Source: Oxalobacteraceae bacterium OTU3CINTB1 (GTDB taxonomy: Bacteria; Pseudomonadota; Gammaproteobacteria; Burkholderiales; Burkholderiaceae_D). From it: DNA of 64,000 nt. The notes below the pieces were generated by a model. That model was not told the origin of the DNA. It saw only the letters and a program-made list of their open reading frames with translations, and did not search any database. Shown piece by piece: positions 1-64,000 of this stretch; the stretch's first letter is position 1, and every line of letters starts with the position of its first letter. The stretch is taken from positions 1,116,001 to 1,180,000 of the forward strand of contig CP099652.1 of the NCBI GenBank assembly GCA_024123955.1. The letters are read 5' to 3'. Both the position numbers and the translations under genes were made by a program.

Positions 1-3000
1 TGCCGTTCTTGAGCACCAGCGTGGACGGCGCGGGGGCCGCCTTCATCGCCGGGCAGCGGCCGGCCAGGCCCTTGACGCAATTGTCGAACTTGATGAAGTT
101 GGCGATCGCCCCGCTGGTCGCCTGCACCTGCGGGTTGAACACGTAGCCGACCGGCATGTAGTACTGCGCGCTGGCGTCGACCGGCACGCTGCCGTTGGGC
201 GAGCCGTAGGTATTGGCGACCAGCAAACGGCCGCTGACCACCGTCAGCGGCGCCTCGACCGAGACGATCTGGGGCGCCGGGGCGGGCGGCGTGGGGCGTT
301 TGGAGGTGACGCCGTCGCTGTCCACGGCGCGGATATAGGTCGTCACCGGCAGCACGTCCTTGGCGCTGAAGAGGAAGCGGGGCATGTTGTCGACCGGCGC
401 CGCCAACTTGCCGACGCCCTTGTCGAAAGCGAAATTGACGCCGGTGGTTAAGGCCCCGTCGGCCGGGCGTATCCAGTCGAGCTGGCCGCCGGCCGTGGCG
501 ACGCTGCCGCCGGCGGCCGTCAGCGCCGACAGCGTCACCGCCTTGGCGTAGGCGCCCGAGTGGTTCAGCGTGAGCGCCGGCGGCGTCGCGCCGTTGTAGG
601 CCAGCACCTTGACGAAGAACGGCTGGCCGGAATGGACGAAGCTGGTCGTGGCCGGGCCGCACGGCCGGGTGGCGTCGCTCAGGCCGGCACAGCTCATGCT
701 GCGGCCCTCGGCCGGGATGGCTGGCGGGGCGACGGAGCCGTCGACCTCCTGGTTGCTCATCAGCACCGTGTCGAAGTGGTCCGGAACGAAGCGGGCCACG
801 GTCAGCGTGCCGGCCGTTTTGAAGGCCTTGTCGGCAAAGCCCATGTAATAGCCGGTGGGGTTGAACAAGGTCACGTCCAGTTTGATCGCGCCGGTGTCGC
901 TGAAGCTCCACAGCCCGGTGGCGTCGTCCAAGCTGGTGTAGACGCCGCCGCTGACGACCTTGAACTTGCCGGCGGTGATCAAGCCGTTCTTGCGGGCGGC
1001 GTCCGGGTTGCCGTTGGCATCGATGTTGGCGATGCCGGAGGTGATCGTGATGCCTTCGGCCGAAGTTTCCTTGCCGAAGTTGGTGGTGACCTTCTTGTCG
1101 CCGTTGACGGCGCTGATCTTGACGATGAAGCCCTCGCTGGCCCTGGCGAACACGCCGTCGGCCGCCATGGTCGCGGTGTTGGCTTTGGTCAGCACGCTGG
1201 TCGCCTCGATCAGGAACTCCTTGGGCGCGGCGATGAAGCTGCTGCTGCCGATGGCGTTGAAGCCGGCGCCGGCGAAGCTGCCGTTGAGATTGATCCTGCC
1301 GACCTCGGCGTATTGCAGCGGCACAGTGGCGTAGCCGTCCTTGTCGAAGGCGAACGGCACGGCGACGGCGGCTTTGCGGCAGTCCAGGCTGGCGCTGCCG
1401 ACCTTGACGTTGACGTCGGCGGCCTTGTCGGCCGCCGGGCTGTCGAACGCGCACGACAGGTCGATGTTGACCGTCTGGTTGGCCACCAGCGGCACGCAGC
1501 TCTGGTTTTGCGCGGAGGCCTTCTTCGCCTGGATGGTGACGGTGGCGCCGCCGGCCATCGACACGTGGTTGCTGGCCGAGATGTCCAGTCCGGTGGTGCC
1601 AAATTTCATCTGGCACTGCAGCGACGGGTCGCTGGTGCTGGTGTTGACGCAGGTGGCGGCGTTGAGCGCGCCCGTGGCCGACAAGGTGGCGGTGCCGGCC
1701 GTGGTCTGCTCGACCGTGGCGCTGGTGGTCTCGCCGCCGCTGAAGCTGAACGATTTGCCGCCCGGCTGCAGCGTGACGGTGGCCGTGCCGGTGTAGTTGG
1801 GGAGCGCGCAGGCGCTGTTGGCGCAGGCGGTGACGGTGACCGGCTGCGGCTGGCAGGTGAGCGCGCTGCCCGGTTGGGTGATGCGGAAATGGTGCACGCC
1901 CGACGGCGGCGGCGCGCCGCAGGTGGGCTTGTAGTTGCTGTCGGCCCGGGTGACGCAGCTGCAGCCCGAGGCGCCGGCGCCGGTGCAGGTGATGGTCTTG
2001 CTGACGCTGGCGCCGTAGTCGAGGAAGATGGCGTTGACCGAGGCGTTGCCGTTGATGTTGTCGCCCGAGGCGTGGGTGGTGACGTTGCGCGCCGACAGGT
2101 CGCCGTTGATGGTGGCGCCCGAGCCGATGTCGATGTCGCCCTTCATCGTGACGTTGCCGTTGACGACGACGTTGGACGCGGCGATCGTCAAGGCGGTGCC
2201 GGTGAGGTTGCCGTTGACGGTGTTGCCGCTGCCGATCGTGAGCGAGGTGCCGGCGTTGATGTCGCCCTTGATGGTGACGCCGGAGGCGTTCAGATCGACC
2301 TTGGGCGAGTCGATCTTGCCGGTGACGCTGGCGCCGCTGCCGACCACCAGCGAGGTGGTGGCGGTGATGTTGCCGACGACAATGGCGTTGGCCGCGCTCA
2401 GTTCGACCGTGGGGGCGTCGATGTCGCCCGCCAGGCTGCTGCCCGAGGCCAAGGTGAAGGCCGAGGCGGAGATGTTACCGCTGATGGTGGAGCTCGAGCC
2501 GGTGGTGACGGCGCCGCTGCGCCCGCCGTTGATGCCGGGGATGCCGGTGATGCCGCCCTTGACGGTGGAGGCCGAGCTCAGGCTGACGGTGCCGCTGGCG
2601 TCGATGCCGCCGTCGATGCGCAGGCTCGAGCCTGCCGTCACCGTTGCCGCCGTCAAGGTGCCGGTGATGGTGGTGCTCGAGCCGAGGTTGGCCAGGCCGC
2701 CGACGGTGACATTGCCGTTGATGCGGGTCGACGGACCGCCGGTGGCGATGGCGGCGGCGGTGACGTTGGCCGTGACGGTCTGGTCGTTCGCGCCGAGTCG
2801 GAAGGTGTCGTCGGCGGCCAACGTGCCGCCCGCCACCTGGGTGTTGTTGGTTTGCAGGCCGCGCAGATCGAGGTCGCCGCTGGCGCGCAAGACGGCGCTG
2901 CCGCTCATCTTCAGTACCTGGGCATAAGTGAAGGACACGTCGGTGCCGACCACCACCGTGTAGCCGCTGGCGATGGTGATGTCGTTGACTTGCGACAGGG

Positions 3001-3187
3001 TGGGGCAGTTGTAGGTGCTGCCGGCGCGCGTGCAGCCGGTGACGTTGCCGCCGTTGAAGTTGTCCTGGGCGGCGTGGGCCGCGAAGGGCGCCAGCCAGAA
3101 CGCGAGCGCCAGCGCCATGGCGGCGCCGGCGCGCCGCAGCGCGGGCGTCGTGAGTAAAACGACAAGCCTGAAGAAATTGAAAGTCAT
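1..3187 (-). CDS. MshQ-like MSHA pilus biogenesis protein (DUF6701 type), 3' end cut by window edge
   Basis: The frame from ATG 3187 stays open to base 1 (over 1060 residues). It starts with a long Sec signal ending near AAHAAQ. About residues 90-370 form a string of short repeats, each a G-S/N-T patch followed by 'I(N)G(N/D)I', for example GSGASVTGKIDSP and GSGNTVNGNLTG; this reads like a bactofilin-type or right-handed beta-helix. Cys-rich linkers (CTGAGASGCSC) follow, then all-beta domains with the wording of MshQ/DUF6701 proteins (TLTVARFVPDHFDT, FNPTGYYMGFADKAFK). MshQ is thought to be a large surface component of MSHA type IV pili. No other msh gene lies in the window; they may lie beyond base 1, which is downstream on this strand. 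Family assignment rests on recalled motifs, but the frame itself is clear. Confidence 0.8.
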   Translation of the reverse strand, partial: MTFNFFRLVVLLTTPALRRAGAAMALALAFWLAPFAAHAAQDNFNGGNVTGCTRAGSTYNCPTLSQVNDITIASGYTVVVGTDVSFTYAQVLKMSGSAVLRASGDLDLRGLQTNNTQVAGGTLAADDTFRLGANDQTVTANVTAAAIATGGPSTRINGNVTVGGLANLGSSTTITGTLTAATVTAGSSLRIDGGIDASGTVSLSSASTVKGGITGIPGINGGRSGAVTTGSSSTISGNISASAFTLASGSSLAGDIDAPTVELSAANAIVVGNITATTSLVVGSGASVTGKIDSPKVDLNASGVTIKGDINAGTSLTIGSGNTVNGNLTGTALTIAASNVVVNGNVTMKGDIDIGSGATINGDLSARNVTTHASGDNINGNASVNAIFLDYGASVSKTITCTGAGASGCSCVTRADSNYKPTCGAPPPSGVHHFRITQPGSALTCQPQPVTVTACANSACALPNYTGTATVTLQPGGKSFSFSGGETTSATVEQTTAGTATLSATGALNAATCVNTSTSDPSLQCQMKFGTTGLDISASNHVSMAGGATVTIQAKKASAQNQSCVPLVANQTVNIDLSCAFDSPAADKAADVNVKVGSASLDCRKAAVAVPFAFDKDGYATVPLQYAEVGRINLNGSFAGAGFNAIGSSSFIAAPKEFLIEATSVLTKANTATMAADGVFARASEGFIVKISAVNGDKKVTTNFGKETSAEGITITSGIANIDANGNPDAARKNGLITAGKFKVVSGGVYTSLDDATGLWSFSDTGAIKLDVTLFNPTGYYMGFADKAFKTAGTLTVARFVPDHFDTVLMSNQEVDGSVAPPAIPAEGRSMSCAGLSDATRPCGPATTSFVHSGQPFFVKVLAYNGATPPALTLNHSGAYAKAVTLSALTAAGGSVATAGGQLDWIRPADGALTTGVNFAFDKGVGKLAAPVDNMPRFLFSAKDVLPVTTYIRAVDSDGVTSKRPTPPAPAPQIVSVEAPLTVVSGRLLVANTYGSPNGSVPVDASAQYYMPVGYVFNPQVQATSGAIANFIKFDNCVKGLAGRCPAMKAAPAPSTLVLKNG

Positions 3188-3253
3188 ACGCCACCCGAAC
3201 ATGCCTGTCAGCATTATAGGGCGTTTCGGGTGTTGCTCTGTGGCATATATCAG

Positions 3254-3276
3254 ACGCCGGCCGGATTGGCCGGCGT
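3254..3276 (-). terminator. GC-rich hairpin between the M28 peptidase and the MshQ-like gene
   Basis: A perfect 9-bp stem (ACGCCGGCC / GGCCGGCGT) with a 5-base GGATT loop lies directly after the stop of the M28 peptidase gene and before the MshQ-like start, both on the minus strand. No long U run follows, so it may be a weak terminator or an mRNA-end stabiliser. Confidence 0.4.
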
Positions 3277-3293
3277 TGTTTGGCCCTTGTCGG

Positions 3294-4916
3294 TTAGCGC
3301 TTGACCTTGCCGAAGGCGTCGCCGGCCTTCCAGGTCTGCATGGCCGGGGCGTTGGCCACCGCGTAGCCCAGGTTGAGGGTGAACTGCGCCTGCTGCACCA
3401 TGCCCGACAAATCCCACTCCGGACGGTACTCGTCGGTGACCTGGTGGTAGTCCTTCTTGAAAGCGACCAGCTTGGCGCGCGACGGTTCGAGGTCTTTGAC
3501 GAAGGTGAAGTGGCCGTCGCCGGAGAACACGGCCGAGCCGACGTTAAAGGCCGGCACGCCGGCCTTGGCAAAATTGAAATGGTCGGCGCGGAAGAAGGCG
3601 CCCGACAGGTCCGGGATGGCCGGCGCCAGGGTCAGGCCCATTTTTTTGGCGACCGCGCCGGCGGCCTCGTACAGGCTGCTGCGCTCGGCGCCGGCGACGC
3701 CGATATCGCTGGTCTTGCCGACGAAGTTCATGCTGTCGAGGTTGAGGTCGGCCGTGGTCTTGTCGAGCGGCCAGGCCGGGTTTTGCACGTAGGCGGCGCT
3801 GCCCAGCAGGCCCTGTTCCTCGGCCGCCGGCCACAGGAAGATCTGGGTGCGCCTGGCCGGGTGCTTGACCGCCTCGGCGGCCATGACCAGCAGCGCGGCG
3901 GTGCCGGATGCGTTGTCGATGGCGCCGTTATAGGTATGGTCGGTCTTGTCGTCGCGGCGCACGCCCTCGTCGATGCCCAGGTGGTCCCAGTGGGCCGAAT
4001 AGATCACCGCCTGTTCCTTCAGCTTGGCGTCGGTGCCCGGGACGATGCCGGCGACGTTGAACTGCTCGATCTGGCGCACGGCGCTGCGCACCTCGGCGTG
4101 GACCTTGATGTTGAGGTCGACCGGCGTGAAGTCGCGCCGCTCGGCCTTGGCGCGCAGCGCGTCCAGGTCGAAGCCGGCGGCGGCGAACAGCGCCCGCGCG
4201 GTGTCCTCCTGCAGCCAGCCCTCGACCGGGTTGCCCTTGCCGGCCAGGTGGAAGCGCTCGTGGCCAAAGCCGTTGGCCGGCACGCTCCACGGGTAGGAGG
4301 CCGATGGCGTGGTGTGGATCAGCAGCGCGCCGGCGGCGCCGCGCCGCACCGCCTCCTCGAACTTGTACAGCCAGCGGCCGTAGTAGGTGTAGGCCTTGCC
4401 GGCGAAGCGGTTGGGCTCCTCGGCGGTCGGCTGCGGGTCGTTGACCATCATGACCAGGATCTTGCCCTTCATGTCGACGCCCTTGTAGTCGTCCCAATTT
4501 TCCTCCGGCGCGCTGGCGCCGTAGCCGACGAACACCAGCGGCGCGTCGACGGTGACGTCCTGTTTGCCGCTCATGGTGCCGAAGACGATCTCGGTGCCGG
4601 TCTTGGGGGCGATGGTCTTGCCGCCGGCGTCGAAGCGCACCAGGCTCCCGGGCAGCAGCTTGGTGCCCTCGATCTTGACGGACTGGCGGTAGCCGCCGCC
4701 GGCCAGCGGTTTGAGGCCAATGATGGCGGCCTGCGTCTCCAGGTAGCGCACCGTCAGGTCGCCGCCGCGCTGGCCGGTGCCGCGCCCTTCGAACAGGTCG
4801 TCGGCCAGGAAGGACAGGTGGGCGCGCAGCGGCGCCTCGGCGACGACGGGTTGTTGGGCGTGTGCCTGAAAGGCGATGCCGGCGGCGAGGGCTAACACTG
4901 TGAGACGCATGTTCAT
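3294..4916 (-). CDS. Secreted M28-family zinc metallopeptidase with PA domain
   Basis: 540 aa with a Sec signal (MNMRLTVLALAAGIAFQAHA). A PA-type insert lies around residues 110-240 (APLVFVGYGASAPEENWDDY). The M28 di-zinc site is complete: H309 in SAHWDH, D334 in AIDNASG, E366/E367 in PAAEEQG, D394 in NLDSMN and H491 in DYHQVTDE. Family members are aminopeptidases or related exopeptidases acting in the periplasm or outside the cell; the substrate cannot be read from sequence. The gene stands alone, divergent from the acid-shock-like peptide genes. The start is the first ATG of the signal peptide. Confidence 0.9.
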   Translation of the reverse strand: MNMRLTVLALAAGIAFQAHAQQPVVAEAPLRAHLSFLADDLFEGRGTGQRGGDLTVRYLETQAAIIGLKPLAGGGYRQSVKIEGTKLLPGSLVRFDAGGKTIAPKTGTEIVFGTMSGKQDVTVDAPLVFVGYGASAPEENWDDYKGVDMKGKILVMMVNDPQPTAEEPNRFAGKAYTYYGRWLYKFEEAVRRGAAGALLIHTTPSASYPWSVPANGFGHERFHLAGKGNPVEGWLQEDTARALFAAAGFDLDALRAKAERRDFTPVDLNIKVHAEVRSAVRQIEQFNVAGIVPGTDAKLKEQAVIYSAHWDHLGIDEGVRRDDKTDHTYNGAIDNASGTAALLVMAAEAVKHPARRTQIFLWPAAEEQGLLGSAAYVQNPAWPLDKTTADLNLDSMNFVGKTSDIGVAGAERSSLYEAAGAVAKKMGLTLAPAIPDLSGAFFRADHFNFAKAGVPAFNVGSAVFSGDGHFTFVKDLEPSRAKLVAFKKDYHQVTDEYRPEWDLSGMVQQAQFTLNLGYAVANAPAMQTWKAGDAFGKVKR

Positions 4917-4973
4917 TCCTAGGTTGTGGTTATCTTGCTGACGCGGGACATCTTACTGGATTTTCGACCGTTT

Positions 4974-5008
4974 GTAAGCGAGTGTAAGAGTCGGTAAGAG
5001 GTTGTAAG
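4974..5008. promoter_or_regulatory. Four GTAAG direct repeats at exact 10-bp spacing (candidate OmpR-family regulator site)
   Basis: GTAAG begins at 4974, 4984, 4994 and 5004, one helical turn apart. Tandem short repeats on one face of the helix are typical of OmpR/CpxR/RstA-type response regulators (CpxR box: GTAAA-N5-GTAAA). The site lies about 90 bp before the Asr-like gene at 5099 and about 60 bp before the divergent M28 peptidase start, so it could serve either. Confidence 0.5.
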
Positions 5009-5098
5009 GGCGGTCAACTCATCGGTGGCGCCGGCCGTTTTCTGCTCATGCGACACGGGATGGTCCCGCTGCCCAAAACCAGAAAAAGGAAACACATC

Positions 5099-5377
5099 AT
5101 GACCAAAATTATCGCTTCCCTGATCGCCGGCCTGTTCGCCACCGCAGCATTCGCCCAGACGCCAGCCGCCGCGCCAGCCGCGCCTGAAGCCAAACCGGCC
5201 GTCGCCGCCGAAGCGAAGACCACGACCAAGACCGAAGTGAAGAGCGAAGTTAAAACCGACAAGCACGGCGCCCGCAAGGTCAAAACGGTCAAGGAAACCA
5301 AAGAATCCAAAGTCGCAGCCCCCGCCACCGAGACGGTGACCAAGGTTGAAACGAAAGAAGTAGCAGTGAAGAAGTAA
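5099..5377 (+). CDS. Small secreted Ala/Lys/Thr-rich protein, acid-shock (Asr)-like
   Basis: 92 aa. The signal peptide (MTKIIASLIAGLFATAAFAQ) is followed by a low-complexity, very polar tail rich in Ala, Lys, Thr, Glu and Val. The ATG at 5099 is chosen because AAAAAGGA lies just upstream and the signal peptide begins there; an upstream in-frame ATG at 5048 would add a Lys/Arg tail with no purpose. Composition resembles periplasmic acid-shock protein Asr, and the signal peptide is close to that of the gene at 5442, so the two look like paralogs. Function is inferred from composition only. Confidence 0.7.
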   Translation: MTKIIASLIAGLFATAAFAQTPAAAPAAPEAKPAVAAEAKTTTKTEVKSEVKTDKHGARKVKTVKETKESKVAAPATETVTKVETKEVAVKK

Positions 5378-5441
5378 AAAAAAGGGTCAGTTTTACTAAA
5401 ATAATTTAAATAATTTATATCGTTTTAAAAGGATCTATATC

Positions 5442-5720
5442 ATGAAGAAGATTATCGCTACCCTGGCCGTCACCTTGTTCGCCGGCGCTGCTTTCGCCCA
5501 GGCTCCTGCAACGCCAGCCACGCCGGCGACGCCTGCTAGCCCGGCAACGGCAACCGCCGCGACGCCGGCCGCACCAGCGGCGCCGCATGAGCACACCGCC
5601 GCGAAGAAAACGCATCACAAGAAGGCCAAGGCTGAAAAAGAAGCCAAGCCTGCAGCTGCGGAGCCGGCGACCCCGGCGACCCCGGCAACCCCGGCAACCC
5701 CGGCAACGCCAGCCAAGTAA
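5442..5720 (+). CDS. Small secreted PAT-repeat protein with His/Lys core, Asr-like
   Basis: 92 aa. The signal peptide (MKKIIATLAVTLFAGAAFAQ) is followed by P-A-T tripeptide repeats at both ends around a basic, His-rich centre (HEHTAAKKTHHKKAKAEK). That centre is very like E. coli Asr, a periplasmic acid-shock protein rich in KTHHKK-type blocks. The 3' PAT repeats are near-identical at DNA level (5670-5716), so copy number may vary. RBS AAAAGGA precedes ATG 5442. It follows the 5099 gene by 64 bp of AT-rich DNA that could hold its own promoter, and is closed by the terminator at 5793. Confidence 0.7.
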   Translation: MKKIIATLAVTLFAGAAFAQAPATPATPATPASPATATAATPAAPAAPHEHTAAKKTHHKKAKAEKEAKPAAAEPATPATPATPATPATPAK

Positions 5721-5792
5721 TCCAGTCGTAAGCTTCACCAGCTGGCGCACGACGTGCCGCCCCGGACCTTCGGCCTGGGCGGCGCAAGAAAA

Positions 5793-5828
5793 AAGAGAGA
5801 CGGGATACGACCCGCCTCTCTTTTTTTG
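5793..5828 (+). terminator. Rho-independent terminator after the Asr-like pair
   Basis: The stem AGAGAGACGGG / CCCGCCTCTCT (one mismatch) is followed by seven T. It abuts the 3' end of the convergent gene at 5829 and may act in both directions. Confidence 0.8.
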
Positions 5829-6443
5829 TTAGTACGCAGTGTCCTCAACACGGTAGCGAAATTTGCGCCGCTCCGGCAAATCCCATCCGGGATCGAAGTC
5901 CTCTTTTTTTACCGGAACTGTTCGAGTTGGATTCGCAGCGGGGGCATCTGGCGGCAGAGCGGTAGGAGCGTACTCGGGAATGTTTGGTTTCGCAGTTGAC
6001 GCCAGGTCTCGATTCATATTCTCTTGCGCCAGTTCTTCGCGTAGTAGTCCCGCCATCTTGTACTGCTTGTCGCCGGGACGGCGTACCGATAAATCGAACC
6101 ATGCGTTGCGCGCAGTGCGGGCGAAATGCCGCGCGAACTGGTTGGGTGAGACGGACTGGCCGTCGTGAATGATTTTGTCGCCTTCGACGCGGGCGTAGTT
6201 ATGCTCGCCATAGCTCCACGAACGCAGAATCGTCCCTTCGGGCAGGAAAAGCGTTTTCCATTGATAGCCTCGAATGCCGATCCGATCAGCATTGGGAGGC
6301 AGTTCGTTTTTGGAATCGAGCCAGAACTCTAGCGCGATATTGAGCGCCTCCGAGACATCATGCGAGTCACTGCGCATGCGCAAATACTCGATCAGTCGGA
6401 GCAGGGTGGGGGTAGAGAGCTGCGCGGCCACTGTGGTAAACAT
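5829..6443 (-). CDS. Unrecognised protein, paralog of 44282-44749 (conserved RGxQWK / FLPEGT core)
   Basis: 204 aa, family not recognised. Residues ~10-45 look like a short helical N-terminal module (LIEYLRMRSDSHDVSEALN). Residues ~57-135 share a core with the second copy: IRG(Y/F)QWK, FLPEGTxLR, A-V-GD-I, (S/T)P..FA and RNAW..R.PG. The pattern 'L..GT.L......A.V..D.I......SP..A......NAW' recalls the RAMA-type fold found in DNA-modification-linked proteins; this is inference. The C-terminus is a proline-rich tail. RBS GAGGAG lies 8 bases before the ATG. The start codon sits inside a long inverted repeat (see 6431-6561). Codon use is less GC-biased than in neighbours, which suggests acquisition. 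Confidence 0.6.
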   Translation of the reverse strand: MFTTVAAQLSTPTLLRLIEYLRMRSDSHDVSEALNIALEFWLDSKNELPPNADRIGIRGYQWKTLFLPEGTILRSWSYGEHNYARVEGDKIIHDGQSVSPNQFARHFARTARNAWFDLSVRRPGDKQYKMAGLLREELAQENMNRDLASTAKPNIPEYAPTALPPDAPAANPTRTVPVKKEDFDPGWDLPERRKFRYRVEDTAY

Positions 6444-6561
6444 TCGTTTTTCTCCTCTCTTTTCTTCTCTTCTCCTCTATTTAGATCGCTAATCTTAAAA
6501 AGAGTTCAAAGAAGAGAAATAGAGAAGAAAAGAGAAGTCTAAAGAGAGGGTTTACCACAGG
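6431..6561. repeat. Imperfect inverted repeat across the start of the 5829-6443 gene
   Basis: CTGTGGTAAAC (6431-6441) recurs inverted as GTTTACCACAG (6550-6560). Inside these, polypyrimidine (TCTCTTTTCTTCTCTT, ~6456) is mirrored by polypurine (AGAGAAGAAAAGAGAAG, 6521-6537). The outer left arm contains the first codons of the gene. GTCTAA also occurs at 6537, the motif that is clustered around the paralog at 44 kb. Confidence 0.6.
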
Positions 6562-6602
6562 GCGCCGTACAGGGTAGCCCACCCCGCCGCGCCACGGCAT
6601 TT

Positions 6603-7598
6603 TTAGCGGTTAAGCTCTTCGAGCAAGGCGCGGTGGAACGCGGCCGGATCTTCCATCTGCGGCGCGTGGCCCATGCCTTTGAATTCCACCAGATGGCCGT
6701 TCGGGATTTGCTTGACCGCCTGCTTGCCCAACACCTCGTACTTGCCGATTTGGGCCTTGACGGCCGGCGGCGCGATGTCGCTGCCGATGGCGGTGGTGTC
6801 GGCGTCGCCGATCATCAGCGACGTCGGCACCTTCAGCAGCGGGAATTCATAGACCACCGGCTGCGTATAGATCATGTCGTAGATCAGCGCCGAGTTCCAG
6901 GCCACGATCTTCTTGCCCGGTCCCGCGTTCATCCCGGCCAGCATATCGACCCAGCGCTCGTACTCCGGCTTCCAGCGGCCGACGTAGTAGGTCGACTTCT
7001 CGTAGGCGCGCACGCTGTCGGCCGTCATCTTCAATTCGCGCTCGTACCACTGATCGACGCTGCGCGCCGGCACGCCCAGCGCCTTCCAGTCTTCCAACCC
7101 GATCGGATTGACCATCACCAGCCGCGACACCGCCTCCGGATACATCAGCGCGTAGCGCGTGGCCAGCATGCCGCCGGTCGAGTGGCCGATGATGGCGGCC
7201 TGTTTGACGCCGATGCTCTTTAATAGCGCCCCGGTGTTGGCGGCCAGCTGCTGGAAGGTGTATTGATAGTGTTCCGGCTTGGTCGAGGCGCAGAATCCGA
7301 TCTGGTCGGGCGCCACCACGCGGTAGCCGGCCGCGCTCAGGGCGGTGATGGTCTGCTCCCAGGTCGCGCCGCAGAAGTTCTTGCCGTGCATGAGGACCGC
7401 CGTCTTGCCGTTGGCCTTGGCCGTTGGCGCCACGTCCATGTACGCCATTTGCAGCTCTTTGCCTTGCGATGTGAAAGCGTAGTACCGCAGCTTGTGCGGA
7501 TAGGCGAAGCCTTCGAGCTGCGGCCCATAGGTGGCGGCGAGGGCGGGGGCGCTCGCAACGACGGTGGCGGCCAGGATGGCGGAGCGGATCGGGTGCAT
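6603..7598 (-). CDS. Secreted alpha/beta hydrolase
   Basis: 331 aa from ATG 7598, which begins a Sec signal (MHPIRSAILAATVVASAPALAA) preceded by CTGGAGA. The upstream ATG at 7655 lacks a signal and is less likely. Fold marks: oxyanion strand HGKNFCGATW, nucleophile elbow GHSTGGM, Asp in MIGDADTTA and His in GMGHAPQ. Family members hydrolyse esters, epoxides or halides; the substrate is unknown. The gene is monocistronic and divergent from the helicase gene. Confidence 0.85.
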   Translation of the reverse strand: MHPIRSAILAATVVASAPALAATYGPQLEGFAYPHKLRYYAFTSQGKELQMAYMDVAPTAKANGKTAVLMHGKNFCGATWEQTITALSAAGYRVVAPDQIGFCASTKPEHYQYTFQQLAANTGALLKSIGVKQAAIIGHSTGGMLATRYALMYPEAVSRLVMVNPIGLEDWKALGVPARSVDQWYERELKMTADSVRAYEKSTYYVGRWKPEYERWVDMLAGMNAGPGKKIVAWNSALIYDMIYTQPVVYEFPLLKVPTSLMIGDADTTAIGSDIAPPAVKAQIGKYEVLGKQAVKQIPNGHLVEFKGMGHAPQMEDPAAFHRALLEELNR

Positions 7599-7797
7599 GG
7601 CATTCTCCAGGGGCGGGGGAGCGGCCAATATAGGGCGCGCACGATAGGACGGCAATCGGGAACGCCGTGACCACCCTTAATTTGCCCTTAAAACGGGCGA
7701 TTTCACGCAAAAAAAGGCTGAAACCGGCGAGACAGAGTAAACTACGCCCAAATTTCTTTCGCAATTAGGCGATTCGAACATACTTGTGAGTGACGCC

Positions 7798-10092
<2,295 letters not shown>

Positions 10093-10110
10093 GCATCTTC
10101 CGCATCAAGA

Positions 10111-10134
10111 ACGGGGCCGAAAGGCCCCGTTTTC
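10111..10134 (+). terminator. Terminator after the DEAD-box helicase gene
   Basis: Perfect stem ACGGGGCC / GGCCCCGT with a GAAA tetraloop and a short T run, 18 bases after the stop codon. Confidence 0.85.
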
Positions 10135-10159
10135 CGTTGTTCATCCCATTGCGTGTTGT

Positions 10160-10207
10160 TGCACAGACAAGGTGCGCGCATCTGTTGCGTTGCACCAAAA
10201 CAAAGCT
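10160..10207 (+). promoter_or_regulatory. Candidate NtrC enhancer: one full site and one half site
   Basis: TGCACAGACAAGGTGCG (10160-10176) matches the NtrC pattern TGCAC-N6-GGTGC. A second TGCACCA-type half site starts at 10191. If +1 is near 10310, set by the sigma-54 element, the centres fall near -142 and -111, almost the arrangement at E. coli glnAp2 (-140 and -108). Confidence 0.55.
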
Positions 10208-10283
10208 TGACGTGCCGCAAACACCACTCCCTGAAAACCCCGCATGAATCACTCTCATAGGAGAAGCTGCCTTTCGGCAAGGC

Positions 10284-10299
10284 TGGCCCGCTTATTGCA
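10284..10299 (+). promoter_or_regulatory. Sigma-54 (RpoN)-type promoter upstream of the TnsB-like gene
   Basis: TGGCCCGCTTATTGCA fits TGGCACG-N4-TTGCW with one change in the -24 block. It is followed at 10301-10314 by the near-palindrome ATGTGATAGCACAT over the expected start site, then a leader hairpin (GGCGC...GCGCC, ~10325-10345) before the 43-aa ORF. Confidence 0.65.
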
Positions 10300-10382
10300 T
10301 ATGTGATAGCACATCCCTATAAAAGGCGCGCCCGCCGAGGCGCCTCAACCTGGAGACAAGTCGTTTAGATCGGAGCATTGAG

Positions 10383-10514
10383 ATGACATCATTCAGGAAG
10401 CTGTGGAACATCTTTGTCGATTCGCTCAAGCCGCAGATGCTGCGCGAGCATAATCAGGCCGGCCCGTACGCCATCATCGTCGACAGCCGGCCATTCACCG
10501 TCAAGGGGCGCTAA
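10383..10514 (+). CDS. 43-aa ORF translationally coupled to the TnsB-like gene
   Basis: ATG 10383 has GGAG nine bases upstream. It encodes a 43-aa peptide starting MTSFRKLWNIFVDSLK and ending PFTVKGR. Its stop overlaps the next start by one base (TAATG at 10512), and AAGGGG inside it can serve as the RBS for the downstream gene. I do not recognise the peptide. It could be a regulatory leader or a remnant of a partner gene such as tnsA, which normally precedes tnsB in Tn7-like elements; nothing in its sequence proves that. Confidence 0.55.
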   Translation: MTSFRKLWNIFVDSLKPQMLREHNQAGPYAIIVDSRPFTVKGR

Positions 10515-12433
10515 TGCTACTGCGGAACGATCTGCTGCACTATACGCATCCGTCTCCGCGCACCGTCCGCATCTTGTGGATCGCTCCCGAGCAGAGCCAC
10601 GCCTATGTCTTCGACGTGGCGGCCCGCTCGGCCGATGTAGAACTCGTCCAACTGTCGGTGCTGCATGCCGACATCCGGGCCGGCCGCGCTTCGGTGCTGC
10701 CGGCCGACCCCTATCTGATGGTCGTCAGCCAGGACCTGCTGCCGGCCAAACACCTGCAACTGCGGGCGCGCGCCTGGGAAATCATCGAGCCGCTGGTGGC
10801 GCTGGAGCCGGGCATCTACGAGGCCCGCCAGCGCGGCCAGCTGATCGCCCGCGCCACCGGCGCCCACGGCGTCTCGCATCCCACCATCTACCGCTACCTG
10901 CGCCGCTACTGGCAGCGTGGCCAGACCCCGAACGCGCTGTTGCCCGATTACTGCAACTCGGGCGGCAAGGGCAAGGTGCGCCAGGCCTCGGCCGGCGTCA
11001 AGCGCGGACGCCCGCGCAAGAACGGCGCCGACGCCGGGCCGGGCCTGAACGCCGACGAGGAAATCCGCCGCACCTTCCGCGTCGCCATCGCCCGCTACGC
11101 CGCCGGCCACGCCAAGTTCTCGCGCCTGGGCGCCTATGAACAAATGCTCGACGAGTTCTTCGTCGAGCGCCGCATCGACGAAGCATCGGGCCGCGTGCTG
11201 ACCACGCCGGCCGGGCGCAGCGCCGTGCTGCCGACCTTCGGCCAGTTCAACTACTGGCTCGACCACGACGACGACCGTCCGCCCGAGGTGGCGCGCCGGG
11301 GCGACGGCGCGGCCGCGCCGTGGGGCCCCGCCACGCCCACCCCGTTCGCCACGCCGGCCTCGCTGGCCTCCCTGGCCGGCCAGCCGGCGGCGTTGGCGCC
11401 GCAAGCGTTGCCGCCGGGCCGGCCCGGCGCCGGTTTCTACCTCGACGCCGTCTGCGCCGAGGTGTGCCTGGTCTCGCGCGCCGACCGCCGGCAAGCGGTC
11501 GGCCGCCCGCGCATCTATCTGGCCGTCGATTCGTTCAGCCGCCTGGTCACCGGCGTCTACATCGGCCTGGGGCCGGCCAGCTGGCCGCAGGCGATGCTGG
11601 CGCTGGCCAACTGCGGCGCCGACAAACAGCGCTACAGCCAGCAGTTCGGCCGCCGCATCGAGCCGGCGCAGTGGCCGTGCCGCCACCTACCAGAAACCCT
11701 GTTCGCCAACGCCGCGCTGACGGCCGGCCGCGATGGCGGCGAGGGCGGCATGGACCCGGCCTTGCTGAATAACTTCAACCTGCGCTGCGTCGCCGTCGAC
11801 GACGGCCCGGGAGACTGGAAGGCGGTGCTGGAAAAGCGTTTCCGCCTGCTGGCGCCGAACGACGAGGGCGCGCCGTGCCGGCTCGACGGCGTGCTCGATC
11901 TGGAGCAGTTCACCCGCATCGTCATCGACTGCATCCTCTATTACAACAACCGCCACCCGCTGTCCCACGCCGGCAACGCCACCCCGCGCCAGCTGTGGGA
12001 CTGGGGCGTGGCGCACCGGGGCGGCAGCCTCAAAACCTATCCCGAGCACCTGATCCGCTGCAGCCTGATGCCGGTGGCGTCGGCGCAGGTCGGCGCCGAC
12101 GGCATCCGCCTGTTCGAAAGTACTTACACCTGCGCGCGCGCCATCAACGAGCGCTGGTTCGACCGCGCGCGCCTGCGCGGCCACTGGAGCGTCAAGGTCG
12201 CCTACGATCCGTCCAACCTGGACATGATCTACCTGCTCGATCCGGCTGCGCCGATGCAGTTCCACGCCTGCCACCTGGACGACGCCTGCGCCGCGCAGCG
12301 CCACCTGTCGGCCGAGGAAATCGCCCGCCTGCCGCGCGAGGCGGCGGCCTCCCCCGGGTCGTCCGCATCGTCAACATCGTCCGCGCCGTTGGCGCGCAGC
12401 GGCGCACCGGCCCTCGCCAGCTTCGCCGGCTGA
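10514..12433 (+). CDS. TnsB-like (Tn7-family) DDE transposase with D-to-N change, probably catalytically inactive
   Basis: 639 aa (Tn7 TnsB is about 700). Recognisable TnsB order: N-terminal domain with VRILWIAPEQSHAYVFD; helix-turn-helix around 115-135 (VSHPTIYRYLRRYW); rve core from ~305 (YLDAVCAEVCLVS, GRPRIYLAVDSFSRLVTG, LPETLFANAAL, DWKAVLEKRFR); Mu-type C-terminal beta domain ~515-590. Of the DDE triad, D311 and E440 are kept, but the second Asp (LADRG in TnsB) reads LFAN, giving N399. Asp-to-Asn at this site normally abolishes strand transfer. No tnsA, tnsC, tnsD/tniQ or clear transposon ends are nearby. It reads as a domesticated DNA-binding protein under nitrogen-type sigma-54 control. 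Confidence 0.8.
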   Translation: MLLRNDLLHYTHPSPRTVRILWIAPEQSHAYVFDVAARSADVELVQLSVLHADIRAGRASVLPADPYLMVVSQDLLPAKHLQLRARAWEIIEPLVALEPGIYEARQRGQLIARATGAHGVSHPTIYRYLRRYWQRGQTPNALLPDYCNSGGKGKVRQASAGVKRGRPRKNGADAGPGLNADEEIRRTFRVAIARYAAGHAKFSRLGAYEQMLDEFFVERRIDEASGRVLTTPAGRSAVLPTFGQFNYWLDHDDDRPPEVARRGDGAAAPWGPATPTPFATPASLASLAGQPAALAPQALPPGRPGAGFYLDAVCAEVCLVSRADRRQAVGRPRIYLAVDSFSRLVTGVYIGLGPASWPQAMLALANCGADKQRYSQQFGRRIEPAQWPCRHLPETLFANAALTAGRDGGEGGMDPALLNNFNLRCVAVDDGPGDWKAVLEKRFRLLAPNDEGAPCRLDGVLDLEQFTRIVIDCILYYNNRHPLSHAGNATPRQLWDWGVAHRGGSLKTYPEHLIRCSLMPVASAQVGADGIRLFESTYTCARAINERWFDRARLRGHWSVKVAYDPSNLDMIYLLDPAAPMQFHACHLDDACAAQRHLSAEEIARLPREAAASPGSSASSTSSAPLARSGAPALASFAG

Positions 12434-12754
12434 GACGCGGCCAGTCACCCGCGCCGCCGGCGGCGGTGCGGTCCAGCGTCGTGCATCCTCCCATCCCCGC
12501 TTTTTTATGTGCCACTTGCTGGTGCGCGGCGCCGCCGCGCGCCGTCTACCCGGCCGCCGGTCCCACCCGCGCGCGTCGCGCCGCGCCGCGAATAAAGTCC
12601 GTTTTACGCGAATAAAGTTTGTCGCCAGCCGCTTGCCGTCGCGGGTGTCCGGAGCGTACGCGGGGTCCATGTAAAAACATTGTTCGATAAAAGCGAGCCT
12701 TGCTCCACAAGGCTTGCCTTCGTTGTGAAGCATGTTTGTTTTGCTTGCTGCCCG
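12434..12754. other. Intergenic stretch with a paired direct repeat and an inverted repeat
   Basis: No gene is supported here. CGCGAATAAAGT occurs at 12587-12598 and again at 12607-12618, start to start 20 bp (two helical turns). A GCGAGCCTTG / CAAGGCTTGC inverted repeat with a 5-base spacer lies at 12693-12717, about 45 bp upstream of the -24 element at 12755, and could bind the activator of that promoter. Confidence 0.5.
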
Positions 12755-12770
12755 TGGCACGCGCCTTGCT
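12755..12770 (+). promoter_or_regulatory. Sigma-54 promoter of the amine oxidase operon
   Basis: TGGCACGCGCCTTGCT is a full match to the RpoN core TGGCACG-N4-TTGCW. Transcription would start near 12780-12783, which supports ATG 12833 as the true start of the next gene, since the ATG at 12782 would lie at or before +1. Confidence 0.8.
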
Positions 12771-12832
12771 AGATTGGAACTATGGGTAAGCAAGTCACCC
12801 AAGTTATTTCAGGCAGACTGGTGAGGAAACCG

Positions 12833-14440
12833 ATGGAAAGCAAAACAGTAAAACCGTTTAAACCGTTTAGTTCATTTACCCGTAGGGACTTTCTGTACCG
12901 GGCCGCCGCCGTCGGCGGCACCGGCCTGCTGTTAAACACCATGAACGCCTGGGGCATGGGCATCGGCTCGACGTCTTCCGCGCCGCCTGCGCTGAGCGGC
13001 AGCGGCAAAGGCAAGAAGGTGGTGATCCTCGGCGCCGGCCTGGCCGGACTGACCGCCGCCTTCGAGCTGGGCAAGCTCGGTTACCAGTGCCAGATCCTCG
13101 AGGCGCGCGATTTCGCCGGCGGCCGTTGCCAGACCGCCCGCAAGGGCTTCAGCCTGACCGAATTGGGCGGCGACAAACAGACCTGCGCCTTCGACGAGGG
13201 CCAGTACATCAACCACGGCCCGTGGCGCATCCCGCTGCACCACCAGTCGACCCTGCACTACACGCGCCTGTTCGAGGTGCCGCTGGAGGTGATGGTCAAC
13301 GAGAACGACCACTCCTATGTGTATTCCGAAAACGCCGGCCCCTTCGCCGGCAAGCGCCTGCGCATCAAGGAGGTCAAGGCCGACATGCGCGGCCATGTCG
13401 ACGAGATGCTGGCCAAGTCGATCAAGAACAACCAGCTCGACGCCGAGCTGACCGCCGACGACAAGCGCCTGCTGCTCGACTACCTGGCGCACGAGGGCCA
13501 GCTGGCCGGCGCCGACCTGAAATACAAGGGCCGCACCGGGCGCGGTTTCGCCGTCTATCCGGGCGCCGGCATGGAGCCGGGACCGGGCAAGCAATCCGAC
13601 CCGCTGGGCTTCAAGGAGCTGCTGGCCTCCAAACTGGGCAACGTCTACAGCGCGGTGCAGGACTTCCCGATGCAGGCGACCATGTTCCAGCCGGTCGGCG
13701 GCATGGACGCGATCCCGAAGGCGTTTGAAAAGCGCGTCGGCAAGACCATCCGCTACCGCGCCGAGGTGCAGACCATCCGCCAGAACGACAAGGGCGTGAC
13801 CATCGCGTTCAAGGACACCGCCACCGGCAAGGCCTCCAGCGTGACGGCCGACTACTGCCTGTGCACCATCCCGCTGTCGGTGCTGCGCCAGATCGACACC
13901 GATTTCTCGGACGCGTTCAAGAAGGCCGTCGCCACGGTCGCCTACGCGCCGGTCGGCAAGATCGGCCTGCAGATGAAGCGCCGCTTCTGGGAGGAGGACG
14001 ACAACATCTACGGCGGCCACGTGCTCACCGACCTCAAAGGCATCAACACCATCTCGATGCCGTCGTATGGCTGGCAGAAGAAGAAGGGCGTGCTGCTCGG
14101 TTACTACCAGTACCAGACGGCTGCCATCGAGGTCAGCGCGCTGACCCCGGCCGAGCGCGCCGAATTCGCCGTCGCCGCCGGCCAGAAGATCTTCCCGCAG
14201 TACCGCGACGAATACGAGAACGCGTTTTCGGTGGCGTGGCACCGCGTGCAGTACAACCTGGGCGGCTGGGCCGAGTGGACCGAGAAGACCCGCGCGGCCG
14301 CCTATCCGACCCTGCTCGAAGGCGAGGGCCGCATCATGCTGGCCGGCGAGCACCTGAGCTACCTGACCGGCTGGCAGGCCGGCGCCATCGAATCGGCGTG
14401 GCAGCAGATCGCCAGGATACACGCGAGGGCCAGCGCATGA
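12833..14440 (+). CDS. Tat-exported flavin monoamine oxidase family protein
   Basis: 535 aa. The twin-arginine signal (FTRRDFLYRAAAVGGTG) implies folded, FAD-loaded export to the periplasm. FAD site: VVILGAGLAGLTAAFELGKLGYQCQILEAR with GGRCQT; the C-terminal FAD motif is AGEHLSYLTGWQAGAIESAW. Family enzymes oxidise primary amines or amino acids to imines. ATG 12833 is chosen for its GAGGAAA RBS and the sigma-54 promoter position. It overlaps the cytochrome gene (ATGA), which suggests electrons pass to cytochrome c rather than only to oxygen. First gene of a three-gene operon. Confidence 0.88.
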   Translation: MESKTVKPFKPFSSFTRRDFLYRAAAVGGTGLLLNTMNAWGMGIGSTSSAPPALSGSGKGKKVVILGAGLAGLTAAFELGKLGYQCQILEARDFAGGRCQTARKGFSLTELGGDKQTCAFDEGQYINHGPWRIPLHHQSTLHYTRLFEVPLEVMVNENDHSYVYSENAGPFAGKRLRIKEVKADMRGHVDEMLAKSIKNNQLDAELTADDKRLLLDYLAHEGQLAGADLKYKGRTGRGFAVYPGAGMEPGPGKQSDPLGFKELLASKLGNVYSAVQDFPMQATMFQPVGGMDAIPKAFEKRVGKTIRYRAEVQTIRQNDKGVTIAFKDTATGKASSVTADYCLCTIPLSVLRQIDTDFSDAFKKAVATVAYAPVGKIGLQMKRRFWEEDDNIYGGHVLTDLKGINTISMPSYGWQKKKGVLLGYYQYQTAAIEVSALTPAERAEFAVAAGQKIFPQYRDEYENAFSVAWHRVQYNLGGWAEWTEKTRAAAYPTLLEGEGRIMLAGEHLSYLTGWQAGAIESAWQQIARIHARASA

Positions 14441-14868
14441 GGGACACGTTACTGAAGGCCGCGATGGTGATCGTGGCCGCCTTCGCGGCCGCCGCAACGG
14501 CCCCGTCGCAGGCGCAGGCGCCGGCTTCCACCACGGCGCCGGACGGCAAGGCGCTGTTCCTGAAAAACTGCGCGGCCTGCCACCAGGCCACCGGCAAGGG
14601 CATCCCCGGCGCGTTCCCGGCGCTGGCCGGCAGCAAATTCGTCACCGGCGACCACGCCGAAGTGGCCACGGTGCTGCTCAAGGGCCGCGGCGGCATGCCC
14701 GACTTCAGCGAGAACATCAGCGACGCCGATATGGCCGCGATTCTGACCTATGTGCGCGCCAGCTGGGGCAACAAGGCCGACGCGTTGACCGAGGCCGAGG
14801 TGCTCAAACTGCGCGACACGCTTGGCGTGGCCCATTTCGGCAGCGCCGAAATGTCGAACAAACACTGA
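14437..14868 (+). CDS. Periplasmic c-type cytochrome
   Basis: 143 aa with a Sec signal (to SQAQA). A single haem site CAACH lies near residue 47, and a likely axial Met is in GGMPDF. It is a small class I cytochrome c of the kind fused to or paired with alcohol and amine dehydrogenases. It starts inside the stop of the oxidase gene (ATGA, 14437-14440), so translation is coupled and it is the probable electron acceptor for that enzyme. Confidence 0.88.
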   Translation: MRDTLLKAAMVIVAAFAAAATAPSQAQAPASTTAPDGKALFLKNCAACHQATGKGIPGAFPALAGSKFVTGDHAEVATVLLKGRGGMPDFSENISDADMAAILTYVRASWGNKADALTEAEVLKLRDTLGVAHFGSAEMSNKH

Positions 14869-14902
14869 TTACCACTCTATACAACCCAAGGAAGACGAGA
14901 CC

Positions 14903-15445
14903 ATGACCAAAGCACTCACCAAATCCGCCACCGCTCTGTTGATCTCCGCCGCCGTGGCCCTGTTGTCGGCGTCGCCGGCGATGGCCGCCGCCAAGGCGCC
15001 GAAGGTGGAGGAGAAGGCGGAGATCGTGCGCCACAAGATTCCGGGGTCGGACTTCCCGATCGCGCTGGCCGTGACGATCCCGTCGACCGCCACCATCCAC
15101 TTCATCAGCGGCCAGGTGCCGGCGGTGATCGACAAGGCCGCCGCGCCGGACTCGCTGGCCGCCTTCGGCGACACCAAGGCGCAGTCCGAGACGGTGCTCA
15201 AGAAGATCAAGGAGATCCTCGAGGGCATGAAGCTGGAGATGTCGGACGTCGTCAAGATGACCGTCTACCTGGTCGGCGATCCGGCCAAGGGCGGCAAGGG
15301 CGACACCAAGGGCTTCATGGAAGCCTACACCCAGTACTTCGGCGGCACGCAGCCCAACCTGCCGGCGCGCGCCGTGGTGCAGGTGGCCGGCTTGAGCAAC
15401 CCTGGCTGGCTGGTCGAGATCGAGGTGGTCGCCGCCAAAAAATAA
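14903..15445 (+). CDS. RidA/YjgF-family protein with signal peptide
   Basis: 180 aa. ATG 14903 follows AAGGAAGACGAG and opens a Sec signal ending ASPAMAAAK. The body has the RidA fold wording: ATIHFISGQVPA, ILEGMKLEMSDVVKMTVYL and NLPARAVVQVAGL..GWLVEIEVVA. RidA proteins hydrolyse reactive imines/enamines; most are cytosolic, so an exported one placed after an amine oxidase suggests removal of imine product in the periplasm. The Arg in PARA matches the usual catalytic Arg position. Confidence 0.85.
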   Translation: MTKALTKSATALLISAAVALLSASPAMAAAKAPKVEEKAEIVRHKIPGSDFPIALAVTIPSTATIHFISGQVPAVIDKAAAPDSLAAFGDTKAQSETVLKKIKEILEGMKLEMSDVVKMTVYLVGDPAKGGKGDTKGFMEAYTQYFGGTQPNLPARAVVQVAGLSNPGWLVEIEVVAAKK

Positions 15446-15520
15446 GCGGTATTGGAATGAGGTTCAGGTTCGGGTTCAGGTCTTACTTTTCTTATTATTA
15501 TTCAACTGGGGATTTAAAAT

Positions 15521-18013
15521 ATGCATAAGGCCACACTCAAGATCGGCGTCGCAGCCGTGTTGTCCACCCTGGCGATCGGCGCCGCTTCTGCAGCCAATGC
15601 GGCAGCCAATGCGGCAGCCAATCCGGCCGACGCCGTCGATGCTGCCGTCGAAGCGGCAGCCGCCGCGCCCGACGCCGCGTCGGCCGGCTCGGTGATCGTC
15701 ACCGGCACCCGCTCGAGCGGCATGAAGGCCGAGAACAGCGCCTCGCCGATCCAGGTGCTCGACTCGGCCTCGCTGATGCGCACCGGCCAGCCGGACCTGA
15801 TCCAGGCGCTGGCGCAGAACCTGCCGTCGTTCACCGCGCAAGCCTTCGGCGGCGACACCGCCAACCTGACCTTGTCGGCCCGCCTGCGCGGCCTGAGCCC
15901 GAACAACACGCTGGTGCTGATCAACGGCAAACGCCGCCACGGCACCGCCAACCTGGCCGTGCTGGGCGGCCCGTACCAGGGCGGCGCCGCGGCCGACCTG
16001 AACTTCATTCCGGTGTCGGCCATCGACCATATCGAGGTGCTGCAGGACGGCGCTGCCGCCCAATACGGCTCCGACGCCATCGCCGGCGTGATCAACATCA
16101 TCCTCAAATCGAACGACCATGGCGGCACCGCCTCGGCCACCGGCGGCGGCTACTGGGACGGCGGCGGCAAGACCGTCGGCGGTTCGGCCAACGTCGGCTT
16201 CGAGCCGTTCAAGGACGCCTTCCTGAGCGTGACGGCCGAATCGAAGTACCACGACTTCAGCGACCGTGGCGGCATCGACCCGCGCCTGCTCGACGCCGGC
16301 AACCTGGCCGCCGCGCCGGGCATGACGTCGATCCCCGGCTACCCGTACCTGAACAAGATCCAGGGCGACGCCCAGTACCACCTGCAGGTGTTGGCGGCCA
16401 ACTTCGGCTGGGACGTGACCAAGGACGTGCAGATCTACAGCATCGCCACCTACGGCGAGAAGGTCGCGCGCGCCTACGAGAACTATCGCCTGCCGACCCG
16501 TATTCCGAAAATGTACCCGCAGGGCTTCTCGCCGAAGGAAAAGATCAACCAGAAGGACTTCGGCTGGACCGGCGGCGTCAAGGGCAAGCTGGCCGAGTGG
16601 AACCTGGACCTGAGCACCACCTACGGGCGTGACAAGTCCGAGATCGGCGTCGAGGACTCGGCCAACGCCTCGCTGTTCGCCGACACCGGCTTCTCGCCGA
16701 CGACCTTCAAGGCCGGCGCCTTCATCGCCAGCCAGCTCACTACCACGCTCGAGTCGAGCCGCGAATTCGACGTCGGCTGGAGCAAGCCGCTGACCTTCGC
16801 CGCCGGCGTCGAACACCGCATCGACAAGTACGAGATCCAGGCCGGCGACGCCGCCTCCCGCTACAAGGAGGGCTCGCAGTCGTATCCGGGCTTCTCGCTG
16901 ACCGACGCCGGCAGCCACCGCCGCACCAACAAGGCCGCCTACATCGACATCGCCGGCAATCCGATCAAGGATCTGACGGTCGACCTGGCGGGGCGCTACG
17001 AGCACTTCTCCGACTTCGGCAGCGCCAGGGTCGGCAAGCTGACCTCGCGCTACGAACTGACGCCGACGGCGGCCGTGCGCGGCACCTTCAGCAACGGCTT
17101 CCGCGCGCCGACCCTGGCCGAATCGTACTACTCGGCGACCAACGTCGGCCCGACCAGCGCCTTCGTGCAGCTGGCGCCCAATTCGCCGGGCGCGCGCCTG
17201 GTCGGCGTCAACGGCCTCAAACCGGAGGCGTCCACCAACCTCAGTGTCGGCATGGTGCTCAACCCGGCCAGCAATTTGAATATCACGTTCGACGTCTACC
17301 AGATCAAGATCCGCGACCGCATCGTCGGTTCCGGCGCCTTGTACGGCTCGGGCGGCGCGGTGAACTCGCCGGCCGTGACGGCGGCCATCATCGCCAACGG
17401 CAACGTGCTCGATAGCACCGTCAGCCAGACCGGCATCAACATCTTCTCGAACGCGGTCAACACCCGCAGCCGGGGACTGGAGTTCGTCACGACGCTGAAC
17501 GAGAACTACGGCGCCTACGGCCGCGTGGACTGGTCGATCGCGGCCAACTACAACAAGGTCGAAGTCACCAAGATCAACCAGGCGCCGACGCAGCTGCTGC
17601 CGCAAACCTTGCTCGACAAGACCGCCATCTCGAACCTGGAGACGGCCTCGCCGAAGATGCGCGTGAATCTGGGCGCGCTGTGGAAGATCGGCGACTGGAC
17701 CATCAACCTGCGCGAAGCGATCTACGGCAAATCGAACGACTACGGCAGCGAGGACGGCTCGGTCTATCACAAGACCGAGATCAAGGCCAAGGCGATCACC
17801 GATCTGGAGGTGGGATACAAGGTCAATCCGGCGTGGTCGGTGGCGGTGGGGGCCAACAATCTGTTCAACACCTACCCGAACGGCGTCAATCCGGCGCTGC
17901 TGGCCGACCAGCGCGCCGCGCTGGACAACGCGGCGGTGACGGTGCTGCCATCGTTCTCGCCGTTCGGCATCAACGGCGGATACTACTACGTGCGGGCCAA
18001 CTACAAGTGGTAA
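15521..18013 (+). CDS. TonB-dependent outer-membrane receptor
   Basis: 830 aa. The signal peptide is followed by an Ala/Asn tract encoded by near-identical 12-base repeats (~15592-15624). Plug domain: VIVTGTRSSG, then LNFIPVSAIDHIEVLQDGAA and YGSDAIAGVINIILK. Barrel strands follow, ending in an aromatic YVRANYKW terminus. It lies 75 bp after the RidA gene and may belong to the same operon, which would make it an importer of amine-containing or related compounds; the ligand is not readable. GGGGATTT serves as RBS. Confidence 0.9.
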   Translation: MHKATLKIGVAAVLSTLAIGAASAANAAANAAANPADAVDAAVEAAAAAPDAASAGSVIVTGTRSSGMKAENSASPIQVLDSASLMRTGQPDLIQALAQNLPSFTAQAFGGDTANLTLSARLRGLSPNNTLVLINGKRRHGTANLAVLGGPYQGGAAADLNFIPVSAIDHIEVLQDGAAAQYGSDAIAGVINIILKSNDHGGTASATGGGYWDGGGKTVGGSANVGFEPFKDAFLSVTAESKYHDFSDRGGIDPRLLDAGNLAAAPGMTSIPGYPYLNKIQGDAQYHLQVLAANFGWDVTKDVQIYSIATYGEKVARAYENYRLPTRIPKMYPQGFSPKEKINQKDFGWTGGVKGKLAEWNLDLSTTYGRDKSEIGVEDSANASLFADTGFSPTTFKAGAFIASQLTTTLESSREFDVGWSKPLTFAAGVEHRIDKYEIQAGDAASRYKEGSQSYPGFSLTDAGSHRRTNKAAYIDIAGNPIKDLTVDLAGRYEHFSDFGSARVGKLTSRYELTPTAAVRGTFSNGFRAPTLAESYYSATNVGPTSAFVQLAPNSPGARLVGVNGLKPEASTNLSVGMVLNPASNLNITFDVYQIKIRDRIVGSGALYGSGGAVNSPAVTAAIIANGNVLDSTVSQTGINIFSNAVNTRSRGLEFVTTLNENYGAYGRVDWSIAANYNKVEVTKINQAPTQLLPQTLLDKTAISNLETASPKMRVNLGALWKIGDWTINLREAIYGKSNDYGSEDGSVYHKTEIKAKAITDLEVGYKVNPAWSVAVGANNLFNTYPNGVNPALLADQRAALDNAAVTVLPSFSPFGINGGYYYVRANYKW

Positions 18014-18041
18014 GACATTGACTTCGCATGGTTAGCTCACG

Positions 18042-18066
18042 ACCGCCCTTCGGGGCGGTTTTTTTT
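18042..18066 (+). terminator. Terminator after the TonB receptor
   Basis: CCGCCC-TTCG-GGGCGG followed by eight T. Confidence 0.92.
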
Positions 18067-18102
18067 GGTGTAGCATGGCGGCTTCACACCACGGAGCGTC
18101 GC

Positions 18103-19026
18103 ATGTTGAAAACAATGGGCAGAACCCTGCTGGCCGCCACCATCGCAGGCCACGTGGGCGGCGCGGCCGCCGCGCCAATGACTCTACAGGACTACCTGGC
18201 CCTGACCGGTCCCGCCCCCAGCCTGCACGTGGCCTACGGCGCCGCGCCTTCCCAGTTCGCCGAACTGTTCGCGCCGGGCGGCGACGGCCCGTTCCCGGTC
18301 GCGGTGGTCATCCACGGCGGCTGCTGGACCAAGGAATTCGGCGGCATCACGCAGATGCGCAACATCGCCGGCGACCTGCTGCGCCACGGCGTGGCAGTGT
18401 GGAACGTCGAATACCGCCGCTTCGACGAGGAGGGCGGCGGCTATCCCGGCATGTACCTCGACGTCGCCACCGCGATGGACCGCCTGCGCGCGCTGGCGCC
18501 GGCCCACCGGCTCGACCTGTCGCGCATCGTGCTGGTCGGGCATTCGGCCGGCGGCCACCTGGCGCAATGGGCCGGCGCGCGCGCGCGCCTGCCGCGCAGC
18601 AGCCCCCTGTACGTGGCCGATCCGCTGCCGGTGCCCACCGTGATCAGCCTGGGCGGCCTGGCCGACCTGCGCAACGAGGCGGCCCTGATCAAGACCAGCT
18701 GCGAGCGCGACACCGCGCAGCTGGCCGGCACGCCAAGCGCCGAGCGGCCGGACGTCTTCGCCGACACCTCGCCGGCCGAGATGTTGCCCTCCGGCGTGCG
18801 CACGGTGCTGATCCACGGTGAATTCGACACCGTGTCGCCGATCCGGGCCGGACACGATTACGCGCGCCGCGCCAGCGCCGCCGGCGACGCGGCGGAGGTG
18901 GTCCTGCTGCCGGGAGGGAGCCACTACGACGAGGTGGCGGCGACGTCGCCGTCGTGGTCCATCGTCTCGGCCCAAATCCGCAAGGCGCTCGGCATCGGCC
19001 AGCGGCCGGCTGCGGCGCCGCGTTAA
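18103..19026 (+). CDS. Secreted alpha/beta hydrolase, BD-FAE / kynurenine formamidase-like
   Basis: 307 aa. ATG 18103 has GGAG upstream and begins a signal peptide (MLKTMGRTLLAATIAG). HGGCW forms the oxyanion hole, GHSAGGH carries the nucleophile Ser, HGEFDTVSP the Asp and GGSHYDE the His. The HGGCW and GHSAGGHLA forms are typical of formamidase/feruloyl-esterase-like carboxylesterases. It is separated from the receptor gene by a strong terminator. Substrate unknown. Confidence 0.82.
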   Translation: MLKTMGRTLLAATIAGHVGGAAAAPMTLQDYLALTGPAPSLHVAYGAAPSQFAELFAPGGDGPFPVAVVIHGGCWTKEFGGITQMRNIAGDLLRHGVAVWNVEYRRFDEEGGGYPGMYLDVATAMDRLRALAPAHRLDLSRIVLVGHSAGGHLAQWAGARARLPRSSPLYVADPLPVPTVISLGGLADLRNEAALIKTSCERDTAQLAGTPSAERPDVFADTSPAEMLPSGVRTVLIHGEFDTVSPIRAGHDYARRASAAGDAAEVVLLPGGSHYDEVAATSPSWSIVSAQIRKALGIGQRPAAAPR

Positions 19027-19031
19027 ATCCT

Positions 19032-19406
19032 TTAGTATTCGGTCGACTTGCGGGCGTCGCCGCGTACCCGGTCGGCCGGGTACTTGGCCGCGTTGAGCGC
19101 TATTTTCTCCAGCGCCGCCGCGCGCAGGTCGACGCCGGTCTTGTCGGCCAACTGTACAAGGTAGAGCAGCACGTCGGCCAGCTCGTGGCGGATGCCGGCG
19201 CGTTTGGCGTCATCGAGTTCGTCGTCGGCACCGGTGCGCAGCCACTGGAAATGCTCGGCCAGCTCCGCCACCTCGACCGACAGCGCCATCGCCAGGTTTT
19301 TCGGGGTGTGGAACTGTTCCCAATCGCGCTCTTGGGCGAAGGCGCGGGTCAGGTCGCGCAGCGCTAACAGGGTATCGGCGGCAGGGGAGGTGGGTTTGGT
19401 ATCCAT
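19032..19406 (-). CDS. MazG-like nucleotide pyrophosphohydrolase (dCTP pyrophosphatase type)
   Basis: 124 aa. All-alpha MazG/RS21-C6 domain with metal-binding EVAELAEHFQW and ELADVLLYLVQLAD. Members such as DCTPP1 hydrolyse dCTP and damaged dNTPs, cleaning the nucleotide pool. ATG 19406 matches the usual family N-terminus; longer in-frame extensions upstream run into the divergent lipoprotein gene and are unlikely. Convergent with the 18103 hydrolase, with 5 bases between stops. Confidence 0.85.
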   Translation of the reverse strand: MDTKPTSPAADTLLALRDLTRAFAQERDWEQFHTPKNLAMALSVEVAELAEHFQWLRTGADDELDDAKRAGIRHELADVLLYLVQLADKTGVDLRAAALEKIALNAAKYPADRVRGDARKSTEY

Positions 19407-19535
19407 GGCCGCAATGGTAGCACCATCGGTTTTGCGCTTCATTCCCCGTTTTCGACGGTTTGTCGCATGGCGCGGGCGGCGAGGGGCGCCGCTGGCTATA
19501 GTGACAACACTATATAACTTCACGGATAACCGATC

Positions 19536-20426
19536 ATGCGCCGCTCCGCCATCGCCTTTGCCACCATCGCCGCCTTCTCCACCCTGGCCACCATCGCCGG
19601 CTGCGCCGTCATCGTCATCCCGGAGGACGGCAGCATGCAGTACAAATCGTCCTTCGGCGGCAACGCGGTCGAGGGTAACGGCCAGGTCGCCGTCGAACGG
19701 CGCGACGCGGTCGTCGCCGCCAATGTCGACGGTATCGACATCAACGGCCCTTTGCAGGTCGAGGTGCGGGTCGGCGAGGCGGCCTCGCTGCGGGTCGAAG
19801 GCGACGGCAACCTGCTGCCGCTGCTGCGCACCGACGCCAGCGGCGGCACCTTGCGCGTCTGGGTCGAGGGCAGCGTGCGCGCTTCCAACCCGCTGCGGGT
19901 GGTCTACACCACGCCGCAGCTGCGCCGCATCCAGTCGAACGGCTCCGGGCGCCTGTCGGTCACCGGCCTGAATGGCGGCACCCTGAACCTGAGCCAGAAC
20001 GGTTCGCGCGCGGTGCAACTGGCCGGCAATGTCAGCCGGCTGGAGGCGCGTCTGAACGGTTCCGGCAGTGTCGATGCGAACGGCCTGCAAAGCGGCTCCA
20101 CCCTGGCCAGCCTGAATGGCTCCGGGCGGCTCAACCTGGGCAACCTGCAGGGCGAGACCTTGAATCTGGACTTGCACGGCTCCGGCGGCGTCAACGCCAG
20201 CGGCAACGTGCGCAGCATGATCGTGCGCCTGTACGGCTCCGGCAGCGCCGACCTGGCCGGCCTGGCCAGCCAGAGCGCGGAACTGAGCACGCACGGTTCG
20301 GGCAGCATCTCGGCCGCCGTCAGCCAATCGCTGGTGGCCGACGCCAACGGCTCCGGCAGGGTCACCGTGTATGGCAACCCGGCCCAGCGCAGCGTCAGCG
20401 GCAAGCGGGTGAGCGTGCTGCAGTAA
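19536..20426 (+). CDS. GIN-domain (DUF2807) lipoprotein
   Basis: 296 aa. Lipobox LATIAGC. A head GIN-type domain (IDINGPLQVEVRVGEAASLRVEGD) is followed by repeated NGSGR/SGS turns about 20 residues apart, typical of a beta-helix. The family is probably surface- or periplasm-exposed; molecular role unknown. A second GIN protein lies at 22393. The 3' end overlaps the end of the convergent GGDEF-EAL gene by 32 bp. Confidence 0.82.
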   Translation: MRRSAIAFATIAAFSTLATIAGCAVIVIPEDGSMQYKSSFGGNAVEGNGQVAVERRDAVVAANVDGIDINGPLQVEVRVGEAASLRVEGDGNLLPLLRTDASGGTLRVWVEGSVRASNPLRVVYTTPQLRRIQSNGSGRLSVTGLNGGTLNLSQNGSRAVQLAGNVSRLEARLNGSGSVDANGLQSGSTLASLNGSGRLNLGNLQGETLNLDLHGSGGVNASGNVRSMIVRLYGSGSADLAGLASQSAELSTHGSGSISAAVSQSLVADANGSGRVTVYGNPAQRSVSGKRVSVLQ

Positions 20427-22290
20427 GCTGCCCGATCATCTGCGCCAGCGGCATCGGCCGCCCGTACAGGTAACCCTGCAAACACGGGCAATCGTGGCCG
20501 ATCAGGAAATCGGCCTGCGCCCGCGTCTCCACGCCCTCGGCCACCACGTGCAGCCCCAGATGGCCGGCCATCGCCAGGATCGACTGCACCAGCGCCGCGC
20601 TGCTGCCGTCGTCAGGCGCGTCGATGATGAAGCTGCGGTCTATCTTGAGCTCATACAGCGGCATTTTTTTCAGGTACGCCAGGCTGGAGTAACCGGTGCC
20701 GAAATCGTCGATTGAAAAGCGCAGCCCCAGCGCCGCCAGTTGATGCATGCGCGCGATGGTCTCATCCAGTTTGTCGATCAGCAGGCCCTCCGTCACCTCC
20801 AGTATCAGCCGGCCGGCGGGCGCGCCGGTGTCGGCCAGGGTGCGCTGCACCAGCGCGACGAAATCGGGCTGGCGGAACTGGCTGGGACTGACGTTGACCG
20901 ACAGCGGCATCGCCAGGCCGGCGCGCTCGAGCAGCAGCACCGCTTCGCAGGCCTGGCGCAGCGCCCACGCGCCCAGCGCCAGGATCAGTCCCGACTCCTC
21001 GGCCACCGGGATGAAGACGGACGGCGGCACCATCGCGCCGTCGGCCAGCGGCCAGCGCATCAGCAGCTCGCCGCCGATGGCGCGGCCGTCGCGGTCGACC
21101 TGCGGCTGCACGTGCATTTGCAGTTCGCCCTTGGCCAGCGCGGTGGCCAGGTCGCGCTCCATCGACAGGCGCTGTTCGACCGCCGTCTGCATCGCCATCT
21201 CGAAGAAGGCGATGCCGTTGCGGCCCTCGGCCTTGGCGCGGTACATCGCCGTATCGGCCTCGCGCAGCAGGTCGTGCGCGCTTTGTTCCTCCTGCCGCCC
21301 CTGGCCTGGCTTGGGCAGCATCGTCACGCCGATGCTGGCGGTCGAGGTGTACAGCTGGCCGTCGATCTCGAACTCCTGGCCGATGGTGACGCGGACCTTT
21401 TCGGCCACCGCGCGCGCGGCGTGGGTGGCGCTCTCCAGATCGTCGGCCAGGTGCGCCAGCACCACCACGAACTCGTCGCCGCCGATGCGCGCCACGGTGT
21501 CGGCCTTGCGCACCAGCTGGCTCAAGCGACCGGCCGCCTTGCACAGCAGCGCGTCGCCGATCGCGTGGCCGCGCGCGTCGTTGATGGTTTTGAAGCGATC
21601 GAGATCGACGAACATCACCGCGCTGAAGGTGGCGCTGCGCGCGGAGCTGGCCAGCAGCGTGTCGATGCGGTCCATCAGCAGGCGGCGGTTGGGCAGGCCG
21701 GTGAGCACGTCGAAGAACGCCAGCCGCTCCAGCGAATCGGCGCCGTCGCGCAGCTCGTCGAACGAACGCGCCAGCTGCTGCAGCAGCACCGCGCACGACA
21801 ACGTCAGCACCGCCGTGATGAACATGAAATTGATCGAGATGATGGCCGACTTGAGGAAGGCGTGGTCCGGCATGCCCTCGATCTGCAGCTTGGCGTTTTC
21901 CTCGAAACCGAGCACCATCACCGCCAGTCCGGCCAGCAGCAGCATCCACAGCGCCGGGCGCAGTCCGAGCAGCAGCGCGGCGAGCACCGGGATGGCCAAC
22001 AAATAGATCTGGCTGACCGGTCCGATCTTGAGCAGCAGGCCGACGCCGACCACGAAGGCGACTGCCAGGAAGTTGAACACGCGGACGGTGTAGGCGACTC
22101 GGCGCAGCAGCAGGATGGCGCCGATCCACGACAGCGCGATGACGTCGACGACGACGATGGACCACATGCCCTCGCTGACGGCCAGCAGCATGCTGGGAAC
22201 GGCCGTGGCCAGTCCAAGCAGGAAGACGATCAGCAGCAGCCTGGCGAAAATCCGCGCGCGCCAGTGCGCGATGTCGTTCGGCGCAGCCAC
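20395..22290 (-). CDS. Membrane GGDEF-EAL cyclic-di-GMP protein
   Basis: 631 aa. GTG start at 22290 with GGGGAGA eight bases upstream. The N-terminus (~20-175) has about six hydrophobic helices. GGDEF domain ~205-370: signature RIGGDEF intact, with inhibitory-site RKAD five residues before it. EAL domain ~385-630: ELLMR (E.L.R form), [24 protein letters not shown] and AEGVET. Both active sites look complete, so synthesis and hydrolysis of c-di-GMP are both possible. It sits between two GIN-domain genes, which hints at control of the cell surface. Confidence 0.93.
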
Positions 22291-22392
22291 GTTAGCGGTC
22301 TCCCCGGTGCAATGGATCGATTGTTATTGGTCTATGGTGATCCTGATGGTACCCGCAATCGCAACGCGTGTCACCGGGCCGGCGGCCCCGTT

Positions 22393-23049
22393 TCAGTCCC
22401 TGGCGTTGACGCTGCCGATGCCCGACACCGATTTGTTGACCGTTTTCGGCTTGCCGAAATAATCCAGGGAGCCCATGCCCTTGGCCACGGCGTTGAGCAA
22501 ATCGCTGGCGTAGACGCTGACGCTGCCCACGCCTTCGAAGTTGACGTCGACCCGCTCGGCGTGCAGCGCCTTGGTGTCGACCTGGCCGACGCCCTTGGCG
22601 TTCAGGCGCAGGTACTTGACTTTGCCGCTGGCCGACAGCAGGCCGGCGCCCAGGTAGCCGATGTCGAGGCGGTCGGTGTTGACGTGGCTGATGACGGTTT
22701 CGCCGGCGCCTTCCACCTTCACCCGGCTCAGGGTCGGCACGGTGATGGTGATGCGCGGCGCGCCCTTGCCGCCGTCGTAAGTCTTGTCGGACATGGTGAT
22801 CTGCAGTTCATTGTCGACCACCGTGGTTTTGAGTTCGGCGATGAACTTGTCGTCGCCGCGCACCACCACCGACTGCGTCTTGCCCGCTTCGACCGTCATC
22901 GCGAACGCGCCCTTGGCGTTGACGGCGATGAACGGCGGCAGCACGCGCACCGATTCGGCCGCCAGCGCCGGGGCGCCCACGGCGTACAGGGTGGCGCCCA
23001 GGGCGGCGACAAGGGCAGTGGTCAGGACGGCGGAAGCGGTGCGGCGCAT
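22393..23049 (-). CDS. GIN-domain (DUF2807) exported protein
   Basis: 218 aa with a Sec signal (to APALAAES). Domain wording: [46 protein letters not shown], and repeated GxGxV turns ([38 protein letters not shown]). Fold is a single-stranded beta-helix; function unknown. AAGGATT precedes the ATG. Encoded upstream of and on the same strand as the GGDEF-EAL gene, 102 bp away. Confidence 0.82.
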
Positions 23050-23280
23050 GGTGAATCCTTGATGGTTTGTTCAATGATTACTTATTTTGATAACGTTGAT
23101 TTTACTGAACTTGGCCGCCGGGGCCGACAACTTTGCGACGAACTGCAAAAAAGTGGCGATGTGTTGCGCTGCGGCTACATTTGGCCGCGCGGCGCCGTCC
23201 GGCCCAAGCTCGCTAGCGTCGAGCAAGTCAGGTCCAAAGCGCGTATGATCCCGAACAAACCGTACCGCACCGAGGACCCC

Positions 23281-24594
23281 ATGACATCCACCGCCTTACA
23301 AAAAAACGCGCAATCCCGCCCCGGCACCGTTTTCCGCGTCGTCAGCGGAAATTTCATGGAGATGTTCGACTTCTTCCTGTTCGGGTTCTACGCCACCGCC
23401 ATCGCCAACGCCTTCTTCCCGGCGGGCGACGAGCTGGCGTCGCTGATGATGACCTTCATGACCTTCGGCGCCGGCTTCCTGATGCGGCCACTGGGCGCCA
23501 TCTTCCTCGGCGCCTATGTCGACCGCGTCGGCCGCCGCAAGGGGTTGATCGTCACCTTGGCGCTGATGGCCATGGGCACCTTGCTGATCGCCTGCGTGCC
23601 GGGCTACGCCACCATCGGTTACGCGGCGCCGCTGCTGGTGCTCACCGGTCGCCTGCTGCAAGGCTTCTCGGCCGGCGTGGAACTGGGCGGCGTGTCGGTC
23701 TACCTGGCCGAAATGGCGACGCCGGGCCGCAAGGGCTTTTATGTCAGCTGGCAGTCGGCCAGCCAGCAGGTCGCCGTGGTGGCCGCCGCCGCGCTGGGCT
23801 TCGGCTTGAACAAGTGGCTCACGCCGGCGCAGGTGGGCGAGTGGGGCTGGCGCATTCCGTTCTTCGTCGGCTGCATGATCGTGCCGGTGCTGTTCGTGAT
23901 CCGCCGCTCGCTGCAGGAAACCGAGGAGTTCAAGGCGCGCAAGCACCGCCCCGAGGTCAAGGAGATTTTCCGCTCGATGCTGAACAACTGGGCGCTGGTC
24001 ATCTCCGGCATGATGCTGGTGGCGATGACCACCGTGTCGTTCTACCTGATCACCGTTTATACGCCGACCTTTGGCAAGAGCGTGCTGCACCTGACCACCA
24101 GCGCGGCGCTGATCGTCACCCTGTGCGTCGGTGTGTCCAACTTCATTTGGCTGCCGGTGATGGGCGCCTTGTCGGACCGCGTCGGCCGCCGTCCGCTGTT
24201 GCTGTGCTTTTCGGCGCTGGCGATCCTGACCGCGTATCCGGCGCTGCACTGGCTGGTCAATTCCCCCAGCTTCGCCCACATGCTGGAAGTGGAACTGTGG
24301 CTGTCCTTCCTGTACGCCAGCTACAACGGCGCGATGGTGGTGGCGCTGACCGAAGTGATGCCGGTGGAAGTGCGCACGGTCGGCTTCTCGCTGGCCTACA
24401 GCCTGGCGACGGCGGTGTTCGGCGGCTTCACGCCGGCGATCGCCACGGGCCTGATCGAATACACGGGCGACAAGAGCGCGCCGGGTTGGTGGATGACCTT
24501 CGCCGCCGCCTGCGGCCTGTGCGCCACGCTGATCCTGTACCGCCGCCAGCGCCTGCAGGATGCGGAAACCCCGGCCGGAAAGATGGCCGCTTAA
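23281..24594 (+). CDS. MFS transporter, MHS family (citrate/tricarballylate:H+ symporter-like)
   Basis: 437 aa with 12 predicted membrane helices. The N-terminus [20 protein letters not shown] and the loop [19 protein letters not shown], together with [30 protein letters not shown], are very close to CitA/TcuC symporters for citrate or tricarballylate. ATG 23281 starts the protein just before the conserved N-terminal helix. Roughly 230 bp upstream hold no other gene. Substrate is inferred from family. Confidence 0.88.
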
Positions 24595-24626
24595 GAAGGC
24601 GAAGAATCGCGCGCGGCCTGCCGCCG

Positions 24627-27221
24627 TCAGGTGCGCAGGCGCGCGAACAGGCGCTCGATATCGAGTTCCTGTATCAGCAGACTGCCCTGGTTGGCCTTGA
24701 TCAGGCGTGGCGCCAGGGTCGACTCGCCAGACCCCAGGGGCGATTCGGTCATGTCGCTGGCGTCGAACTGCTGCACCGAATGCAGATCGTCAACCAGCAG
24801 GCCGACGGTGCTGTCGCCCAGGTGCACCAGCATCACCTGGCTGTTGTCGGTCACGACACCGGCTTTGCCGGTCGCCAGCAGCGCCAGGTCGAACACCCAC
24901 ACAAAATGTTTTTTACCGCCGGCCAGCGGCACGTCCAGCATGCCGAGGCGCGCCGGGTTGTTGCCGGCCGCCTTATTCACCTTGGCGAAGGGCACGGCCT
25001 CCTGTATCCGCGCCGCCTTCAGCGCCATCAGGGTGCGGCCGGCGTAGAAGATGGCGAAATCCGGGCCGGTGTCGCTGCGGCGCTCGATCTGCGCCGACGG
25101 CACCGGCATCGCCGATTTGTCGCGCTCCGGGCCGAACGATTCGATCAGCACCGATAGCACCGGTTGCTCAATGTCCGCGTTGGCGCCGGCACGGAACTCG
25201 CGATATCCCGAGGCGCGCGTGCACGCCGCGATCACATATTGGCCGCCATGCAGCATGATGCGCGCGACGCTGGCGCCGTCGCCTTCGCCGTTACAGGCCG
25301 CCGCCAACAGGCCGGCGTCCAGCGCCAGGGTATCGCCGGGCGCGCAAGCCGGGTCGGTGGACGACAGGATGCGGCGTTCCGGCGTGATGAAGAAGGCGTG
25401 CATGTTCGGGCGTCCGGCCACGCCGCTGTGCAGCATGTTGAGCAGCTCCGGACGCGAATCGAACACGATGCCGATGCCGCCCACCACCGTGGAGGTTTGT
25501 TCCGGATGACGGATCGCGGCGTGATAAATGAAAGTCGGCTCGCCGCCGTACAAGGCCGATGGCATGAACGGCTCGGGATAGTGATCCAGTTCGCCGCGCA
25601 GCGCGCAAACGCGGCCCAGCGTGGCGCCATCGATATGGGTGCCGATGCTGGTCGGTTCTTCATCGCTTTCGCCGGTGCTGGCGACGATGCGGCCGGTGCG
25701 GTCGTAGACGAACAGGCGCGCGTAGACGGTGTACAGGCTGTTGATGTAGGCGAGGACCTCGCTCATCGCGGTCGCTTGGTCGGCGGAAGGATAGGCCAGG
25801 CCGCGCCGCAGCTGCGCCGTCAACGCCCACCAGCGGCAATCGTTGGCGCGTTCGTACAGATTGCGGTCCAGCATATCGACCAGCAGCCGCGAGGTCAGTT
25901 CGGCCTCGCTGATGCTGGCGGTGAGCACGGTCTGGTACAGGTCCTGGATCGAACGCGAAAAAATCGCATCGCTGCGGCCACCGGTCTCGGTGATCTGATC
26001 GAGCACGGTATTGAGCTTGTTGACATTGCCGTTGTGATGTCCGTGGCCTTGGTCGTCCACCTGGTCGTTGGCGGCGCTGGTGACCTTGCCGTTCCAGACG
26101 ATGCGTTCGATGGTGCGGGTGGTGCGCGTCACCGCGCTCATTAACTCGTGCAGGGTGGGGCTGAAGGCCTGCGCGTGCGACAGCAGGCCCTCGATCAACC
26201 GCGGATCGACGCCGCCCAGCGCATCGGCGCCGGCGTTTCGGAAGGCCAGATCGACGGGCATCATCAACTGCCCCTTCCAGCCCGGCGGGCCGGGATAGCC
26301 CTGATAGCCGTCGGAGCGGAAGGTGCGCACCAGGTATTCGCGGCCGCCGAACATCAGCAGCTGCGGCGCGCCGTCGACATTGGTCGGCACCTTGACGCCG
26401 GCCGGTATCCACAGCGGATCGGCGCTGCTGATGACGCGGTCCTGCGCATCGAGCAGCAGCATGTTGGCGCGCTGCGACGGGTCGCGGTAGGACGCGAAGA
26501 TGGCATCCATCTCCTGCTCGAAATTGAAGCAAAGGCATAGCACACCGGCCGGCTCGCCGCTGTCAGGGTGCAGCATGCGGTGCGAATAGACCAGCGCGCG
26601 CGGTTTACCGGGCCGCAGGTCGGTGGCGCGGAAGGTCTCCACATAGCCGGAAGCGGCCAGCGTTTCGGCCAGCAGCGGATCGCGGCTGTGCGATACCGGC
26701 GTGGCGGTATCGGCCTGCACCAGCACGCGCCCGTCCAGGTCCAGCAGCAGGATCTCGTCGTAGACGGTGTATTTGTCGCGGTAGTCGGACAGGCGCTGGC
26801 GGGCCGCTTGGATGCCGCCGTCGCCCGCATTTTCGTCACCTTCATCGCCATCGATCGCCGCGACAAAGCGGCACAGATCGACGTCGGTGGCCAGGAATCC
26901 GACATCGGCGGTGCGTTCGAACAGGTTGCGGACCAGGATATCGATCGCGTAGCGCGCCTGGGTGCCCAGGTCGGCCAGCACGTGGCGCACCTTTTCCTGC
27001 ACCAGATTGGCGATCAGCGCCCGTTCCAGCTGCGCGAAACCGGTGCGCGTGGCCACCATCGCCGGCAGCAGCAGGCGCGCCTCGGCCGGGCAATTCATCT
27101 TGGCCGACGACTCGATGAGCTGCCACATTTGATTCAGTTCGCGCAGCGACAATTCGCAGCGCGCGACGTCCGGCATATAAGGCAAAAAAGTGTCGGAGTT
27201 GGCGGCGAGTGGCGTTTTCAT
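24627..27221 (-). CDS. Soluble double-Cache protein with C-terminal CheW-like domain
   Basis: 864 aa. ATG 27221 has GAGGA upstream. Two Cache-like sensory repeats: ~110-330 (FERTADVGFLATD, YTVYDEILLLDLDGRVLVQ, MLHPDSGEPAGVLCLCFNF) and ~475-680 (LYERANDCRWWALT, LYTVYARLFVYDRTGRIVAS, IRHPEQTSTVVGGIGIVF). Residues ~715-864 are CheW-like (FAIFYAGRTLMALKAARIQE, VMLVHLGDSTVGLLVDD). I see no signal peptide, no membrane helix, no HAMP and no methyl-accepting domain, so it should be cytoplasmic. It may couple an internal signal to CheA arrays; that is inference. Confidence 0.8.
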   Translation of the reverse strand: MKTPLAANSDTFLPYMPDVARCELSLRELNQMWQLIESSAKMNCPAEARLLLPAMVATRTGFAQLERALIANLVQEKVRHVLADLGTQARYAIDILVRNLFERTADVGFLATDVDLCRFVAAIDGDEGDENAGDGGIQAARQRLSDYRDKYTVYDEILLLDLDGRVLVQADTATPVSHSRDPLLAETLAASGYVETFRATDLRPGKPRALVYSHRMLHPDSGEPAGVLCLCFNFEQEMDAIFASYRDPSQRANMLLLDAQDRVISSADPLWIPAGVKVPTNVDGAPQLLMFGGREYLVRTFRSDGYQGYPGPPGWKGQLMMPVDLAFRNAGADALGGVDPRLIEGLLSHAQAFSPTLHELMSAVTRTTRTIERIVWNGKVTSAANDQVDDQGHGHHNGNVNKLNTVLDQITETGGRSDAIFSRSIQDLYQTVLTASISEAELTSRLLVDMLDRNLYERANDCRWWALTAQLRRGLAYPSADQATAMSEVLAYINSLYTVYARLFVYDRTGRIVASTGESDEEPTSIGTHIDGATLGRVCALRGELDHYPEPFMPSALYGGEPTFIYHAAIRHPEQTSTVVGGIGIVFDSRPELLNMLHSGVAGRPNMHAFFITPERRILSSTDPACAPGDTLALDAGLLAAACNGEGDGASVARIMLHGGQYVIAACTRASGYREFRAGANADIEQPVLSVLIESFGPERDKSAMPVPSAQIERRSDTGPDFAIFYAGRTLMALKAARIQEAVPFAKVNKAAGNNPARLGMLDVPLAGGKKHFVWVFDLALLATGKAGVVTDNSQVMLVHLGDSTVGLLVDDLHSVQQFDASDMTESPLGSGESTLAPRLIKANQGSLLIQELDIERLFARLRT

Positions 27222-27290
27222 ATCCTCGATTCGACACAAAAAAAGTATTTCCACTGCAATTTTTATGCCAGACAGGAAAGAGTCTGCCGC

Positions 27291-27322
27291 AAAAAAAAAC
27301 GCCACCCGGTGGGGATGGCGTT
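27291..27322 (-). terminator. Terminator of the psiF-like gene
   Basis: On the minus strand AACGCCATCC...GGGTGGCGTT forms a stem followed by nine T. Confidence 0.8.
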
Positions 27323-27333
27323 CGACCGCGCTG

Positions 27334-27627
27334 TTAAGCCTTGTTACTGAGACATGTTTTCATGAATGCCTTGCGGTCGTCGCCTTTTTTCCCGGTGGCG
27401 TCGGCATTACATTTTTTCATCTTGTCTTGCTGGGTCACTTTCGCTTCCGGCGCCGCCGGCTTCGCGCTCAGGCATTCCTTCATAAAGGCCTTACGCTCAT
27501 CGCCTTTTTTTCCCGTCGCATCGGCGTTACAGGTTTTCATCTTGCTTTGCTGGGCTGTCGGCTCGGCGGCGAACACGGCGCCGCTCAGGGACAGGATCAG
27601 GCTGGCAACGAACAGTTTTTTCATCAT
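27334..27627 (-). CDS. psiF: PsiF-repeat exported protein
   Basis: About 97 aa. A Sec signal (MMKKLFVASLILSLSGAVFAA) is followed by two PsiF repeats, MKTCNADATGKKGDERKAFM and MKKCNADATGKKGDDRKAFM, each with two Cys. PsiF is a phosphate-starvation-induced periplasmic protein of unknown activity in E. coli. GAGGA lies before the twin ATG (27627 and 27624); either could be used. An upstream ATG at 27645 lacks a suitable RBS. Confidence 0.88.
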   Translation of the reverse strand: MMKKLFVASLILSLSGAVFAAEPTAQQSKMKTCNADATGKKGDERKAFMKECLSAKPAAPEAKVTQQDKMKKCNADATGKKGDDRKAFMKTCLSNKA

Positions 27628-27750
27628 GGTTTCCTCTGCGGTCAAATGCGAATGGTTGGGCTTGGGGCCACATGAAGACTATAACTGAAGATGCTGCCGC
27701 CAGGACAGTTTCCCGTCGCCATCCAGATTACGGCTCGGTAATTTTTAATC

Positions 27751-27838
27751 CGGGGTCAGGTCCTCCAATTCTACACAAGCACAGCCGTCGACGGTGCTAC
27801 AGCCGGGATCGTGTAGAAATAGTGGACCTGACCCCGGA
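27751..27838. repeat. REP-like inverted repeat (GGGGTCAGGTC family)
   Basis: CCGGGGTCAGGTCC at 27751 and GGACCTGACCCCGG ending 27838 are perfect 14-base inverted arms. An inner CTACAC / GTGTAG pair gives a cruciform. This GGGGTCAGGTC sequence recalls REP elements linked to RAYT transposases in proteobacteria. No RAYT gene is in the window. It lies just downstream of the halogenase operon and could end its transcript. Confidence 0.75.
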
Positions 27839-27844
27839 GTTGCT

Positions 27845-29380
27845 TTAGGCGGCTTTGACCGATTCGGCGCGGCCGCAGTAGCGTTGGACGTAGGCCTGGT
27901 GCGTCGGCAGCTGAACCACCGTGCGGTCGACGTTGGATTTGATGTTGCCGAGGAATTGCCGGAGCTCTTCGTCGCCCATCAGGTCGGCCGTTTGGTGGTG
28001 CGAGCGTGGCATGATGCCTTGGCCGAGCATCACCTGGATCCACGAGTTTTCGGCGAACAGTTCGTTCGGGACGCGGAACACGCGGCCCGTTTCGCGGAAA
28101 AGATCGATGCGGTGCTTGAGCGAGTCCGGGATGCTCATCTCGCGGCAGTCGATCCAGAACTGCGAGTCGGTGCGGTTGTTGACGTGGTAGTGCAGGATGA
28201 TGAAGTCGCGTATGTGCTCGATCTCGTGGTTGCACTGGGCGTTGTATTCCTCGATGTCGGTCTGGCGCACGCCGTCCGAGGGGAACATCTGCATCAACCG
28301 CACCACGCTGCGCTGGATCAGGTGGATGCTGGTCGATTCGATCGGTTCGAGGAAGCCGCTCGACAGACCGATGGCGACGACGTTGCCCTTCCAGGTTTGC
28401 TTGCGCTGGCACGGCTTGAACTTGATCACGCGCGGTTCGATCAGGGTGCGGCCTTCGACATTGGCCAGCAGTTGCTTGCGCGCCGTGTCGTCGTCCAGGT
28501 AGCGGCTCGAGTAGACGATGCCGTTGCCGACGCGGTGCTGCAGCGGGATGCGCCATTGCCAGCCCGCCTGGTGCGCCATGGAGCGCGTCAGTGGAATGGC
28601 GTCGTCCACCGATTCGGTTTGCACGGCGATCGCGCGGTCGCAGAACAGCCATTGCGACCAGTCCTCCATCGGTTCTTCCATCGCGTCGCCGATCAGCAGC
28701 CCGCGGAAGCCGGTGCAGTCGATGAACAAGTCGCCTTCGATCTCCTGACCCGATTCAAGCACGATCGAGCGCACGTCGCCGCGCCTTTCGCCTTCCTCAT
28801 GTTTGGTGTAGCGGACGATCTTGCCCTCGATCCGCTGCACGCCGCGCGGTTCGCTCAGGCGGCGCAGGTATTTGGCGTAGCGGCTCGCGTCCAGGTGGTA
28901 GGCGTAGTTCATGCCGTTGTTGGGCAGGTGCGCGAAGCGGTGCTCCAGCGACGCTTTGAGCTCCAGGCAGTAGTCGCCGTAGTCGCTGGCCAGCCCGCGT
29001 TCGACGCCCTTGTGCCAGAAGTGCTGGAAGCCGGCCGTCCAGTGATCGACGCCGGTGAAGCCGAAGGAGTGGATGTAGTTCTCCTTGACGTTGCGCCATT
29101 CCTCGAAGGAGATGCCCAGCTTGAAGGTGGCCTGGGTCTCGGCCATGAATTCCTGCTCGTTGATCTCCAGCAGATTGTGGAAGTTCATCAGGGTCGGGAT
29201 GGTCGCTTCGCCCACGCCGACCGTGCCGATTTCGTCGGACTCGATCAGTTTGATGTCGAGGCGCTTGCCCAGCACCTTGGCGATGCCTGCGGCGACCATC
29301 CAGCCGGCGGTGCCGCCGCCGCAGATGACAACGCGGCGCACCGCTTGTCGTTTGTTCGACTCTTTGTTTTGGTCTTGCAT
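27845..29380 (-). CDS. Flavin-dependent tryptophan halogenase-family protein (halogenase 1)
   Basis: 511 aa. FAD motif GGGTAG, GVGEATIP, catalytic Lys K87 in ATFKLG, WxWxIP signature WQWRIP (274-279) and E345 in GFLEPIEST all match PrnA-type halogenases. These make hypohalous acid from FADH2, O2 and halide, and halogenate electron-rich rings. Members found beside TonB receptors and SapC (such as BrvH) act on indole in vitro, but the true substrate is unknown. AAGGAGA is the RBS; the gene starts 12 bases after the cupin gene. Last gene of the operon. Confidence 0.9.
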   Translation of the reverse strand: MQDQNKESNKRQAVRRVVICGGGTAGWMVAAGIAKVLGKRLDIKLIESDEIGTVGVGEATIPTLMNFHNLLEINEQEFMAETQATFKLGISFEEWRNVKENYIHSFGFTGVDHWTAGFQHFWHKGVERGLASDYGDYCLELKASLEHRFAHLPNNGMNYAYHLDASRYAKYLRRLSEPRGVQRIEGKIVRYTKHEEGERRGDVRSIVLESGQEIEGDLFIDCTGFRGLLIGDAMEEPMEDWSQWLFCDRAIAVQTESVDDAIPLTRSMAHQAGWQWRIPLQHRVGNGIVYSSRYLDDDTARKQLLANVEGRTLIEPRVIKFKPCQRKQTWKGNVVAIGLSSGFLEPIESTSIHLIQRSVVRLMQMFPSDGVRQTDIEEYNAQCNHEIEHIRDFIILHYHVNNRTDSQFWIDCREMSIPDSLKHRIDLFRETGRVFRVPNELFAENSWIQVMLGQGIMPRSHHQTADLMGDEELRQFLGNIKSNVDRTVVQLPTHQAYVQRYCGRAESVKAA

Positions 29381-29392
29381 TTGCCGGTCTCC

Positions 29393-30409
29393 TTAGCGGT
29401 TCAGCTTTTTTAGTATTTGGGCGCGCAACGCGCGCGCGCCGTCGGCCGTCAGTGGCGCTAGCACGTGGCGGGCCGCTTCGGGTATATGTTGCGCCGTTTC
29501 TTCGTCGGCTTCGAATATGTAGTGGCGAAACACTTCCTGCCACGCCTTGCGTTGTTCCGGCGGCAGCCCGCGCATCGTCAGGAAGGCCGTCATCAGGGCG
29601 TTGGTCGGCGTGTCCATGAATTCCGGCGTGCGCTGCCACCAGTAGTTGACCAGCACATTGAAGGCGTCGAGCGCTTCGATGTGGTGCCACCACATGCTCG
29701 GGATGAACAGGGCGTCGCCCGGCCCGAGCACCGCGCTTTGCGCATGTTCCAGCGCCTCCGCGTAGCGCGGGTATTTGACGAAGTCCGGGTTCAGCATGTC
29801 CACCAGGCTGATGGCCTGGCCGGCCGGCGTGAAGTCGAGCGGGCCGATATACAGGTTCTTCAGCTGCTCCGGCGGGAACAGCATGAAGCGCCGGTGGCCG
29901 GCCGCCACCACCGCCAGGTTGTCCGGCACGTCGTAGTGGGCGGCGATGCGGGTGCGGTTGCCGATCCAGATGCTCATCAAGGCGTCGCGGCCGCCCAGAT
30001 CGAGGTCGTTGTGGTCGCGGAAGCCGGGCAGGCAGGTTTCGACGCTGGTCGAGCCCACGTACACGGTCGGCGGCTTCTCCATGTCGCGCTTGACGCGGAT
30101 TTCATCGAGCACGCCGGTCAGCTTGGCGTGCACCGGATAGAAATTGAAGCCGCTCATGTCTTCGTTGTAGAAGAAGCGGCCCTCGGCCTCCGGTGGTCCC
30201 AGCATGGCGCCGACCGTGGCGCCGCTGGCGGCGTCGCCGTAGAAGCGGCGCAAGTAGGCGTCGCCCAGTTCGTGCGATTCGCGCGCCGCCCGCACCATCG
30301 GCCAGCCGGCGGCCACGCCGCGCAGCACGATGGGCTGGGTGGCGGTCAGGATGTCGTCGGTCAGCCCGTTCGGGCCGACGCCGGCGATTTCGCGTATCGC
30401 TTTAGGCAT
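29393..30409 (-). CDS. JmjC/cupin_8-like iron(II), 2-oxoglutarate oxygenase-type protein
   Basis: 338 aa. Cupin_8 features: PIVLRGVAAGWP near the start, metal-binding HYDVPDN (H-x-D) around residue 160, GHRRFMLFPPEQ and the distal His in SMWWHHIEALD. FIH/JmjC-like hydroxylases act on proteins or small molecules. Its ATG lies within the end of the SapC gene (8-base overlap, ATGCCTAA). This cupin with SapC and halogenase is a recurrent group near TonB receptors in carbohydrate loci; its role is not settled. Confidence 0.85.
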   Translation of the reverse strand: MPKAIREIAGVGPNGLTDDILTATQPIVLRGVAAGWPMVRAARESHELGDAYLRRFYGDAASGATVGAMLGPPEAEGRFFYNEDMSGFNFYPVHAKLTGVLDEIRVKRDMEKPPTVYVGSTSVETCLPGFRDHNDLDLGGRDALMSIWIGNRTRIAAHYDVPDNLAVVAAGHRRFMLFPPEQLKNLYIGPLDFTPAGQAISLVDMLNPDFVKYPRYAEALEHAQSAVLGPGDALFIPSMWWHHIEALDAFNVLVNYWWQRTPEFMDTPTNALMTAFLTMRGLPPEQRKAWQEVFRHYIFEADEETAQHIPEAARHVLAPLTADGARALRAQILKKLNR

Positions 30410-31112
30410 GGAGCGCGTTCTTGCGGTCGATCAGCGCGCGGAAGTTCGACAGCGACGCGAGCACCATGTAGATCGGATGCAGGTGGCCGCCCGCGTGCAG
30501 CTTGGCGATGACGTCGCCGCTCAAGCCTGCCAGCCGGTCCTCGTTGATCGTGTAGAAGCCGGCCAGGCGGTTTTGCGAGCCGTCGTCCAGGCCCACGTCG
30601 AGCACGAAGCTCTCCAGCAGCTCGTGCTCCACCAAGGTGGCCAGGAACAGCGGCATGTCCTGCATGCCGTTGTGGATCGCCGCCAGCAGCGAGTTGACGC
30701 GCTCCAGGTAATCGGTGGTGCCGCCGTGCGGCTTGAAGACTTCCTCGCCTTCGCTGTCGCTGACGCGCGGGTTCTCGATATCGATGTGGATCGTCATGTC
30801 CTGGCCATCGGGGCCGCCCATGCCGATCAGGAAGGGCTGGCGCTCGACCAGCATCGGGATGTAGACCGCGTCCCAGCGCTCGCCCTGCAGGAACAGGTTC
30901 TCGCCCTCCTGGAAGCCGAGCAGCGCGATCGGCTCGAAGCCCACGCCGTCGGTGGTCTGGCGGAACACGATCGGGTAGCACGCCTGGATGTTGCGGAATT
31001 CGGCGGGGAAGGTGGGCGCTGCCATCTGGGCGTCGCCGAAGCGCGCGCCGCGACGGGTGATCACGCGCAGGTTCTTGTGTTCGACGTTGTTGAGTAATAC
31101 TGGTTTTGGCAT
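30402..31112 (-). CDS. SapC-family protein
   Basis: 236 aa, no signal peptide. Wording such as ACYPIVFRQT, PIALLGFQEGENLFL and RLAGFYTINEDRLAGLSGD is typical of SapC-like proteins, named after a Campylobacter S-layer-linked gene. Biochemical role unknown. It lies 19 bases after the halogenase 2 gene and overlaps the cupin gene, so it is firmly within the operon. Confidence 0.85.
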   Translation of the reverse strand: MPKPVLLNNVEHKNLRVITRRGARFGDAQMAAPTFPAEFRNIQACYPIVFRQTTDGVGFEPIALLGFQEGENLFLQGERWDAVYIPMLVERQPFLIGMGGPDGQDMTIHIDIENPRVSDSEGEEVFKPHGGTTDYLERVNSLLAAIHNGMQDMPLFLATLVEHELLESFVLDVGLDDGSQNRLAGFYTINEDRLAGLSGDVIAKLHAGGHLHPIYMVLASLSNFRALIDRKNALHA

Positions 31113-31131
31113 GACTTGTCTCGAATGATAA

Positions 31132-32679
31132 TTATGTGCGAAGTCCGTGGCGTTTGATGTGCTCTATCAGCTCGCGGTTGGTGGGAAGTGCGTCCAGCAT
31201 CTTCTGTGTCAGGTTGGCCGCTTCGCGGAAATAGCCGTCGGCCATCGCCGCTTCGTGCGGATGCTGCTTGGTGAATTCGGTGGTGCGGCCCATGCCGTAC
31301 AGGATGTACTGATAGCTGGCCGACGGGAACACTTCTTCGATGCGGTGGAAGTCGCTGCGCGAGGGCGCGCGGTGGCGCCACAAGGTCAACAGCTCGCCCA
31401 GCCGCTCCGGCACGCCTTCTGCTGAGGTGTTGTCGCGCCAGTAGGCGCTGTCGCGGCGCTTGCTCAGCACGTAGTGCAGCTTGAGGAAGTCGATCACCCG
31501 CTCCCAGCGGTAGGTGAAGTGCTCGTTGAAGCGTTTGGCGACGATGTCCATCGCCGCGCGCGTGGCCGGCATGTCGTCGCTGACCATGGCGGCCGACATT
31601 TCCACCAGCGCCAGGGCCGACGCTTCCAGCGGCTCGATGAAGCCGGCCGACAGGCCGATGGCGACGCAGTTGCGATGCCAGAATTTGGCGCGGTAGCCGG
31701 GCTCGAAGGTCAGCTTGCGCGGCGTCGGGATGTCCGCCGGTCCGCCGGTCGCGACGATATAGGCGCGCAATTCCGCCTCGGCCTGGTCGTCGCCGATGTG
31801 CGCGCCGGAGTAGACGTGGCCGACGCCGCGCCGCGTCGGCAGGCCGATGTCCCAGATCCAGCCGGCGCTTTGCGCCGTCGACGAGGTTTGCGAGGCGATC
31901 GGATAGTTGTCATCGGGGTAGGGGATTTGCACCGCCAGCGCCGAGTCGTTGTACAGCACGTGCTTTTGCGAAATGAAGTCGATGTCATAGTGCTTGCCCA
32001 GCAGCAGCGATTGCATGCCGGTGCAGTCGATGAACAGATCGCCTTCGAGCGCGCCGTGGCGCTGCGTTTGCAGCGAGGCGATGTCGCCGTTGGCGGCGGA
32101 GTGGATGCCTGTGACATGGTCCGGCACGTAGCGCACGCCCAGGTTCTCCAGGCAATGCTTGCGCAGGAACAGGCCGAACTTGCCGGCGTCCAGATGGTAG
32201 CCGTAGTTGGCGACGGCGGCAAATTCCGGCGTGGCGGCCTGCTTGGGCGCCTTGCCGCGCGCGCACAGGTGCGGCTGGTAGCTGACCAGGTCGGCGAACG
32301 GCACGCCCGGATGCTGCGCCAGCCAGTGCTCCGGCATGTTCGCCTCGCCGTAACCTTGCGGCAACACGAACGGGTGGAAGTAATAGTCGTTGTCGGCGCC
32401 GGTGCACCAGCGGTTGAAGCGCGAGCCCTGCTTGAACGAGGCGTCGCATTCGCGGAAAAAGTCGGATTCGGACACGCCGATGCGGCGCAAGGTGTCGCGC
32501 ATGCTCGGCCAGGTGCCTTCGCCGACGCCGATCGGGGCGACATCGGGCGATTCGATCAGCGTGACCTGCAGTCCCTCGGGCGAGGTTGCGCGGTGTTCGG
32601 CCGCGATCAGGCCGGCGGTGAGCCAACCGGCCGATCCGCCACCCACTATCACTATCCGTCGGATCAGCTCATTGGCCAT
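31132..32679 (-). CDS. Flavin-dependent tryptophan halogenase-family protein (halogenase 2)
   Basis: 515 aa. FAD motif GGGSAG, GVGEGTWPS, catalytic Lys K83 in ASFKQG and E349 in GFIEPLEAS are kept. The WxWxIP block reads WIWDIG (274-279), with the terminal Pro lost, and the SGEST-type loop differs from halogenase 1. The two proteins are only distantly alike, so they probably differ in substrate. Starts 89 bases after the TonB receptor stop, with a strong hairpin between. Confidence 0.88.
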   Translation of the reverse strand: MANELIRRIVIVGGGSAGWLTAGLIAAEHRATSPEGLQVTLIESPDVAPIGVGEGTWPSMRDTLRRIGVSESDFFRECDASFKQGSRFNRWCTGADNDYYFHPFVLPQGYGEANMPEHWLAQHPGVPFADLVSYQPHLCARGKAPKQAATPEFAAVANYGYHLDAGKFGLFLRKHCLENLGVRYVPDHVTGIHSAANGDIASLQTQRHGALEGDLFIDCTGMQSLLLGKHYDIDFISQKHVLYNDSALAVQIPYPDDNYPIASQTSSTAQSAGWIWDIGLPTRRGVGHVYSGAHIGDDQAEAELRAYIVATGGPADIPTPRKLTFEPGYRAKFWHRNCVAIGLSAGFIEPLEASALALVEMSAAMVSDDMPATRAAMDIVAKRFNEHFTYRWERVIDFLKLHYVLSKRRDSAYWRDNTSAEGVPERLGELLTLWRHRAPSRSDFHRIEEVFPSASYQYILYGMGRTTEFTKQHPHEAAMADGYFREAANLTQKMLDALPTNRELIEHIKRHGLRT

Positions 32680-32713
32680 TCGATGTCCCAGATTATTGCG
32701 GAAAGTATAACCG

Positions 32714-32742
32714 ACAAGGCCGCTGTCGGGCAGCGGCCTTGT
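32714..32742 (-). promoter_or_regulatory. Intercistronic hairpin between TonB receptor and halogenase 2
   Basis: A perfect 12-bp stem (ACAAGGCCGCTG / CAGCGGCCTTGT) with loop TCGGG and no T run. Such hairpins protect the 3' end of the upstream message or partly stop transcription, giving much more receptor than downstream enzymes. Confidence 0.65.
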
Positions 32743-32768
32743 CCTTCGGGGGTTGTAATTACACTACA

Positions 32769-35700
32769 TCAGAACTTGTAGCGCGCCCCCAGCATGTAGC
32801 GCGGCCCGGCCTGGGTGACCGATTCCACCGCCTGTTTGGTGCGCCCGTGCACCCGCTGGATCGAGTTGCCGGCGTTGATCACCTCGAATTGCAGGCTGAT
32901 GTTTTTGTTGTAGTTCCAGCCAATGCTCAGGTCGATCTGGCCGTAGGCCTCGGTGTATTGCGGGTTCGGGCCGTAGGCATCAAAGGTCGACGACAGGAAC
33001 TCGCCGCGCCAGTTGTAGGCCAGGCGCGCGGTCCACTTGTCGTTTTCGAAGATGCCGACGACGTTGGACGAGTTGCTCAGCCCCACCAGCGCGAACTGCT
33101 CGCCCAGCCTGGCGTTGTCGTACTTCAGGCCCGAGTTCACATACGTGTAATTGGTCGAGATGCCGAAGCCGCTGCTGCCGAACATGTGCTGCAGGTTCAC
33201 CTCGATGCCGTCCAGGCTGGCCTTCTTCTGGTTGGCGAAGGAGTTGATCTTGAAGTTGGCGATCGGATCGCTCGGCTGGCCGACGATGGTGCCGGTGGCG
33301 TTGCCGGTGCCGTTGTCGTCCGGTCCGCGCGTCACGCCCGGCGCCGTCGGGTGGGTGCGGAAGATGTAGTTGCGGATACAGGTGGTGTCGGCCGTGGTGC
33401 AGCCGTTGGCAAGCGCCTCGTTCCACAAGGCGCCGCCGACCGGCGTGTGCAGGTTGAACGGGGTGGCGTTGAAGGTCGACTGGCCGGCGTAGTTGGTCAG
33501 GTCCTTGCGGAAGTAGCCCAGCGAGAAGAAGTTCTGCTGGCCGTAATACCATTCGTAGGACAGGTCCAGGTTCTTCGACTTGACCGGTTTCAGGGCCGGA
33601 TTGCCCTGGTTGCCGCTGCCGCCGTCGACCCGCGCCAGCGAGTTGAGGGTGGTGCCGCCCTGGATCTGGTCGTAGCGCGGCCGGCCGATGCTTTGGCCGT
33701 AGCTCAGGCGCAGCTTCTGGGTCGGCGTCAGTTCGATGTCGGAATCCAGGCTCGGCAGGATGTTGTGGTACTTGCCGGTCAGTGTGGTGAAGGTCGGCGC
33801 GCCGAAGGCGACCGGCAACTCGTTCTGCGACACCCAGCTGATGCTGGTGGCGGCCGGCACCAGCGCGGTCGAGACCACGTCGGTCTTCTCGTAGCGCACG
33901 CCGAGCGCGGTGCGGATCGGCAACGCCGTGTCCCAATCCGTGTTGAACTGGATGTAGGCCGACTTCGATTTTTCCTCGACGCGCGAGTCGTTGTCGAAGG
34001 TGGTCTTCGGCAGGTACAGCGCCGGCAGGCCGGAGGCGCTGGCCGCCAGCTTGCGCACCTGGTCGAAGTTGAAGGTGTAGAACTGGTTGAACAGCGCCGG
34101 GTTGTCGCTGCCGTCGATCTTGTCGAAGTACTGGCGAATGGTGTCCTTGTGCCAGACGTTGCTTGGATAGTCGGCCGCCTTGGTGGCGCCGCCCCAGGTG
34201 TCGCGCTGGTTGTTGGAGAAGGCCGAGCGGTTGTCGACCTTGGTGCTGCCGGCGCCGAATTTCAGTTCGGACGCTTCGAACACTTTCAACGCGCCCTTGA
34301 CCTGCGCCTGCTCGACTTCGCCGCGCATGTACGAATTGGTGAAGTTCGAGCCGGTCACTTGCTGGCCGGCCTTGGTGAAGTCCACGCCGTCCATGCTCAG
34401 CACCGGGAAGTCCTGGCTGAAGTTGGCCGTGGTGGTGCCACGGCTGAAGCTGGCCGTGCCGAGCGTGTTGCTCGAGCCGAACGGGCTGTCGGCGCCGGAG
34501 GTGGCCGTCGAGCGGTGCGCGTCCAGTTCAAGGCGCAGGTCGTTGGTCGGCTTCCAGACGGCGTTGAAGCCGAGCGACTTGTTTTGCGTTTTGGTGGCGA
34601 AGTCGGCGCCGCCCATGGCCACGTCCGAGGTGCCGATGGTCGGATCGTTGGCGTTGCGCGGGATGATTTCGGTGTAGCTCAGCGGGCTCGATACCGGACC
34701 CTTGGTCCAGGAACTGGCCGACGGGCCGAAGTTGAACCAGGCGCTGATGTCGTTGCGCTTGGTCTGTATCTTGTTTTCCGAGTAGGTGTAGTCCAGGGTC
34801 GTGACCAGTTCCTTGACCGGCTTGAACTGCAGGGTCAACTGGCCGTTGGTACGCTGGCGCTTGACGCCGTTGAAGTTGTAGTTCAGGTTCTGCGGCACCA
34901 TGTAGACGTCGTTGGGGCCGGGACGGTTGGTGATGTTTTCCGAACCGGCGGCGCCCGGTTGCGGGATAGAACCCCAGCTGTTCTCGTCGCCGCGCACCGG
35001 GCCGTGCCAGCCGCTGGAGACGGCGGCGCTGTTGTAGCCCAGGTTGCGTTCCTGATAGCTGCCGGTGAGGGCGATGCCGAACTTGCCGTCGGCGAAGGTG
35101 TTGCTGTAGATGCCGGACAGTTCGGGCGTGGTCGAGTTGCTGGCCTTGACGTCGGCCGGCAGGTTGTCGTTCGAGGTGTCGTAGACGCCCTTGACGCCGA
35201 AGCTGGCGTGCAGGCCGGGCCGGTCGAACGGGCGCGCCGTCATCACGTTGACGGTGGCGCCGATGCCGCCGGTCGGGGTGTCGGCGCGGCTGGTTTTATA
35301 CACTTGCAGCTGCGAGATGGCTTCCGACGCCAGGTTGGCGAAGTCGAAGGCGCGCCCGTTGAGGTCGCCAAGGTTGGAGGTCGGCATCTGGCGCCCGTTG
35401 AGCAGCACCATGTTGAAGTCGGGGCCGACGCCGCGCACGGTGATCTTCGAGCCCTCGCCGATCGAGCGGTCGATCGACACGCCGGAGATGCGCTGCAGCG
35501 ACTCGGCCAGGTTGGTGTCGGGGAACTTGCCGATGTCCTCGGCGACGATGCCGTCGACCACGCCGTCGGAATTGCGCTTCAGGTTCATCGACGAGATCAG
35601 CGCCTGGCGCAGGCCCGTCACCACCACGCTTTGCACCACCGGCGCCTCGCCGGCCATGTCGACCGGCGCCGCTTGCACCGCCGCCGGGGTTTGCGCCAGC

Positions 35701-35777
35701 GCCGGCAGGGCGGTGGCCACGAATGCGCCGGCCACGGCCAGGGTCATCAGTTTTTGTCGTGTGTTTGGATAATGCAT
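32769..35777 (-). CDS. TonB-dependent receptor of carbohydrate-locus type
   Basis: 1002 aa from ATG 35777 (GAGGAGAC upstream; signal peptide MHYPNTRQKLMTLAVAGAFV). Plug domain: VQSVVVTGLRQALISSMNLK, VVDGIVAEDIGKFPDTNLAE, SLQRISGVSIDR. The last residues GPRYMLGARYKF are a typical barrel end. The 'ALxxSxxxKRNSDGVVDGIVAEDIGKFPD' type is common in Caulobacter- and Xanthomonas-style sugar receptors. It heads the operon with the halogenases, SapC and cupin, with LacI-type operators in front. Confidence 0.92.
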   Translation of the reverse strand: MHYPNTRQKLMTLAVAGAFVATALPALAQTPAAVQAAPVDMAGEAPVVQSVVVTGLRQALISSMNLKRNSDGVVDGIVAEDIGKFPDTNLAESLQRISGVSIDRSIGEGSKITVRGVGPDFNMVLLNGRQMPTSNLGDLNGRAFDFANLASEAISQLQVYKTSRADTPTGGIGATVNVMTARPFDRPGLHASFGVKGVYDTSNDNLPADVKASNSTTPELSGIYSNTFADGKFGIALTGSYQERNLGYNSAAVSSGWHGPVRGDENSWGSIPQPGAAGSENITNRPGPNDVYMVPQNLNYNFNGVKRQRTNGQLTLQFKPVKELVTTLDYTYSENKIQTKRNDISAWFNFGPSASSWTKGPVSSPLSYTEIIPRNANDPTIGTSDVAMGGADFATKTQNKSLGFNAVWKPTNDLRLELDAHRSTATSGADSPFGSSNTLGTASFSRGTTTANFSQDFPVLSMDGVDFTKAGQQVTGSNFTNSYMRGEVEQAQVKGALKVFEASELKFGAGSTKVDNRSAFSNNQRDTWGGATKAADYPSNVWHKDTIRQYFDKIDGSDNPALFNQFYTFNFDQVRKLAASASGLPALYLPKTTFDNDSRVEEKSKSAYIQFNTDWDTALPIRTALGVRYEKTDVVSTALVPAATSISWVSQNELPVAFGAPTFTTLTGKYHNILPSLDSDIELTPTQKLRLSYGQSIGRPRYDQIQGGTTLNSLARVDGGSGNQGNPALKPVKSKNLDLSYEWYYGQQNFFSLGYFRKDLTNYAGQSTFNATPFNLHTPVGGALWNEALANGCTTADTTCIRNYIFRTHPTAPGVTRGPDDNGTGNATGTIVGQPSDPIANFKINSFANQKKASLDGIEVNLQHMFGSSGFGISTNYTYVNSGLKYDNARLGEQFALVGLSNSSNVVGIFENDKWTARLAYNWRGEFLSSTFDAYGPNPQYTEAYGQIDLSIGWNYNKNISLQFEVINAGNSIQRVHGRTKQAVESVTQAGPRYMLGARYKF

Positions 35778-35860
35778 GTTGTCTCCTCTGTTTTTATAAA
35801 CCGCTCGCGCGCCGCCCTGCTGTTCCACATCGCCAACCTTCGCCATTATGCCAAACAGCT

Positions 35861-35874
35861 TGGAAAGGTTTCCA
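35861..35874. promoter_or_regulatory. LacI-type operator (perfect palindrome)
   Basis: TGGAAAGGTTTCCA has perfect 6-base arms around GG, 84 bp before the receptor start. A LacI-family gene is encoded divergently. Confidence 0.7.
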
Positions 35875-35980
35875 TTCGATGCTGGCAAATATAGCATCGT
35901 TCGTTTTTTAAAGTCAATTTGGTATCGCGGGTAAACGCCGGAGGTTTTCGTTGACAGGGCAAATCAAGGCGTGCACCATA

Positions 35981-35994
35981 TGGGAACGTTTCCA
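35981..35994. promoter_or_regulatory. Second LacI-type operator
   Basis: TGGGAACGTTTCCA, the same arms with one mismatch and a central CG as in classic LacI/GalR sites. It lies 57 bp before the regulator start, so autoregulation is likely, and 120 bp from the first operator. Confidence 0.7.
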
Positions 35995-36050
35995 AAATGA
36001 GACACTCGGGATGACCATCCACCTATTTTTCAAGCAAAAGTGACGCGCAC

Positions 36051-37061
36051 GTGGCCACCATCAAAGACGTAGCCCGCCTCGCCGGCGTGGGATTGGGAAC
36101 CGCTTCGCGGGTGGTCAGCGGCAAGGGTTCGGTGTCGCCGGCGACGGTGGCCAAGGTGCGCGCGGCGATCGAGGCGCTCGACTTCCGGCCGTCGCACGCG
36201 GCGCGCTCGCTGCTGTCGGGCAGCAGCCGCATGATCGGCGTCTACATCCCCGTGCTCAGCGGGACGTTTTACACGCCGATCCTGCAGATCATCGACACCG
36301 AGCTGCGCACGGCCGGCCTGCACATGGTGGTGGCGTTCGGCGTCGGGCTGGGCGGGGCGCGTCAGCAGGCGATCGAGGGCATCGAGTTTCTCATCGAGCG
36401 CGGCTGCGACGGCCTGATCCTGATGACCAATGTGCTGCTGGAGGAGGACATCGCCGCCTTGGGCGCCAAGCAGCACCAGGTGGTGGTGCTCAATCATCAC
36501 TTCGACAGCATTGCCGGGCAGTGCTTCACGGTCGACCATCAGCTGGGGGGCAGGCTGGCGGCGCGCACGCTGCTCGAGCATGGGCACCGGCGCATCGCCG
36601 TCGTTTCAGGACCGTCGAGCTTGCCGGATAACGTGGTGCGTATCGACGCTTTCATGTACGAGCTGGCGGCCCATGGCATCGATACCGGCAAGGTGTGGCT
36701 GGTCGAGCGGGACTTTTCGCCGGCCGGCGGCTGGTCGGCGGCCAAGGAGCTGGTGGAGTCGGGCTATGCCTGCACGGCGATGTTTTGCGCCAATGACGAG
36801 ATGGCGGTCGGGGCGCTGTCGTATTTCCAGGAGGCGGGGATACATGTGCCGAGCGAGTTGTCGGTGATCGGGTATGACGATACGCCGAGCGCGGAGTTCT
36901 CGGCGCCGCGCCTGACGACGGTGCACATGCCGTGGCGCGAAATGACGCAGAACGGGCTCAATGCACTGTTGAACGGTTGCTATGATCTGGCGCGGCCGGT
37001 GACCCACCAGTATCCGGTGACGATGACGTTGCGGGCGTCGCTGGCGAAGGCGGACGGCTAA
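36051..37061 (+). CDS. LacI-family transcriptional regulator
   Basis: 336 aa; GTG start. Helix-turn-helix TIKDVARLAGVGLGTASRVVS with hinge FRPSHAARSL, then a periplasmic-binding-type effector domain (MIGVYIPVLSGTFYTPILQ, GCDGLILMTN, VIGYDDTPSAEFSAPRLTTV). Divergent from the receptor/halogenase operon, with two matching palindromes between them. It most likely represses the operon until a sugar binds; the sugar is not readable. Confidence 0.9.
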   Translation: MATIKDVARLAGVGLGTASRVVSGKGSVSPATVAKVRAAIEALDFRPSHAARSLLSGSSRMIGVYIPVLSGTFYTPILQIIDTELRTAGLHMVVAFGVGLGGARQQAIEGIEFLIERGCDGLILMTNVLLEEDIAALGAKQHQVVVLNHHFDSIAGQCFTVDHQLGGRLAARTLLEHGHRRIAVVSGPSSLPDNVVRIDAFMYELAAHGIDTGKVWLVERDFSPAGGWSAAKELVESGYACTAMFCANDEMAVGALSYFQEAGIHVPSELSVIGYDDTPSAEFSAPRLTTVHMPWREMTQNGLNALLNGCYDLARPVTHQYPVTMTLRASLAKADG

Positions 37062-37096
37062 GCGCGGATGCTCCAACCGTATTTATTTCTAAAGAT

Positions 37097-37192
37097 ACGT
37101 AGGGCGGATTAGGCGGCACGCCGTAATCCGCCATCTTTGAGCCGCCGACGGTGCGTGCATGGCGGATTACGCTACGCTAATCCGCCCTACGT
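37097..37192. repeat. REP/MITE-like inverted repeat (CGTAGGGCGGATTA family)
   Basis: ACGTAGGGCGGATTA at 37097 is mirrored by TAATCCGCCCTACGT ending 37192, with inner CCGTAATCCGCCAT / ATGGCGGATTACG arms. This GTAGGGCGGATTA repeat type is widespread and dispersed in proteobacterial genomes. It sits just after the LacI gene, so REP-like elements bound the halogenase locus on both sides. Confidence 0.75.
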
Positions 37193-37230
37193 TTCTCCAC
37201 GAGGAAGCTGCCGACCGCAAGCTGCTCCGG

Positions 37231-37659
37231 TCAGCTGAAACGGTTGGCGGCGGCGTAGCCGGCAACCGCGGCAGCGGCCGACAACAGGCCACCCCAGACG
37301 ATGTCGATCAACGTCAGCCCCAGCGGCCAGGCTTTCAGCACCGAGTAATTGGTCAGGTCGTAGGTGCCGTAGGCGACCAGCCCGAGCAGGCCGCCGAATA
37401 TGGCGGCGGTTTGCCAGCTGTGGGCGCGCAAGGCCGGGGCCACCGCGAAGACCAGCACGCCGACGGCGAACAGCAGGTAGAAGGCGGCGGCCGACGCCAG
37501 TCTGGGCTGCGCCAGCAGCAGGTCGCCGAGCGCGGCCTTGTAGGCCGGCCCCATGTAGAACGTCAGCCACAGCGCGTCGATCGCAAGCAATGCCAGCAGC
37601 GCGGCGCCGTAGCCGAACGCCCATTGCTGCGCGCTGAGGGAAGTGACGGTGTTGTCCAT
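37231..37659 (-). CDS. DUF2177-family membrane protein
   Basis: 142 aa with four hydrophobic helices. Motifs AIDALWLTFYMGPAYKAALGD near the start and GLVAYGTYDLTNYSVLK in the middle are the DUF2177 hallmarks; function unknown. Same strand as the DJ-1-like gene, 27 bases downstream of it, so probably co-transcribed. Confidence 0.85.
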   Translation of the reverse strand: MDNTVTSLSAQQWAFGYGAALLALLAIDALWLTFYMGPAYKAALGDLLLAQPRLASAAAFYLLFAVGVLVFAVAPALRAHSWQTAAIFGGLLGLVAYGTYDLTNYSVLKAWPLGLTLIDIVWGGLLSAAAAVAGYAAANRFS

Positions 37660-37686
37660 GGGGCGGTCCTTTATCTATTTCAACAG

Positions 37687-38364
37687 TTACTTCAGCAGTT
37701 TCAGCAGTTCTTCGGCGGCGACTTCGGACGACGCCGGATTCTGTCCCGTGACCAGCAAGCCGTCCGTGACCGCGTACGGCTGCCAGTCGCCCAGCTTGGA
37801 ATACATGCCGCCGCGTTCGCGCAGCATGTCCTCGACCAGGAACGGCACTACCTTGGTCAGGCCGACCGCCTCTTCCTCGGTGTTGGTGAAGCCCGTCACC
37901 TTCTTGCTGTTGACCAGCGGCTTGCCGTCCGGGCCGTTCACGTGGCGCAGCACGCCCGGGGCGTGGCAGACGGCGGCGACCGGCTTGCCGGCGGCGATCA
38001 TCGCTTCGATCAACGCGATCGAGTCGCGGTCTTCGGCCAGGTCCCACAGCGGACCGTGACCGCCCGGATAGAAGACGGCGTCGAAATCGTTGGCCGACAC
38101 GTCGGACAATTTTCCGGTATTGGCCAGCGCCGCCTGCGCCTGCGGATCGGCCTTGAAGCGTGCGGTGGCTTCGGTTTGGGCGTCGGCTTCGTCGCTCTTG
38201 GGATCGAGCGGCGGCTGGCCACCCTTTGGCGACACCAGGGTCAGCTTCGCTCCGGCTTCCTTTAGTTTGTAGTACGGCGCGGCGAATTCCTCGAGCCAGA
38301 AGCCGGTTTTCTTGCCGGTGTCGCCCAGTTGGTCGTGCGAAGTCAGTACCATAAGAATGTTCAT
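37687..38364 (-). CDS. DJ-1/PfpI-family protein (Hsp31-like type 1 glutamine amidotransferase domain)
   Basis: 225 aa. Nucleophile elbow AVCHAPG with the reactive Cys, preceded by the acid-loop PGGHGPLWDLAED. KKTGFWLEEFAAPYYKL near the start is typical of Hsp31-type proteins, which act as glyoxalase III/deglycase or chaperone. Followed by the DUF2177 gene and preceded 18 bases away by an MBL hydrolase gene, so the three may form one unit. Confidence 0.88.
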   Translation of the reverse strand: MNILMVLTSHDQLGDTGKKTGFWLEEFAAPYYKLKEAGAKLTLVSPKGGQPPLDPKSDEADAQTEATARFKADPQAQAALANTGKLSDVSANDFDAVFYPGGHGPLWDLAEDRDSIALIEAMIAAGKPVAAVCHAPGVLRHVNGPDGKPLVNSKKVTGFTNTEEEAVGLTKVVPFLVEDMLRERGGMYSKLGDWQPYAVTDGLLVTGQNPASSEVAAEELLKLLK

Positions 38365-38382
38365 GTGTTTCCTTTGTGGGGA

Positions 38383-39219
38383 TTAAAAGTCCAGCTTGTC
38401 GCCGGGATTGATGGCCATAACTTTGATCTTGCTGTGGCCCAGCGCCGCGCTGTATTCGGCCGGCGTGCCTTTCAGCTGCGGCGTGGTGCCGTAGTGCATC
38501 GGGATGACGTAGCGCGGATGCAGCCATTCGCGTGTCGCCATGGCCGCATCCTTCGGGCTCATGACGAAGTGGCCGCCGATCGGCATCAGCGCCAGGTCCG
38601 GCTTGTAGTAGTCGCCGATGAATTTCATGTCGCCGAACAGACCGGTGTCGCCCATGTGGTAAATCTTGAAGCCGTTTTCCAGTTCGATGATGTAGCCGAC
38701 CGGCTCGCCGCCGACGTGCACCTCGTCCTTGCCGGTGGCGGGGTTCTTCCAGCCCAGTTCCGAGCTGTGCTCGGCGTGCACGGCGGTGATCTTGATGTCG
38801 GGGCCGAGCGGCGTGACGGTGCCGCTCTTGCCGAAGCGTACCGCTTGCGTGGCCGGCAGGATCTCCAGCGCCGCCACCGATTGCATCAGTCCGGCCGGGC
38901 CGTAGACGGGCACGTTGTTCAACTTGGCCAGCGCCGGGGCGTCGGCGAAGTGGTCGTTGTGGCCGTGCGTGACGAGGATCAGGTCGACCTTGCCGAGGGC
39001 TTCCAGGTTTTTATAGGCCGGCGGCGTTTTGGGATTGGAGGTCAGCCACGGATCGACGACGATGACCTTGCCGCCCGGCGTGGTGATCTTGAAGGCCGCT
39101 TGCCCCAGCCATTGCACTTCCGTCTTGTTGCCCTTGCTGTCCTGGGCCGAGGCGGCGAAGGCGGTGGTGAGCATCAAGGTTGCCGCGACGGCGCGCAGCG
39201 TCTTCGATGTGCCTGACAT
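38383..39219 (-). CDS. Exported metallo-beta-lactamase-fold hydrolase (UlaG/UPF0173-like)
   Basis: 278 aa from ATG 39219, which opens a Sec signal ending AFAASAQ; an ATG at 39267 would mask the signal. Metal motif THGHNDHF, further His in AVHAEHSSE and Asp in YHMGDTGLFGD, with WLGQAAFKI at the N-terminus. Family members cleave diverse esters or phosphoesters; substrate unknown. Confidence 0.87.
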   Translation of the reverse strand: MSGTSKTLRAVAATLMLTTAFAASAQDSKGNKTEVQWLGQAAFKITTPGGKVIVVDPWLTSNPKTPPAYKNLEALGKVDLILVTHGHNDHFADAPALAKLNNVPVYGPAGLMQSVAALEILPATQAVRFGKSGTVTPLGPDIKITAVHAEHSSELGWKNPATGKDEVHVGGEPVGYIIELENGFKIYHMGDTGLFGDMKFIGDYYKPDLALMPIGGHFVMSPKDAAMATREWLHPRYVIPMHYGTTPQLKGTPAEYSAALGHSKIKVMAINPGDKLDF

Positions 39220-39334
39220 GGGAGGGCTCCTCAAGTGGATTGGATGAACATTCAGCATACGCCACATGCGAAGAGCGCGTCACACGGTCGAGCTGTGCCG
39301 CATACTGTCCAAATTGGCTAATTCAGGAGGTGTC

Positions 39335-39910
39335 ATGCTGCGTCGTTCATTTATGGGAATGCTGGCGCTGCTGGGCGCAAGCCCCGCCGGTGCTGGCGAT
39401 ACGGATAGCGCGGCCCTTTGGCGCCGCCTGCGCGAAGGCGGGTACGTGGTGCTGATGCGACACGCGGCGACGGTGCCGGGCGTTGGCGACCCGGAAAACT
39501 TTAAGCTCGGAGCGTGCGCTACCCAACGTAATTTGTCCGATCGCGGGCGGGAGGATGCGCGCCGCATCGGCGCGGCCTTCCGCGAGCGGCAGGTGCCGGT
39601 GTCGCAGGTGCTGTCGAGCCGGTGGTGCCGCTGCATCGATACGGCGCAGCTGGCGTTCGGCCGGGCGCGGCCGGAAACGATGGTCGATTCGATGTTCAAC
39701 GATGACGACGCCGCGCGCCAGACCAAGGTGCGCGCGCTGCGGACTTATCTGTCTACGCACAAAGAGGCGGGCAACCTGGTGCTGGTGACGCACGACATCA
39801 ACATCCGCGTGCTGGTCGGCGAGAGCCTGGCGCAGGGCGAGATGGTGGTGGCGCTGGCGCAGCCGGACGGCGCGCTCAAGTCGGTCGGCGTGCTGCCGCT
39901 CCCAAAATGA
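39335..39910 (+). CDS. Exported histidine phosphatase-family protein
   Basis: 191 aa. A perfect AGGAGG lies before ATG 39335; signal MLRRSFMGMLALLGASPAGA. Catalytic RHA in LMRHAATVPG, SSRWCRCIDTAQ and second His in VLVTHDINI. A branch-2-like secreted phosphatase; natural substrate unknown. Closed by the hairpin at 39915. Confidence 0.87.
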   Translation: MLRRSFMGMLALLGASPAGAGDTDSAALWRRLREGGYVVLMRHAATVPGVGDPENFKLGACATQRNLSDRGREDARRIGAAFRERQVPVSQVLSSRWCRCIDTAQLAFGRARPETMVDSMFNDDDAARQTKVRALRTYLSTHKEAGNLVLVTHDINIRVLVGESLAQGEMVVALAQPDGALKSVGVLPLPK

Positions 39911-39914
39911 GAAA

Positions 39915-39944
39915 AGCCGCCACTGCTTTTCGGCGGTGGCGGCT
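39915..39944. terminator. Hairpin between histidine phosphatase and TerB genes
   Basis: AGCCGCCAC / GTGGCGGCT stem with a 12-base loop, in the 54-bp gap between the two convergent genes; probably bidirectional although T runs are lacking. Confidence 0.65.
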
Positions 39945-39964
39945 CCCTGGTTCGTCAGTTCAGC

Positions 39965-40387
39965 TTAGCGGACCGCCAGCTGCCTGACTTCCTCCTTGAC
40001 GAAGTGCGACTCCGCCGACCAGACGGCGCAGGCACGGGACAGCAGCTTGGCCTCGGCGTCGGCCAGCACGCCGTCGGCGTCGGCGATGTTCCACATGGCG
40101 CGCAGCAGCTGGCGGCGCAACGCCGGGTCCTGGATCTCGCCGAGCAGGGCGTCGATGGTGGCCTCGTCGAGCACCACGTGCTCGTGCTTGACGGAGGTGC
40201 TCAGCATGTCCTGGCACAGGTCGTCGACCAGGTCGTGGAAGTTGTCGATATCGATGTCGATGTACTCCAGCAGCCGCGAACGTTGCAGCGCCTGCAGCTC
40301 GGACGGCGCCATGTTGCCGTCAACTACCATGCACAGGGCCACGAGTCGGCCAGCGGCGCTGGCGCTATCGGTGTCGTAATGTCTCAT
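39965..40387 (-). CDS. TerB-family protein
   Basis: 140 aa. Helical TerB-like domain with acidic, metal-type motifs VVDGNMAPSELQAL and IADADGVLADAEAKLL. Follows TerC by 30 bases. TerB and TerC belong to the tellurite/stress set and are thought to act at the membrane with metal ions. Confidence 0.8.
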   Translation of the reverse strand: MRHYDTDSASAAGRLVALCMVVDGNMAPSELQALQRSRLLEYIDIDIDNFHDLVDDLCQDMLSTSVKHEHVVLDEATIDALLGEIQDPALRRQLLRAMWNIADADGVLADAEAKLLSRACAVWSAESHFVKEEVRQLAVR

Positions 40388-40417
40388 TGCGTTACTCCTT
40401 CTAATATTCCAATTAAC

Positions 40418-41374
40418 TTATTTCTTGCGCGTCGCATACAGGCTGGCGACGACGCTACCCGCGATCAGCAAAGCCACCACCGACAGCGAGATGTGGACCG
40501 GGATGTGTATCCACGGCAGCAACAGCATCTTCAAGCCGATGAAGCACAGCACCAGTGCGAGGCCATATTTGAGCAGGTGGAACCGGTCTGCGATATCGGC
40601 CAGCAGGAAGTACAGCGCCCGCAAACCAAGGATCGCGAACATGTTCGACGTGAACACGATGAACGGGTCCGACGTGATGGCGAAAATAGCCGGGATCGAA
40701 TCGACCGCGAACACCAGGTCGGTCACCTCGATCAGGATCAGCACCAGGAACAGCATGGTCACATAGCGCTTGCCATCTTTCTTCACGAAGAACTTCTCGC
40801 CGTGATCGCCTTCCGACACCGGCAGGTGGCGGCGGGCAAACTTCAGCACCGGGTTGTTCTTGACGTCCGGTTCGTTGTCGACGGCCCGGATCATCTGCAC
40901 GCCGGTGTACAGCAGGAACGCGCCGAACAGGTACAGCACCCAGCTGAACTCCTTCACCACCCACGCGCCGGCCAAAATCATGACGGCACGCATGACGATC
41001 GCGCCCAGCACGCCGTAGATCAGCACGCGCCGCTGGTACTCGGCCTTGACCTGGAACGCCGTGAAGATCAGCAGGAAGACGAAGACGTTGTCGACCGACA
41101 GGGCTTTCTCGATCAGGTAGCCGGACAGGAACTCCAGCGATTTTTGTTCGGCGATTTCCGCGCCGACGGTGCCGTTCAAATACCACCACAGGCCGCCGTT
41201 AAAGGCCAGCGCCAGGCTGAACCAGCCCAGCGACCATGCGCCCGCCTCGCGCAGCGTGACCTTGTGTGCCTTGTTGCCGCCGAAGACCCACAGGTCGACG
41301 GCCAGCATCAGCAACACAAAGGCCACGAAGCCCGCCCACATGGGGGCGGTGGCGATGTTCTCGATTCCAGTCAT
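40418..41374 (-). CDS. TerC/Alx-family membrane protein
   Basis: 318 aa, about nine helices. Core motifs EKALSVDNVFVFLLIF and EVTDLVFAVDSIPAIFAI carry the conserved Asp residues of the family, which in Alx/MntP-related work is linked to Mn export. It lies between hpf-like and terB-like genes with short gaps (26 and 30 bases). No Mn riboswitch is visible directly upstream because the HPF gene is there. Confidence 0.9.
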   Translation of the reverse strand: MTGIENIATAPMWAGFVAFVLLMLAVDLWVFGGNKAHKVTLREAGAWSLGWFSLALAFNGGLWWYLNGTVGAEIAEQKSLEFLSGYLIEKALSVDNVFVFLLIFTAFQVKAEYQRRVLIYGVLGAIVMRAVMILAGAWVVKEFSWVLYLFGAFLLYTGVQMIRAVDNEPDVKNNPVLKFARRHLPVSEGDHGEKFFVKKDGKRYVTMLFLVLILIEVTDLVFAVDSIPAIFAITSDPFIVFTSNMFAILGLRALYFLLADIADRFHLLKYGLALVLCFIGLKMLLLPWIHIPVHISLSVVALLIAGSVVASLYATRKK

Positions 41375-41400
41375 ATAGCGCTCTCCGCTTGATTGTTACG

Positions 41401-41766
41401 TTATCGCCCGTCTTTGCCGTCGGCGTCCTCGTCCGCCGGCGCCAGGGTGGCCACTTTGTCGTGGGTGAATTCGCGGCTGCGCGACAATTGGCGCGCCAGC
41501 GCGCGGTCGGCGCGTTCGGCGGCGCGGTCGATCGCGGCGTACATGTCTTCCTCGGTGTCCTCGATGACGACGGTCTTGCCGTTGTCGAGGCTGATCTGAA
41601 TCTTGCAGCGCTTGTCGCGGCCGCCGCGCGGGCCGTTGATGTCCGACAACCACACGGCCAAGCGGCGGGTCAGTGCCCAGCCCAGCGACGTCTCCAGGCG
41701 GCGGTAGACATAGGCGCGCAGGCTCTCGGTAAGGACCAGGCCGTTCGATTGGATTGCGATGTTCAT
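41401..41766 (-). CDS. HPF/RaiA-family ribosome-associated protein
   Basis: 121 aa. Matches the short ribosome hibernation fold: MNIAIQSNGLVLTESLRAYVYRRLE and IEDTEEDMYAAIDRAAERADR. ATG 41766 with AAGGAAC; an ATG at 41820 has no support. First gene of a hpf-terC-terB operon divergent from nhaR. Could slow ribosomes or protect them under the same stress. Confidence 0.85.
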   Translation of the reverse strand: MNIAIQSNGLVLTESLRAYVYRRLETSLGWALTRRLAVWLSDINGPRGGRDKRCKIQISLDNGKTVVIEDTEEDMYAAIDRAAERADRALARQLSRSREFTHDKVATLAPADEDADGKDGR

Positions 41767-41841
41767 GATCAGTTCCTTTCTTGGTGGATGACAAGACTCA
41801 TGATAGGGCCGCTCAATCATTCGTACAATTCGAATATACTT

Positions 41842-41862
41842 GGTTAATTCATCGATTTAACC
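41842..41862. promoter_or_regulatory. GGTTAA-N9-TTAACC inverted repeat between nhaR and the HPF operon
   Basis: The site is 20 bp before the LysR start and about 75 bp before the HPF start, where a LysR protein would bind to control both genes. Confidence 0.6.
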
Positions 41863-41882
41863 GATGTATTGAGGGATAGCCA

Positions 41883-42782
41883 ATGGCCACTTTGAACTAC
41901 AAACACTTGCGCTACTTCTGGATGGTGGCGCGCAGCGGCAGCATCGCCAAGGCCGCCGAGCAGCTGCATTTGACGCCGCAATCGATCTCCGGCCAGCTCA
42001 CCGAATTCGCCGATACCCTGGGCGTCGAGCTGTTCCGGCGGGTCGGGCGGCGCCTGGAGCTGACCGAAACCGGCAACCGCGTGCTGCGCCACGCGGAGGA
42101 CATCTTCAGCGCCGGCGACGCCTTGCTGGAAGTCGTTAAGGACCAGTCCGCTACACAAGCTACCACGTTTCGGGTCGGGGTTTCCGATTCGGTGTCGAAG
42201 GCGGTGGCCTGCCGCCTGGTCGCGCCGGCGCTGTCGCTGGCCGAGCCGACGCGGCTGATCTGCAGGGAAGGGCGGCTGGCCGCGTTGCTGGCCGACATGG
42301 CCGTGCACAAGCTCGACCTGATCATCACCGACCGCGCCATGCCCAGCCATCTGAGCGTGCGCGGCTATAACCACTTGCTGGGCGAAAGCGAGTTGGGCGT
42401 GTTCGGCGCGCCGGCCCTGGTGGCGACATTGAGCGGGGCGTTCCCGGAATGTCTGAATAACGTGCCGCTGCTGTTGCCGGGAGAGGATTTCGCCGTGCAC
42501 GCCAGGCTGATGCAGTGGCTGCACACGCACGTGCCGCGTTTGCGCGTGATCGGCGAGTTCGACGACAGCGCCATGATCAAGGCGTTCGGGCAGTCGGGCG
42601 CCGGGCTGTTCTTCGCGCCGGCGGCGATTGCCGACACCATCTGCGCGCAGTACGGCGTGGTGTTGGTCGGCACCATCCCGTCGCTGCGCGAGCAGGTGTA
42701 TGCGATCACGACCGAGCGGCGCATCAGCCATCCGGCCACGCAGGCGATCCGGCAGGCGGCGCTGGAGACCTTGTCCACGTAA
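41883..42782 (+). CDS. nhaR: NhaR-like LysR-family regulator
   Basis: 299 aa. N-terminal helix-turn-helix YKHLRYFWMVARSGSIAKAA with QSISGQLTEF. NLRYFW-type start, GCRLVAPALSL-type effector domain and LSGAFPECLNNVPLLLPGE follow NhaR. NhaR responds to Na+ and alkaline pH in E. coli. Here no nhaA is near; the divergent HPF-TerC-TerB operon is the likely target. Confidence 0.85.
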   Translation: MATLNYKHLRYFWMVARSGSIAKAAEQLHLTPQSISGQLTEFADTLGVELFRRVGRRLELTETGNRVLRHAEDIFSAGDALLEVVKDQSATQATTFRVGVSDSVSKAVACRLVAPALSLAEPTRLICREGRLAALLADMAVHKLDLIITDRAMPSHLSVRGYNHLLGESELGVFGAPALVATLSGAFPECLNNVPLLLPGEDFAVHARLMQWLHTHVPRLRVIGEFDDSAMIKAFGQSGAGLFFAPAAIADTICAQYGVVLVGTIPSLREQVYAITTERRISHPATQAIRQAALETLST

Positions 42783-42853
42783 CACGCAACGGAAAAGGGC
42801 TGTGTTCCGCATTCGCAAAACCCAGCCCGTCGCAATCGTTAAGACTTTAAAGC

Positions 42854-43309
42854 TTATTTAGGCATGACGACCGTGTCGATGACGTGGATCACGCCGTTGT
42901 CGGCGGCGATGTCGGTCTTGGTGACGTGGGCCTTGTCGACCATGACTTTGCCGTCTTTGGCAGTCACGGTCAGCGATTCACCCTGCACGGTCTTGACCTT
43001 GCCCGGCTTGACGTCGGCGGCCATTACTTTGCCCGGCACCACGTGGTAGGTCAGGACCTTGGTCAGCGCGGCTTTGTCTTTCAGCAGGGCGTCGAGCTTG
43101 GCCTTTGGAATCTTCGCGAAGGCTTCGTCGGTCGGCGCGAAGACGGTGAACGGACCCGGGCCTTTGAGCGTGTCGACCAGGCCGGCCGCTTGCACCGCCG
43201 TGACCAGTGTGTTGAACGAGCCGGCCGATTTCGCGGTATCGACGATGTCCGCCGCGTTCGCTGCGCCGAAAGCCATGGTGAAAGCTGCTGCCATCAAGAA
43301 CTTCTTCAT
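42854..43309 (-). CDS. Fasciclin (FAS1)-domain exported protein
   Basis: 151 aa from ATG 43309 (AAAGGAG upstream; signal [20 protein letters not shown]). One FAS1 domain: [44 protein letters not shown] and [13 protein letters not shown]. Such proteins often mediate adhesion or bind extracellular ligands. Confidence 0.93.
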
Positions 43310-43447
43310 GTAGATCTCCTTTGAGTGAACCGTTTTTGCAACCGGCATGGACACAATATATAGCTGAATATCAATGTTGTCCGCTTGTTGTCGTACCGTG
43401 CGAGGAATTATACGGTTCACTAGCGGTTCAATCTGGTATGGTTTTGG

Positions 43448-43918
43448 TCAATGGCCGTAGCTCAGCACGCGCAGCAGTTTCCAGGTGCCTGCTTCTTTTT
43501 CCCAGACCATCGAGAAGCGGTAGACGCCGCAGCCTTCCTTCGCGCCGGGCGCCTCCGCTGAGCAGAAGCGGTGGCTGCCGATGTGCATCGCCCGGTCCGG
43601 GCCAGCGGGGAAAACCTCGGCCGTGTCGTTCATGGCCTCGCGGCGCAGCGTGCCCGGTTCCTTGAATTTGTTTTCAAAGATGCGGATGTTGTCGGCGTAG
43701 CCCGTCAAGCCGGTACGGTCGTGATAGAACTCCAGCCGGGGGCTGAAGCCTTGTTTCATGGCCGCGATATCGCGCTGGTTGATGGCGCCGAACAGGCGCG
43801 CGTCCGCCGCCAGAATCTCCGCGCGCAGGTCGGCCGGTTCGGCGGCCATAACGGGCGAGGCGGGAACGGTGGCAAGCAGCGAGGTAAGCACATAAGCGGT
43901 GACGGTCGGTAATTTCAT
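43448..43918 (-). CDS. NTF2-like (DUF4440-type) exported protein
   Basis: 156 aa with signal (to PASPVMAAE). NTF2 fold wording ILAADARLFGAINQRDIAAM, PRLEFYHDRTGLTGY and WKLLRVLSYGH. Ligand and function unknown. Confidence 0.75.
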   Translation of the reverse strand: MKLPTVTAYVLTSLLATVPASPVMAAEPADLRAEILAADARLFGAINQRDIAAMKQGFSPRLEFYHDRTGLTGYADNIRIFENKFKEPGTLRREAMNDTAEVFPAGPDRAMHIGSHRFCSAEAPGAKEGCGVYRFSMVWEKEAGTWKLLRVLSYGH

Positions 43919-44281
43919 CTGAGCTCCCTGGTTTGAATGATGAGGGCAGCGTACGCTGTTGCCGCCGCCTCGGCGACGCTGATCCGACGAATGGTCGATC
44001 TTGTGGGACCGGTGGTCGCTAGGCGGATCCGTACTTAAATCTTAAGAGTGGAGCGAGGACAGCGCCTCCGAGTAGGCCGTTTTAACAAGGTATTCCGGGC
44101 CCTCGCCCGGGGGGCCTCCCCGGGGGCCTTCGCGCACGCAGTCTAATTCGGTCGAAGTCGCACTCGTTCGGTCTAATCGCGTCCAAAAAAACTTGCGGGG
44201 TCCGCTTCATTAGACCGAAATCGTCTTTGCATTGAAAGCTCTGGACGCGATTAGACGACCGCCTTGTTGGAATGGACCGCA
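43919..44281. other. Intergenic region with GC hairpin and TTAGAC motif cluster
   Basis: No gene is supported. A CCCGGGG-GGCCT-CCCCGGG stem occurs near 44107-44125. From 44142 on, GTCTAA/TTAGAC hexamers begin (44142, 44171, 44210, 44251), and GTCTAATCGCGTCC (44171-44184) is repeated as an exact inverted copy at 44243-44256. Confidence 0.7.
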
Positions 44282-44937
44282 TTAGACCGCCGCCACCATC
44301 GTTTTAGACCGCCTTTGTGCCACATCCTCGGAATGCCTTCTGTAATTTGCGGCACGGACCCAGTGGTCGTTGCCGGGAAAGCGCAGCCATACGAAGCGCC
44401 AGGCATTGCGTCCTTTTGCGTGTCGGTTGGCGAACATGGATGGAGTCAACCACATATCGTCTTCGGAAACGATCCGATCGCCCACTACTTTAGCGAATTC
44501 GACGACGTCGCAATAGCTGGTTCGTAGCGTCGTCCCTTCCGGCAAGAAGACATTTTTCCATTGAAAACCGCGTATCGCTTGCCCGTTCCGCAGGGCTAGT
44601 CGCGCAGTTTCAGTCGCCAGCCAGCGCTTCACAAGTTCAACCACAAAAGGACCGGGCTTGACGCCGGGACGGGTATCCATCAAAAAGAATTCTAGATTCA
44701 AGTAATCGATCACTGGGATGTATATCGCTTGCTTCGCTTCAAATTCCATGATTAGCCCCTTCGAAAATGGTCTAAAAATTAGAGCATCGAATAAAAATAT
44801 CGTTCGTTTTAGATTTTTGTCTCGACGGACTAGATCAAATTAGATTCTCTTGCCGATTTCATGGCCTGTTTTAGACCCGGGCCACCGTAGTTCAGACTCC
44901 ATTAGACTCGGAGGGCTTCAATTAGACGGGATTAGAC
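44142..44937. repeat. Cluster of 11 TTAGAC/GTCTAA motifs flanking the 44282 gene
   Basis: Exact hexamers start at 44142, 44171, 44210, 44251, 44282, 44304 (3' side) and 44770, 44871, 44902, 44922, 44932 (5' side), with near copies (TTAGAT, TTAGAG, TTCAGAC) between. Many extend to ATTAGACCG or ATTAGACTC. About 0.4 would be expected by chance on both strands of 800 bp at even base use. The motif supplies the stop codon of the enclosed gene (GTCTAA at 44282). Confidence 0.85.
44282..44749 (-). CDS. Unrecognised protein, paralog of 5829-6443, inside a TTAGAC motif cluster
   Basis: 155 aa. Shares with the 204-aa copy: IRGFQWK, FLPEGTTLR, AKVVGDRIV, LTPSMFA and RNAWRFVWLRFPG. The N-terminal ~50 residues are helical with a hydrophobic strand (AIYIPVIDYLNLEFFLMD) and differ from the other copy. 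AAGGGG precedes the ATG. Base composition around it is clearly lower in GC than neighbours, suggesting transfer. No known family is recognised; a RAMA-like DNA-binding fold is a guess from the GT-L / A-V-D-I / SP-A / NAW pattern. Confidence 0.6.
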   Translation of the reverse strand: MEFEAKQAIYIPVIDYLNLEFFLMDTRPGVKPGPFVVELVKRWLATETARLALRNGQAIRGFQWKNVFLPEGTTLRTSYCDVVEFAKVVGDRIVSEDDMWLTPSMFANRHAKGRNAWRFVWLRFPGNDHWVRAANYRRHSEDVAQRRSKTMVAAV

Positions 44938-45040
44938 TCATTCCTAAAAGAGGTAACAACCCTGTCGCCTTCGATTTGCCCGCCGCAGTGCTAACAACGG
45001 CTCCGTGCGGGGTCGTCTCGTATTGAGGAGAAACGACATG
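44750..45040. other. AT-richer intergenic part of the TTAGAC cluster
   Basis: Holds five TTAGAC/GTCTAA motifs and variants, with poly-T/A stretches at 44760-44820. No gene is supported. Confidence 0.6.
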
Positions 45041-45058
45041 CTTTAAGATTCGTTTCAT
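45041..45058 (+). promoter_or_regulatory. Candidate QseB box before qseB-like gene
   Basis: CTTTAAGATTCGTTTCAT shares CTTTAAGAT(T/A)CG with the site before the YgiW gene (47165). Tandem TTAA-type half sites 11 bp apart are typical of PmrA/QseB-class regulators. Confidence 0.55.
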
Positions 45059-45125
45059 CTTGCCGCGCCAAACTCGACAGCGTTTTTCCGCCATACTGGC
45101 GGCAATTTCCTGCCCGAGTCCCCTT

Positions 45126-45791
45126 ATGCGCATTCTGTTAGTCGAAGACGACACCTCCCTGGGCGAGACCATCCTCGCCTGGCTGCGGCTCGACCAGCAC
45201 GCCGTCGATTGGGTTCAACGCGGCGATTCTGCCCAGACCGCGCTGATGACCCACCGCTACGATTGCGTGCTGCTCGACCGTGGCTTGCCCGGCCTGTCTG
45301 GCGACGCCTTGCTGGCCGAGTTGCGCGCCGCCGGCAACGCCGTGCCGGTCATCCTGATCACCGCCTTCAACGCGCTGGCCGACCGGGTCGAGGGGCTGGA
45401 CCTTGGCGCCGACGATTACCTGGTCAAGCCGTTCGAGCTGGAGGAGATGTCGGCGCGCATCCGGGCGGCGGTGCGGCGCGGCGCCGACCAGGTGAGCAAT
45501 GATCTGGTGCACGCCGGCATCGCGCTCAACCTCGACACCAAGCAGGCCAGCCTGGGCGGACAGCCGGTGGCGCTGACCGCGCGCGAATACCACGTGCTGT
45601 ACGCGCTGCTGCTGCGCAAGAACAGCATCGTCACCCGTGCCCAGATCGAGGAAACCCTGTACGGCTGGGGCGACGAGGTGGAAAGCAACGCCATCGAGGT
45701 CTACATCCACAACCTGCGCAAGAAACTGGGCGCCGACAGCATCGTCACCGTTCGCGGCCTCGGCTACCGGCTGAAAAACAATGACGACTAA
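45126..45791 (+). CDS. qseB: OmpR-family response regulator, QseB-like
   Basis: 221 aa from ATG 45126. Receiver: MRILLVEDDTSLGE, phospho-Asp in DCVLLDRGLPG, Thr in LITAF and Lys in YLVKPF. C-terminal winged helix with LTAREYHVLYALL and IEVYIHNLRKKLG..IVTVRGLGYRL. An ATG at 45060 would add 22 odd residues. Overlaps the kinase gene by 11 bases. QseB assignment rests on the paired kinase and the YgiW neighbour. Confidence 0.9.
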   Translation: MRILLVEDDTSLGETILAWLRLDQHAVDWVQRGDSAQTALMTHRYDCVLLDRGLPGLSGDALLAELRAAGNAVPVILITAFNALADRVEGLDLGADDYLVKPFELEEMSARIRAAVRRGADQVSNDLVHAGIALNLDTKQASLGGQPVALTAREYHVLYALLLRKNSIVTRAQIEETLYGWGDEVESNAIEVYIHNLRKKLGADSIVTVRGLGYRLKNNDD

Positions 45792-47148
45792 ACCGGCCGA
45801 TGCGCACCGCGCGCCGTGGTCGCTGCGGCGGCGCCTGCTGGCGGTGATTGTCGCGGCCAGCACCGTGCTGTGGCTGGGGAGCCTCGGCATCGTGACCGTC
45901 ATCGCATGGCACGAGACCAACGAGGTGTTCGACGACGCGCTGGAGGAGTCCGGCTACATGATCATGGCCGCCACCACCGAGTGGAACGAGCGCGGCTTGC
46001 TGGCGTCGGCGCGGCCCGGTGGCGCCAACGGCCGCAAGGTCGACATGCAATACCAGATCGTCGTCGACGGCCGGGTCATCCAGCGCACCAGCGGCGCGCC
46101 GGCGCGGCCGTTTGTCACCGGCTTCGACGACAGCCACGGCTTTGCCGATCCCGAATTCGACGAGCGCCGCTGGCGCGTGTTCGTGGTGCGCGACGACGCG
46201 CGCCGCTTCGAGGTGCAGGTCGGCCAGAAATACAAGAAGCGCTTCGATATCCTGGAGGAACTTGCCGAGTCGCTGTGGTTACCGGTGCTGGGTTTCCTGG
46301 CGCTGCTGGCGCTGGTGTGCTGGGTCTTGACCGGGCGCGTGCTCAAGCCCTTGCACCGCACCGCGTCGGCCATCGCGGCCAAGACGCCGGACGATCTGGC
46401 GCTGGTGCCGAGCGCCGGCCAGCCGCGCGAGCTGTTGCCGATCGTGCTGGCGCTGAACGGCGTGCTGGGCCGCCTTGACGCGGCGCTGCAAGCCGAGCGC
46501 CGCTTCACCGCCGATGCCGCGCACGAGCTGCGCACGCCGCTGGCCGGGCTGCACATGCACGTGCAGTTGCTGCAGCGGCAGCATCCGGAGCTGGCCGCGT
46601 CGTTCCAGAAGCTGCGCCAGGATATCGCGCGCATGACCGGGCTGGTCGACAGCCTGCTGGCGCTGGCGCGACTCGATCCGCTGGCGCGCGAACAACTGGT
46701 GCGCCAGCCGGTGGCGTTGGTGCCGCTGTTCGAGCGCTTGCTCGACGAGCATGCGGGCGTGGCCGAACAGCGCGGCATCACCCTGGCCGCGCGCTGCGAG
46801 CTGGATCAGGTGGACGCCAACCCGCAGATGCTGGAGATCATGCTGCGCAACCTGATCGACAATGCGCTGCGCTATTGCCCGGCCGGCAGCCGGGTCGAGA
46901 TCGCGGCGGACCGCATCGCCGGTAGCGGCCGCATTGTCGTGCGCGACGACGGCCCCGGCGTCGACGATGCGAGCCGGCAGCGGCTGACGGAGCGGTTCTT
47001 CCGCGTGCTGGGGCAGGGGCAGGGCGGCAGCGGACTGGGTCTGTCGATCGTCAAACGCATCGCCGATTTGCACGGGATCGATATCGTCTTCGGCACAGGC
47101 CTCGACGGCCGGGGCTTGGGTGTCACGCTGAAGCTGCCGTCCCGCTAA
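45781..47148 (+). CDS. qseC: Sensor histidine kinase, QseC-like
   Basis: 455 aa. Two membrane helices (~16-44 and ~165-185) around a periplasmic sensor; HAMP-like linker; H box AAHELRTPLAG; N box NLIDNALRYCP; G boxes DDGPGVDDASR and GGSGLGLSIVKRI. Co-translated with the response regulator. In E. coli qseBC adjoin ygiW, as here. The stimulus is not readable. Confidence 0.92.
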   Translation: MTTKPADAHRAPWSLRRRLLAVIVAASTVLWLGSLGIVTVIAWHETNEVFDDALEESGYMIMAATTEWNERGLLASARPGGANGRKVDMQYQIVVDGRVIQRTSGAPARPFVTGFDDSHGFADPEFDERRWRVFVVRDDARRFEVQVGQKYKKRFDILEELAESLWLPVLGFLALLALVCWVLTGRVLKPLHRTASAIAAKTPDDLALVPSAGQPRELLPIVLALNGVLGRLDAALQAERRFTADAAHELRTPLAGLHMHVQLLQRQHPELAASFQKLRQDIARMTGLVDSLLALARLDPLAREQLVRQPVALVPLFERLLDEHAGVAEQRGITLAARCELDQVDANPQMLEIMLRNLIDNALRYCPAGSRVEIAADRIAGSGRIVVRDDGPGVDDASRQRLTERFFRVLGQGQGGSGLGLSIVKRIADLHGIDIVFGTGLDGRGLGVTLKLPSR

Positions 47149-47164
47149 GGCGGGCCGGTGTGTT

Positions 47165-47183
47165 CTTTAAGATACGGTTAATG
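47165..47183 (+). promoter_or_regulatory. Candidate QseB box before the YgiW-like gene
   Basis: CTTTAAGATACGGTTAATG carries TTAAG and TTAAT 11 bp apart and matches the site at 45041 in its first 12 bases but one. Confidence 0.55.
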
Positions 47184-47261
47184 TCCAATCGGTGTAATGC
47201 GTCTGTGCCTGCAGTGAACAGCAGGTCCCGATAACGACTTACCACCACAAAGGACAACACC

Positions 47262-47666
47262 ATGAAACGCATACTCCAACTCTCCTTCGTCACCGCTTTG
47301 CTGGCCGGTTCGGCCGTTGCCGTCGCGCAGTCGGGCGGCTACACCGGACCGTCTTCCAACGCCGCGCCGGCCGGCTACTCCGGGCCGTCGACCGTGCAGC
47401 TGATGACCGCCAAGGATCTGCTGGCCAAGGGCAAGGACGACCAGTACGCCAAGCTCAAGGGCAAGCTGGTCAACCATAAGGGCGGCGAGGAATACGAGTT
47501 CGCCGACCAGAGCGGCAAGATGACGGTCGAGATCGACGCCAAGCGCTTCCCGGACGGCGCCAAGATCGACCAGAACACCCTGGTGGAGCTGACCGGTGAA
47601 TTCGACAAGGAAACGTTCGGCGAATCGACCCTGGACGTCAAGCAAATCAAGGTGGTGACCAACTAG
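47262..47666 (+). CDS. ygiW: YgiW/YdeI-family OB-fold periplasmic stress protein
   Basis: 134 aa with signal (to GSAVAVAQ). BOF domain: LMTAKDLLAKGKDDQYAKLK, KGGEEYEFADQSGKMTVEID and LVELTGEFDKETFGESTLDVKQI. In E. coli YgiW is co-transcribed with qseBC and linked to oxidative and antimicrobial-peptide stress. Here it follows the kinase gene by 113 bp with its own candidate operator. Confidence 0.9.
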   Translation: MKRILQLSFVTALLAGSAVAVAQSGGYTGPSSNAAPAGYSGPSTVQLMTAKDLLAKGKDDQYAKLKGKLVNHKGGEEYEFADQSGKMTVEIDAKRFPDGAKIDQNTLVELTGEFDKETFGESTLDVKQIKVVTN

Positions 47667-47719
47667 GCAACGGTGTATGCGGCGCGCACGTTCTCCCGGA
47701 ATACTCTTGCCGCCGCGTA

Positions 47720-47737
47720 ACAAGATCTGTATCTTGT
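47720..47737. promoter_or_regulatory. ACAAGAT-N4-ATCTTGT palindrome before the KfrA-like gene
   Basis: Perfect 7-base arms, 38 bp before the start codon. KfrA proteins of plasmids bind palindromes in their own promoter, so autorepression is likely. Confidence 0.6.
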
Positions 47738-47774
47738 GGGGATTGTATTTGTTAAATTTCCACTGGAGCCCGCA

Positions 47775-48467
47775 ATGTCACGTCAAGAAGTCACAGCCGA
47801 ACAGGTCGCCTCCGCGGCCGATGGGATACAGCGCGACGGCCAGCGGGTGACGATCGAGGCGGTCAGCGCGGCGCTGGACGGGGCCTCCGTCAACGCCGTG
47901 CACAAGCATCTGACGGCGTGGCGCGCCCGCAACGCCAAGCCGGCCGAGGCGCCCAAGCTCGATATCCCGGAGCCGATCGCCATCGCGCTGGGCAAGTGGG
48001 CGCAGCAGCTGGCCGAGGAGGCCGGCGTCGGCGCGCGCGACGCGCTGGCCCAGTCCGAGGAGGATATGGAAGTCCTGCTCAAGTCCGGCGAGCAGTTCGA
48101 GGCCGAGCGCGAGGAGCTGCTGGCCCAGCTCGCCAGCCTGACGGCGGCGCGCGACGAGGCGCTGGCCACCCTGGTCGAGCGCGGCGAGGAGATCGACCAG
48201 TTGCAGGCCGAGCTGCGCAACGCGCGCCACATCGCCACCGACGCGCTGGTGGGCAAGGCGAAGGACCAGTTGGCCATCGAGGGCAAGGACAGCCAGCTGG
48301 CCGACCTGCGCGCGCAGATCGAGCGCAACGTGGCGGCCGCCGCCGCGTTGTCCGACGCCCGGCTCAAAGCCGAGATGGAGCTGGTCGGCGCGGTCACTGC
48401 GCGCGACAGTTACGCCGCCGAGATCAAGGAGTTGCGGGCGCGGCTGGCGTCGCGCAAGACCGACTAG
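47775..48467 (+). CDS. KfrA-like DNA-binding coiled-coil protein
   Basis: 230 aa from ATG 47775 (CTGGAG upstream). N-terminal KfrA_N DNA-binding domain (VTAEQVASAADGIQRDGQRV, SVNAVHKHLTAWRARNA) is followed by a long Glu/Ala-rich coiled coil from ~75 to the end. KfrA is best known from IncP/IncW plasmids, where it helps segregation and represses its own gene. No replication gene is near, so this is a chromosomal relative. Confidence 0.85.
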   Translation: MSRQEVTAEQVASAADGIQRDGQRVTIEAVSAALDGASVNAVHKHLTAWRARNAKPAEAPKLDIPEPIAIALGKWAQQLAEEAGVGARDALAQSEEDMEVLLKSGEQFEAEREELLAQLASLTAARDEALATLVERGEEIDQLQAELRNARHIATDALVGKAKDQLAIEGKDSQLADLRAQIERNVAAAAALSDARLKAEMELVGAVTARDSYAAEIKELRARLASRKTD

Positions 48468-48818
48468 CGGCGGGCGGACCCGGCGTGACGTGTCATTGGC
48501 GCAACGCTTTGACGCGGCGCCCGTGGTTTTTTTGTTGTCCGCAGGCGCTTGGCGAGCTCTTCGCAAGGAGAGCCTTGCCCGTCCATGCGGCTTGCATCGA
48601 TTACGTCGCTTTTCAAGCCGCCACGCCCCGCGCGGCCCCATTCGGCCTCTCCACGCCGTGGATCACTATTGTGACTTTTGCGCGGCCGTCATAACGGTTT
48701 CGATATCACAACCCGGAAAAATTTGATTGGTTTGCTGGTTGTCCCGTCCCTAAGATAGTTTCGCAGCACAAGAATTCGTGCACGCACACTAAAAAACTAT
48801 AACTACGGAGAGACAGAC
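48468..48818. promoter_or_regulatory. Intergenic region with likely promoter of the third TonB receptor
   Basis: No gene is supported. TTGGTT and TAAGAT spaced by 18 bases near 48728-48757 could be a sigma-70 promoter; GGAGA precedes the receptor ATG. Confidence 0.4.
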
Positions 48819-51698
48819 ATGAGCGTACCTGCCACCGGGAGCCGCGCGGTATCCCCACACCACCTGAAAATCAAGCTGTCGGTCGCGGTCCTGGCCGGCG
48901 CCGGCATCCTGACCAGCGCCTCGGTCTGGGCACAAGCGGCCGCCGAACAGGCTGCGCCGATCGACACCGTTGTCGTGACCGGCGTCAAGGCATCGCTGAT
49001 CAAGAGCCTGGCGATCAAGCGCACCAACGACCAGGTCGTGGAATCGATCGTTGCCGAAGACATCGGCAAGCTGCCCGATAACAACGTCGTCGAAGCGCTG
49101 CAGCGCGTGACGGGGATCCAGGTCACCAACCGCTCGGGCGGCGAAGTCGGCACCTTGTCCATCCGTGGCCTGCCCGACGTCCAAACCACCTGGAACGGCC
49201 GCACGATTTTTACCGCGTCCGGCACGCAGGTCGCGCTGCAGGACATTCCCTCGAACCTGGTGCGCCAGATCGACGTCTACAAGACGCGCGACGCCAGCCA
49301 GTTGGAGATCGGCATCGCCGGCCAGGTTGACGTCAAGTCGCTGCGGCCGTTCGATTTCAAGGGGCCGAAAGTGTCGCTTTTGGCGCGTGAGACCTATCTC
49401 GATCCCGCGAAAAAATACAACCCCCAGGTCAGCGCCTTGTTCAGCAACCGCTGGGAAACCGGCATCGGCGAAGTCGGCGCCCTGGTCAATCTGTCGGCCA
49501 GCCGGACCAAGTACCGTAATGAAAGCGTGACGCCGGGCGCGATGGTGCCGTTTACCAGCCCCAACGCCGCCGAAGTCCCCGCCGGTTACACGCCCTTGCA
49601 GCGCATCACCGACACCAGCATCTGGACGCCAGGCACCCGTACCGGCTTGCCGACGGCAGCCGGTTCAACGCTCGATTTCAACGGCAAAGCCTTTCCTTAC
49701 TACCTGGCGCGCGACGCCGTTTTCCAGAGCGACCTGCAGGGCAAGCGCGAGCGTCCGGCCGCCAATCTCGCCTTGCAGTGGAAGCCGAACAGCAGTTCGG
49801 TCTACACCTTCGAATCGATGTACAGCGGTTATCGCGACAAGGCCTTCAACCAGTTGCTGTTCAGCTTTGTCGACTGGTGGGGCGATCTCGGCAGCAACCC
49901 TGCGGGGACGATCACGACGTTCCCGGGAACGAACATCATCAAGAGCCGCAATGTCAATAACGTCTACGGCTTCAACAGCGGCGACTACACCACCTCGGCG
50001 ACCGATTCCCGCGTGTATGCCCTGAACGGCAAGTGGGATATCGGCGACAGGCTGAGGCTGGACGGCGATCTGTCCTACCAATCGAGCAGCTTCCACTCGG
50101 AATTCACCGCCACCCGGATCGATCGCGTCGCACCCTCCATCAACGTCGACTTCAATGCCGGCGGCGGCAACACGGCGTTTGGTTTCAACAACAACAATGC
50201 CGACCTGACCGACCCGACCAAGTGGAATGTCGCGCAGTTCTACGATACCGCCAACCGCAACAAGGGCAGCGCGGCGACGGCCAATCTGTCGGGCGTCTAC
50301 GATGCCGACTGGGGCCCGCTGCAGACGATCCACTTCGGCGCCCGCCTCGACGAGCGCAAGGCGTCGGAGGCCAACCGCAACCAGTCGGGCACCTTGAACC
50401 GCAACCTTGCCTCGCTGGGGCCGGAGTATTCCTCCACCAACTCGAACTTCGGCACGGACATCTCGAACGTTCCGCGCGCATGGGTGGAGCCCAACGCCTA
50501 CTACATCCGCGACCATATCGACGACTGGCGCAAGATGTTCAGCTCGACCGACGCGAACTTCCTGACGACGGACCAACTGAGGCTGCAGAAGACCTTCCAG
50601 GTCGATGAAAAGACCAGCAACCTGTTCCTGATGGGGAATACCCAAAACGAGCTGTTTGGCAATCGCCTGCGCGGCAATTTCGGTATGCGCTACGTCAAGG
50701 TCGATACCGACATGACCTTCTACAAGGTCGACGCCACCACCAAGGCGGTCACGCCGTCCAGTGCCAGCAAGTCGACCAGCAAATTCCTGCCCAGCGCGAC
50801 CTTGATTTACGATGCAGCCAAGGACGTCGTGCTGCGCGCTAACTACGGTCAAACCCTGCGCCGCCCGAACTTCGGTAGTTTGAATCCTGTCCTGCAACTC
50901 GGCGACGACGTCACCCGGGTGGGTTATGGCAATGGCAGCGGCGGCAATCCGGACCTGGAGCCGACGCGCTCGAAGAACCTGGATCTGACGGCCGAGTGGT
51001 ATTTCCAGAAGGACAGCGCGCTCTACGGTACTGCGTTCAAGCGCAAGATCGAAGGCCTGGTGGTCGACTTGCGCCGCAGGGTGCACGTCGATCCGGCCAA
51101 CGACCCGTTCCGCAACTCGACTTCGGGCGGCGACCATACGAATGGCTATGACTACGTCATCAATTCGCCGGTCAACGCTTCCGACGGCACGATCAGTGGC
51201 GTCGAGCTCGGGCTGGTCTACTTCCCGAAATGGCTGCCTAGCGTGCTGGACGGCCTGGGGTTCCAGGGCAGCTTTACGAAACTGACGTCGTCGCAGAACG
51301 TGCCCGAAGTCAATGATGCCGGCGACATCGTCGCCCAGCTCAAGACACCGTTCTTCGGCGTGTCCAACAGGTCCTACAATGCCACGTTGGCTTACGAAAA
51401 GGGCCCGGTCAGCGCGCGCTTGTCGTATGTGTGGCGCTCCGCCTTCCTGTCCACCAACGAAGCCGCCCAGTTCGCCAATCCGCTCGGTATCTGGCGTCGT
51501 CCGGAAAAGAGTGTGGACATGCAAGTGTCGTACAAGATCAACGACAACATGTCGGTCGATATCAGCGGTGTCAACCTGACCAACGAAATGCAGCAGCAGT
51601 ATTACCACTTCGGCAGTGCGGGTAATCCGCAGACGACCAGTTTCGGTACGCTGCAGATCGGACGTTCGGTCGCGGTTGGCCTGCGCTGGAAGATGTAA
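48819..51698 (+). CDS. TonB-dependent receptor
   Basis: 959 aa; signal around residues 18-39 (to SVWAQ). Plug: IDTVVVTGVKASLIKSLAIK, VVESIVAEDIGKLPDNNVVE, ALQRVTGIQVT, LQDIPSNLVRQIDVYKTRD. C-terminal barrel end TSFGTLQIGRSVAVGLRWKM. Of the same style as the 32769 receptor. A carboxylesterase follows downstream after a terminator, so receptor and enzyme may serve one ester-type substrate. Confidence 0.92.
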   Translation: MSVPATGSRAVSPHHLKIKLSVAVLAGAGILTSASVWAQAAAEQAAPIDTVVVTGVKASLIKSLAIKRTNDQVVESIVAEDIGKLPDNNVVEALQRVTGIQVTNRSGGEVGTLSIRGLPDVQTTWNGRTIFTASGTQVALQDIPSNLVRQIDVYKTRDASQLEIGIAGQVDVKSLRPFDFKGPKVSLLARETYLDPAKKYNPQVSALFSNRWETGIGEVGALVNLSASRTKYRNESVTPGAMVPFTSPNAAEVPAGYTPLQRITDTSIWTPGTRTGLPTAAGSTLDFNGKAFPYYLARDAVFQSDLQGKRERPAANLALQWKPNSSSVYTFESMYSGYRDKAFNQLLFSFVDWWGDLGSNPAGTITTFPGTNIIKSRNVNNVYGFNSGDYTTSATDSRVYALNGKWDIGDRLRLDGDLSYQSSSFHSEFTATRIDRVAPSINVDFNAGGGNTAFGFNNNNADLTDPTKWNVAQFYDTANRNKGSAATANLSGVYDADWGPLQTIHFGARLDERKASEANRNQSGTLNRNLASLGPEYSSTNSNFGTDISNVPRAWVEPNAYYIRDHIDDWRKMFSSTDANFLTTDQLRLQKTFQVDEKTSNLFLMGNTQNELFGNRLRGNFGMRYVKVDTDMTFYKVDATTKAVTPSSASKSTSKFLPSATLIYDAAKDVVLRANYGQTLRRPNFGSLNPVLQLGDDVTRVGYGNGSGGNPDLEPTRSKNLDLTAEWYFQKDSALYGTAFKRKIEGLVVDLRRRVHVDPANDPFRNSTSGGDHTNGYDYVINSPVNASDGTISGVELGLVYFPKWLPSVLDGLGFQGSFTKLTSSQNVPEVNDAGDIVAQLKTPFFGVSNRSYNATLAYEKGPVSARLSYVWRSAFLSTNEAAQFANPLGIWRRPEKSVDMQVSYKINDNMSVDISGVNLTNEMQQQYYHFGSAGNPQTTSFGTLQIGRSVAVGLRWKM

Positions 51699-51733
51699 CG
51701 ATGTAGTAGTCGCCGCAAGGGGGCGATTTCATT

Positions 51734-51772
51734 TGCGCGTCGCGGACTTCGGTCCCCGGCGCGTTTTTTTTT
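51734..51772 (+). terminator. Terminator after the third TonB receptor
   Basis: GCGCGTCGCGGAC-TTCG-GTCCCCGGCGCG stem (imperfect) followed by nine T. Confidence 0.85.
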
Positions 51773-51875
51773 GCGGCAAGCCGCTGGTGAATTTCGAAAA
51801 CGGTGCTGCGCAAATTCACACTATTGCCAAGCAATAAAGCGAGTAGCATTCCGATCATTATCGGAGAATATAATA

Positions 51876-53420
51876 ATGAGACATTTACGTGCGGCCACCC
51901 TGGTCGCGTTGCACCTCGGGGGCCTGGCGGCCGGCACGGCTGTTGCGGCCGATCACGCCGAGCCGACCAGCACCGTCAACGTCACCGGCGGCCAGATCGC
52001 CGGCACCCGCGCCGGCGCGATGCGCACTTACCTGGGCGTGCCATTTGCCGCGCCGCCGGTCGGCGCGCTGCGCTGGCGGTCGCCGCAGGCGGTGGTGCCG
52101 TGGAAGGGCGTCAAGCAGGCCGACCGCTTTGCCGCCGCGTGCGCGCAGACCGCCGTGTGGGTGACCCACCCGAAAAGCGAGGACTGCCTGTACCTCAACG
52201 TCTGGGCGCCGGAGAAGGCCGACAAGCTGCCGGTGATCGTGTGGATACACGGCGGCGGCTATTACGGCGGTACCGCCGCGCAAGCCGGCTTCGACGGCGC
52301 CAACCTGGCCCGGCACGGCGCCATCGTCGTGACGCTGAACTACCGCCTCGGCATCTTCGGCTTCTTCTCGCACCCGGAACTGTCGGCGGAGTCGCCGGAG
52401 CGCGCCTCCGGCAACCAGGGCTTGCAAGACCAGATCGCGGCGCTGCGCTGGGTCAAAAGCAATATCGCCGCCTTCGGTGGCGATCCGAACCGCGTGATGA
52501 TCGCCGGCGAGTCGGCCGGCGGCACGTCGGTTGGCGTGCTGATCGGTTCGCCACTGGCCAAAGGCTTGTTCCACAGCGCCGTCGCCGAAAGCGGCTACGC
52601 CTTGCCGCTCAACGCGGACGACCAGGCCCGCTTGGACCGCCGCGGCGCAGAAGCCGAAGGACTGGCCTTCGCAAAGGGCTTCGGCGCGACGAACCTGGCA
52701 CGGCTGCGGACGATGGGCGTCGCCCAATTGCAGAAGCCGGCCTGGTCGGCGCGGGCGATTGTCGACGGCTACGTGTTGCGCGAAGATTTGATCACCAGCT
52801 ACCGCCAGCGCCGCCACAACGACGTCCCGCTGCTGGTCGGCTGGAATGCGGAGGAGGGCAAGGACTTGGCGCCTGAGATCCTGGACACCGCCGAGTTCAC
52901 TGCCGCCAGGCACCGCGAGCTGGTCACGACGCTGCTCGGCTACAAACCGTCGGCAACATTGCTGGCGCGTTATCGCGGGGCCACCGACGCACAGGCGAAA
53001 GCGTCGATCGATCAGCTAACCAACGACTGGTGGGCATGGGGCATCCTGTCCTGGGCCGATTTGCACGCGCGACATGCCCGTTCCAAATCGTATGCCTACT
53101 ACTTTGCGCACCAGCCGGCCGAGCCGTCCACGCCGTGCGGTTATGGCTGCGGCGCCGGGCATGGCGCCGAGATCCCGTACGTGTTCGACAATCTCGACAA
53201 GGATGGCCGTAGTTGGACGGCGTCCGACCGCGAGCTGGCCGGGCGGCTGGCCCGGACCTGGGTCAATTTCGCCGCCACCGGCAGCCCGGAGGGCAAAGAT
53301 TTGCCGGCCTGGCCCGCCTACGATGGCACCAATGCGTCGGTGATGCGGATCGGTAACGAGGCTGAACTCAAACGCCATCCGCTGCCCGACTTCTCGGTGT
53401 TTCCCACGATGGAAAATTAG
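51876..53420 (+). CDS. Secreted type-B carboxylesterase family protein
   Basis: 514 aa from ATG 51876 (GGAGA upstream; signal MRHLRAATLVALHLGGLAAG). Oxyanion HGGGYYGGTA, nucleophile GESAGG, acid in NAEEGKD and His in GAGHGAEIPYVF complete the triad. EDCLYLNVWAP is the B-2 signature. Hydrolyses esters in the periplasm or outside the cell; substrate unknown. Confidence 0.92.
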   Translation: MRHLRAATLVALHLGGLAAGTAVAADHAEPTSTVNVTGGQIAGTRAGAMRTYLGVPFAAPPVGALRWRSPQAVVPWKGVKQADRFAAACAQTAVWVTHPKSEDCLYLNVWAPEKADKLPVIVWIHGGGYYGGTAAQAGFDGANLARHGAIVVTLNYRLGIFGFFSHPELSAESPERASGNQGLQDQIAALRWVKSNIAAFGGDPNRVMIAGESAGGTSVGVLIGSPLAKGLFHSAVAESGYALPLNADDQARLDRRGAEAEGLAFAKGFGATNLARLRTMGVAQLQKPAWSARAIVDGYVLREDLITSYRQRRHNDVPLLVGWNAEEGKDLAPEILDTAEFTAARHRELVTTLLGYKPSATLLARYRGATDAQAKASIDQLTNDWWAWGILSWADLHARHARSKSYAYYFAHQPAEPSTPCGYGCGAGHGAEIPYVFDNLDKDGRSWTASDRELAGRLARTWVNFAATGSPEGKDLPAWPAYDGTNASVMRIGNEAELKRHPLPDFSVFPTMEN

Positions 53421-53538
53421 CCGATGCGCTAGCTCGATCCTGTCCAACTCTTGCCCAATCCTGTCGCCGTGAAGTAATGTGCTGGCGAAATCCACGCGCG
53501 AACGGCTAGACTGGCAGGGTGAGATTTCGGGAGCGCCT

Positions 53539-54489
53539 GTGAAAGCATCAGAGTTGAAGGACCGGCCGGCCAGCGAGCACACTTTGCTCGTGCGACAGCG
53601 CATCCTGGCCGATTGCGAGCGCCTGGACTGGCGCTCGCCGGTGTTGGAGACCGGCATTCCGGGCCTGACGTTGTATCGGATGACCGACCCGTCGGCGCCG
53701 TTTTCGAGCATCTATGAACCCAGCGTGTCCTTGATCATTCGTGGCAGCAAGCGGGTGGTGGTCGGCGCGGCGGTCCTGGACTATGACGAATCGAATTTCC
53801 TGCTGACGGCGATCGATCTGCCGACGACGGTGCAGATCCTTGAGGCCAGCGACGCCGAGCCCTACTACGCTGCATTGCTGCGGCTGGACTTGGAATGCCT
53901 GCGCCGCATCATCGTGCAGCACGATGTGCGCGCCAGCGCGCCCCAGCGCGGGGAGATGGCCATCGCGGTGGGGACGGCCACCACCGGGCTGTTCGACGCG
54001 CTGGCGCGCCTGATCGGGCTGATGGACACGCCGCGCGATATCCCCTTTCTCGCCATGCACATCCACGAGGAGATCCTGTACCGGCTGCTGAGCGGGGAGC
54101 AGGGCGCCTACCTGCGGCGCATCGCGCTGTCGGGCACGCAGACCAACCGGGTGGCGGCGGCGATTGCCTGGCTCAAGGAAAATTACATGGCGCCGCTGCG
54201 CGTCGAACAACTGGCCGAGATCGCGCGCATGGGCGTGTCGACCTTGCACCACCACTTCCGCGCCATGACCGCGATGAGCCCGCTTCAGTATCAAAAACAC
54301 TTGCGCCTGCATCATGCGCGCGAGTTGATGCTCAGCGAGGCGGCCGATGCGGCCACCGCCGCCTTCCGCGTCGGCTATGAAAGCCCCACCCAGTTCAGCC
54401 GCGAATACCGCCGCATGTTCGGCGCGCCGCCGATGCGGCACATCAAGGCCATCCAGCAATTCAACGTGCAGCCCGGAACGGCGCGGTGA
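53539..54489 (+). CDS. AraC-family regulator (AraC_N type)
   Basis: 316 aa from GTG 53539 with GGGAG upstream; a GTG at 53479 is possible. The N-terminal half (PGLTLYRMTDPSAPFSSIYE, PSVSLIIRGSKRVVVG) is the AraC_N cupin-like sensor. Two C-terminal helix-turn-helices are MGVSTLHHHFRAMTAMSPLQYQK and AFRVGYESPTQFSREYRRMFG. Likely regulates the esterase/receptor group or an unlinked oxidoreductase. Confidence 0.88.
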   Translation: MKASELKDRPASEHTLLVRQRILADCERLDWRSPVLETGIPGLTLYRMTDPSAPFSSIYEPSVSLIIRGSKRVVVGAAVLDYDESNFLLTAIDLPTTVQILEASDAEPYYAALLRLDLECLRRIIVQHDVRASAPQRGEMAIAVGTATTGLFDALARLIGLMDTPRDIPFLAMHIHEEILYRLLSGEQGAYLRRIALSGTQTNRVAAAIAWLKENYMAPLRVEQLAEIARMGVSTLHHHFRAMTAMSPLQYQKHLRLHHARELMLSEAADAATAAFRVGYESPTQFSREYRRMFGAPPMRHIKAIQQFNVQPGTAR

Positions 54490-54644
54490 TTGTTGTATTT
54501 TCGAACCATAACGGTGCGAAAGTTTACAAAATCACGGCGCCTTTAACGTTTAGTCATCGGAAATGCACCAAATTGGACATAGTATCTTGCTGTACCGAAA
54601 TACAAATCTTCGCCGACCACGTCCATAATTCCGCAAGGTGACTC

Positions 54645-56372
54645 ATGAAAATCTCGAATCTCAACATCGGCAAGCGACTCGCGCTGGCCTTCGGCGCCAT
54701 CTGTTTGATGCTGGTGGTGGTGACCGTCTTCGGGTTGAAGGTGCTCAGCCAGGTCAACGACACCACCGATCTGATCGCCAACGACCGGATGCCCAAGATC
54801 GAAACGGCCAACGCGCTCGATCAAAACATCAGCAACATCGCCATTTCCCTGCGCAACATGATGCTCACCGACGTGGCGGCCGACCGCCAGGGCCAGGCCG
54901 AGCGCATCGCGACGCTGCGCCAGGAGTCGCAGAAAAATCTCGACAAGCTGGACCGCACGCTGCGCCTGCCGCAGGCGCGCACTGTGCTGGCCACGATGGT
55001 CGAATCGAACGCCAAGTACGTCAAGGGCCAGGACGATTTGCTCAAACTGATTGCCGATAACAAACACGAGGAGTCGCGCGCGTATCTGTCGGACCAGCTC
55101 AGGCCGGTTCTGGGCGGCTACAAGAAAGCGATTGCCGACCAGATCGCGGTGCAATCGCAATCGGCCAGGCAGGTGGCGACCGACGCCCAGGCGGCCTATG
55201 TGAGCACGCGCAACATCATGATCGCCCTGGGCGTCGGGATCCTGGCACTGGCCGGCTGGCTCGGCTATGTGATCACCGTCTCGATCACGCGTCCGGTGGC
55301 GCAGGCGCTGCACGTGGCCAACACCGTTGCCGCCGGTGACCTCACCAGCCGTATCGAGGTCGACCGTCGCGACGAGCTGGGCCAGTTGCTGCAGGCGCTC
55401 AAGGCCATGAACGACAGCCTGGTCGAGACCGTCAGCACGGTGCGCAGCGGTACGGAAACCATCGCTTCGGCCTCGGCCCAGGTCGCCGCCGGCAGCCAGG
55501 ACCTGTCGTCGCGCACCGAGCAGCAGGCCAGCTCGCTGGAGGAAACGGCGTCGTCGATGGAGGAGTTGACCTCGACCGTCAAGCAAAACGCCGACAACGC
55601 GCGCCAGGCCAGTGCCCTGGCCGAGGCGGCATCGACGGTGGCCCGCCGCGGCGGCGACGTCATCGGCCAGGTGGTCGACACCATGGGCGAGATCGACAAT
55701 TCGTCGAGCAAGATCTCCGACATCATCGGCGTCATCGACGGCATCGCCTTCCAGACTAACATCCTGGCGCTGAACGCCGCCGTCGAGGCCGCCCGCGCGG
55801 GCGAGCAGGGGCGCGGCTTCGCCGTAGTCGCCTCCGAGGTGCGCAACCTGGCGCAGCGCTCGGCGGGCGCGGCCAAGGAGATCAAGGCGCTGATCGACGA
55901 TTCGAGCCTGAAGGTCAGCGCCGGCAGCGCGCTGGTGCGCCAGGCCGGTGGCACCATGACCGAACTGGTCGAGAGCGTGCGGCGCGTCACCGACATCATG
56001 GCCGAGATCACCTCGGCCAGCGCCGAGCAGACCTCCGGCATCGAGCAGATCAACCAGGCGATCGTGCAGATGGACGACGTGACCCAGCAAAACGCCGCGC
56101 TGGTGGAGGAGGCGGCCGCCGCGTCGGAGGCCATGCAGGAGCAGGCGGCGCGGCTGGCCGACGTGGTCAGCGTGTTCAAGCTGGCGGCGAGCGCGGCGGG
56201 ACCGGCCGTTCCGGCCCTCGCGCGCCCGGCCAAGGCGCCCGCCGTCCGGGCGGCGCCGGCGCGCCGAGTCGCTGCGGCGGCGCCGCGTACGCCCGCACGC
56301 ATCGGCGCGCCGGCCAGGAAGATTCCCGCGGCCTCCACGGCCGGCAAGAACGACGAGTGGGAAGAGTTTTAA
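54645..56372 (+). CDS. Methyl-accepting chemotaxis protein
   Basis: 575 aa. TM1 ~12-32; periplasmic four-helix (4HB) sensor ~33-190; TM2 ~192-212; HAMP ~213-265; signalling hairpin [26 protein letters not shown]. The C-terminus ends in EWEEF after an Ala/Pro linker, the pentapeptide tether for CheR/CheB. It should sense small molecules through the 4HB domain; ligand unknown. Confidence 0.95.
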
Positions 56373-56385
56373 AGCAGCATGCGCG

Positions 56386-56835
56386 CTAGCGGCGGGCGCG
56401 GCTTTCCTGCCGATAGCTGCGCTGCGGATGGATCACCAGGCGCTTGACCAGCTTGTCGAGCGCCTTGCTGTGGTACAGGTCCATGCACTTCAGGAAGTCG
56501 AAGCGGATGCCTTTGACTTCCGCTTCCGCCAGCGGATTGGTGTAGTCGCGCGCCAAAAACTCGTCCACCAGCGCCTCGACGGCCTCGGGACTTTTCTCCA
56601 TATCGAAGTAGGTCCAGTCGCGCAGCGCGCTGACGCTGCTGCCGGCATCGGTGGCCGCGCCCGGCTCGTTCCCGTAGGCCCGCGCCAGACAGCTCGCCAG
56701 CACCATGTCCTTGAAATTCTGCGCGTGGCTGCGCGCGCCGGCCTGCGGGGAATCGACTTGCCGATCCGCAGCGCGGACCGTCGCCGACAGCATGGCGCCG
56801 GCGAGCAGCGCCGCGCACAAGGGTATCCATCTCAC
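56386..56835 (-). CDS. Tai4-like T6SS immunity protein
   Basis: 149 aa. GTG start within the end of tae4 (GTGA, 4-base overlap), so translation is coupled. Signal (VRWIPLCAALLAGAMLSATVRA) is expected, since it protects the cell's own periplasm. Helical body with Cys pair (ASCLARAYG, FDFLKCMDLYHSKAL) is like Tai4/Rap-type proteins. Confidence 0.8.
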   Translation of the reverse strand: MRWIPLCAALLAGAMLSATVRAADRQVDSPQAGARSHAQNFKDMVLASCLARAYGNEPGAATDAGSSVSALRDWTYFDMEKSPEAVEALVDEFLARDYTNPLAEAEVKGIRFDFLKCMDLYHSKALDKLVKRLVIHPQRSYRQESRARR

Positions 56836-57332
56836 TGCAGGCTCCAGAAGTTGGCGCGGTCGGTGCGATATTTCGCGCCCGGTTCGTTGAAATAGCAGTT
56901 GTCGTAGCAAGCGCTGCCGTTGTAGAGCGTGGCATGTCCCAGCGCGTCCGTCCAGCCGGACACCTCGAACAGAATCAGGCCTTGCCGGCCGGCCAGGATG
57001 CCGCCGCCGGAGGCGGGAAATTCGACGACTTCCGGTTTGCCCCATTGCTTCGTCAGGAACGCGATCAGGTCGCGCACGCGGAAAAAATACTGCCGCTTGT
57101 CCGCCCCGGAGACGGTCTTGCCGCGTATGGCCGGCAACACCAGGCCGGCTTCGCCCAGGATATAACTCATGCGCACGGCGCAGGTGTTTTCCCAGCGCTG
57201 CGTGGGGTTGGGATTGTTGATGTTCTTGGCCACATAGCCGCCGATCACTTCCGCCACCTTGGCGGCGGAATTGGCGCGGTCGTAGATCCGCAGCGAAGCG
57301 GCCCATGCGTCATCGAAACGGGGGCGTGCCAT
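56832..57332 (-). CDS. Tae4-family T6SS amidase effector
   Basis: 166 aa, no signal. Cys-His-Asp active site C51 (NTCAVRMSYIL), H133 (GHATLYNG) and D144 fits Tae4 spacing (His to Asp 11), and the C142/C146 pair could form the Tae4 disulfide. Tae4 cuts the D-Glu to mDAP bond of peptidoglycan after injection into a rival. AAGGAG precedes the ATG. No T6SS structural genes are in the window. Confidence 0.9.
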   Translation of the reverse strand: MARPRFDDAWAASLRIYDRANSAAKVAEVIGGYVAKNINNPNPTQRWENTCAVRMSYILGEAGLVLPAIRGKTVSGADKRQYFFRVRDLIAFLTKQWGKPEVVEFPASGGGILAGRQGLILFEVSGWTDALGHATLYNGSACYDNCYFNEPGAKYRTDRANFWSLQ

Positions 57333-57387
57333 GATGTGCTCCTTGGTTGGGGTTGCTGCTCGCTTGCCGATTATCCGCCATCCCGGC

Positions 57388-57417
57388 GAAAAAAAAAGCC
57401 CGCCGTAGCGAGCTTTT
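57388..57417 (-). terminator. Terminator after isocitrate lyase
   Basis: On the minus strand AAAGCTCGC-TACG-GCGGGCTTT followed by a T run of about seven. Confidence 0.85.
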
Positions 57418-57443
57418 GAGGTAGTCGTTGGATCTTGTGGATC

Positions 57444-59024
57444 TTAGAACTGGTTCATGGTGTTGTCTTTACCGGCGGCCTTCAATGCCGCTTCGCCGCT
57501 GAAGTAATCCTTGTGGTCGTCGCCGATGTCCGAACCGGACATGTTCTGGTGCTTGACACAGGCGATGCCCTGGCGGATTTCCTTGCGCTGCACGCCGGCC
57601 ACATAACCGAGCATGCCTTGCTCGCCGAAGTATTCCTTGGCCAAGTTGTCGGTCGACAGCGCGGCGGTGTGGTAGGTCGGCAAGGTGATCAGGTGGTGGA
57701 AGATGCCGGCTTCGCGGGCCGCGTCGGCCTGGAAGGTGCGGATCTTTTCGTCGGCGGTGATCGCCAGTTCGCTCTGGTCGTATTCCACGCTCATCAGCTT
57801 GCTGCGCTCGTAGGACGACACATCCTTGCCCGCTTCCTTCATCGCGTCGTACACCTGCTGGCGGAAGTTCAGGGTCCAGTTGAACGACGGGCTGTTGTTG
57901 TAGACCAGCTTGGCGTTCGGGATGACCTTGCGGATTTCGCTGACCATGCCGCCGATCTGCGAGATGTGCGGTTTTTCGGTTTCGATCCACAGCAGGTCGG
58001 CGCCGTTCTGCAGCGAGGTGATGCAGTCGAGCACGCAGCGCGCCTCGCCGGTGCCGGCGCGGAACTGGAAAAGGTTGCTCGGCAGGCGCTTCGGACGCAA
58101 CAATTTGCCGTCGCGCTTGATGATGACGTCGCCGTTGCCCAGCGCGTCGGCCGACACTTCTTCGCAGTCGAGGAAGGCGTTGTACTGGTCGCCCAGGTCG
58201 CCCGGCTTGGCGGTCACGGCGATCTGCTTGGTCAGGCCGGCGCCGAGCGAGTCGGTGCGGGCGACGATGACGCCGTCGTCCACGCCCAGCTCGAGGAAGG
58301 CGTAGCGGATGGCGCGGATCTTGGCCAGGAAGTCCTCGTGCGGCACGGTGACCTTGCCGTCCTGGTGGCCGCATTGCTTCTCGTCGGACACCTGGTTTTC
58401 GATCTGGATGCAGCAGGCGCCGGCCTCGATGAATTGCTTGGCCAGCAGGTAGGTCGCCTCGGCGTTGCCGAAGCCGGCGTCGATGTCGGCGATGATCGGC
58501 ACCACGTGGGTGATGTGGTTGTCGATTTTTTCCTGGATGGCGGCCTTGGCCGAACCTTCGGCGGCGTCCAGTTCACGGAACAGGCCGCCCAGCTCGCGGG
58601 CGTCGGCCTGGCGCAGGAAGGTGTAGAGCTCCTTGATCAGCGCGGTGACGGCGGTTTTCTCGTGCATCGACTGGTCCGGCAGCGGGCCGAACTCGGAGCG
58701 CAGCGCGGCGACCATCCAGCCCGACAGGTAGAGGTAGCGGCGGTCGGTGCTGTTGAAGTGCTTCTTGATCGAGATCATTTTTTGCTGGCCGATGAAACCG
58801 TGCCAGCAACCGAGCGACTGGGTGTACTTGGACGAGTCGGCGTCGTAGGCGGCCATGTCGGCGCGCATGATCTTGGCGGTGTATTTAGCGATGTCCAGGC
58901 CGGTCTTGAACTTGTTCTGCGCGCGCATGCGGGCGGCCGACTCGGGGTTGATCGCGTTCCAGGCGCTGCCTTGTTGTTCTTTTAAACCGGCAACTGCCTT
59001 GATGTCGTCTTGGTATTGGGACAT
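57444..59024 (-). CDS. aceA: Isocitrate lyase
   Basis: 526 aa. Glyoxylate-shunt enzyme that splits isocitrate into glyoxylate and succinate. Active-site loop KQCGH (216-220) with C219-type catalytic Cys, substrate site SGWMVAAL, IADIDAGFGN and FNWTLNFRQQ. KQCGH rather than KKCGH is one known variant. Same-strand promoter and palindrome lie at 59105-59149. Confidence 0.96.
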   Translation of the reverse strand: MSQYQDDIKAVAGLKEQQGSAWNAINPESAARMRAQNKFKTGLDIAKYTAKIMRADMAAYDADSSKYTQSLGCWHGFIGQQKMISIKKHFNSTDRRYLYLSGWMVAALRSEFGPLPDQSMHEKTAVTALIKELYTFLRQADARELGGLFRELDAAEGSAKAAIQEKIDNHITHVVPIIADIDAGFGNAEATYLLAKQFIEAGACCIQIENQVSDEKQCGHQDGKVTVPHEDFLAKIRAIRYAFLELGVDDGVIVARTDSLGAGLTKQIAVTAKPGDLGDQYNAFLDCEEVSADALGNGDVIIKRDGKLLRPKRLPSNLFQFRAGTGEARCVLDCITSLQNGADLLWIETEKPHISQIGGMVSEIRKVIPNAKLVYNNSPSFNWTLNFRQQVYDAMKEAGKDVSSYERSKLMSVEYDQSELAITADEKIRTFQADAAREAGIFHHLITLPTYHTAALSTDNLAKEYFGEQGMLGYVAGVQRKEIRQGIACVKHQNMSGSDIGDDHKDYFSGEAALKAAGKDNTMNQF

Positions 59025-59104
59025 GTGAATCTCCTGAAAGAAAAAAGCGCGTTAGGGAAATCGTCGAGTTCCGCTGGGTTTTCAATGGCGAACTCCATGA
59101 CTAA

Positions 59105-59134
59105 ATAGTAGGGTATTTTGGTGCGTTGCATCAA
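59105..59134 (-). promoter_or_regulatory. Sigma-70-type promoter of aceA
   Basis: Minus strand TTGATG (59134-59129) and TACTAT (59110-59105) spaced by 18 bases, about 80 bp before the ATG. Confidence 0.6.
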
Positions 59135-59135
59135 G

Positions 59136-59149
59136 GTCTTATATAAGAC
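59136..59149. promoter_or_regulatory. Perfect palindrome GTCTTATATAAGAC before aceA
   Basis: A 14-bp palindrome directly upstream of the -35 box. Position fits a class II activator or a repressor for acetate/fatty-acid growth. The rest of the ~480-bp gap to 59507 shows no supported gene. Confidence 0.65.
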
Positions 59150-59507
59150 ATAGGACATAAATTTATCCGTTTAATTTCAATGACTTGATTTATGAATTTT
59201 GGCATGTGAAACCAACTTTCAAAAAATGATATGGCTGTGTCGGCTCTGATTGCGGCGCGATCCCGCGATATGAAACGGAATTTCAGCCCTTGAGTAAAAT
59301 GACTTGGGTGCGCGCGTTGACAGCTGCCGCGTGCTTACCGAAAGCGGTATCGGCGCCGTTAAAAACGTGATTGGAGGAATAGTGCGGCGGAGGTAGGACG
59401 GGCGCCGTTGGTGGCCGCGAATTAACCGGTGTCCTGGTGGTATGACCGATGACGATGGCGGCGGCCCGGCACCTGGGCGCCGCCACGTGCCGACACTGGC
59501 CGCAGGT

Positions 59508-60014
59508 TCATCCCGCGCTGGACTGCCGTGCCTGCAGTTGCTCGCGCAGCTGGTGCGCGTTCGAATGGGTGTAGTCCTTGTGGAATTCGTTCTTGATCAG
59601 CGCCTTGACGTGCGGGTCCATGAAGGACCGCAGCGCGCCGAGGAACTGCGGCGAAGCGGAGACGACCAGTTGGTCGAAGCGGCCTTCCTGGTGCGCTTTC
59701 AACAGGTAGTTGGAAATATCCTTGGCGAATTGCTCGGCCTCCTGCTCGGCCGGCGTGTGCGCCGGCTGGTAGGCCTTGTTGGGCGCGCCGACCTTGCCGT
59801 TATCCGCGAAGCCGACACCCTGGGTGCCGCCGATATTGTGGCCGCTGTTGGTGGCGGCGGTGGGGCCGATTTTGTCGGACTCCGTCTCCAGCACGCGCAA
59901 GCGCACTGCCGGGTTGATCATGTCTTCGATTTCCTGCAAGGGCTTGGCCGGGTCCGACTCGGCAAACAACCTTGCCCTGCCTGCATTGGCGGCGAGAATC
60001 CACGTGGTTTGCAT
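59508..60014 (-). CDS. Host-attachment protein family (PF10116 type)
   Basis: 168 aa from ATG 60014 (AAGGAG upstream). Starts TTWILAANAGRARLFAESD and carries AEQFAKDISNYLLKAHQEG and PQFLGALRS..DPHVKALI, as in 'protein required for attachment to host cells' from Agrobacterium-like bacteria. The fold is related to archaeal release-factor-type domains; the actual function is unclear. Confidence 0.85.
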   Translation of the reverse strand: MQTTWILAANAGRARLFAESDPAKPLQEIEDMINPAVRLRVLETESDKIGPTAATNSGHNIGGTQGVGFADNGKVGAPNKAYQPAHTPAEQEAEQFAKDISNYLLKAHQEGRFDQLVVSASPQFLGALRSFMDPHVKALIKNEFHKDYTHSNAHQLREQLQARQSSAG

Positions 60015-60119
60015 GCTGGCTCCTTTCAATAATAACGATCGTCAATTGATGCATGGTGCTGCGAAGCCAGTATAGGCGCGGTCACAAAAACCTGGCGCTC
60101 GCGGCGCGCCGAATCGGGC

Positions 60120-60794
60120 CTAGTAGAGATCGTGCCGTACCGAATGATCGTAGTGCTGGTTGATCTGTTCGATCTGCGCGTCGTCCATCGACGCTTGGGG
60201 ATGCTCGCGTTTGCCGAGCGCGGCGATGATCTTGCCCACACTCGGTAATGCGGCCGGCGCCAGTTGCGACTCGGCGCGCCACAGCTTCGCGCGGTTGACG
60301 GCCTTGCCGCAGTGGAGCAGCACTTGATCGATGCGGACCACGGTTGCCGTCTTCGGCAGCCGATCGCCTTCGGCCAGCCGCGCCAGCAATGCCGGATCGG
60401 TCGACAGCTCGCCACGGCCGTTGATGCGCATGAAGATCTCTAGCCCCGGAAAGATGAACAGCATGCCGAGGCGACCGTCCTGCTGGAGGTTGCGCAGCGA
60501 TTCGATGCGGTTGTTGCCCGGCCAATCGGCAAAGGCCACCGTGTGCGCGTCGAGCGCCTGCACGAATCCGGCGGGGCCGCCGCGCGGCGACGCGTCCAGC
60601 CCTTGTTCGCTGCCCGTCGCCAGACAGAAGAACGTCGCCGCGTGCAGATACTCCAGGTGGAAATCGACCAGGTGGTCCAGCACCGCTTTCTGGATCATCT
60701 CGGAGGGCGGGGCGTACAGTGCGTCGAGATCGACGGTTCCCTCGCTGGCGGCTGTCTTGTCTGTGGTCTCTGGTAAATCGCGGGTTGCGCTCAT
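60120..60794 (-). CDS. PPOX-class FMN flavoprotein
   Basis: 224 aa. Pyridoxamine-phosphate-oxidase-like split barrel: FFCLATGSEQGLDASPRGG, FADWPGNNRIESLRNL, GRLGMLFIFPGLEIFMRING. Similar proteins bind FMN; substrate unknown. Divergent from the AraC gene at 60887 with 92 bp between, which suggests control by it. Confidence 0.85.
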   Translation of the reverse strand: MSATRDLPETTDKTAASEGTVDLDALYAPPSEMIQKAVLDHLVDFHLEYLHAATFFCLATGSEQGLDASPRGGPAGFVQALDAHTVAFADWPGNNRIESLRNLQQDGRLGMLFIFPGLEIFMRINGRGELSTDPALLARLAEGDRLPKTATVVRIDQVLLHCGKAVNRAKLWRAESQLAPAALPSVGKIIAALGKREHPQASMDDAQIEQINQHYDHSVRHDLY

Positions 60795-60886
60795 GGTCTG
60801 GCTCCTTGCTTGTTCAAGCCCTCAGATTAATGCGATTTTGGTGGCGGCTGTACGCCATCCGCGCCATTCAATGTCAAAATGCGGCC

Positions 60887-61693
60887 ATGCGCAAACTATC
60901 CATCAATCGCCATGCCAGCAATTCCTCGGAAGGTCCGGTGGTGTTCGTCGCCGAGGGCAGCCAGGAGGAAGAGCTGGTGACCGAGGCGCACCGGCATTCC
61001 CGGGGCCAGTTGTTCGCGTCGATGCAAGGGCTGCTGTCCGTCGGCGTGGAAGACGGCGTGTGGATCGTGCCGGCGATCCACGCGGTCTGGCTGCCGCCGC
61101 ATCATCTCCACTCGGGCCGGTCGCACGGACCGTTTCGCGGCTGGAGCGCCTACGTTGCGGAGGAGGCTTGCCATGATTTGCCCCGGCAACCCTGCACCAT
61201 CCGCACTTCCGGCCTGCTGAGGGAGGCGGTGCTGCGTGCGAGCACGTGGCCGGAAGGGGAGTGGAGCGAGCAAAAACAGCGCATCGCCGACGTCATCCTC
61301 GACGAGATCAGGACCCTGCCGGTCGAGCCCTTCGGTTTGCCGCTGCCAACGGATGCCCGCCTGCAAAAGATCGCCCAGGCGCTGATCGCGGATCCGGCCG
61401 ACGATCGCGATCTGGACAGCTGGGCCGGCTGGGCGGCCATCGGCGCGCGCACCTTGAGCCGGCGTTTTGTCGCCGAGACCGGATTCAACTTCACTGCATG
61501 GCGGCAACGGGCCAGGCTGATGCGGTCGCTGCAAATGCTTGCCGAAGGCATGCCGGTGCAGGCGGTCGCGTTCGATCTGGGCTATTCGAGCGCGAGCGCC
61601 TTCATCAGCCTGTTCAAGCGGACCTTCGGCCAAACGCCCGCCGCGTATGGCTCCGGGAGAGTGTCGGCTTTTAGCAAAGACGGCGGATTGTGA
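60887..61693 (+). CDS. AraC-family regulator
   Basis: 268 aa from ATG 60887. N-terminal cupin-like domain (EAHRHSRGQLFASMQGLLSV, VWLPPHHLHS) then helix-turn-helix pair: AIGARTLSRRFVAETGFNFTAW and AFDLGYSSASAFISLFKRTFG. Likely controls the divergent PPOX gene. Confidence 0.88.
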   Translation: MRKLSINRHASNSSEGPVVFVAEGSQEEELVTEAHRHSRGQLFASMQGLLSVGVEDGVWIVPAIHAVWLPPHHLHSGRSHGPFRGWSAYVAEEACHDLPRQPCTIRTSGLLREAVLRASTWPEGEWSEQKQRIADVILDEIRTLPVEPFGLPLPTDARLQKIAQALIADPADDRDLDSWAGWAAIGARTLSRRFVAETGFNFTAWRQRARLMRSLQMLAEGMPVQAVAFDLGYSSASAFISLFKRTFGQTPAAYGSGRVSAFSKDGGL

Positions 61694-61741
61694 GGTAAAG
61701 TTACATTGCAATTTAACGCACTAGACCGGGAGGACATCATC

Positions 61742-61993
61742 ATGGCGATATTGACGGTTACCGCACGCGGCCAAGTCACATTGAGAAAAGAAGTGCTTCA
61801 GCATTTGGGCATTCAGCCCGGAGACAAGATCGAACTCGACTTGCTGCCTGATGCCAAAGGAATGCTGAAAGCCGCCCAGCCTGTCGCGACCATAGAGGGC
61901 TTTGTCGGCCTGCTCGCCGGACGGACAAAGAAAATCGCTACCGTTGAGGAGATGAACGAGGCATCCGCGCAGGGTTGGTCGGGTGACGCGTGA
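61742..61993 (+). CDS. AbrB/VapB-type antitoxin
   Basis: 83 aa from ATG 61742 (GGGAGGA upstream). AbrB/MazE swapped-hairpin start AILTVTARGQVTLRKEVLQH with GIQPGDKIELD. Its end overlaps the toxin start (GTGA). Should neutralise the toxin and repress the pair's promoter. Confidence 0.85.
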   Translation: MAILTVTARGQVTLRKEVLQHLGIQPGDKIELDLLPDAKGMLKAAQPVATIEGFVGLLAGRTKKIATVEEMNEASAQGWSGDA

Positions 61994-62385
61994 AGGTAAC
62001 GGTCGACACGAACGTGCTCGTTCGTGCCGTAGTCCAAGACGACCCTGTGCAGGCACAGCGTGCAGCAGCAGTGTTGAGGGATGCGTCACTGATCACGGTG
62101 GCCCTACCCGCATTGTGCGAACTGGTTTGGGTGCTGCGTAAGGTCTATGGTTTCGACGTGGCCAATGTGGCTCAGGCGCTGCGCGCATTGATGGCCGCAG
62201 CGAATGTCGATATGAATCGGCCGGCAGCGGCGGCGGGGCTGGCGATCCTGGAAGCAGGAGGAGACTTCGCCGACGGAGCGATCGCCTACGAGGGGAACTG
62301 GCTTGGCGGCGAGACTTTTGTGTCCTTCGATAAGAAAGCGGTCAGGTTGCTTCTGGCACAGGGCCAACCCGCTCGCCTTTTGTAG
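61990..62385 (+). CDS. vapC: PIN-domain VapC-type toxin
   Basis: 131 aa; GTG start. Acidic residues: D6 in TVDTNVLVRA, Glu in ALCELVWVL and Asp in GGDFADGAIA, as in Mg-dependent PIN ribonucleases that cut tRNA or rRNA. The four-base overlap with the antitoxin gene gives coupled synthesis. Confidence 0.88.
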   Translation: MKVTVDTNVLVRAVVQDDPVQAQRAAAVLRDASLITVALPALCELVWVLRKVYGFDVANVAQALRALMAAANVDMNRPAAAAGLAILEAGGDFADGAIAYEGNWLGGETFVSFDKKAVRLLLAQGQPARLL

Positions 62386-62438
62386 ACGAGTGTTTTGACA
62401 TTCGCGATCTTGCCCCAAACGGTGCCACTTTGACACCG

Positions 62439-63212
62439 TCATGTGGCGGCCCGCAACTCGCCATACAGCGCCAGGTACTCCTGGCTGAGCTTGTGGTTGC
62501 GGTCGAGGTGGATCATCGGCAAATTGCGCTCGTGCGATTCGCGGATGCGGATCGAGCTCGACAGCTTGTTGTCGAAGACGGGCAAGCCTTCCTCCTTCAA
62601 CTGTTCGACCATGCGCTGCGGCAGCAACGCCCGTGGTTGAAACTGGTTGACCACAATGCCCTCGATGACCAGGTCGGCGTTGTGGTCGGCCCTGATCTCC
62701 TTGATGTTATTGATCAGGGTGTAGAGCGCCTGGCGCGAAAAATCGTCGCAGTCGAAGGGAATCAGGCAGCTGTCGGCGCCGACCAGGGCGGACTGGCTGA
62801 AGAAGTTGTAGGCAGGCGGCGTGTCGACAAAGATTTCGTCGTACTCCTTGTCCAGTTCGCGCAGCAAATCGCGCAGCTTGTAGATCTTGTTGCGCGATTC
62901 GAGCTTCGATTGCAGGTCGCCCAGTTCGGGGTGGGCCACGATGACGGACAGGTTGTCGAACGGCGTCGGGTGGACGTAATGGCCGGCCGGCTGGGCGAAC
63001 TGGCTGAAGCTGAGCACTTGTTCGAAATAGGCGCCCAAGGTCGGCGACACCTCGCGCGCCGCCGCGCCCAGCACGTAGCGGCTGGCATTGCACTGCGGGT
63101 CGATGTCTATCAGCAGCGTGCGCTTCCCCTGGCTGGCCGCGATGGCGGCGAGGTTGACGGCGATCGTCGATTTGCCCACGCCACCTTTTTGGTTGAAGAT
63201 CACCCGTTTCAT
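62439..63212 (-). CDS. ParA-family ATPase without parB partner
   Basis: 257 aa from ATG 63212. Deviant Walker A NQKGGVGKST, DIDPQCNAS and VDTPPAYNFF. Members position DNA, chemotaxis arrays or other cargo. No parB or origin-type genes adjoin. Convergent with VapC (53-bp gap). Confidence 0.9.
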   Translation of the reverse strand: MKRVIFNQKGGVGKSTIAVNLAAIAASQGKRTLLIDIDPQCNASRYVLGAAAREVSPTLGAYFEQVLSFSQFAQPAGHYVHPTPFDNLSVIVAHPELGDLQSKLESRNKIYKLRDLLRELDKEYDEIFVDTPPAYNFFSQSALVGADSCLIPFDCDDFSRQALYTLINNIKEIRADHNADLVIEGIVVNQFQPRALLPQRMVEQLKEEGLPVFDNKLSSSIRIRESHERNLPMIHLDRNHKLSQEYLALYGELRAAT

Positions 63213-63348
63213 AGCTCGCCCGTATAGTGATGGAAATGTCATCATTCTAGAGCAAAGGCCAGGCCGGGGAATAACTTCGGTCGGAGACGATCGGCCTGAT
63301 GGTTGTCAGGTTGTTAGAATGCCGCATTACTCAACCTCTGGAGCCGCG

Positions 63349-64000
63349 ATGATGCGCATTCTTTCCCTTTTGCTTGCTGGCCTGTGGAGCGGCGCCGTCC
63401 TGGCGCAGGACGTGGTCAAGATCGGCGTGGCCGGGCCGCTGTCCGGCGAGATCGCGCACCTGGGCAAGGCGATGGAAAATGGCGTGGCGCTGGCGATCGA
63501 GGATTTGAATGCGCGCGGCGTCATCATCGGCGGGCGCAAGGCGGTCTTTGTCATGCAGAGCGAGGATGACGCGGCCGATCCGAAACAGGGCACGGCCGTG
63601 GCGCAGAAACTGGTCGATGCGGGCGTGAAGGCGGTCATCGGCCACGCCAACTCCGGCACCACCGTGCCGGCCTCGCGCATCTACAACGCCGCCGGCGTGG
63701 TGCAGATCTCGCCGTCCGCCACCACCCCCGCGTACACCCGGCAGAAATTCGCCGGCGCGTTTCGCGTGGTCGCCAACGACAACATGCTGGGACGCTCGCT
63801 GGGCCGCTACGCCGTCAACGACCTGGGCGCGCGCCGGATCGCCGTGATCGACGACCGCTCCGCCTACGGGCAGGGCGTGGCCGATGAATTCATCAAAAGC
63901 GCCGAGGCTAGCGTGCCGGGTCTGAAAATCATCGGCCGCGAATTCACTACGGCCAAGGCCAGCGATTTCAGCGCCATCCTGACCCGCATCCGGGCGAAAA
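63349..64000 (+). CDS. Branched-chain amino-acid-type ABC substrate-binding protein, 3' end cut
   Basis: The frame is open to the window end (217 residues). Signal MMRILSLLLAGLWSGAVLAQ is followed by DVVKIGVAGPLSGEIAHLGK and IEDLNARGVIIGG, hallmarks of LivJ-type type I periplasmic binding proteins. GGAG precedes the twin ATG. Transporter genes, if present, lie beyond the window. Confidence 0.9.
   Translation, partial: MMRILSLLLAGLWSGAVLAQDVVKIGVAGPLSGEIAHLGKAMENGVALAIEDLNARGVIIGGRKAVFVMQSEDDAADPKQGTAVAQKLVDAGVKAVIGHANSGTTVPASRIYNAAGVVQISPSATTPAYTRQKFAGAFRVVANDNMLGRSLGRYAVNDLGARRIAVIDDRSAYGQGVADEFIKSAEASVPGLKIIGREFTTAKASDFSAILTRIRAK

Follow-up and report, generated by a model that had tools for sequence, protein, structure and literature searches.

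DNA transposases domesticated into transcription factors are well described in plants and animals, and the bacterial TldR proteins descended from TnpB. Among bacterial promoters, those of RpoN (sigma-54) require an AAA+ activator; glnAp2 carries NtrC sites upstream of its RpoN -24/-12 element, and IHF-type architectural factors act at RpoN promoters. TldRs are described as RNA-guided transcription factors (PMC13418256). In the literature searched we found no description of a bacterial DDE transposase recruited as a transcription factor, and the main text of a review on such recruitments in prokaryotes does not mention TnsB (PMC8987985).

We analysed a 64,000-nt stretch of DNA (the window) that holds a domesticated TnsB homologue gene, here named tnsBd (protein TnsBd), of a group of soil bacteria around Duganella/Massilia (Table 1). 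We put at roughly 0.7 the probability that TnsBd is a non-catalytic, nitrogen-controlled regulator of the promoter of an adjoining amine-oxidase unit, whatever the direction of its effect.

Table 1. Features of the tnsBd locus, in window coordinates.
Feature	Position	Strand	Evidence or remark
NtrC-type palindrome TGCACAGACAAGGTGCG	10160..10176	+	match to NtrC consensus
Second NtrC-type site TGCACCAAAACAAAGCT	10191..10207	+	31 bp downstream of first
RpoN (sigma-54) -24/-12 element of tnsBd, TGGCCCGCTTATTGCA	10284..10299	+	score at least 10/12 in orthologous loci (see text)
43-aa sORF between promoter and tnsBd	10383..10514	+	stop overlaps next start (TAATG)
tnsBd, catalytically dead domesticated TnsB homologue by sequence, 639 aa	10514..12433	+	ORF, homology, fold model, dN/dS; D311, N399, E440
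Weak NtrC-type box TGCCACTTGCTGGTGCG, upstream of TnsB-type sites	12510..12526	+	10/14
TnsB-type site 1, CGAATAAAGTCCGTT	12589..12603	+	core and matrix match
TnsB-type site 2, CGAATAAAGTTTGTC	12609..12623	+	core and matrix match; exactly 20 bp from site 1
Weak inverted TnsB-type match	12672..12686	-	matrix score 8.0, a level also reached in shuffles
RpoN -24/-12 element of amine-oxidase unit, TGGCACGCGCCTTGCT	12755..12770	+	12/12
Flavin amine oxidase ORF	12782..14440	+	PF01593, E = 1.4e-47; true start probably downstream, near 12833 (by eye)
Cytochrome c	14437..14868	+	PF13442; start by eye
RidA/L-PSP family protein	14822..15445	+	PF01042; true start probably near 14894 (by eye)
TonB-dependent receptor, last gene of co-travelling unit	15521..18013	+	PF00593, PF07715

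A TnsB homologue without a catalytic triad

The best solved relative of TnsBd by sequence is Tn7 TnsB (PDB 7pik, E = 2.7e-63), with residues 61–603 aligned to 56–586 of the 703-residue chain; this search gave no TnsBd match past residue 586. A predicted model (mean pLDDT 78) has the same structure as its top Foldseek match (E = 6.6e-39), and sequence and fold both bear out the TnsB homology proposed in the first-pass annotation. That annotation also read the active site correctly: D311 and E440 are kept and N399 replaces Asp, the three aligning with D, D and E in four other TnsBs of the same bacterial family (two of them near-copies).

TnsBd lacks the D-D-E/D triad of active DDE transposases, and neither D-D-E nor D-D-D occurs in any of 121 sequences (TnsBd and the best 120 of its 337 matches). 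Nearest to an intact triad are one E-D-E and one D-D-G, and all three catalytic positions drift in homologues, A, S, P, H and T being among the replacements. We looked among the same 121 sequences for intact-DDE orthologues inside mobile elements and found none; the intact family TnsBs sit in separate, distant Tn7-like loci. Sequence and fold place TnsBd among the homologues of Tn7 TnsB, with a catalytic site that by its residues is dead; because the triad is lost, it would neither cut nor join DNA.

Selection has been purifying, with dN/dS values of 0.02–0.40 over four measured domains, all well below 1 (18 chosen, overlapping pairs). The best-conserved region comprises residues 76–180. An RGRPRK motif, invariant in 37 of 37 alignment rows, resembles an AT-hook core; on TnsBd, Pfam AT_hook scores under its cut-off and NCBIfam gives nothing above cut-off. 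Both the long form and the short, DNA-binding-only form carry the precomputed Pfam entry PF27135. With its fixed locus, purifying selection and lost catalysis, TnsBd has the hallmarks of a domesticated transposase.

Distribution and promoter of tnsBd

The neighbours of tnsBd are the DEAD-box helicase gene deaD (assigned by eye) and the amine-oxidase unit. No Tn7-like partner genes (tnsA, tnsC or tniQ) adjoin it and the window shows no inverted end arrays flanking it, in line with the earlier remark that tnsA/C/D partners are missing. A new finding is the joint occurrence of tnsBd and the amine-oxidase/cytochrome c/RidA/TonB-receptor unit downstream of it. Across 53 genomes of its own genus, 39 carry both tnsBd and the oxidase, 1 carries tnsBd alone (G017), none the oxidase alone and 13 neither. 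Synteny is conserved within the genus and the tnsBd reading frame is uninterrupted in nearly all of these genomes; it is interrupted in G027 and G340. In the window the unit is followed by an esterase gene; at six of six loci without tnsBd, the interval from deaD to this esterase holds no part of the unit, TonB-dependent receptor included, and on a deaD tree this absence amounts to two changes.

In other genera the association is less tight. A tnsBd-type match is present in 11 and absent from 6 of the 17 other-genus genomes with the oxidase, and 13 others have a match without it (11 in g36, 2 in g43). Single absences are less certain, the two genome surveys having scored four candidates per genome; where they overlap with other searches, they agree. 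In g28 and g36 the DNA-binding part persists alone at 10 of 10 fetched loci, as ORFs of ~250–310 aa spanning TnsBd residues 1–252 to 1–266, and in g28 and g43 eight DNA-binding-only genes lie beside the same oxidase unit. Two tnsBd-type copies, at two loci, occur in some g43 genomes. The protein searches admitted candidates of 0.55–1.75 times the query length; within this range the long-form query reaches long forms and the short-form query short forms, so the relative frequency of the two does not follow from either search.

The first-pass annotation placed an RpoN -24/-12 element upstream of the gene, and one scoring at least 10/12 recurs in 49 of 51 loci, against 2.6% of shuffles (counted by gene, with L022 and L031 as one, 48 of 50). 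It reaches 10 in 12 of 13 further tnsBd genes (L080–L092). NtrC palindromes with at most one mismatch occur in 36/51 loci (3% of shuffles) and the half-site in 41/51 (0.6%), the shuffles moving two-base blocks. The E. coli consensus sequences are given as TGCACCAnnnTGGTGCA for NtrC and TGGCACnnTTnTTGC for RpoN (PMC8743547). NtrC-type sites had been placed near -142 and -111; the positions stand (centres ~-141 and ~-110), but the second site is good in its left half only. In all four genera examined (g1, g28, g36 and g43) the RpoN promoter is kept with tnsBd, DNA-binding-only forms included, and the conserved -24/-12 element with NtrC-type boxes upstream is the pattern of an NtrC/RpoN-controlled gene.

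We searched the bacterium's own 6.87 Mb genome for TGCAC-N7-GTGC followed by TGGC-N7-TTGC at gaps of 40–70 and 82–112. This layout occurs once at tnsBd (gap 82–112) and once elsewhere (gap 40–70), preceding UreD and UreA urease genes. Only part of the genus conserves the 43-aa sORF, and with no match in Pfam or NCBIfam we rejected its being a fragment of a known family.

End-type sites in the oxidase promoter

In an intact-looking Tn7-like locus of the family, AAA(C/T)AATAAAGT(C/T)TGACAA occurs three times at exact 20-bp intervals; ACAATAAAGTCTTAAACT is found in the Tn7 right end (a primer sequence, PMC1475584). Six further family TnsB loci (L097, L100, L101 and L103–L105, among them the other TnsB locus in the bacterium's own genome) show no AATAAAGT array, and the site is therefore not a general feature of TnsBs in the family. 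In the window, two TnsB-type direct repeats 20 bp apart sit within the one intergenic region between tnsBd and the oxidase. The first-pass statement that there are no clear ends overlooked this pair, although the repeats are not element borders. The module as a transposon with cargo was rejected: the window has no matrix match of at least 10 near 18 kb, where the module's outer border lies.

The Tn7-type end core AA(C/T)AAAGT is present in the oxidase RpoN promoter at 41 of 43 loci with tnsBd and at none of seven without (Fisher p = 3.6e-7, with kinship ignored, as in all our statistics). Candidate cognate sites thus lie at the proposed target promoter only where the protein is encoded, as a regulator would have them. 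The 41 divide into 27 of 29 discovery loci and 14 of 14 held-out loci (0.17 expected); only the latter are an independent test, because the motif came from the window in the first place. L073 and L092 have tnsBd and no core site. The seven oxidase loci without tnsBd are more distant (61–69% identity), and two of them (L108 and L110) gave no RpoN element to anchor on.

Direct core pairs 19–21 bp apart are found in 14 loci. The density of matrix matches of at least 13 upstream of the oxidase is 91 times that elsewhere in these loci (705 kb of sequence), with a matrix for which four of the nine training sites (L102) were picked by heptamer and not by repeat search. At a threshold of 6 the oxidase upstream regions give 100 matches against 35 in shuffles, so single weak sites mean little. 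The sequence AATAAAGTYYGT occurs three times in the 6.87 Mb genome, twice in the adjoining oxidase promoter and once inside an ORF. Of the two roles suggested earlier for a protein made under nitrogen limitation, DNA-binding regulator or nucleoid protein, a local regulator therefore fits better, and we set the nucleoid protein aside.

The layout of the oxidase promoter is equally regular. Its RpoN element scores at least 10 in 29/29 loci and in 14/14 held-out loci, and 35 of 43 loci have an upstream NtrC-type box of at least 10/14, where shuffles predict 5.1. The order NtrC-type box, TnsB-type core, -24/-12 holds in all 32 loci showing both box and core, the best box being upstream of every forward core. 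Relative to the -24 element, the 35 distinct forward-core positions repeat with a 10.5–11 bp period, and none of 10,000 random sets reached the same periodicity (kinship ignored). Inverted cores are present in 14/43 loci, with both orientations in 13/43; in all 14, no inverted core lies farther out than the forward ones (clearest in L127), and in several they sit near the -24 element (core position -32 to -44). By eye, the TnsB-type sites persist while much of the surrounding sequence changes. No AATAAAG lies within ~600 bp of tnsBd in G017 or of the 11 locus-B copies, so TnsBd should have another role there.

At the tnsBd promoter, the second NtrC-type site overlaps a TnsB-type matrix match at 10197–10211. 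Matches of at least 13 occur in 7 of 48 tnsBd promoters against 0.5 expected; autoregulation through it is left as a possibility, because the match is confounded with the NtrC box. Scanning 280 bp upstream of tnsBd gave 25 matches against 24 in shuffles, a span outside which promoters beyond the sORF fall.

Proposed role and comparison with known systems

We propose a mechanism in three steps. Judging by the conserved sites, phosphorylated NtrC at 10160–10207 would activate the RpoN promoter at 10284 under nitrogen limitation, and TnsBd would be made. Site identity, spacing and co-occurrence suggest that TnsBd then binds the retained end-type AA(C/T)AAAGT sites in the oxidase-unit RpoN promoter, between the NtrC-type box and the -24/-12 element. 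In the third and weakest step, for which we see about even odds against its rivals, TnsBd would be an architectural co-regulator, bending or bridging DNA so that the NtrC–RpoN loop forms and a feed-forward loop turns on amine scavenging. We count against this mechanism that TnsBd lacks the AAA+ activator that RpoN needs and that, in the window, the oxidase has only a weak NtrC box nearby (10/14). More speculatively, and with perhaps a minor share of the odds, TnsBd might keep the non-catalytic share of its former work and recognise and pair inward-facing end-type sites, now inside the promoter. Synapsis of the forward upstream sites with the inverted sites nearer -24 would form a small loop, by which the NtrC enhancer would reach the RpoN polymerase. 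A transpososome-like paired-end complex would then have become a nitrogen-controlled transcription switch.

With the first two steps unchanged, TnsBd could instead be a repressor or attenuator that hinders the NtrC–promoter loop or the polymerase and limits amine oxidation. We regard this as possible, though well short of even chances. It predicts site conservation equally well, and the inverted cores near -24 could hinder polymerase; but these occur in only a third of loci (14/43), and the conserved phase to -24 fits looping at least as well. Near-perfect NtrC boxes (13/14) occur at two of the seven oxidase loci without TnsBd (L111 and L113), whereas the best with TnsBd is 12/14, which fits partial dependence on TnsBd; the argument is weak, because four of the seven have no box of at least 10. 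Another transcription factor might own the AA(C/T)AAAGT sites, with TnsBd acting elsewhere, globally or in a nucleoid-like manner. The locus-B copies and G017 speak for such a division. We consider it unlikely, given that the core equals the Tn7 end core, that core and 20-bp period equal the end repeats of a Tn7-like locus, that all seven oxidase genes without TnsBd lack the core upstream and that AATAAAGTYYGT is rare in the genome.

That protein and sites are functionless, decaying remains of an old Tn7-like element with the oxidase unit as cargo seems very improbable. The joint absence of tnsBd and unit in the loci read, the drifting catalytic residues and the interrupted genes of G027 and G340 agree with decay, but low dN/dS in all four measured domains, intact frames in nearly all own-genus genomes and the tnsBd promoter conserved at 49/51 loci do not, and the TnsB-type sites lie between two genes rather than at outer borders and persist amid changing surroundings. 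We give hardly any credence to TnsBd as a still active transposase or as a helper for the genome's other Tn7-like set (L101), which does encode TnsA-, TniB- and TniQ-type proteins with tnsB in two ORFs; variation at all three catalytic positions, conserved synteny and the lack of any match beyond residue 586 of TnsB all weigh against it.

The locus and its relatives show several stages together: a dead protein of full length, genes that are interrupted, proteins reduced to the DNA-binding part, a target promoter that carries end-type sites, and relatives whose oxidase goes without protein and sites. A possible path from recognising transposon ends to regulating a promoter can thus be tested directly. 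As natural non-catalytic TnsB variants, these proteins should also be useful for studying end recognition in Tn7 and CRISPR-associated transposons.

TnsBd shares with Tn7 TnsB the homologous residues 61–603, a common RYWQRGQTPNAL-PDY-NSG stretch and the RNase H-like and Mu-type C-terminal parts, and AATAAAGTC is common to its candidate sites and the Tn7 right end. It differs in the lost triad, the missing tnsA/C/D neighbours, the absence of a counterpart beyond 586 of 703, its fixed synteny within the genus and its RpoN/NtrC-type promoter. The family Tn7-like locus beside a glmS-like gene (L098 and L099) has three end-type repeats with the same core, AATAAAGT(C/T)TG, and 20-bp period; unlike TnsBd, its TnsBs have D, D and E, with a TnsA-domain neighbour in L098, and the DNA-binding regions of family TnsBs are only 19–39% identical to that of TnsBd (a range including L097 and L100). 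NtrC-type boxes upstream of -24/-12 are common to glnAp2, the genome's own urease promoter (L107) and tnsBd, whose promoter differs in driving a former transposase. IHF-type factors share the proposed place of action, the enhancer–promoter interval; TnsBd is an unrelated protein with one likely target, and its bending of DNA is a proposal. TldR likewise represents a transposon-borne nuclease turned bacterial transcription factor, but is guided by RNA, whereas TnsBd, of DDE-transposase descent, would recognise its DNA directly.

Fold, triad and distribution of TnsBd

TnsBd matches Tn7 TnsB (7pik) at E=2.7e-63 across query residues 61–603, and the alignment stops at chain residue 586 of 703; Pfam places only the Mu-type C-terminal domain above cut-off. 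An AlphaFold model built with 37 homologues (mean pLDDT 78) exceeds 90 through most of the RNase H-like region and of the C-terminal part, falls below 50 at residues 138–178 and has 7pik as its top PDB match (E=6.6e-39). The first-pass annotation had assigned D311, N399 and E440 to the triad, and these residues are present as claimed. Its description of the transposase as probably dead also holds: neither D-D-E nor D-D-D occurs in any of 121 sequences (TnsBd and the best 120 of 337 homologue matches), the closest being one E-D-E and one D-D-G. D-N-E accounts for 45 of the 121 rows, among 32 different triplets overall. In these columns, four further TnsBs from this bacterial family have D, D and E.

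The most conserved parts are residues 135–180 (25/46 columns invariant) and 76–134 (22/59), residues 181–253 being no more conserved than the C-terminal part. An RGRPRK motif beside the helix-turn-helix part is invariant (37/37 rows). For active TnsBs, PMC9527255 describes the DDE domain as the best-conserved module and the DNA-binding domains as divergent. Outside the variable linker and tail, Nei–Gojobori dN/dS was computed for four parts (N-terminal, DNA-binding, RNase H and C-terminal) and is 0.02–0.40 there (18 chosen pairs, some with a common member). Judged from sequence, TnsBd is catalytically dead yet kept.

Searching 61 genomes (the source, 36 of its genus and 24 of the order) gave 29 with a match, every one of the genus; in one of these (G005) the sole match is a different TnsB (26% identity). 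Across the family, 55 of 294 genomes match at E≤1e-20, several via other TnsBs only (about 30–36% identity). Most matches in genera g28, g36 and g43 span only about residues 1–250 to 1–330, and all ten fetched g28/g36 loci hold an ORF of about 250–310 aa without the catalytic part. Named matches of full length come from Duganella, Rugamonas, Pseudoduganella and Janthinobacterium, short ones from Massilia and Telluria; owing to the length limits of the protein search, neither list could contain the other form. Two genomes (G027 and G340) have tnsBd split into two ORFs.

Features at the tnsBd locus (window coordinates)
Feature	Position	Detail
43-aa ORF	10383-10514	MTSFRKLW...VDSRPF...; stop overlaps tnsBd start (TAATG)
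tnsBd ORF	10514-12433	639 aa
Forward AA(C/T)AAAGT pair	12589 and 12609	
Oxidase N-terminus	12833 onward	twin-arginine-like RRDFLYRA (by eye)

Association with an amine-oxidase unit

In the window, a four-gene unit follows tnsBd: flavin amine oxidase, cytochrome c, RidA protein and TonB-dependent receptor. The twin-arginine-like start of the oxidase suggests that it is periplasmic. With flanks read at 41 loci (40 plus the window), this unit lies downstream of tnsBd in 29 and the helicase gene deaD upstream in 22; eight of the 29 (g28, g43) carry the short form, with deaD absent. The remaining 12 comprise the locus of genome G017 (L070), where there is no AATAAAG near the gene, and 11 'locus B' loci of g36 and g43, with a LytTR-like regulator and an acyltransferase nearby, and often a phasin too (names by eye; the L080 phasin by PF09361).

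Locus B (L074–L077, L079, L080, L084, L085, L087, L089 and L091) forms a second syntenic home of DNA-binding-only copies, a phasin gene adjoining in several; upstream of several g36 members is a conserved ACGTGTTCAAGTCGGCAACGTT-like stretch. These copies have the promoter type of other tnsBd copies but no AATAAAG nearby, and a role for them next to the phasin gene is possible.

Within 53 genomes of the genus (37 plus 16 more; oxidase threshold E≤1e-150), tnsBd and the oxidase occur together in 39, tnsBd alone in one (G017), the oxidase alone in none and neither in 13. For the six of these 13 that were inspected, tblastn detected nothing of the unit within the 8-kb deaD stretch; all six also have, after deaD, a homologue of the esterase found beyond the TonB receptor in the window. 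At L138 a 179-aa ORF lies between deaD and the esterase homologue. Presence of gene and unit on the deaD tree needs two changes. In other genera the pairing is less strict: among 17 oxidase-bearing genomes, 11 contain a tnsBd-type match and six lack one, and 13 genomes carry such a match with the oxidase absent. The amine-oxidase unit is the likely target of TnsBd.

Promoter architecture and a proposed role

The nitrogen-type promoter proposed for tnsBd proved to be conserved with the gene: a −24/−12 element scoring at least 10 of 12 in 49/51 loci (shuffles 2.6%), NtrC-type palindromes in 36/51 (3%) and the half-site TGCACCAAAA in 41/51 (0.6%). Weaker −24/−12 candidates sit at the usual place in the other two (L041 and L051), and 12 of 13 further genes (L080–L092, mostly g43) score at least 10. 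The gaps separating the NtrC-type sites from the −24 element differ by multiples of roughly 10.5 bp (two site sets, each with p about 0.0014; positions typed by hand and kinship not corrected). Elsewhere in the source genome the combined pattern was found in one place, before UreD and UreA genes (L107, about 4.506 Mb), plausibly a positive control for nitrogen-regulated promoters. The 43-aa ORF has relatives in 18 loci including the window, with a distant one in L023; it was not seen where the promoter sits close to tnsBd, and Pfam and NCBIfam searches gave no match.

Upstream of the oxidase unit, an RpoN element scoring at least 10 is present in 29/29 discovery and 14/14 held-out loci. Preceding it is a candidate Tn7-end-type core, AA(C/T)AAAGT, in 27/29 and 14/14 (for the held-out set, 0.17 expected from shuffles). 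None of the statistics given here is corrected for kinship, though the loci compared come from several genera. The core is absent from all seven oxidase loci of genomes lacking tnsBd, and from L073 and L092 though tnsBd is present there. It is forward in 40/43 loci (as a pair spaced 19–21 bp in 14), inverted in 14 and in both orientations in 13. In the source genome, AATAAAGTYYGT occurs three times, at two oxidase-promoter sites and inside an ORF at 3.13 Mb. An end-repeat matrix gives 31 matches of at least 13 in the 7,760 bp upstream of the oxidase genes (23/29 regions) versus 31 in 705,280 bp elsewhere. This matrix is independent of the window only in part: its four L102 training sites were chosen by heptamer, its L098/L099 repeats were recovered by a motif-blind search (three copies, 20-bp period) and its Tn7 end comes from PMC1475584. 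Matches of at least 10 occur in 12/14 held-out loci and in 3/7 loci without tnsBd, none of these three having the core.

In 35/43 loci an NtrC-type box scoring at least 10 of 14 precedes the oxidase −24 by no more than 330 bp (5.1 expected), and at least 11 is reached in 17/43 (0.6 expected). Where box and forward core both occur (32 loci), all forward cores lie downstream of the best box, without exception. Relative to the −24, forward cores show a 10.5–11 bp period (35 distinct positions; R is 0.43 at 10.5 and reaches 0.54 at 10.75); none of 10,000 random sets was as periodic at 10.5 bp, kinship not corrected. Loci without tnsBd have boxes of at least 10 in 3/7 (1.3 expected), L111 and L113 reaching 13 of 14, and RpoN elements of at least 10 in 4/7; the oxidase unit was thus perhaps under nitrogen and RpoN control before TnsBd joined.

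RpoN polymerase requires an AAA+ activator. TnsBd has no AAA+ domain and so could aid or hamper NtrC, not substitute for it. We favour TnsBd as an architectural helper that would aid NtrC at the oxidase promoter, given the site location, the helical phase and the invariant RGRPRK beside the helix-turn-helix. The main rival takes the hampering side, with TnsBd a repressor at this promoter. Cases that sit poorly with the proposed role are L073, L092, G017, the locus B copies and the six family TnsB loci lacking the end-type array. Cores in both orientations at 13/43 loci are compatible with pairing, and TnsBd may still pair end-like sites.

Comparison with Tn7-like systems

Among the titles and abstract openings listed from the open-licence literature, none describes a system of this kind; absence from that literature counts as weak evidence. 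The source genome also holds a separate Tn7-like set (L101, contig C1, about 649–655 kb) with TnsA-, TniB- and TniQ-type proteins and tnsB in two ORFs. Among nine other family TnsB loci read, the end-type array is absent at six. Two Tn7-like loci in different genera (L098 and L099) encode nearly identical proteins, with TnsA domains at L098, and share one set of three 20-bp repeats; each lies beside a glmS-like gene (by eye).
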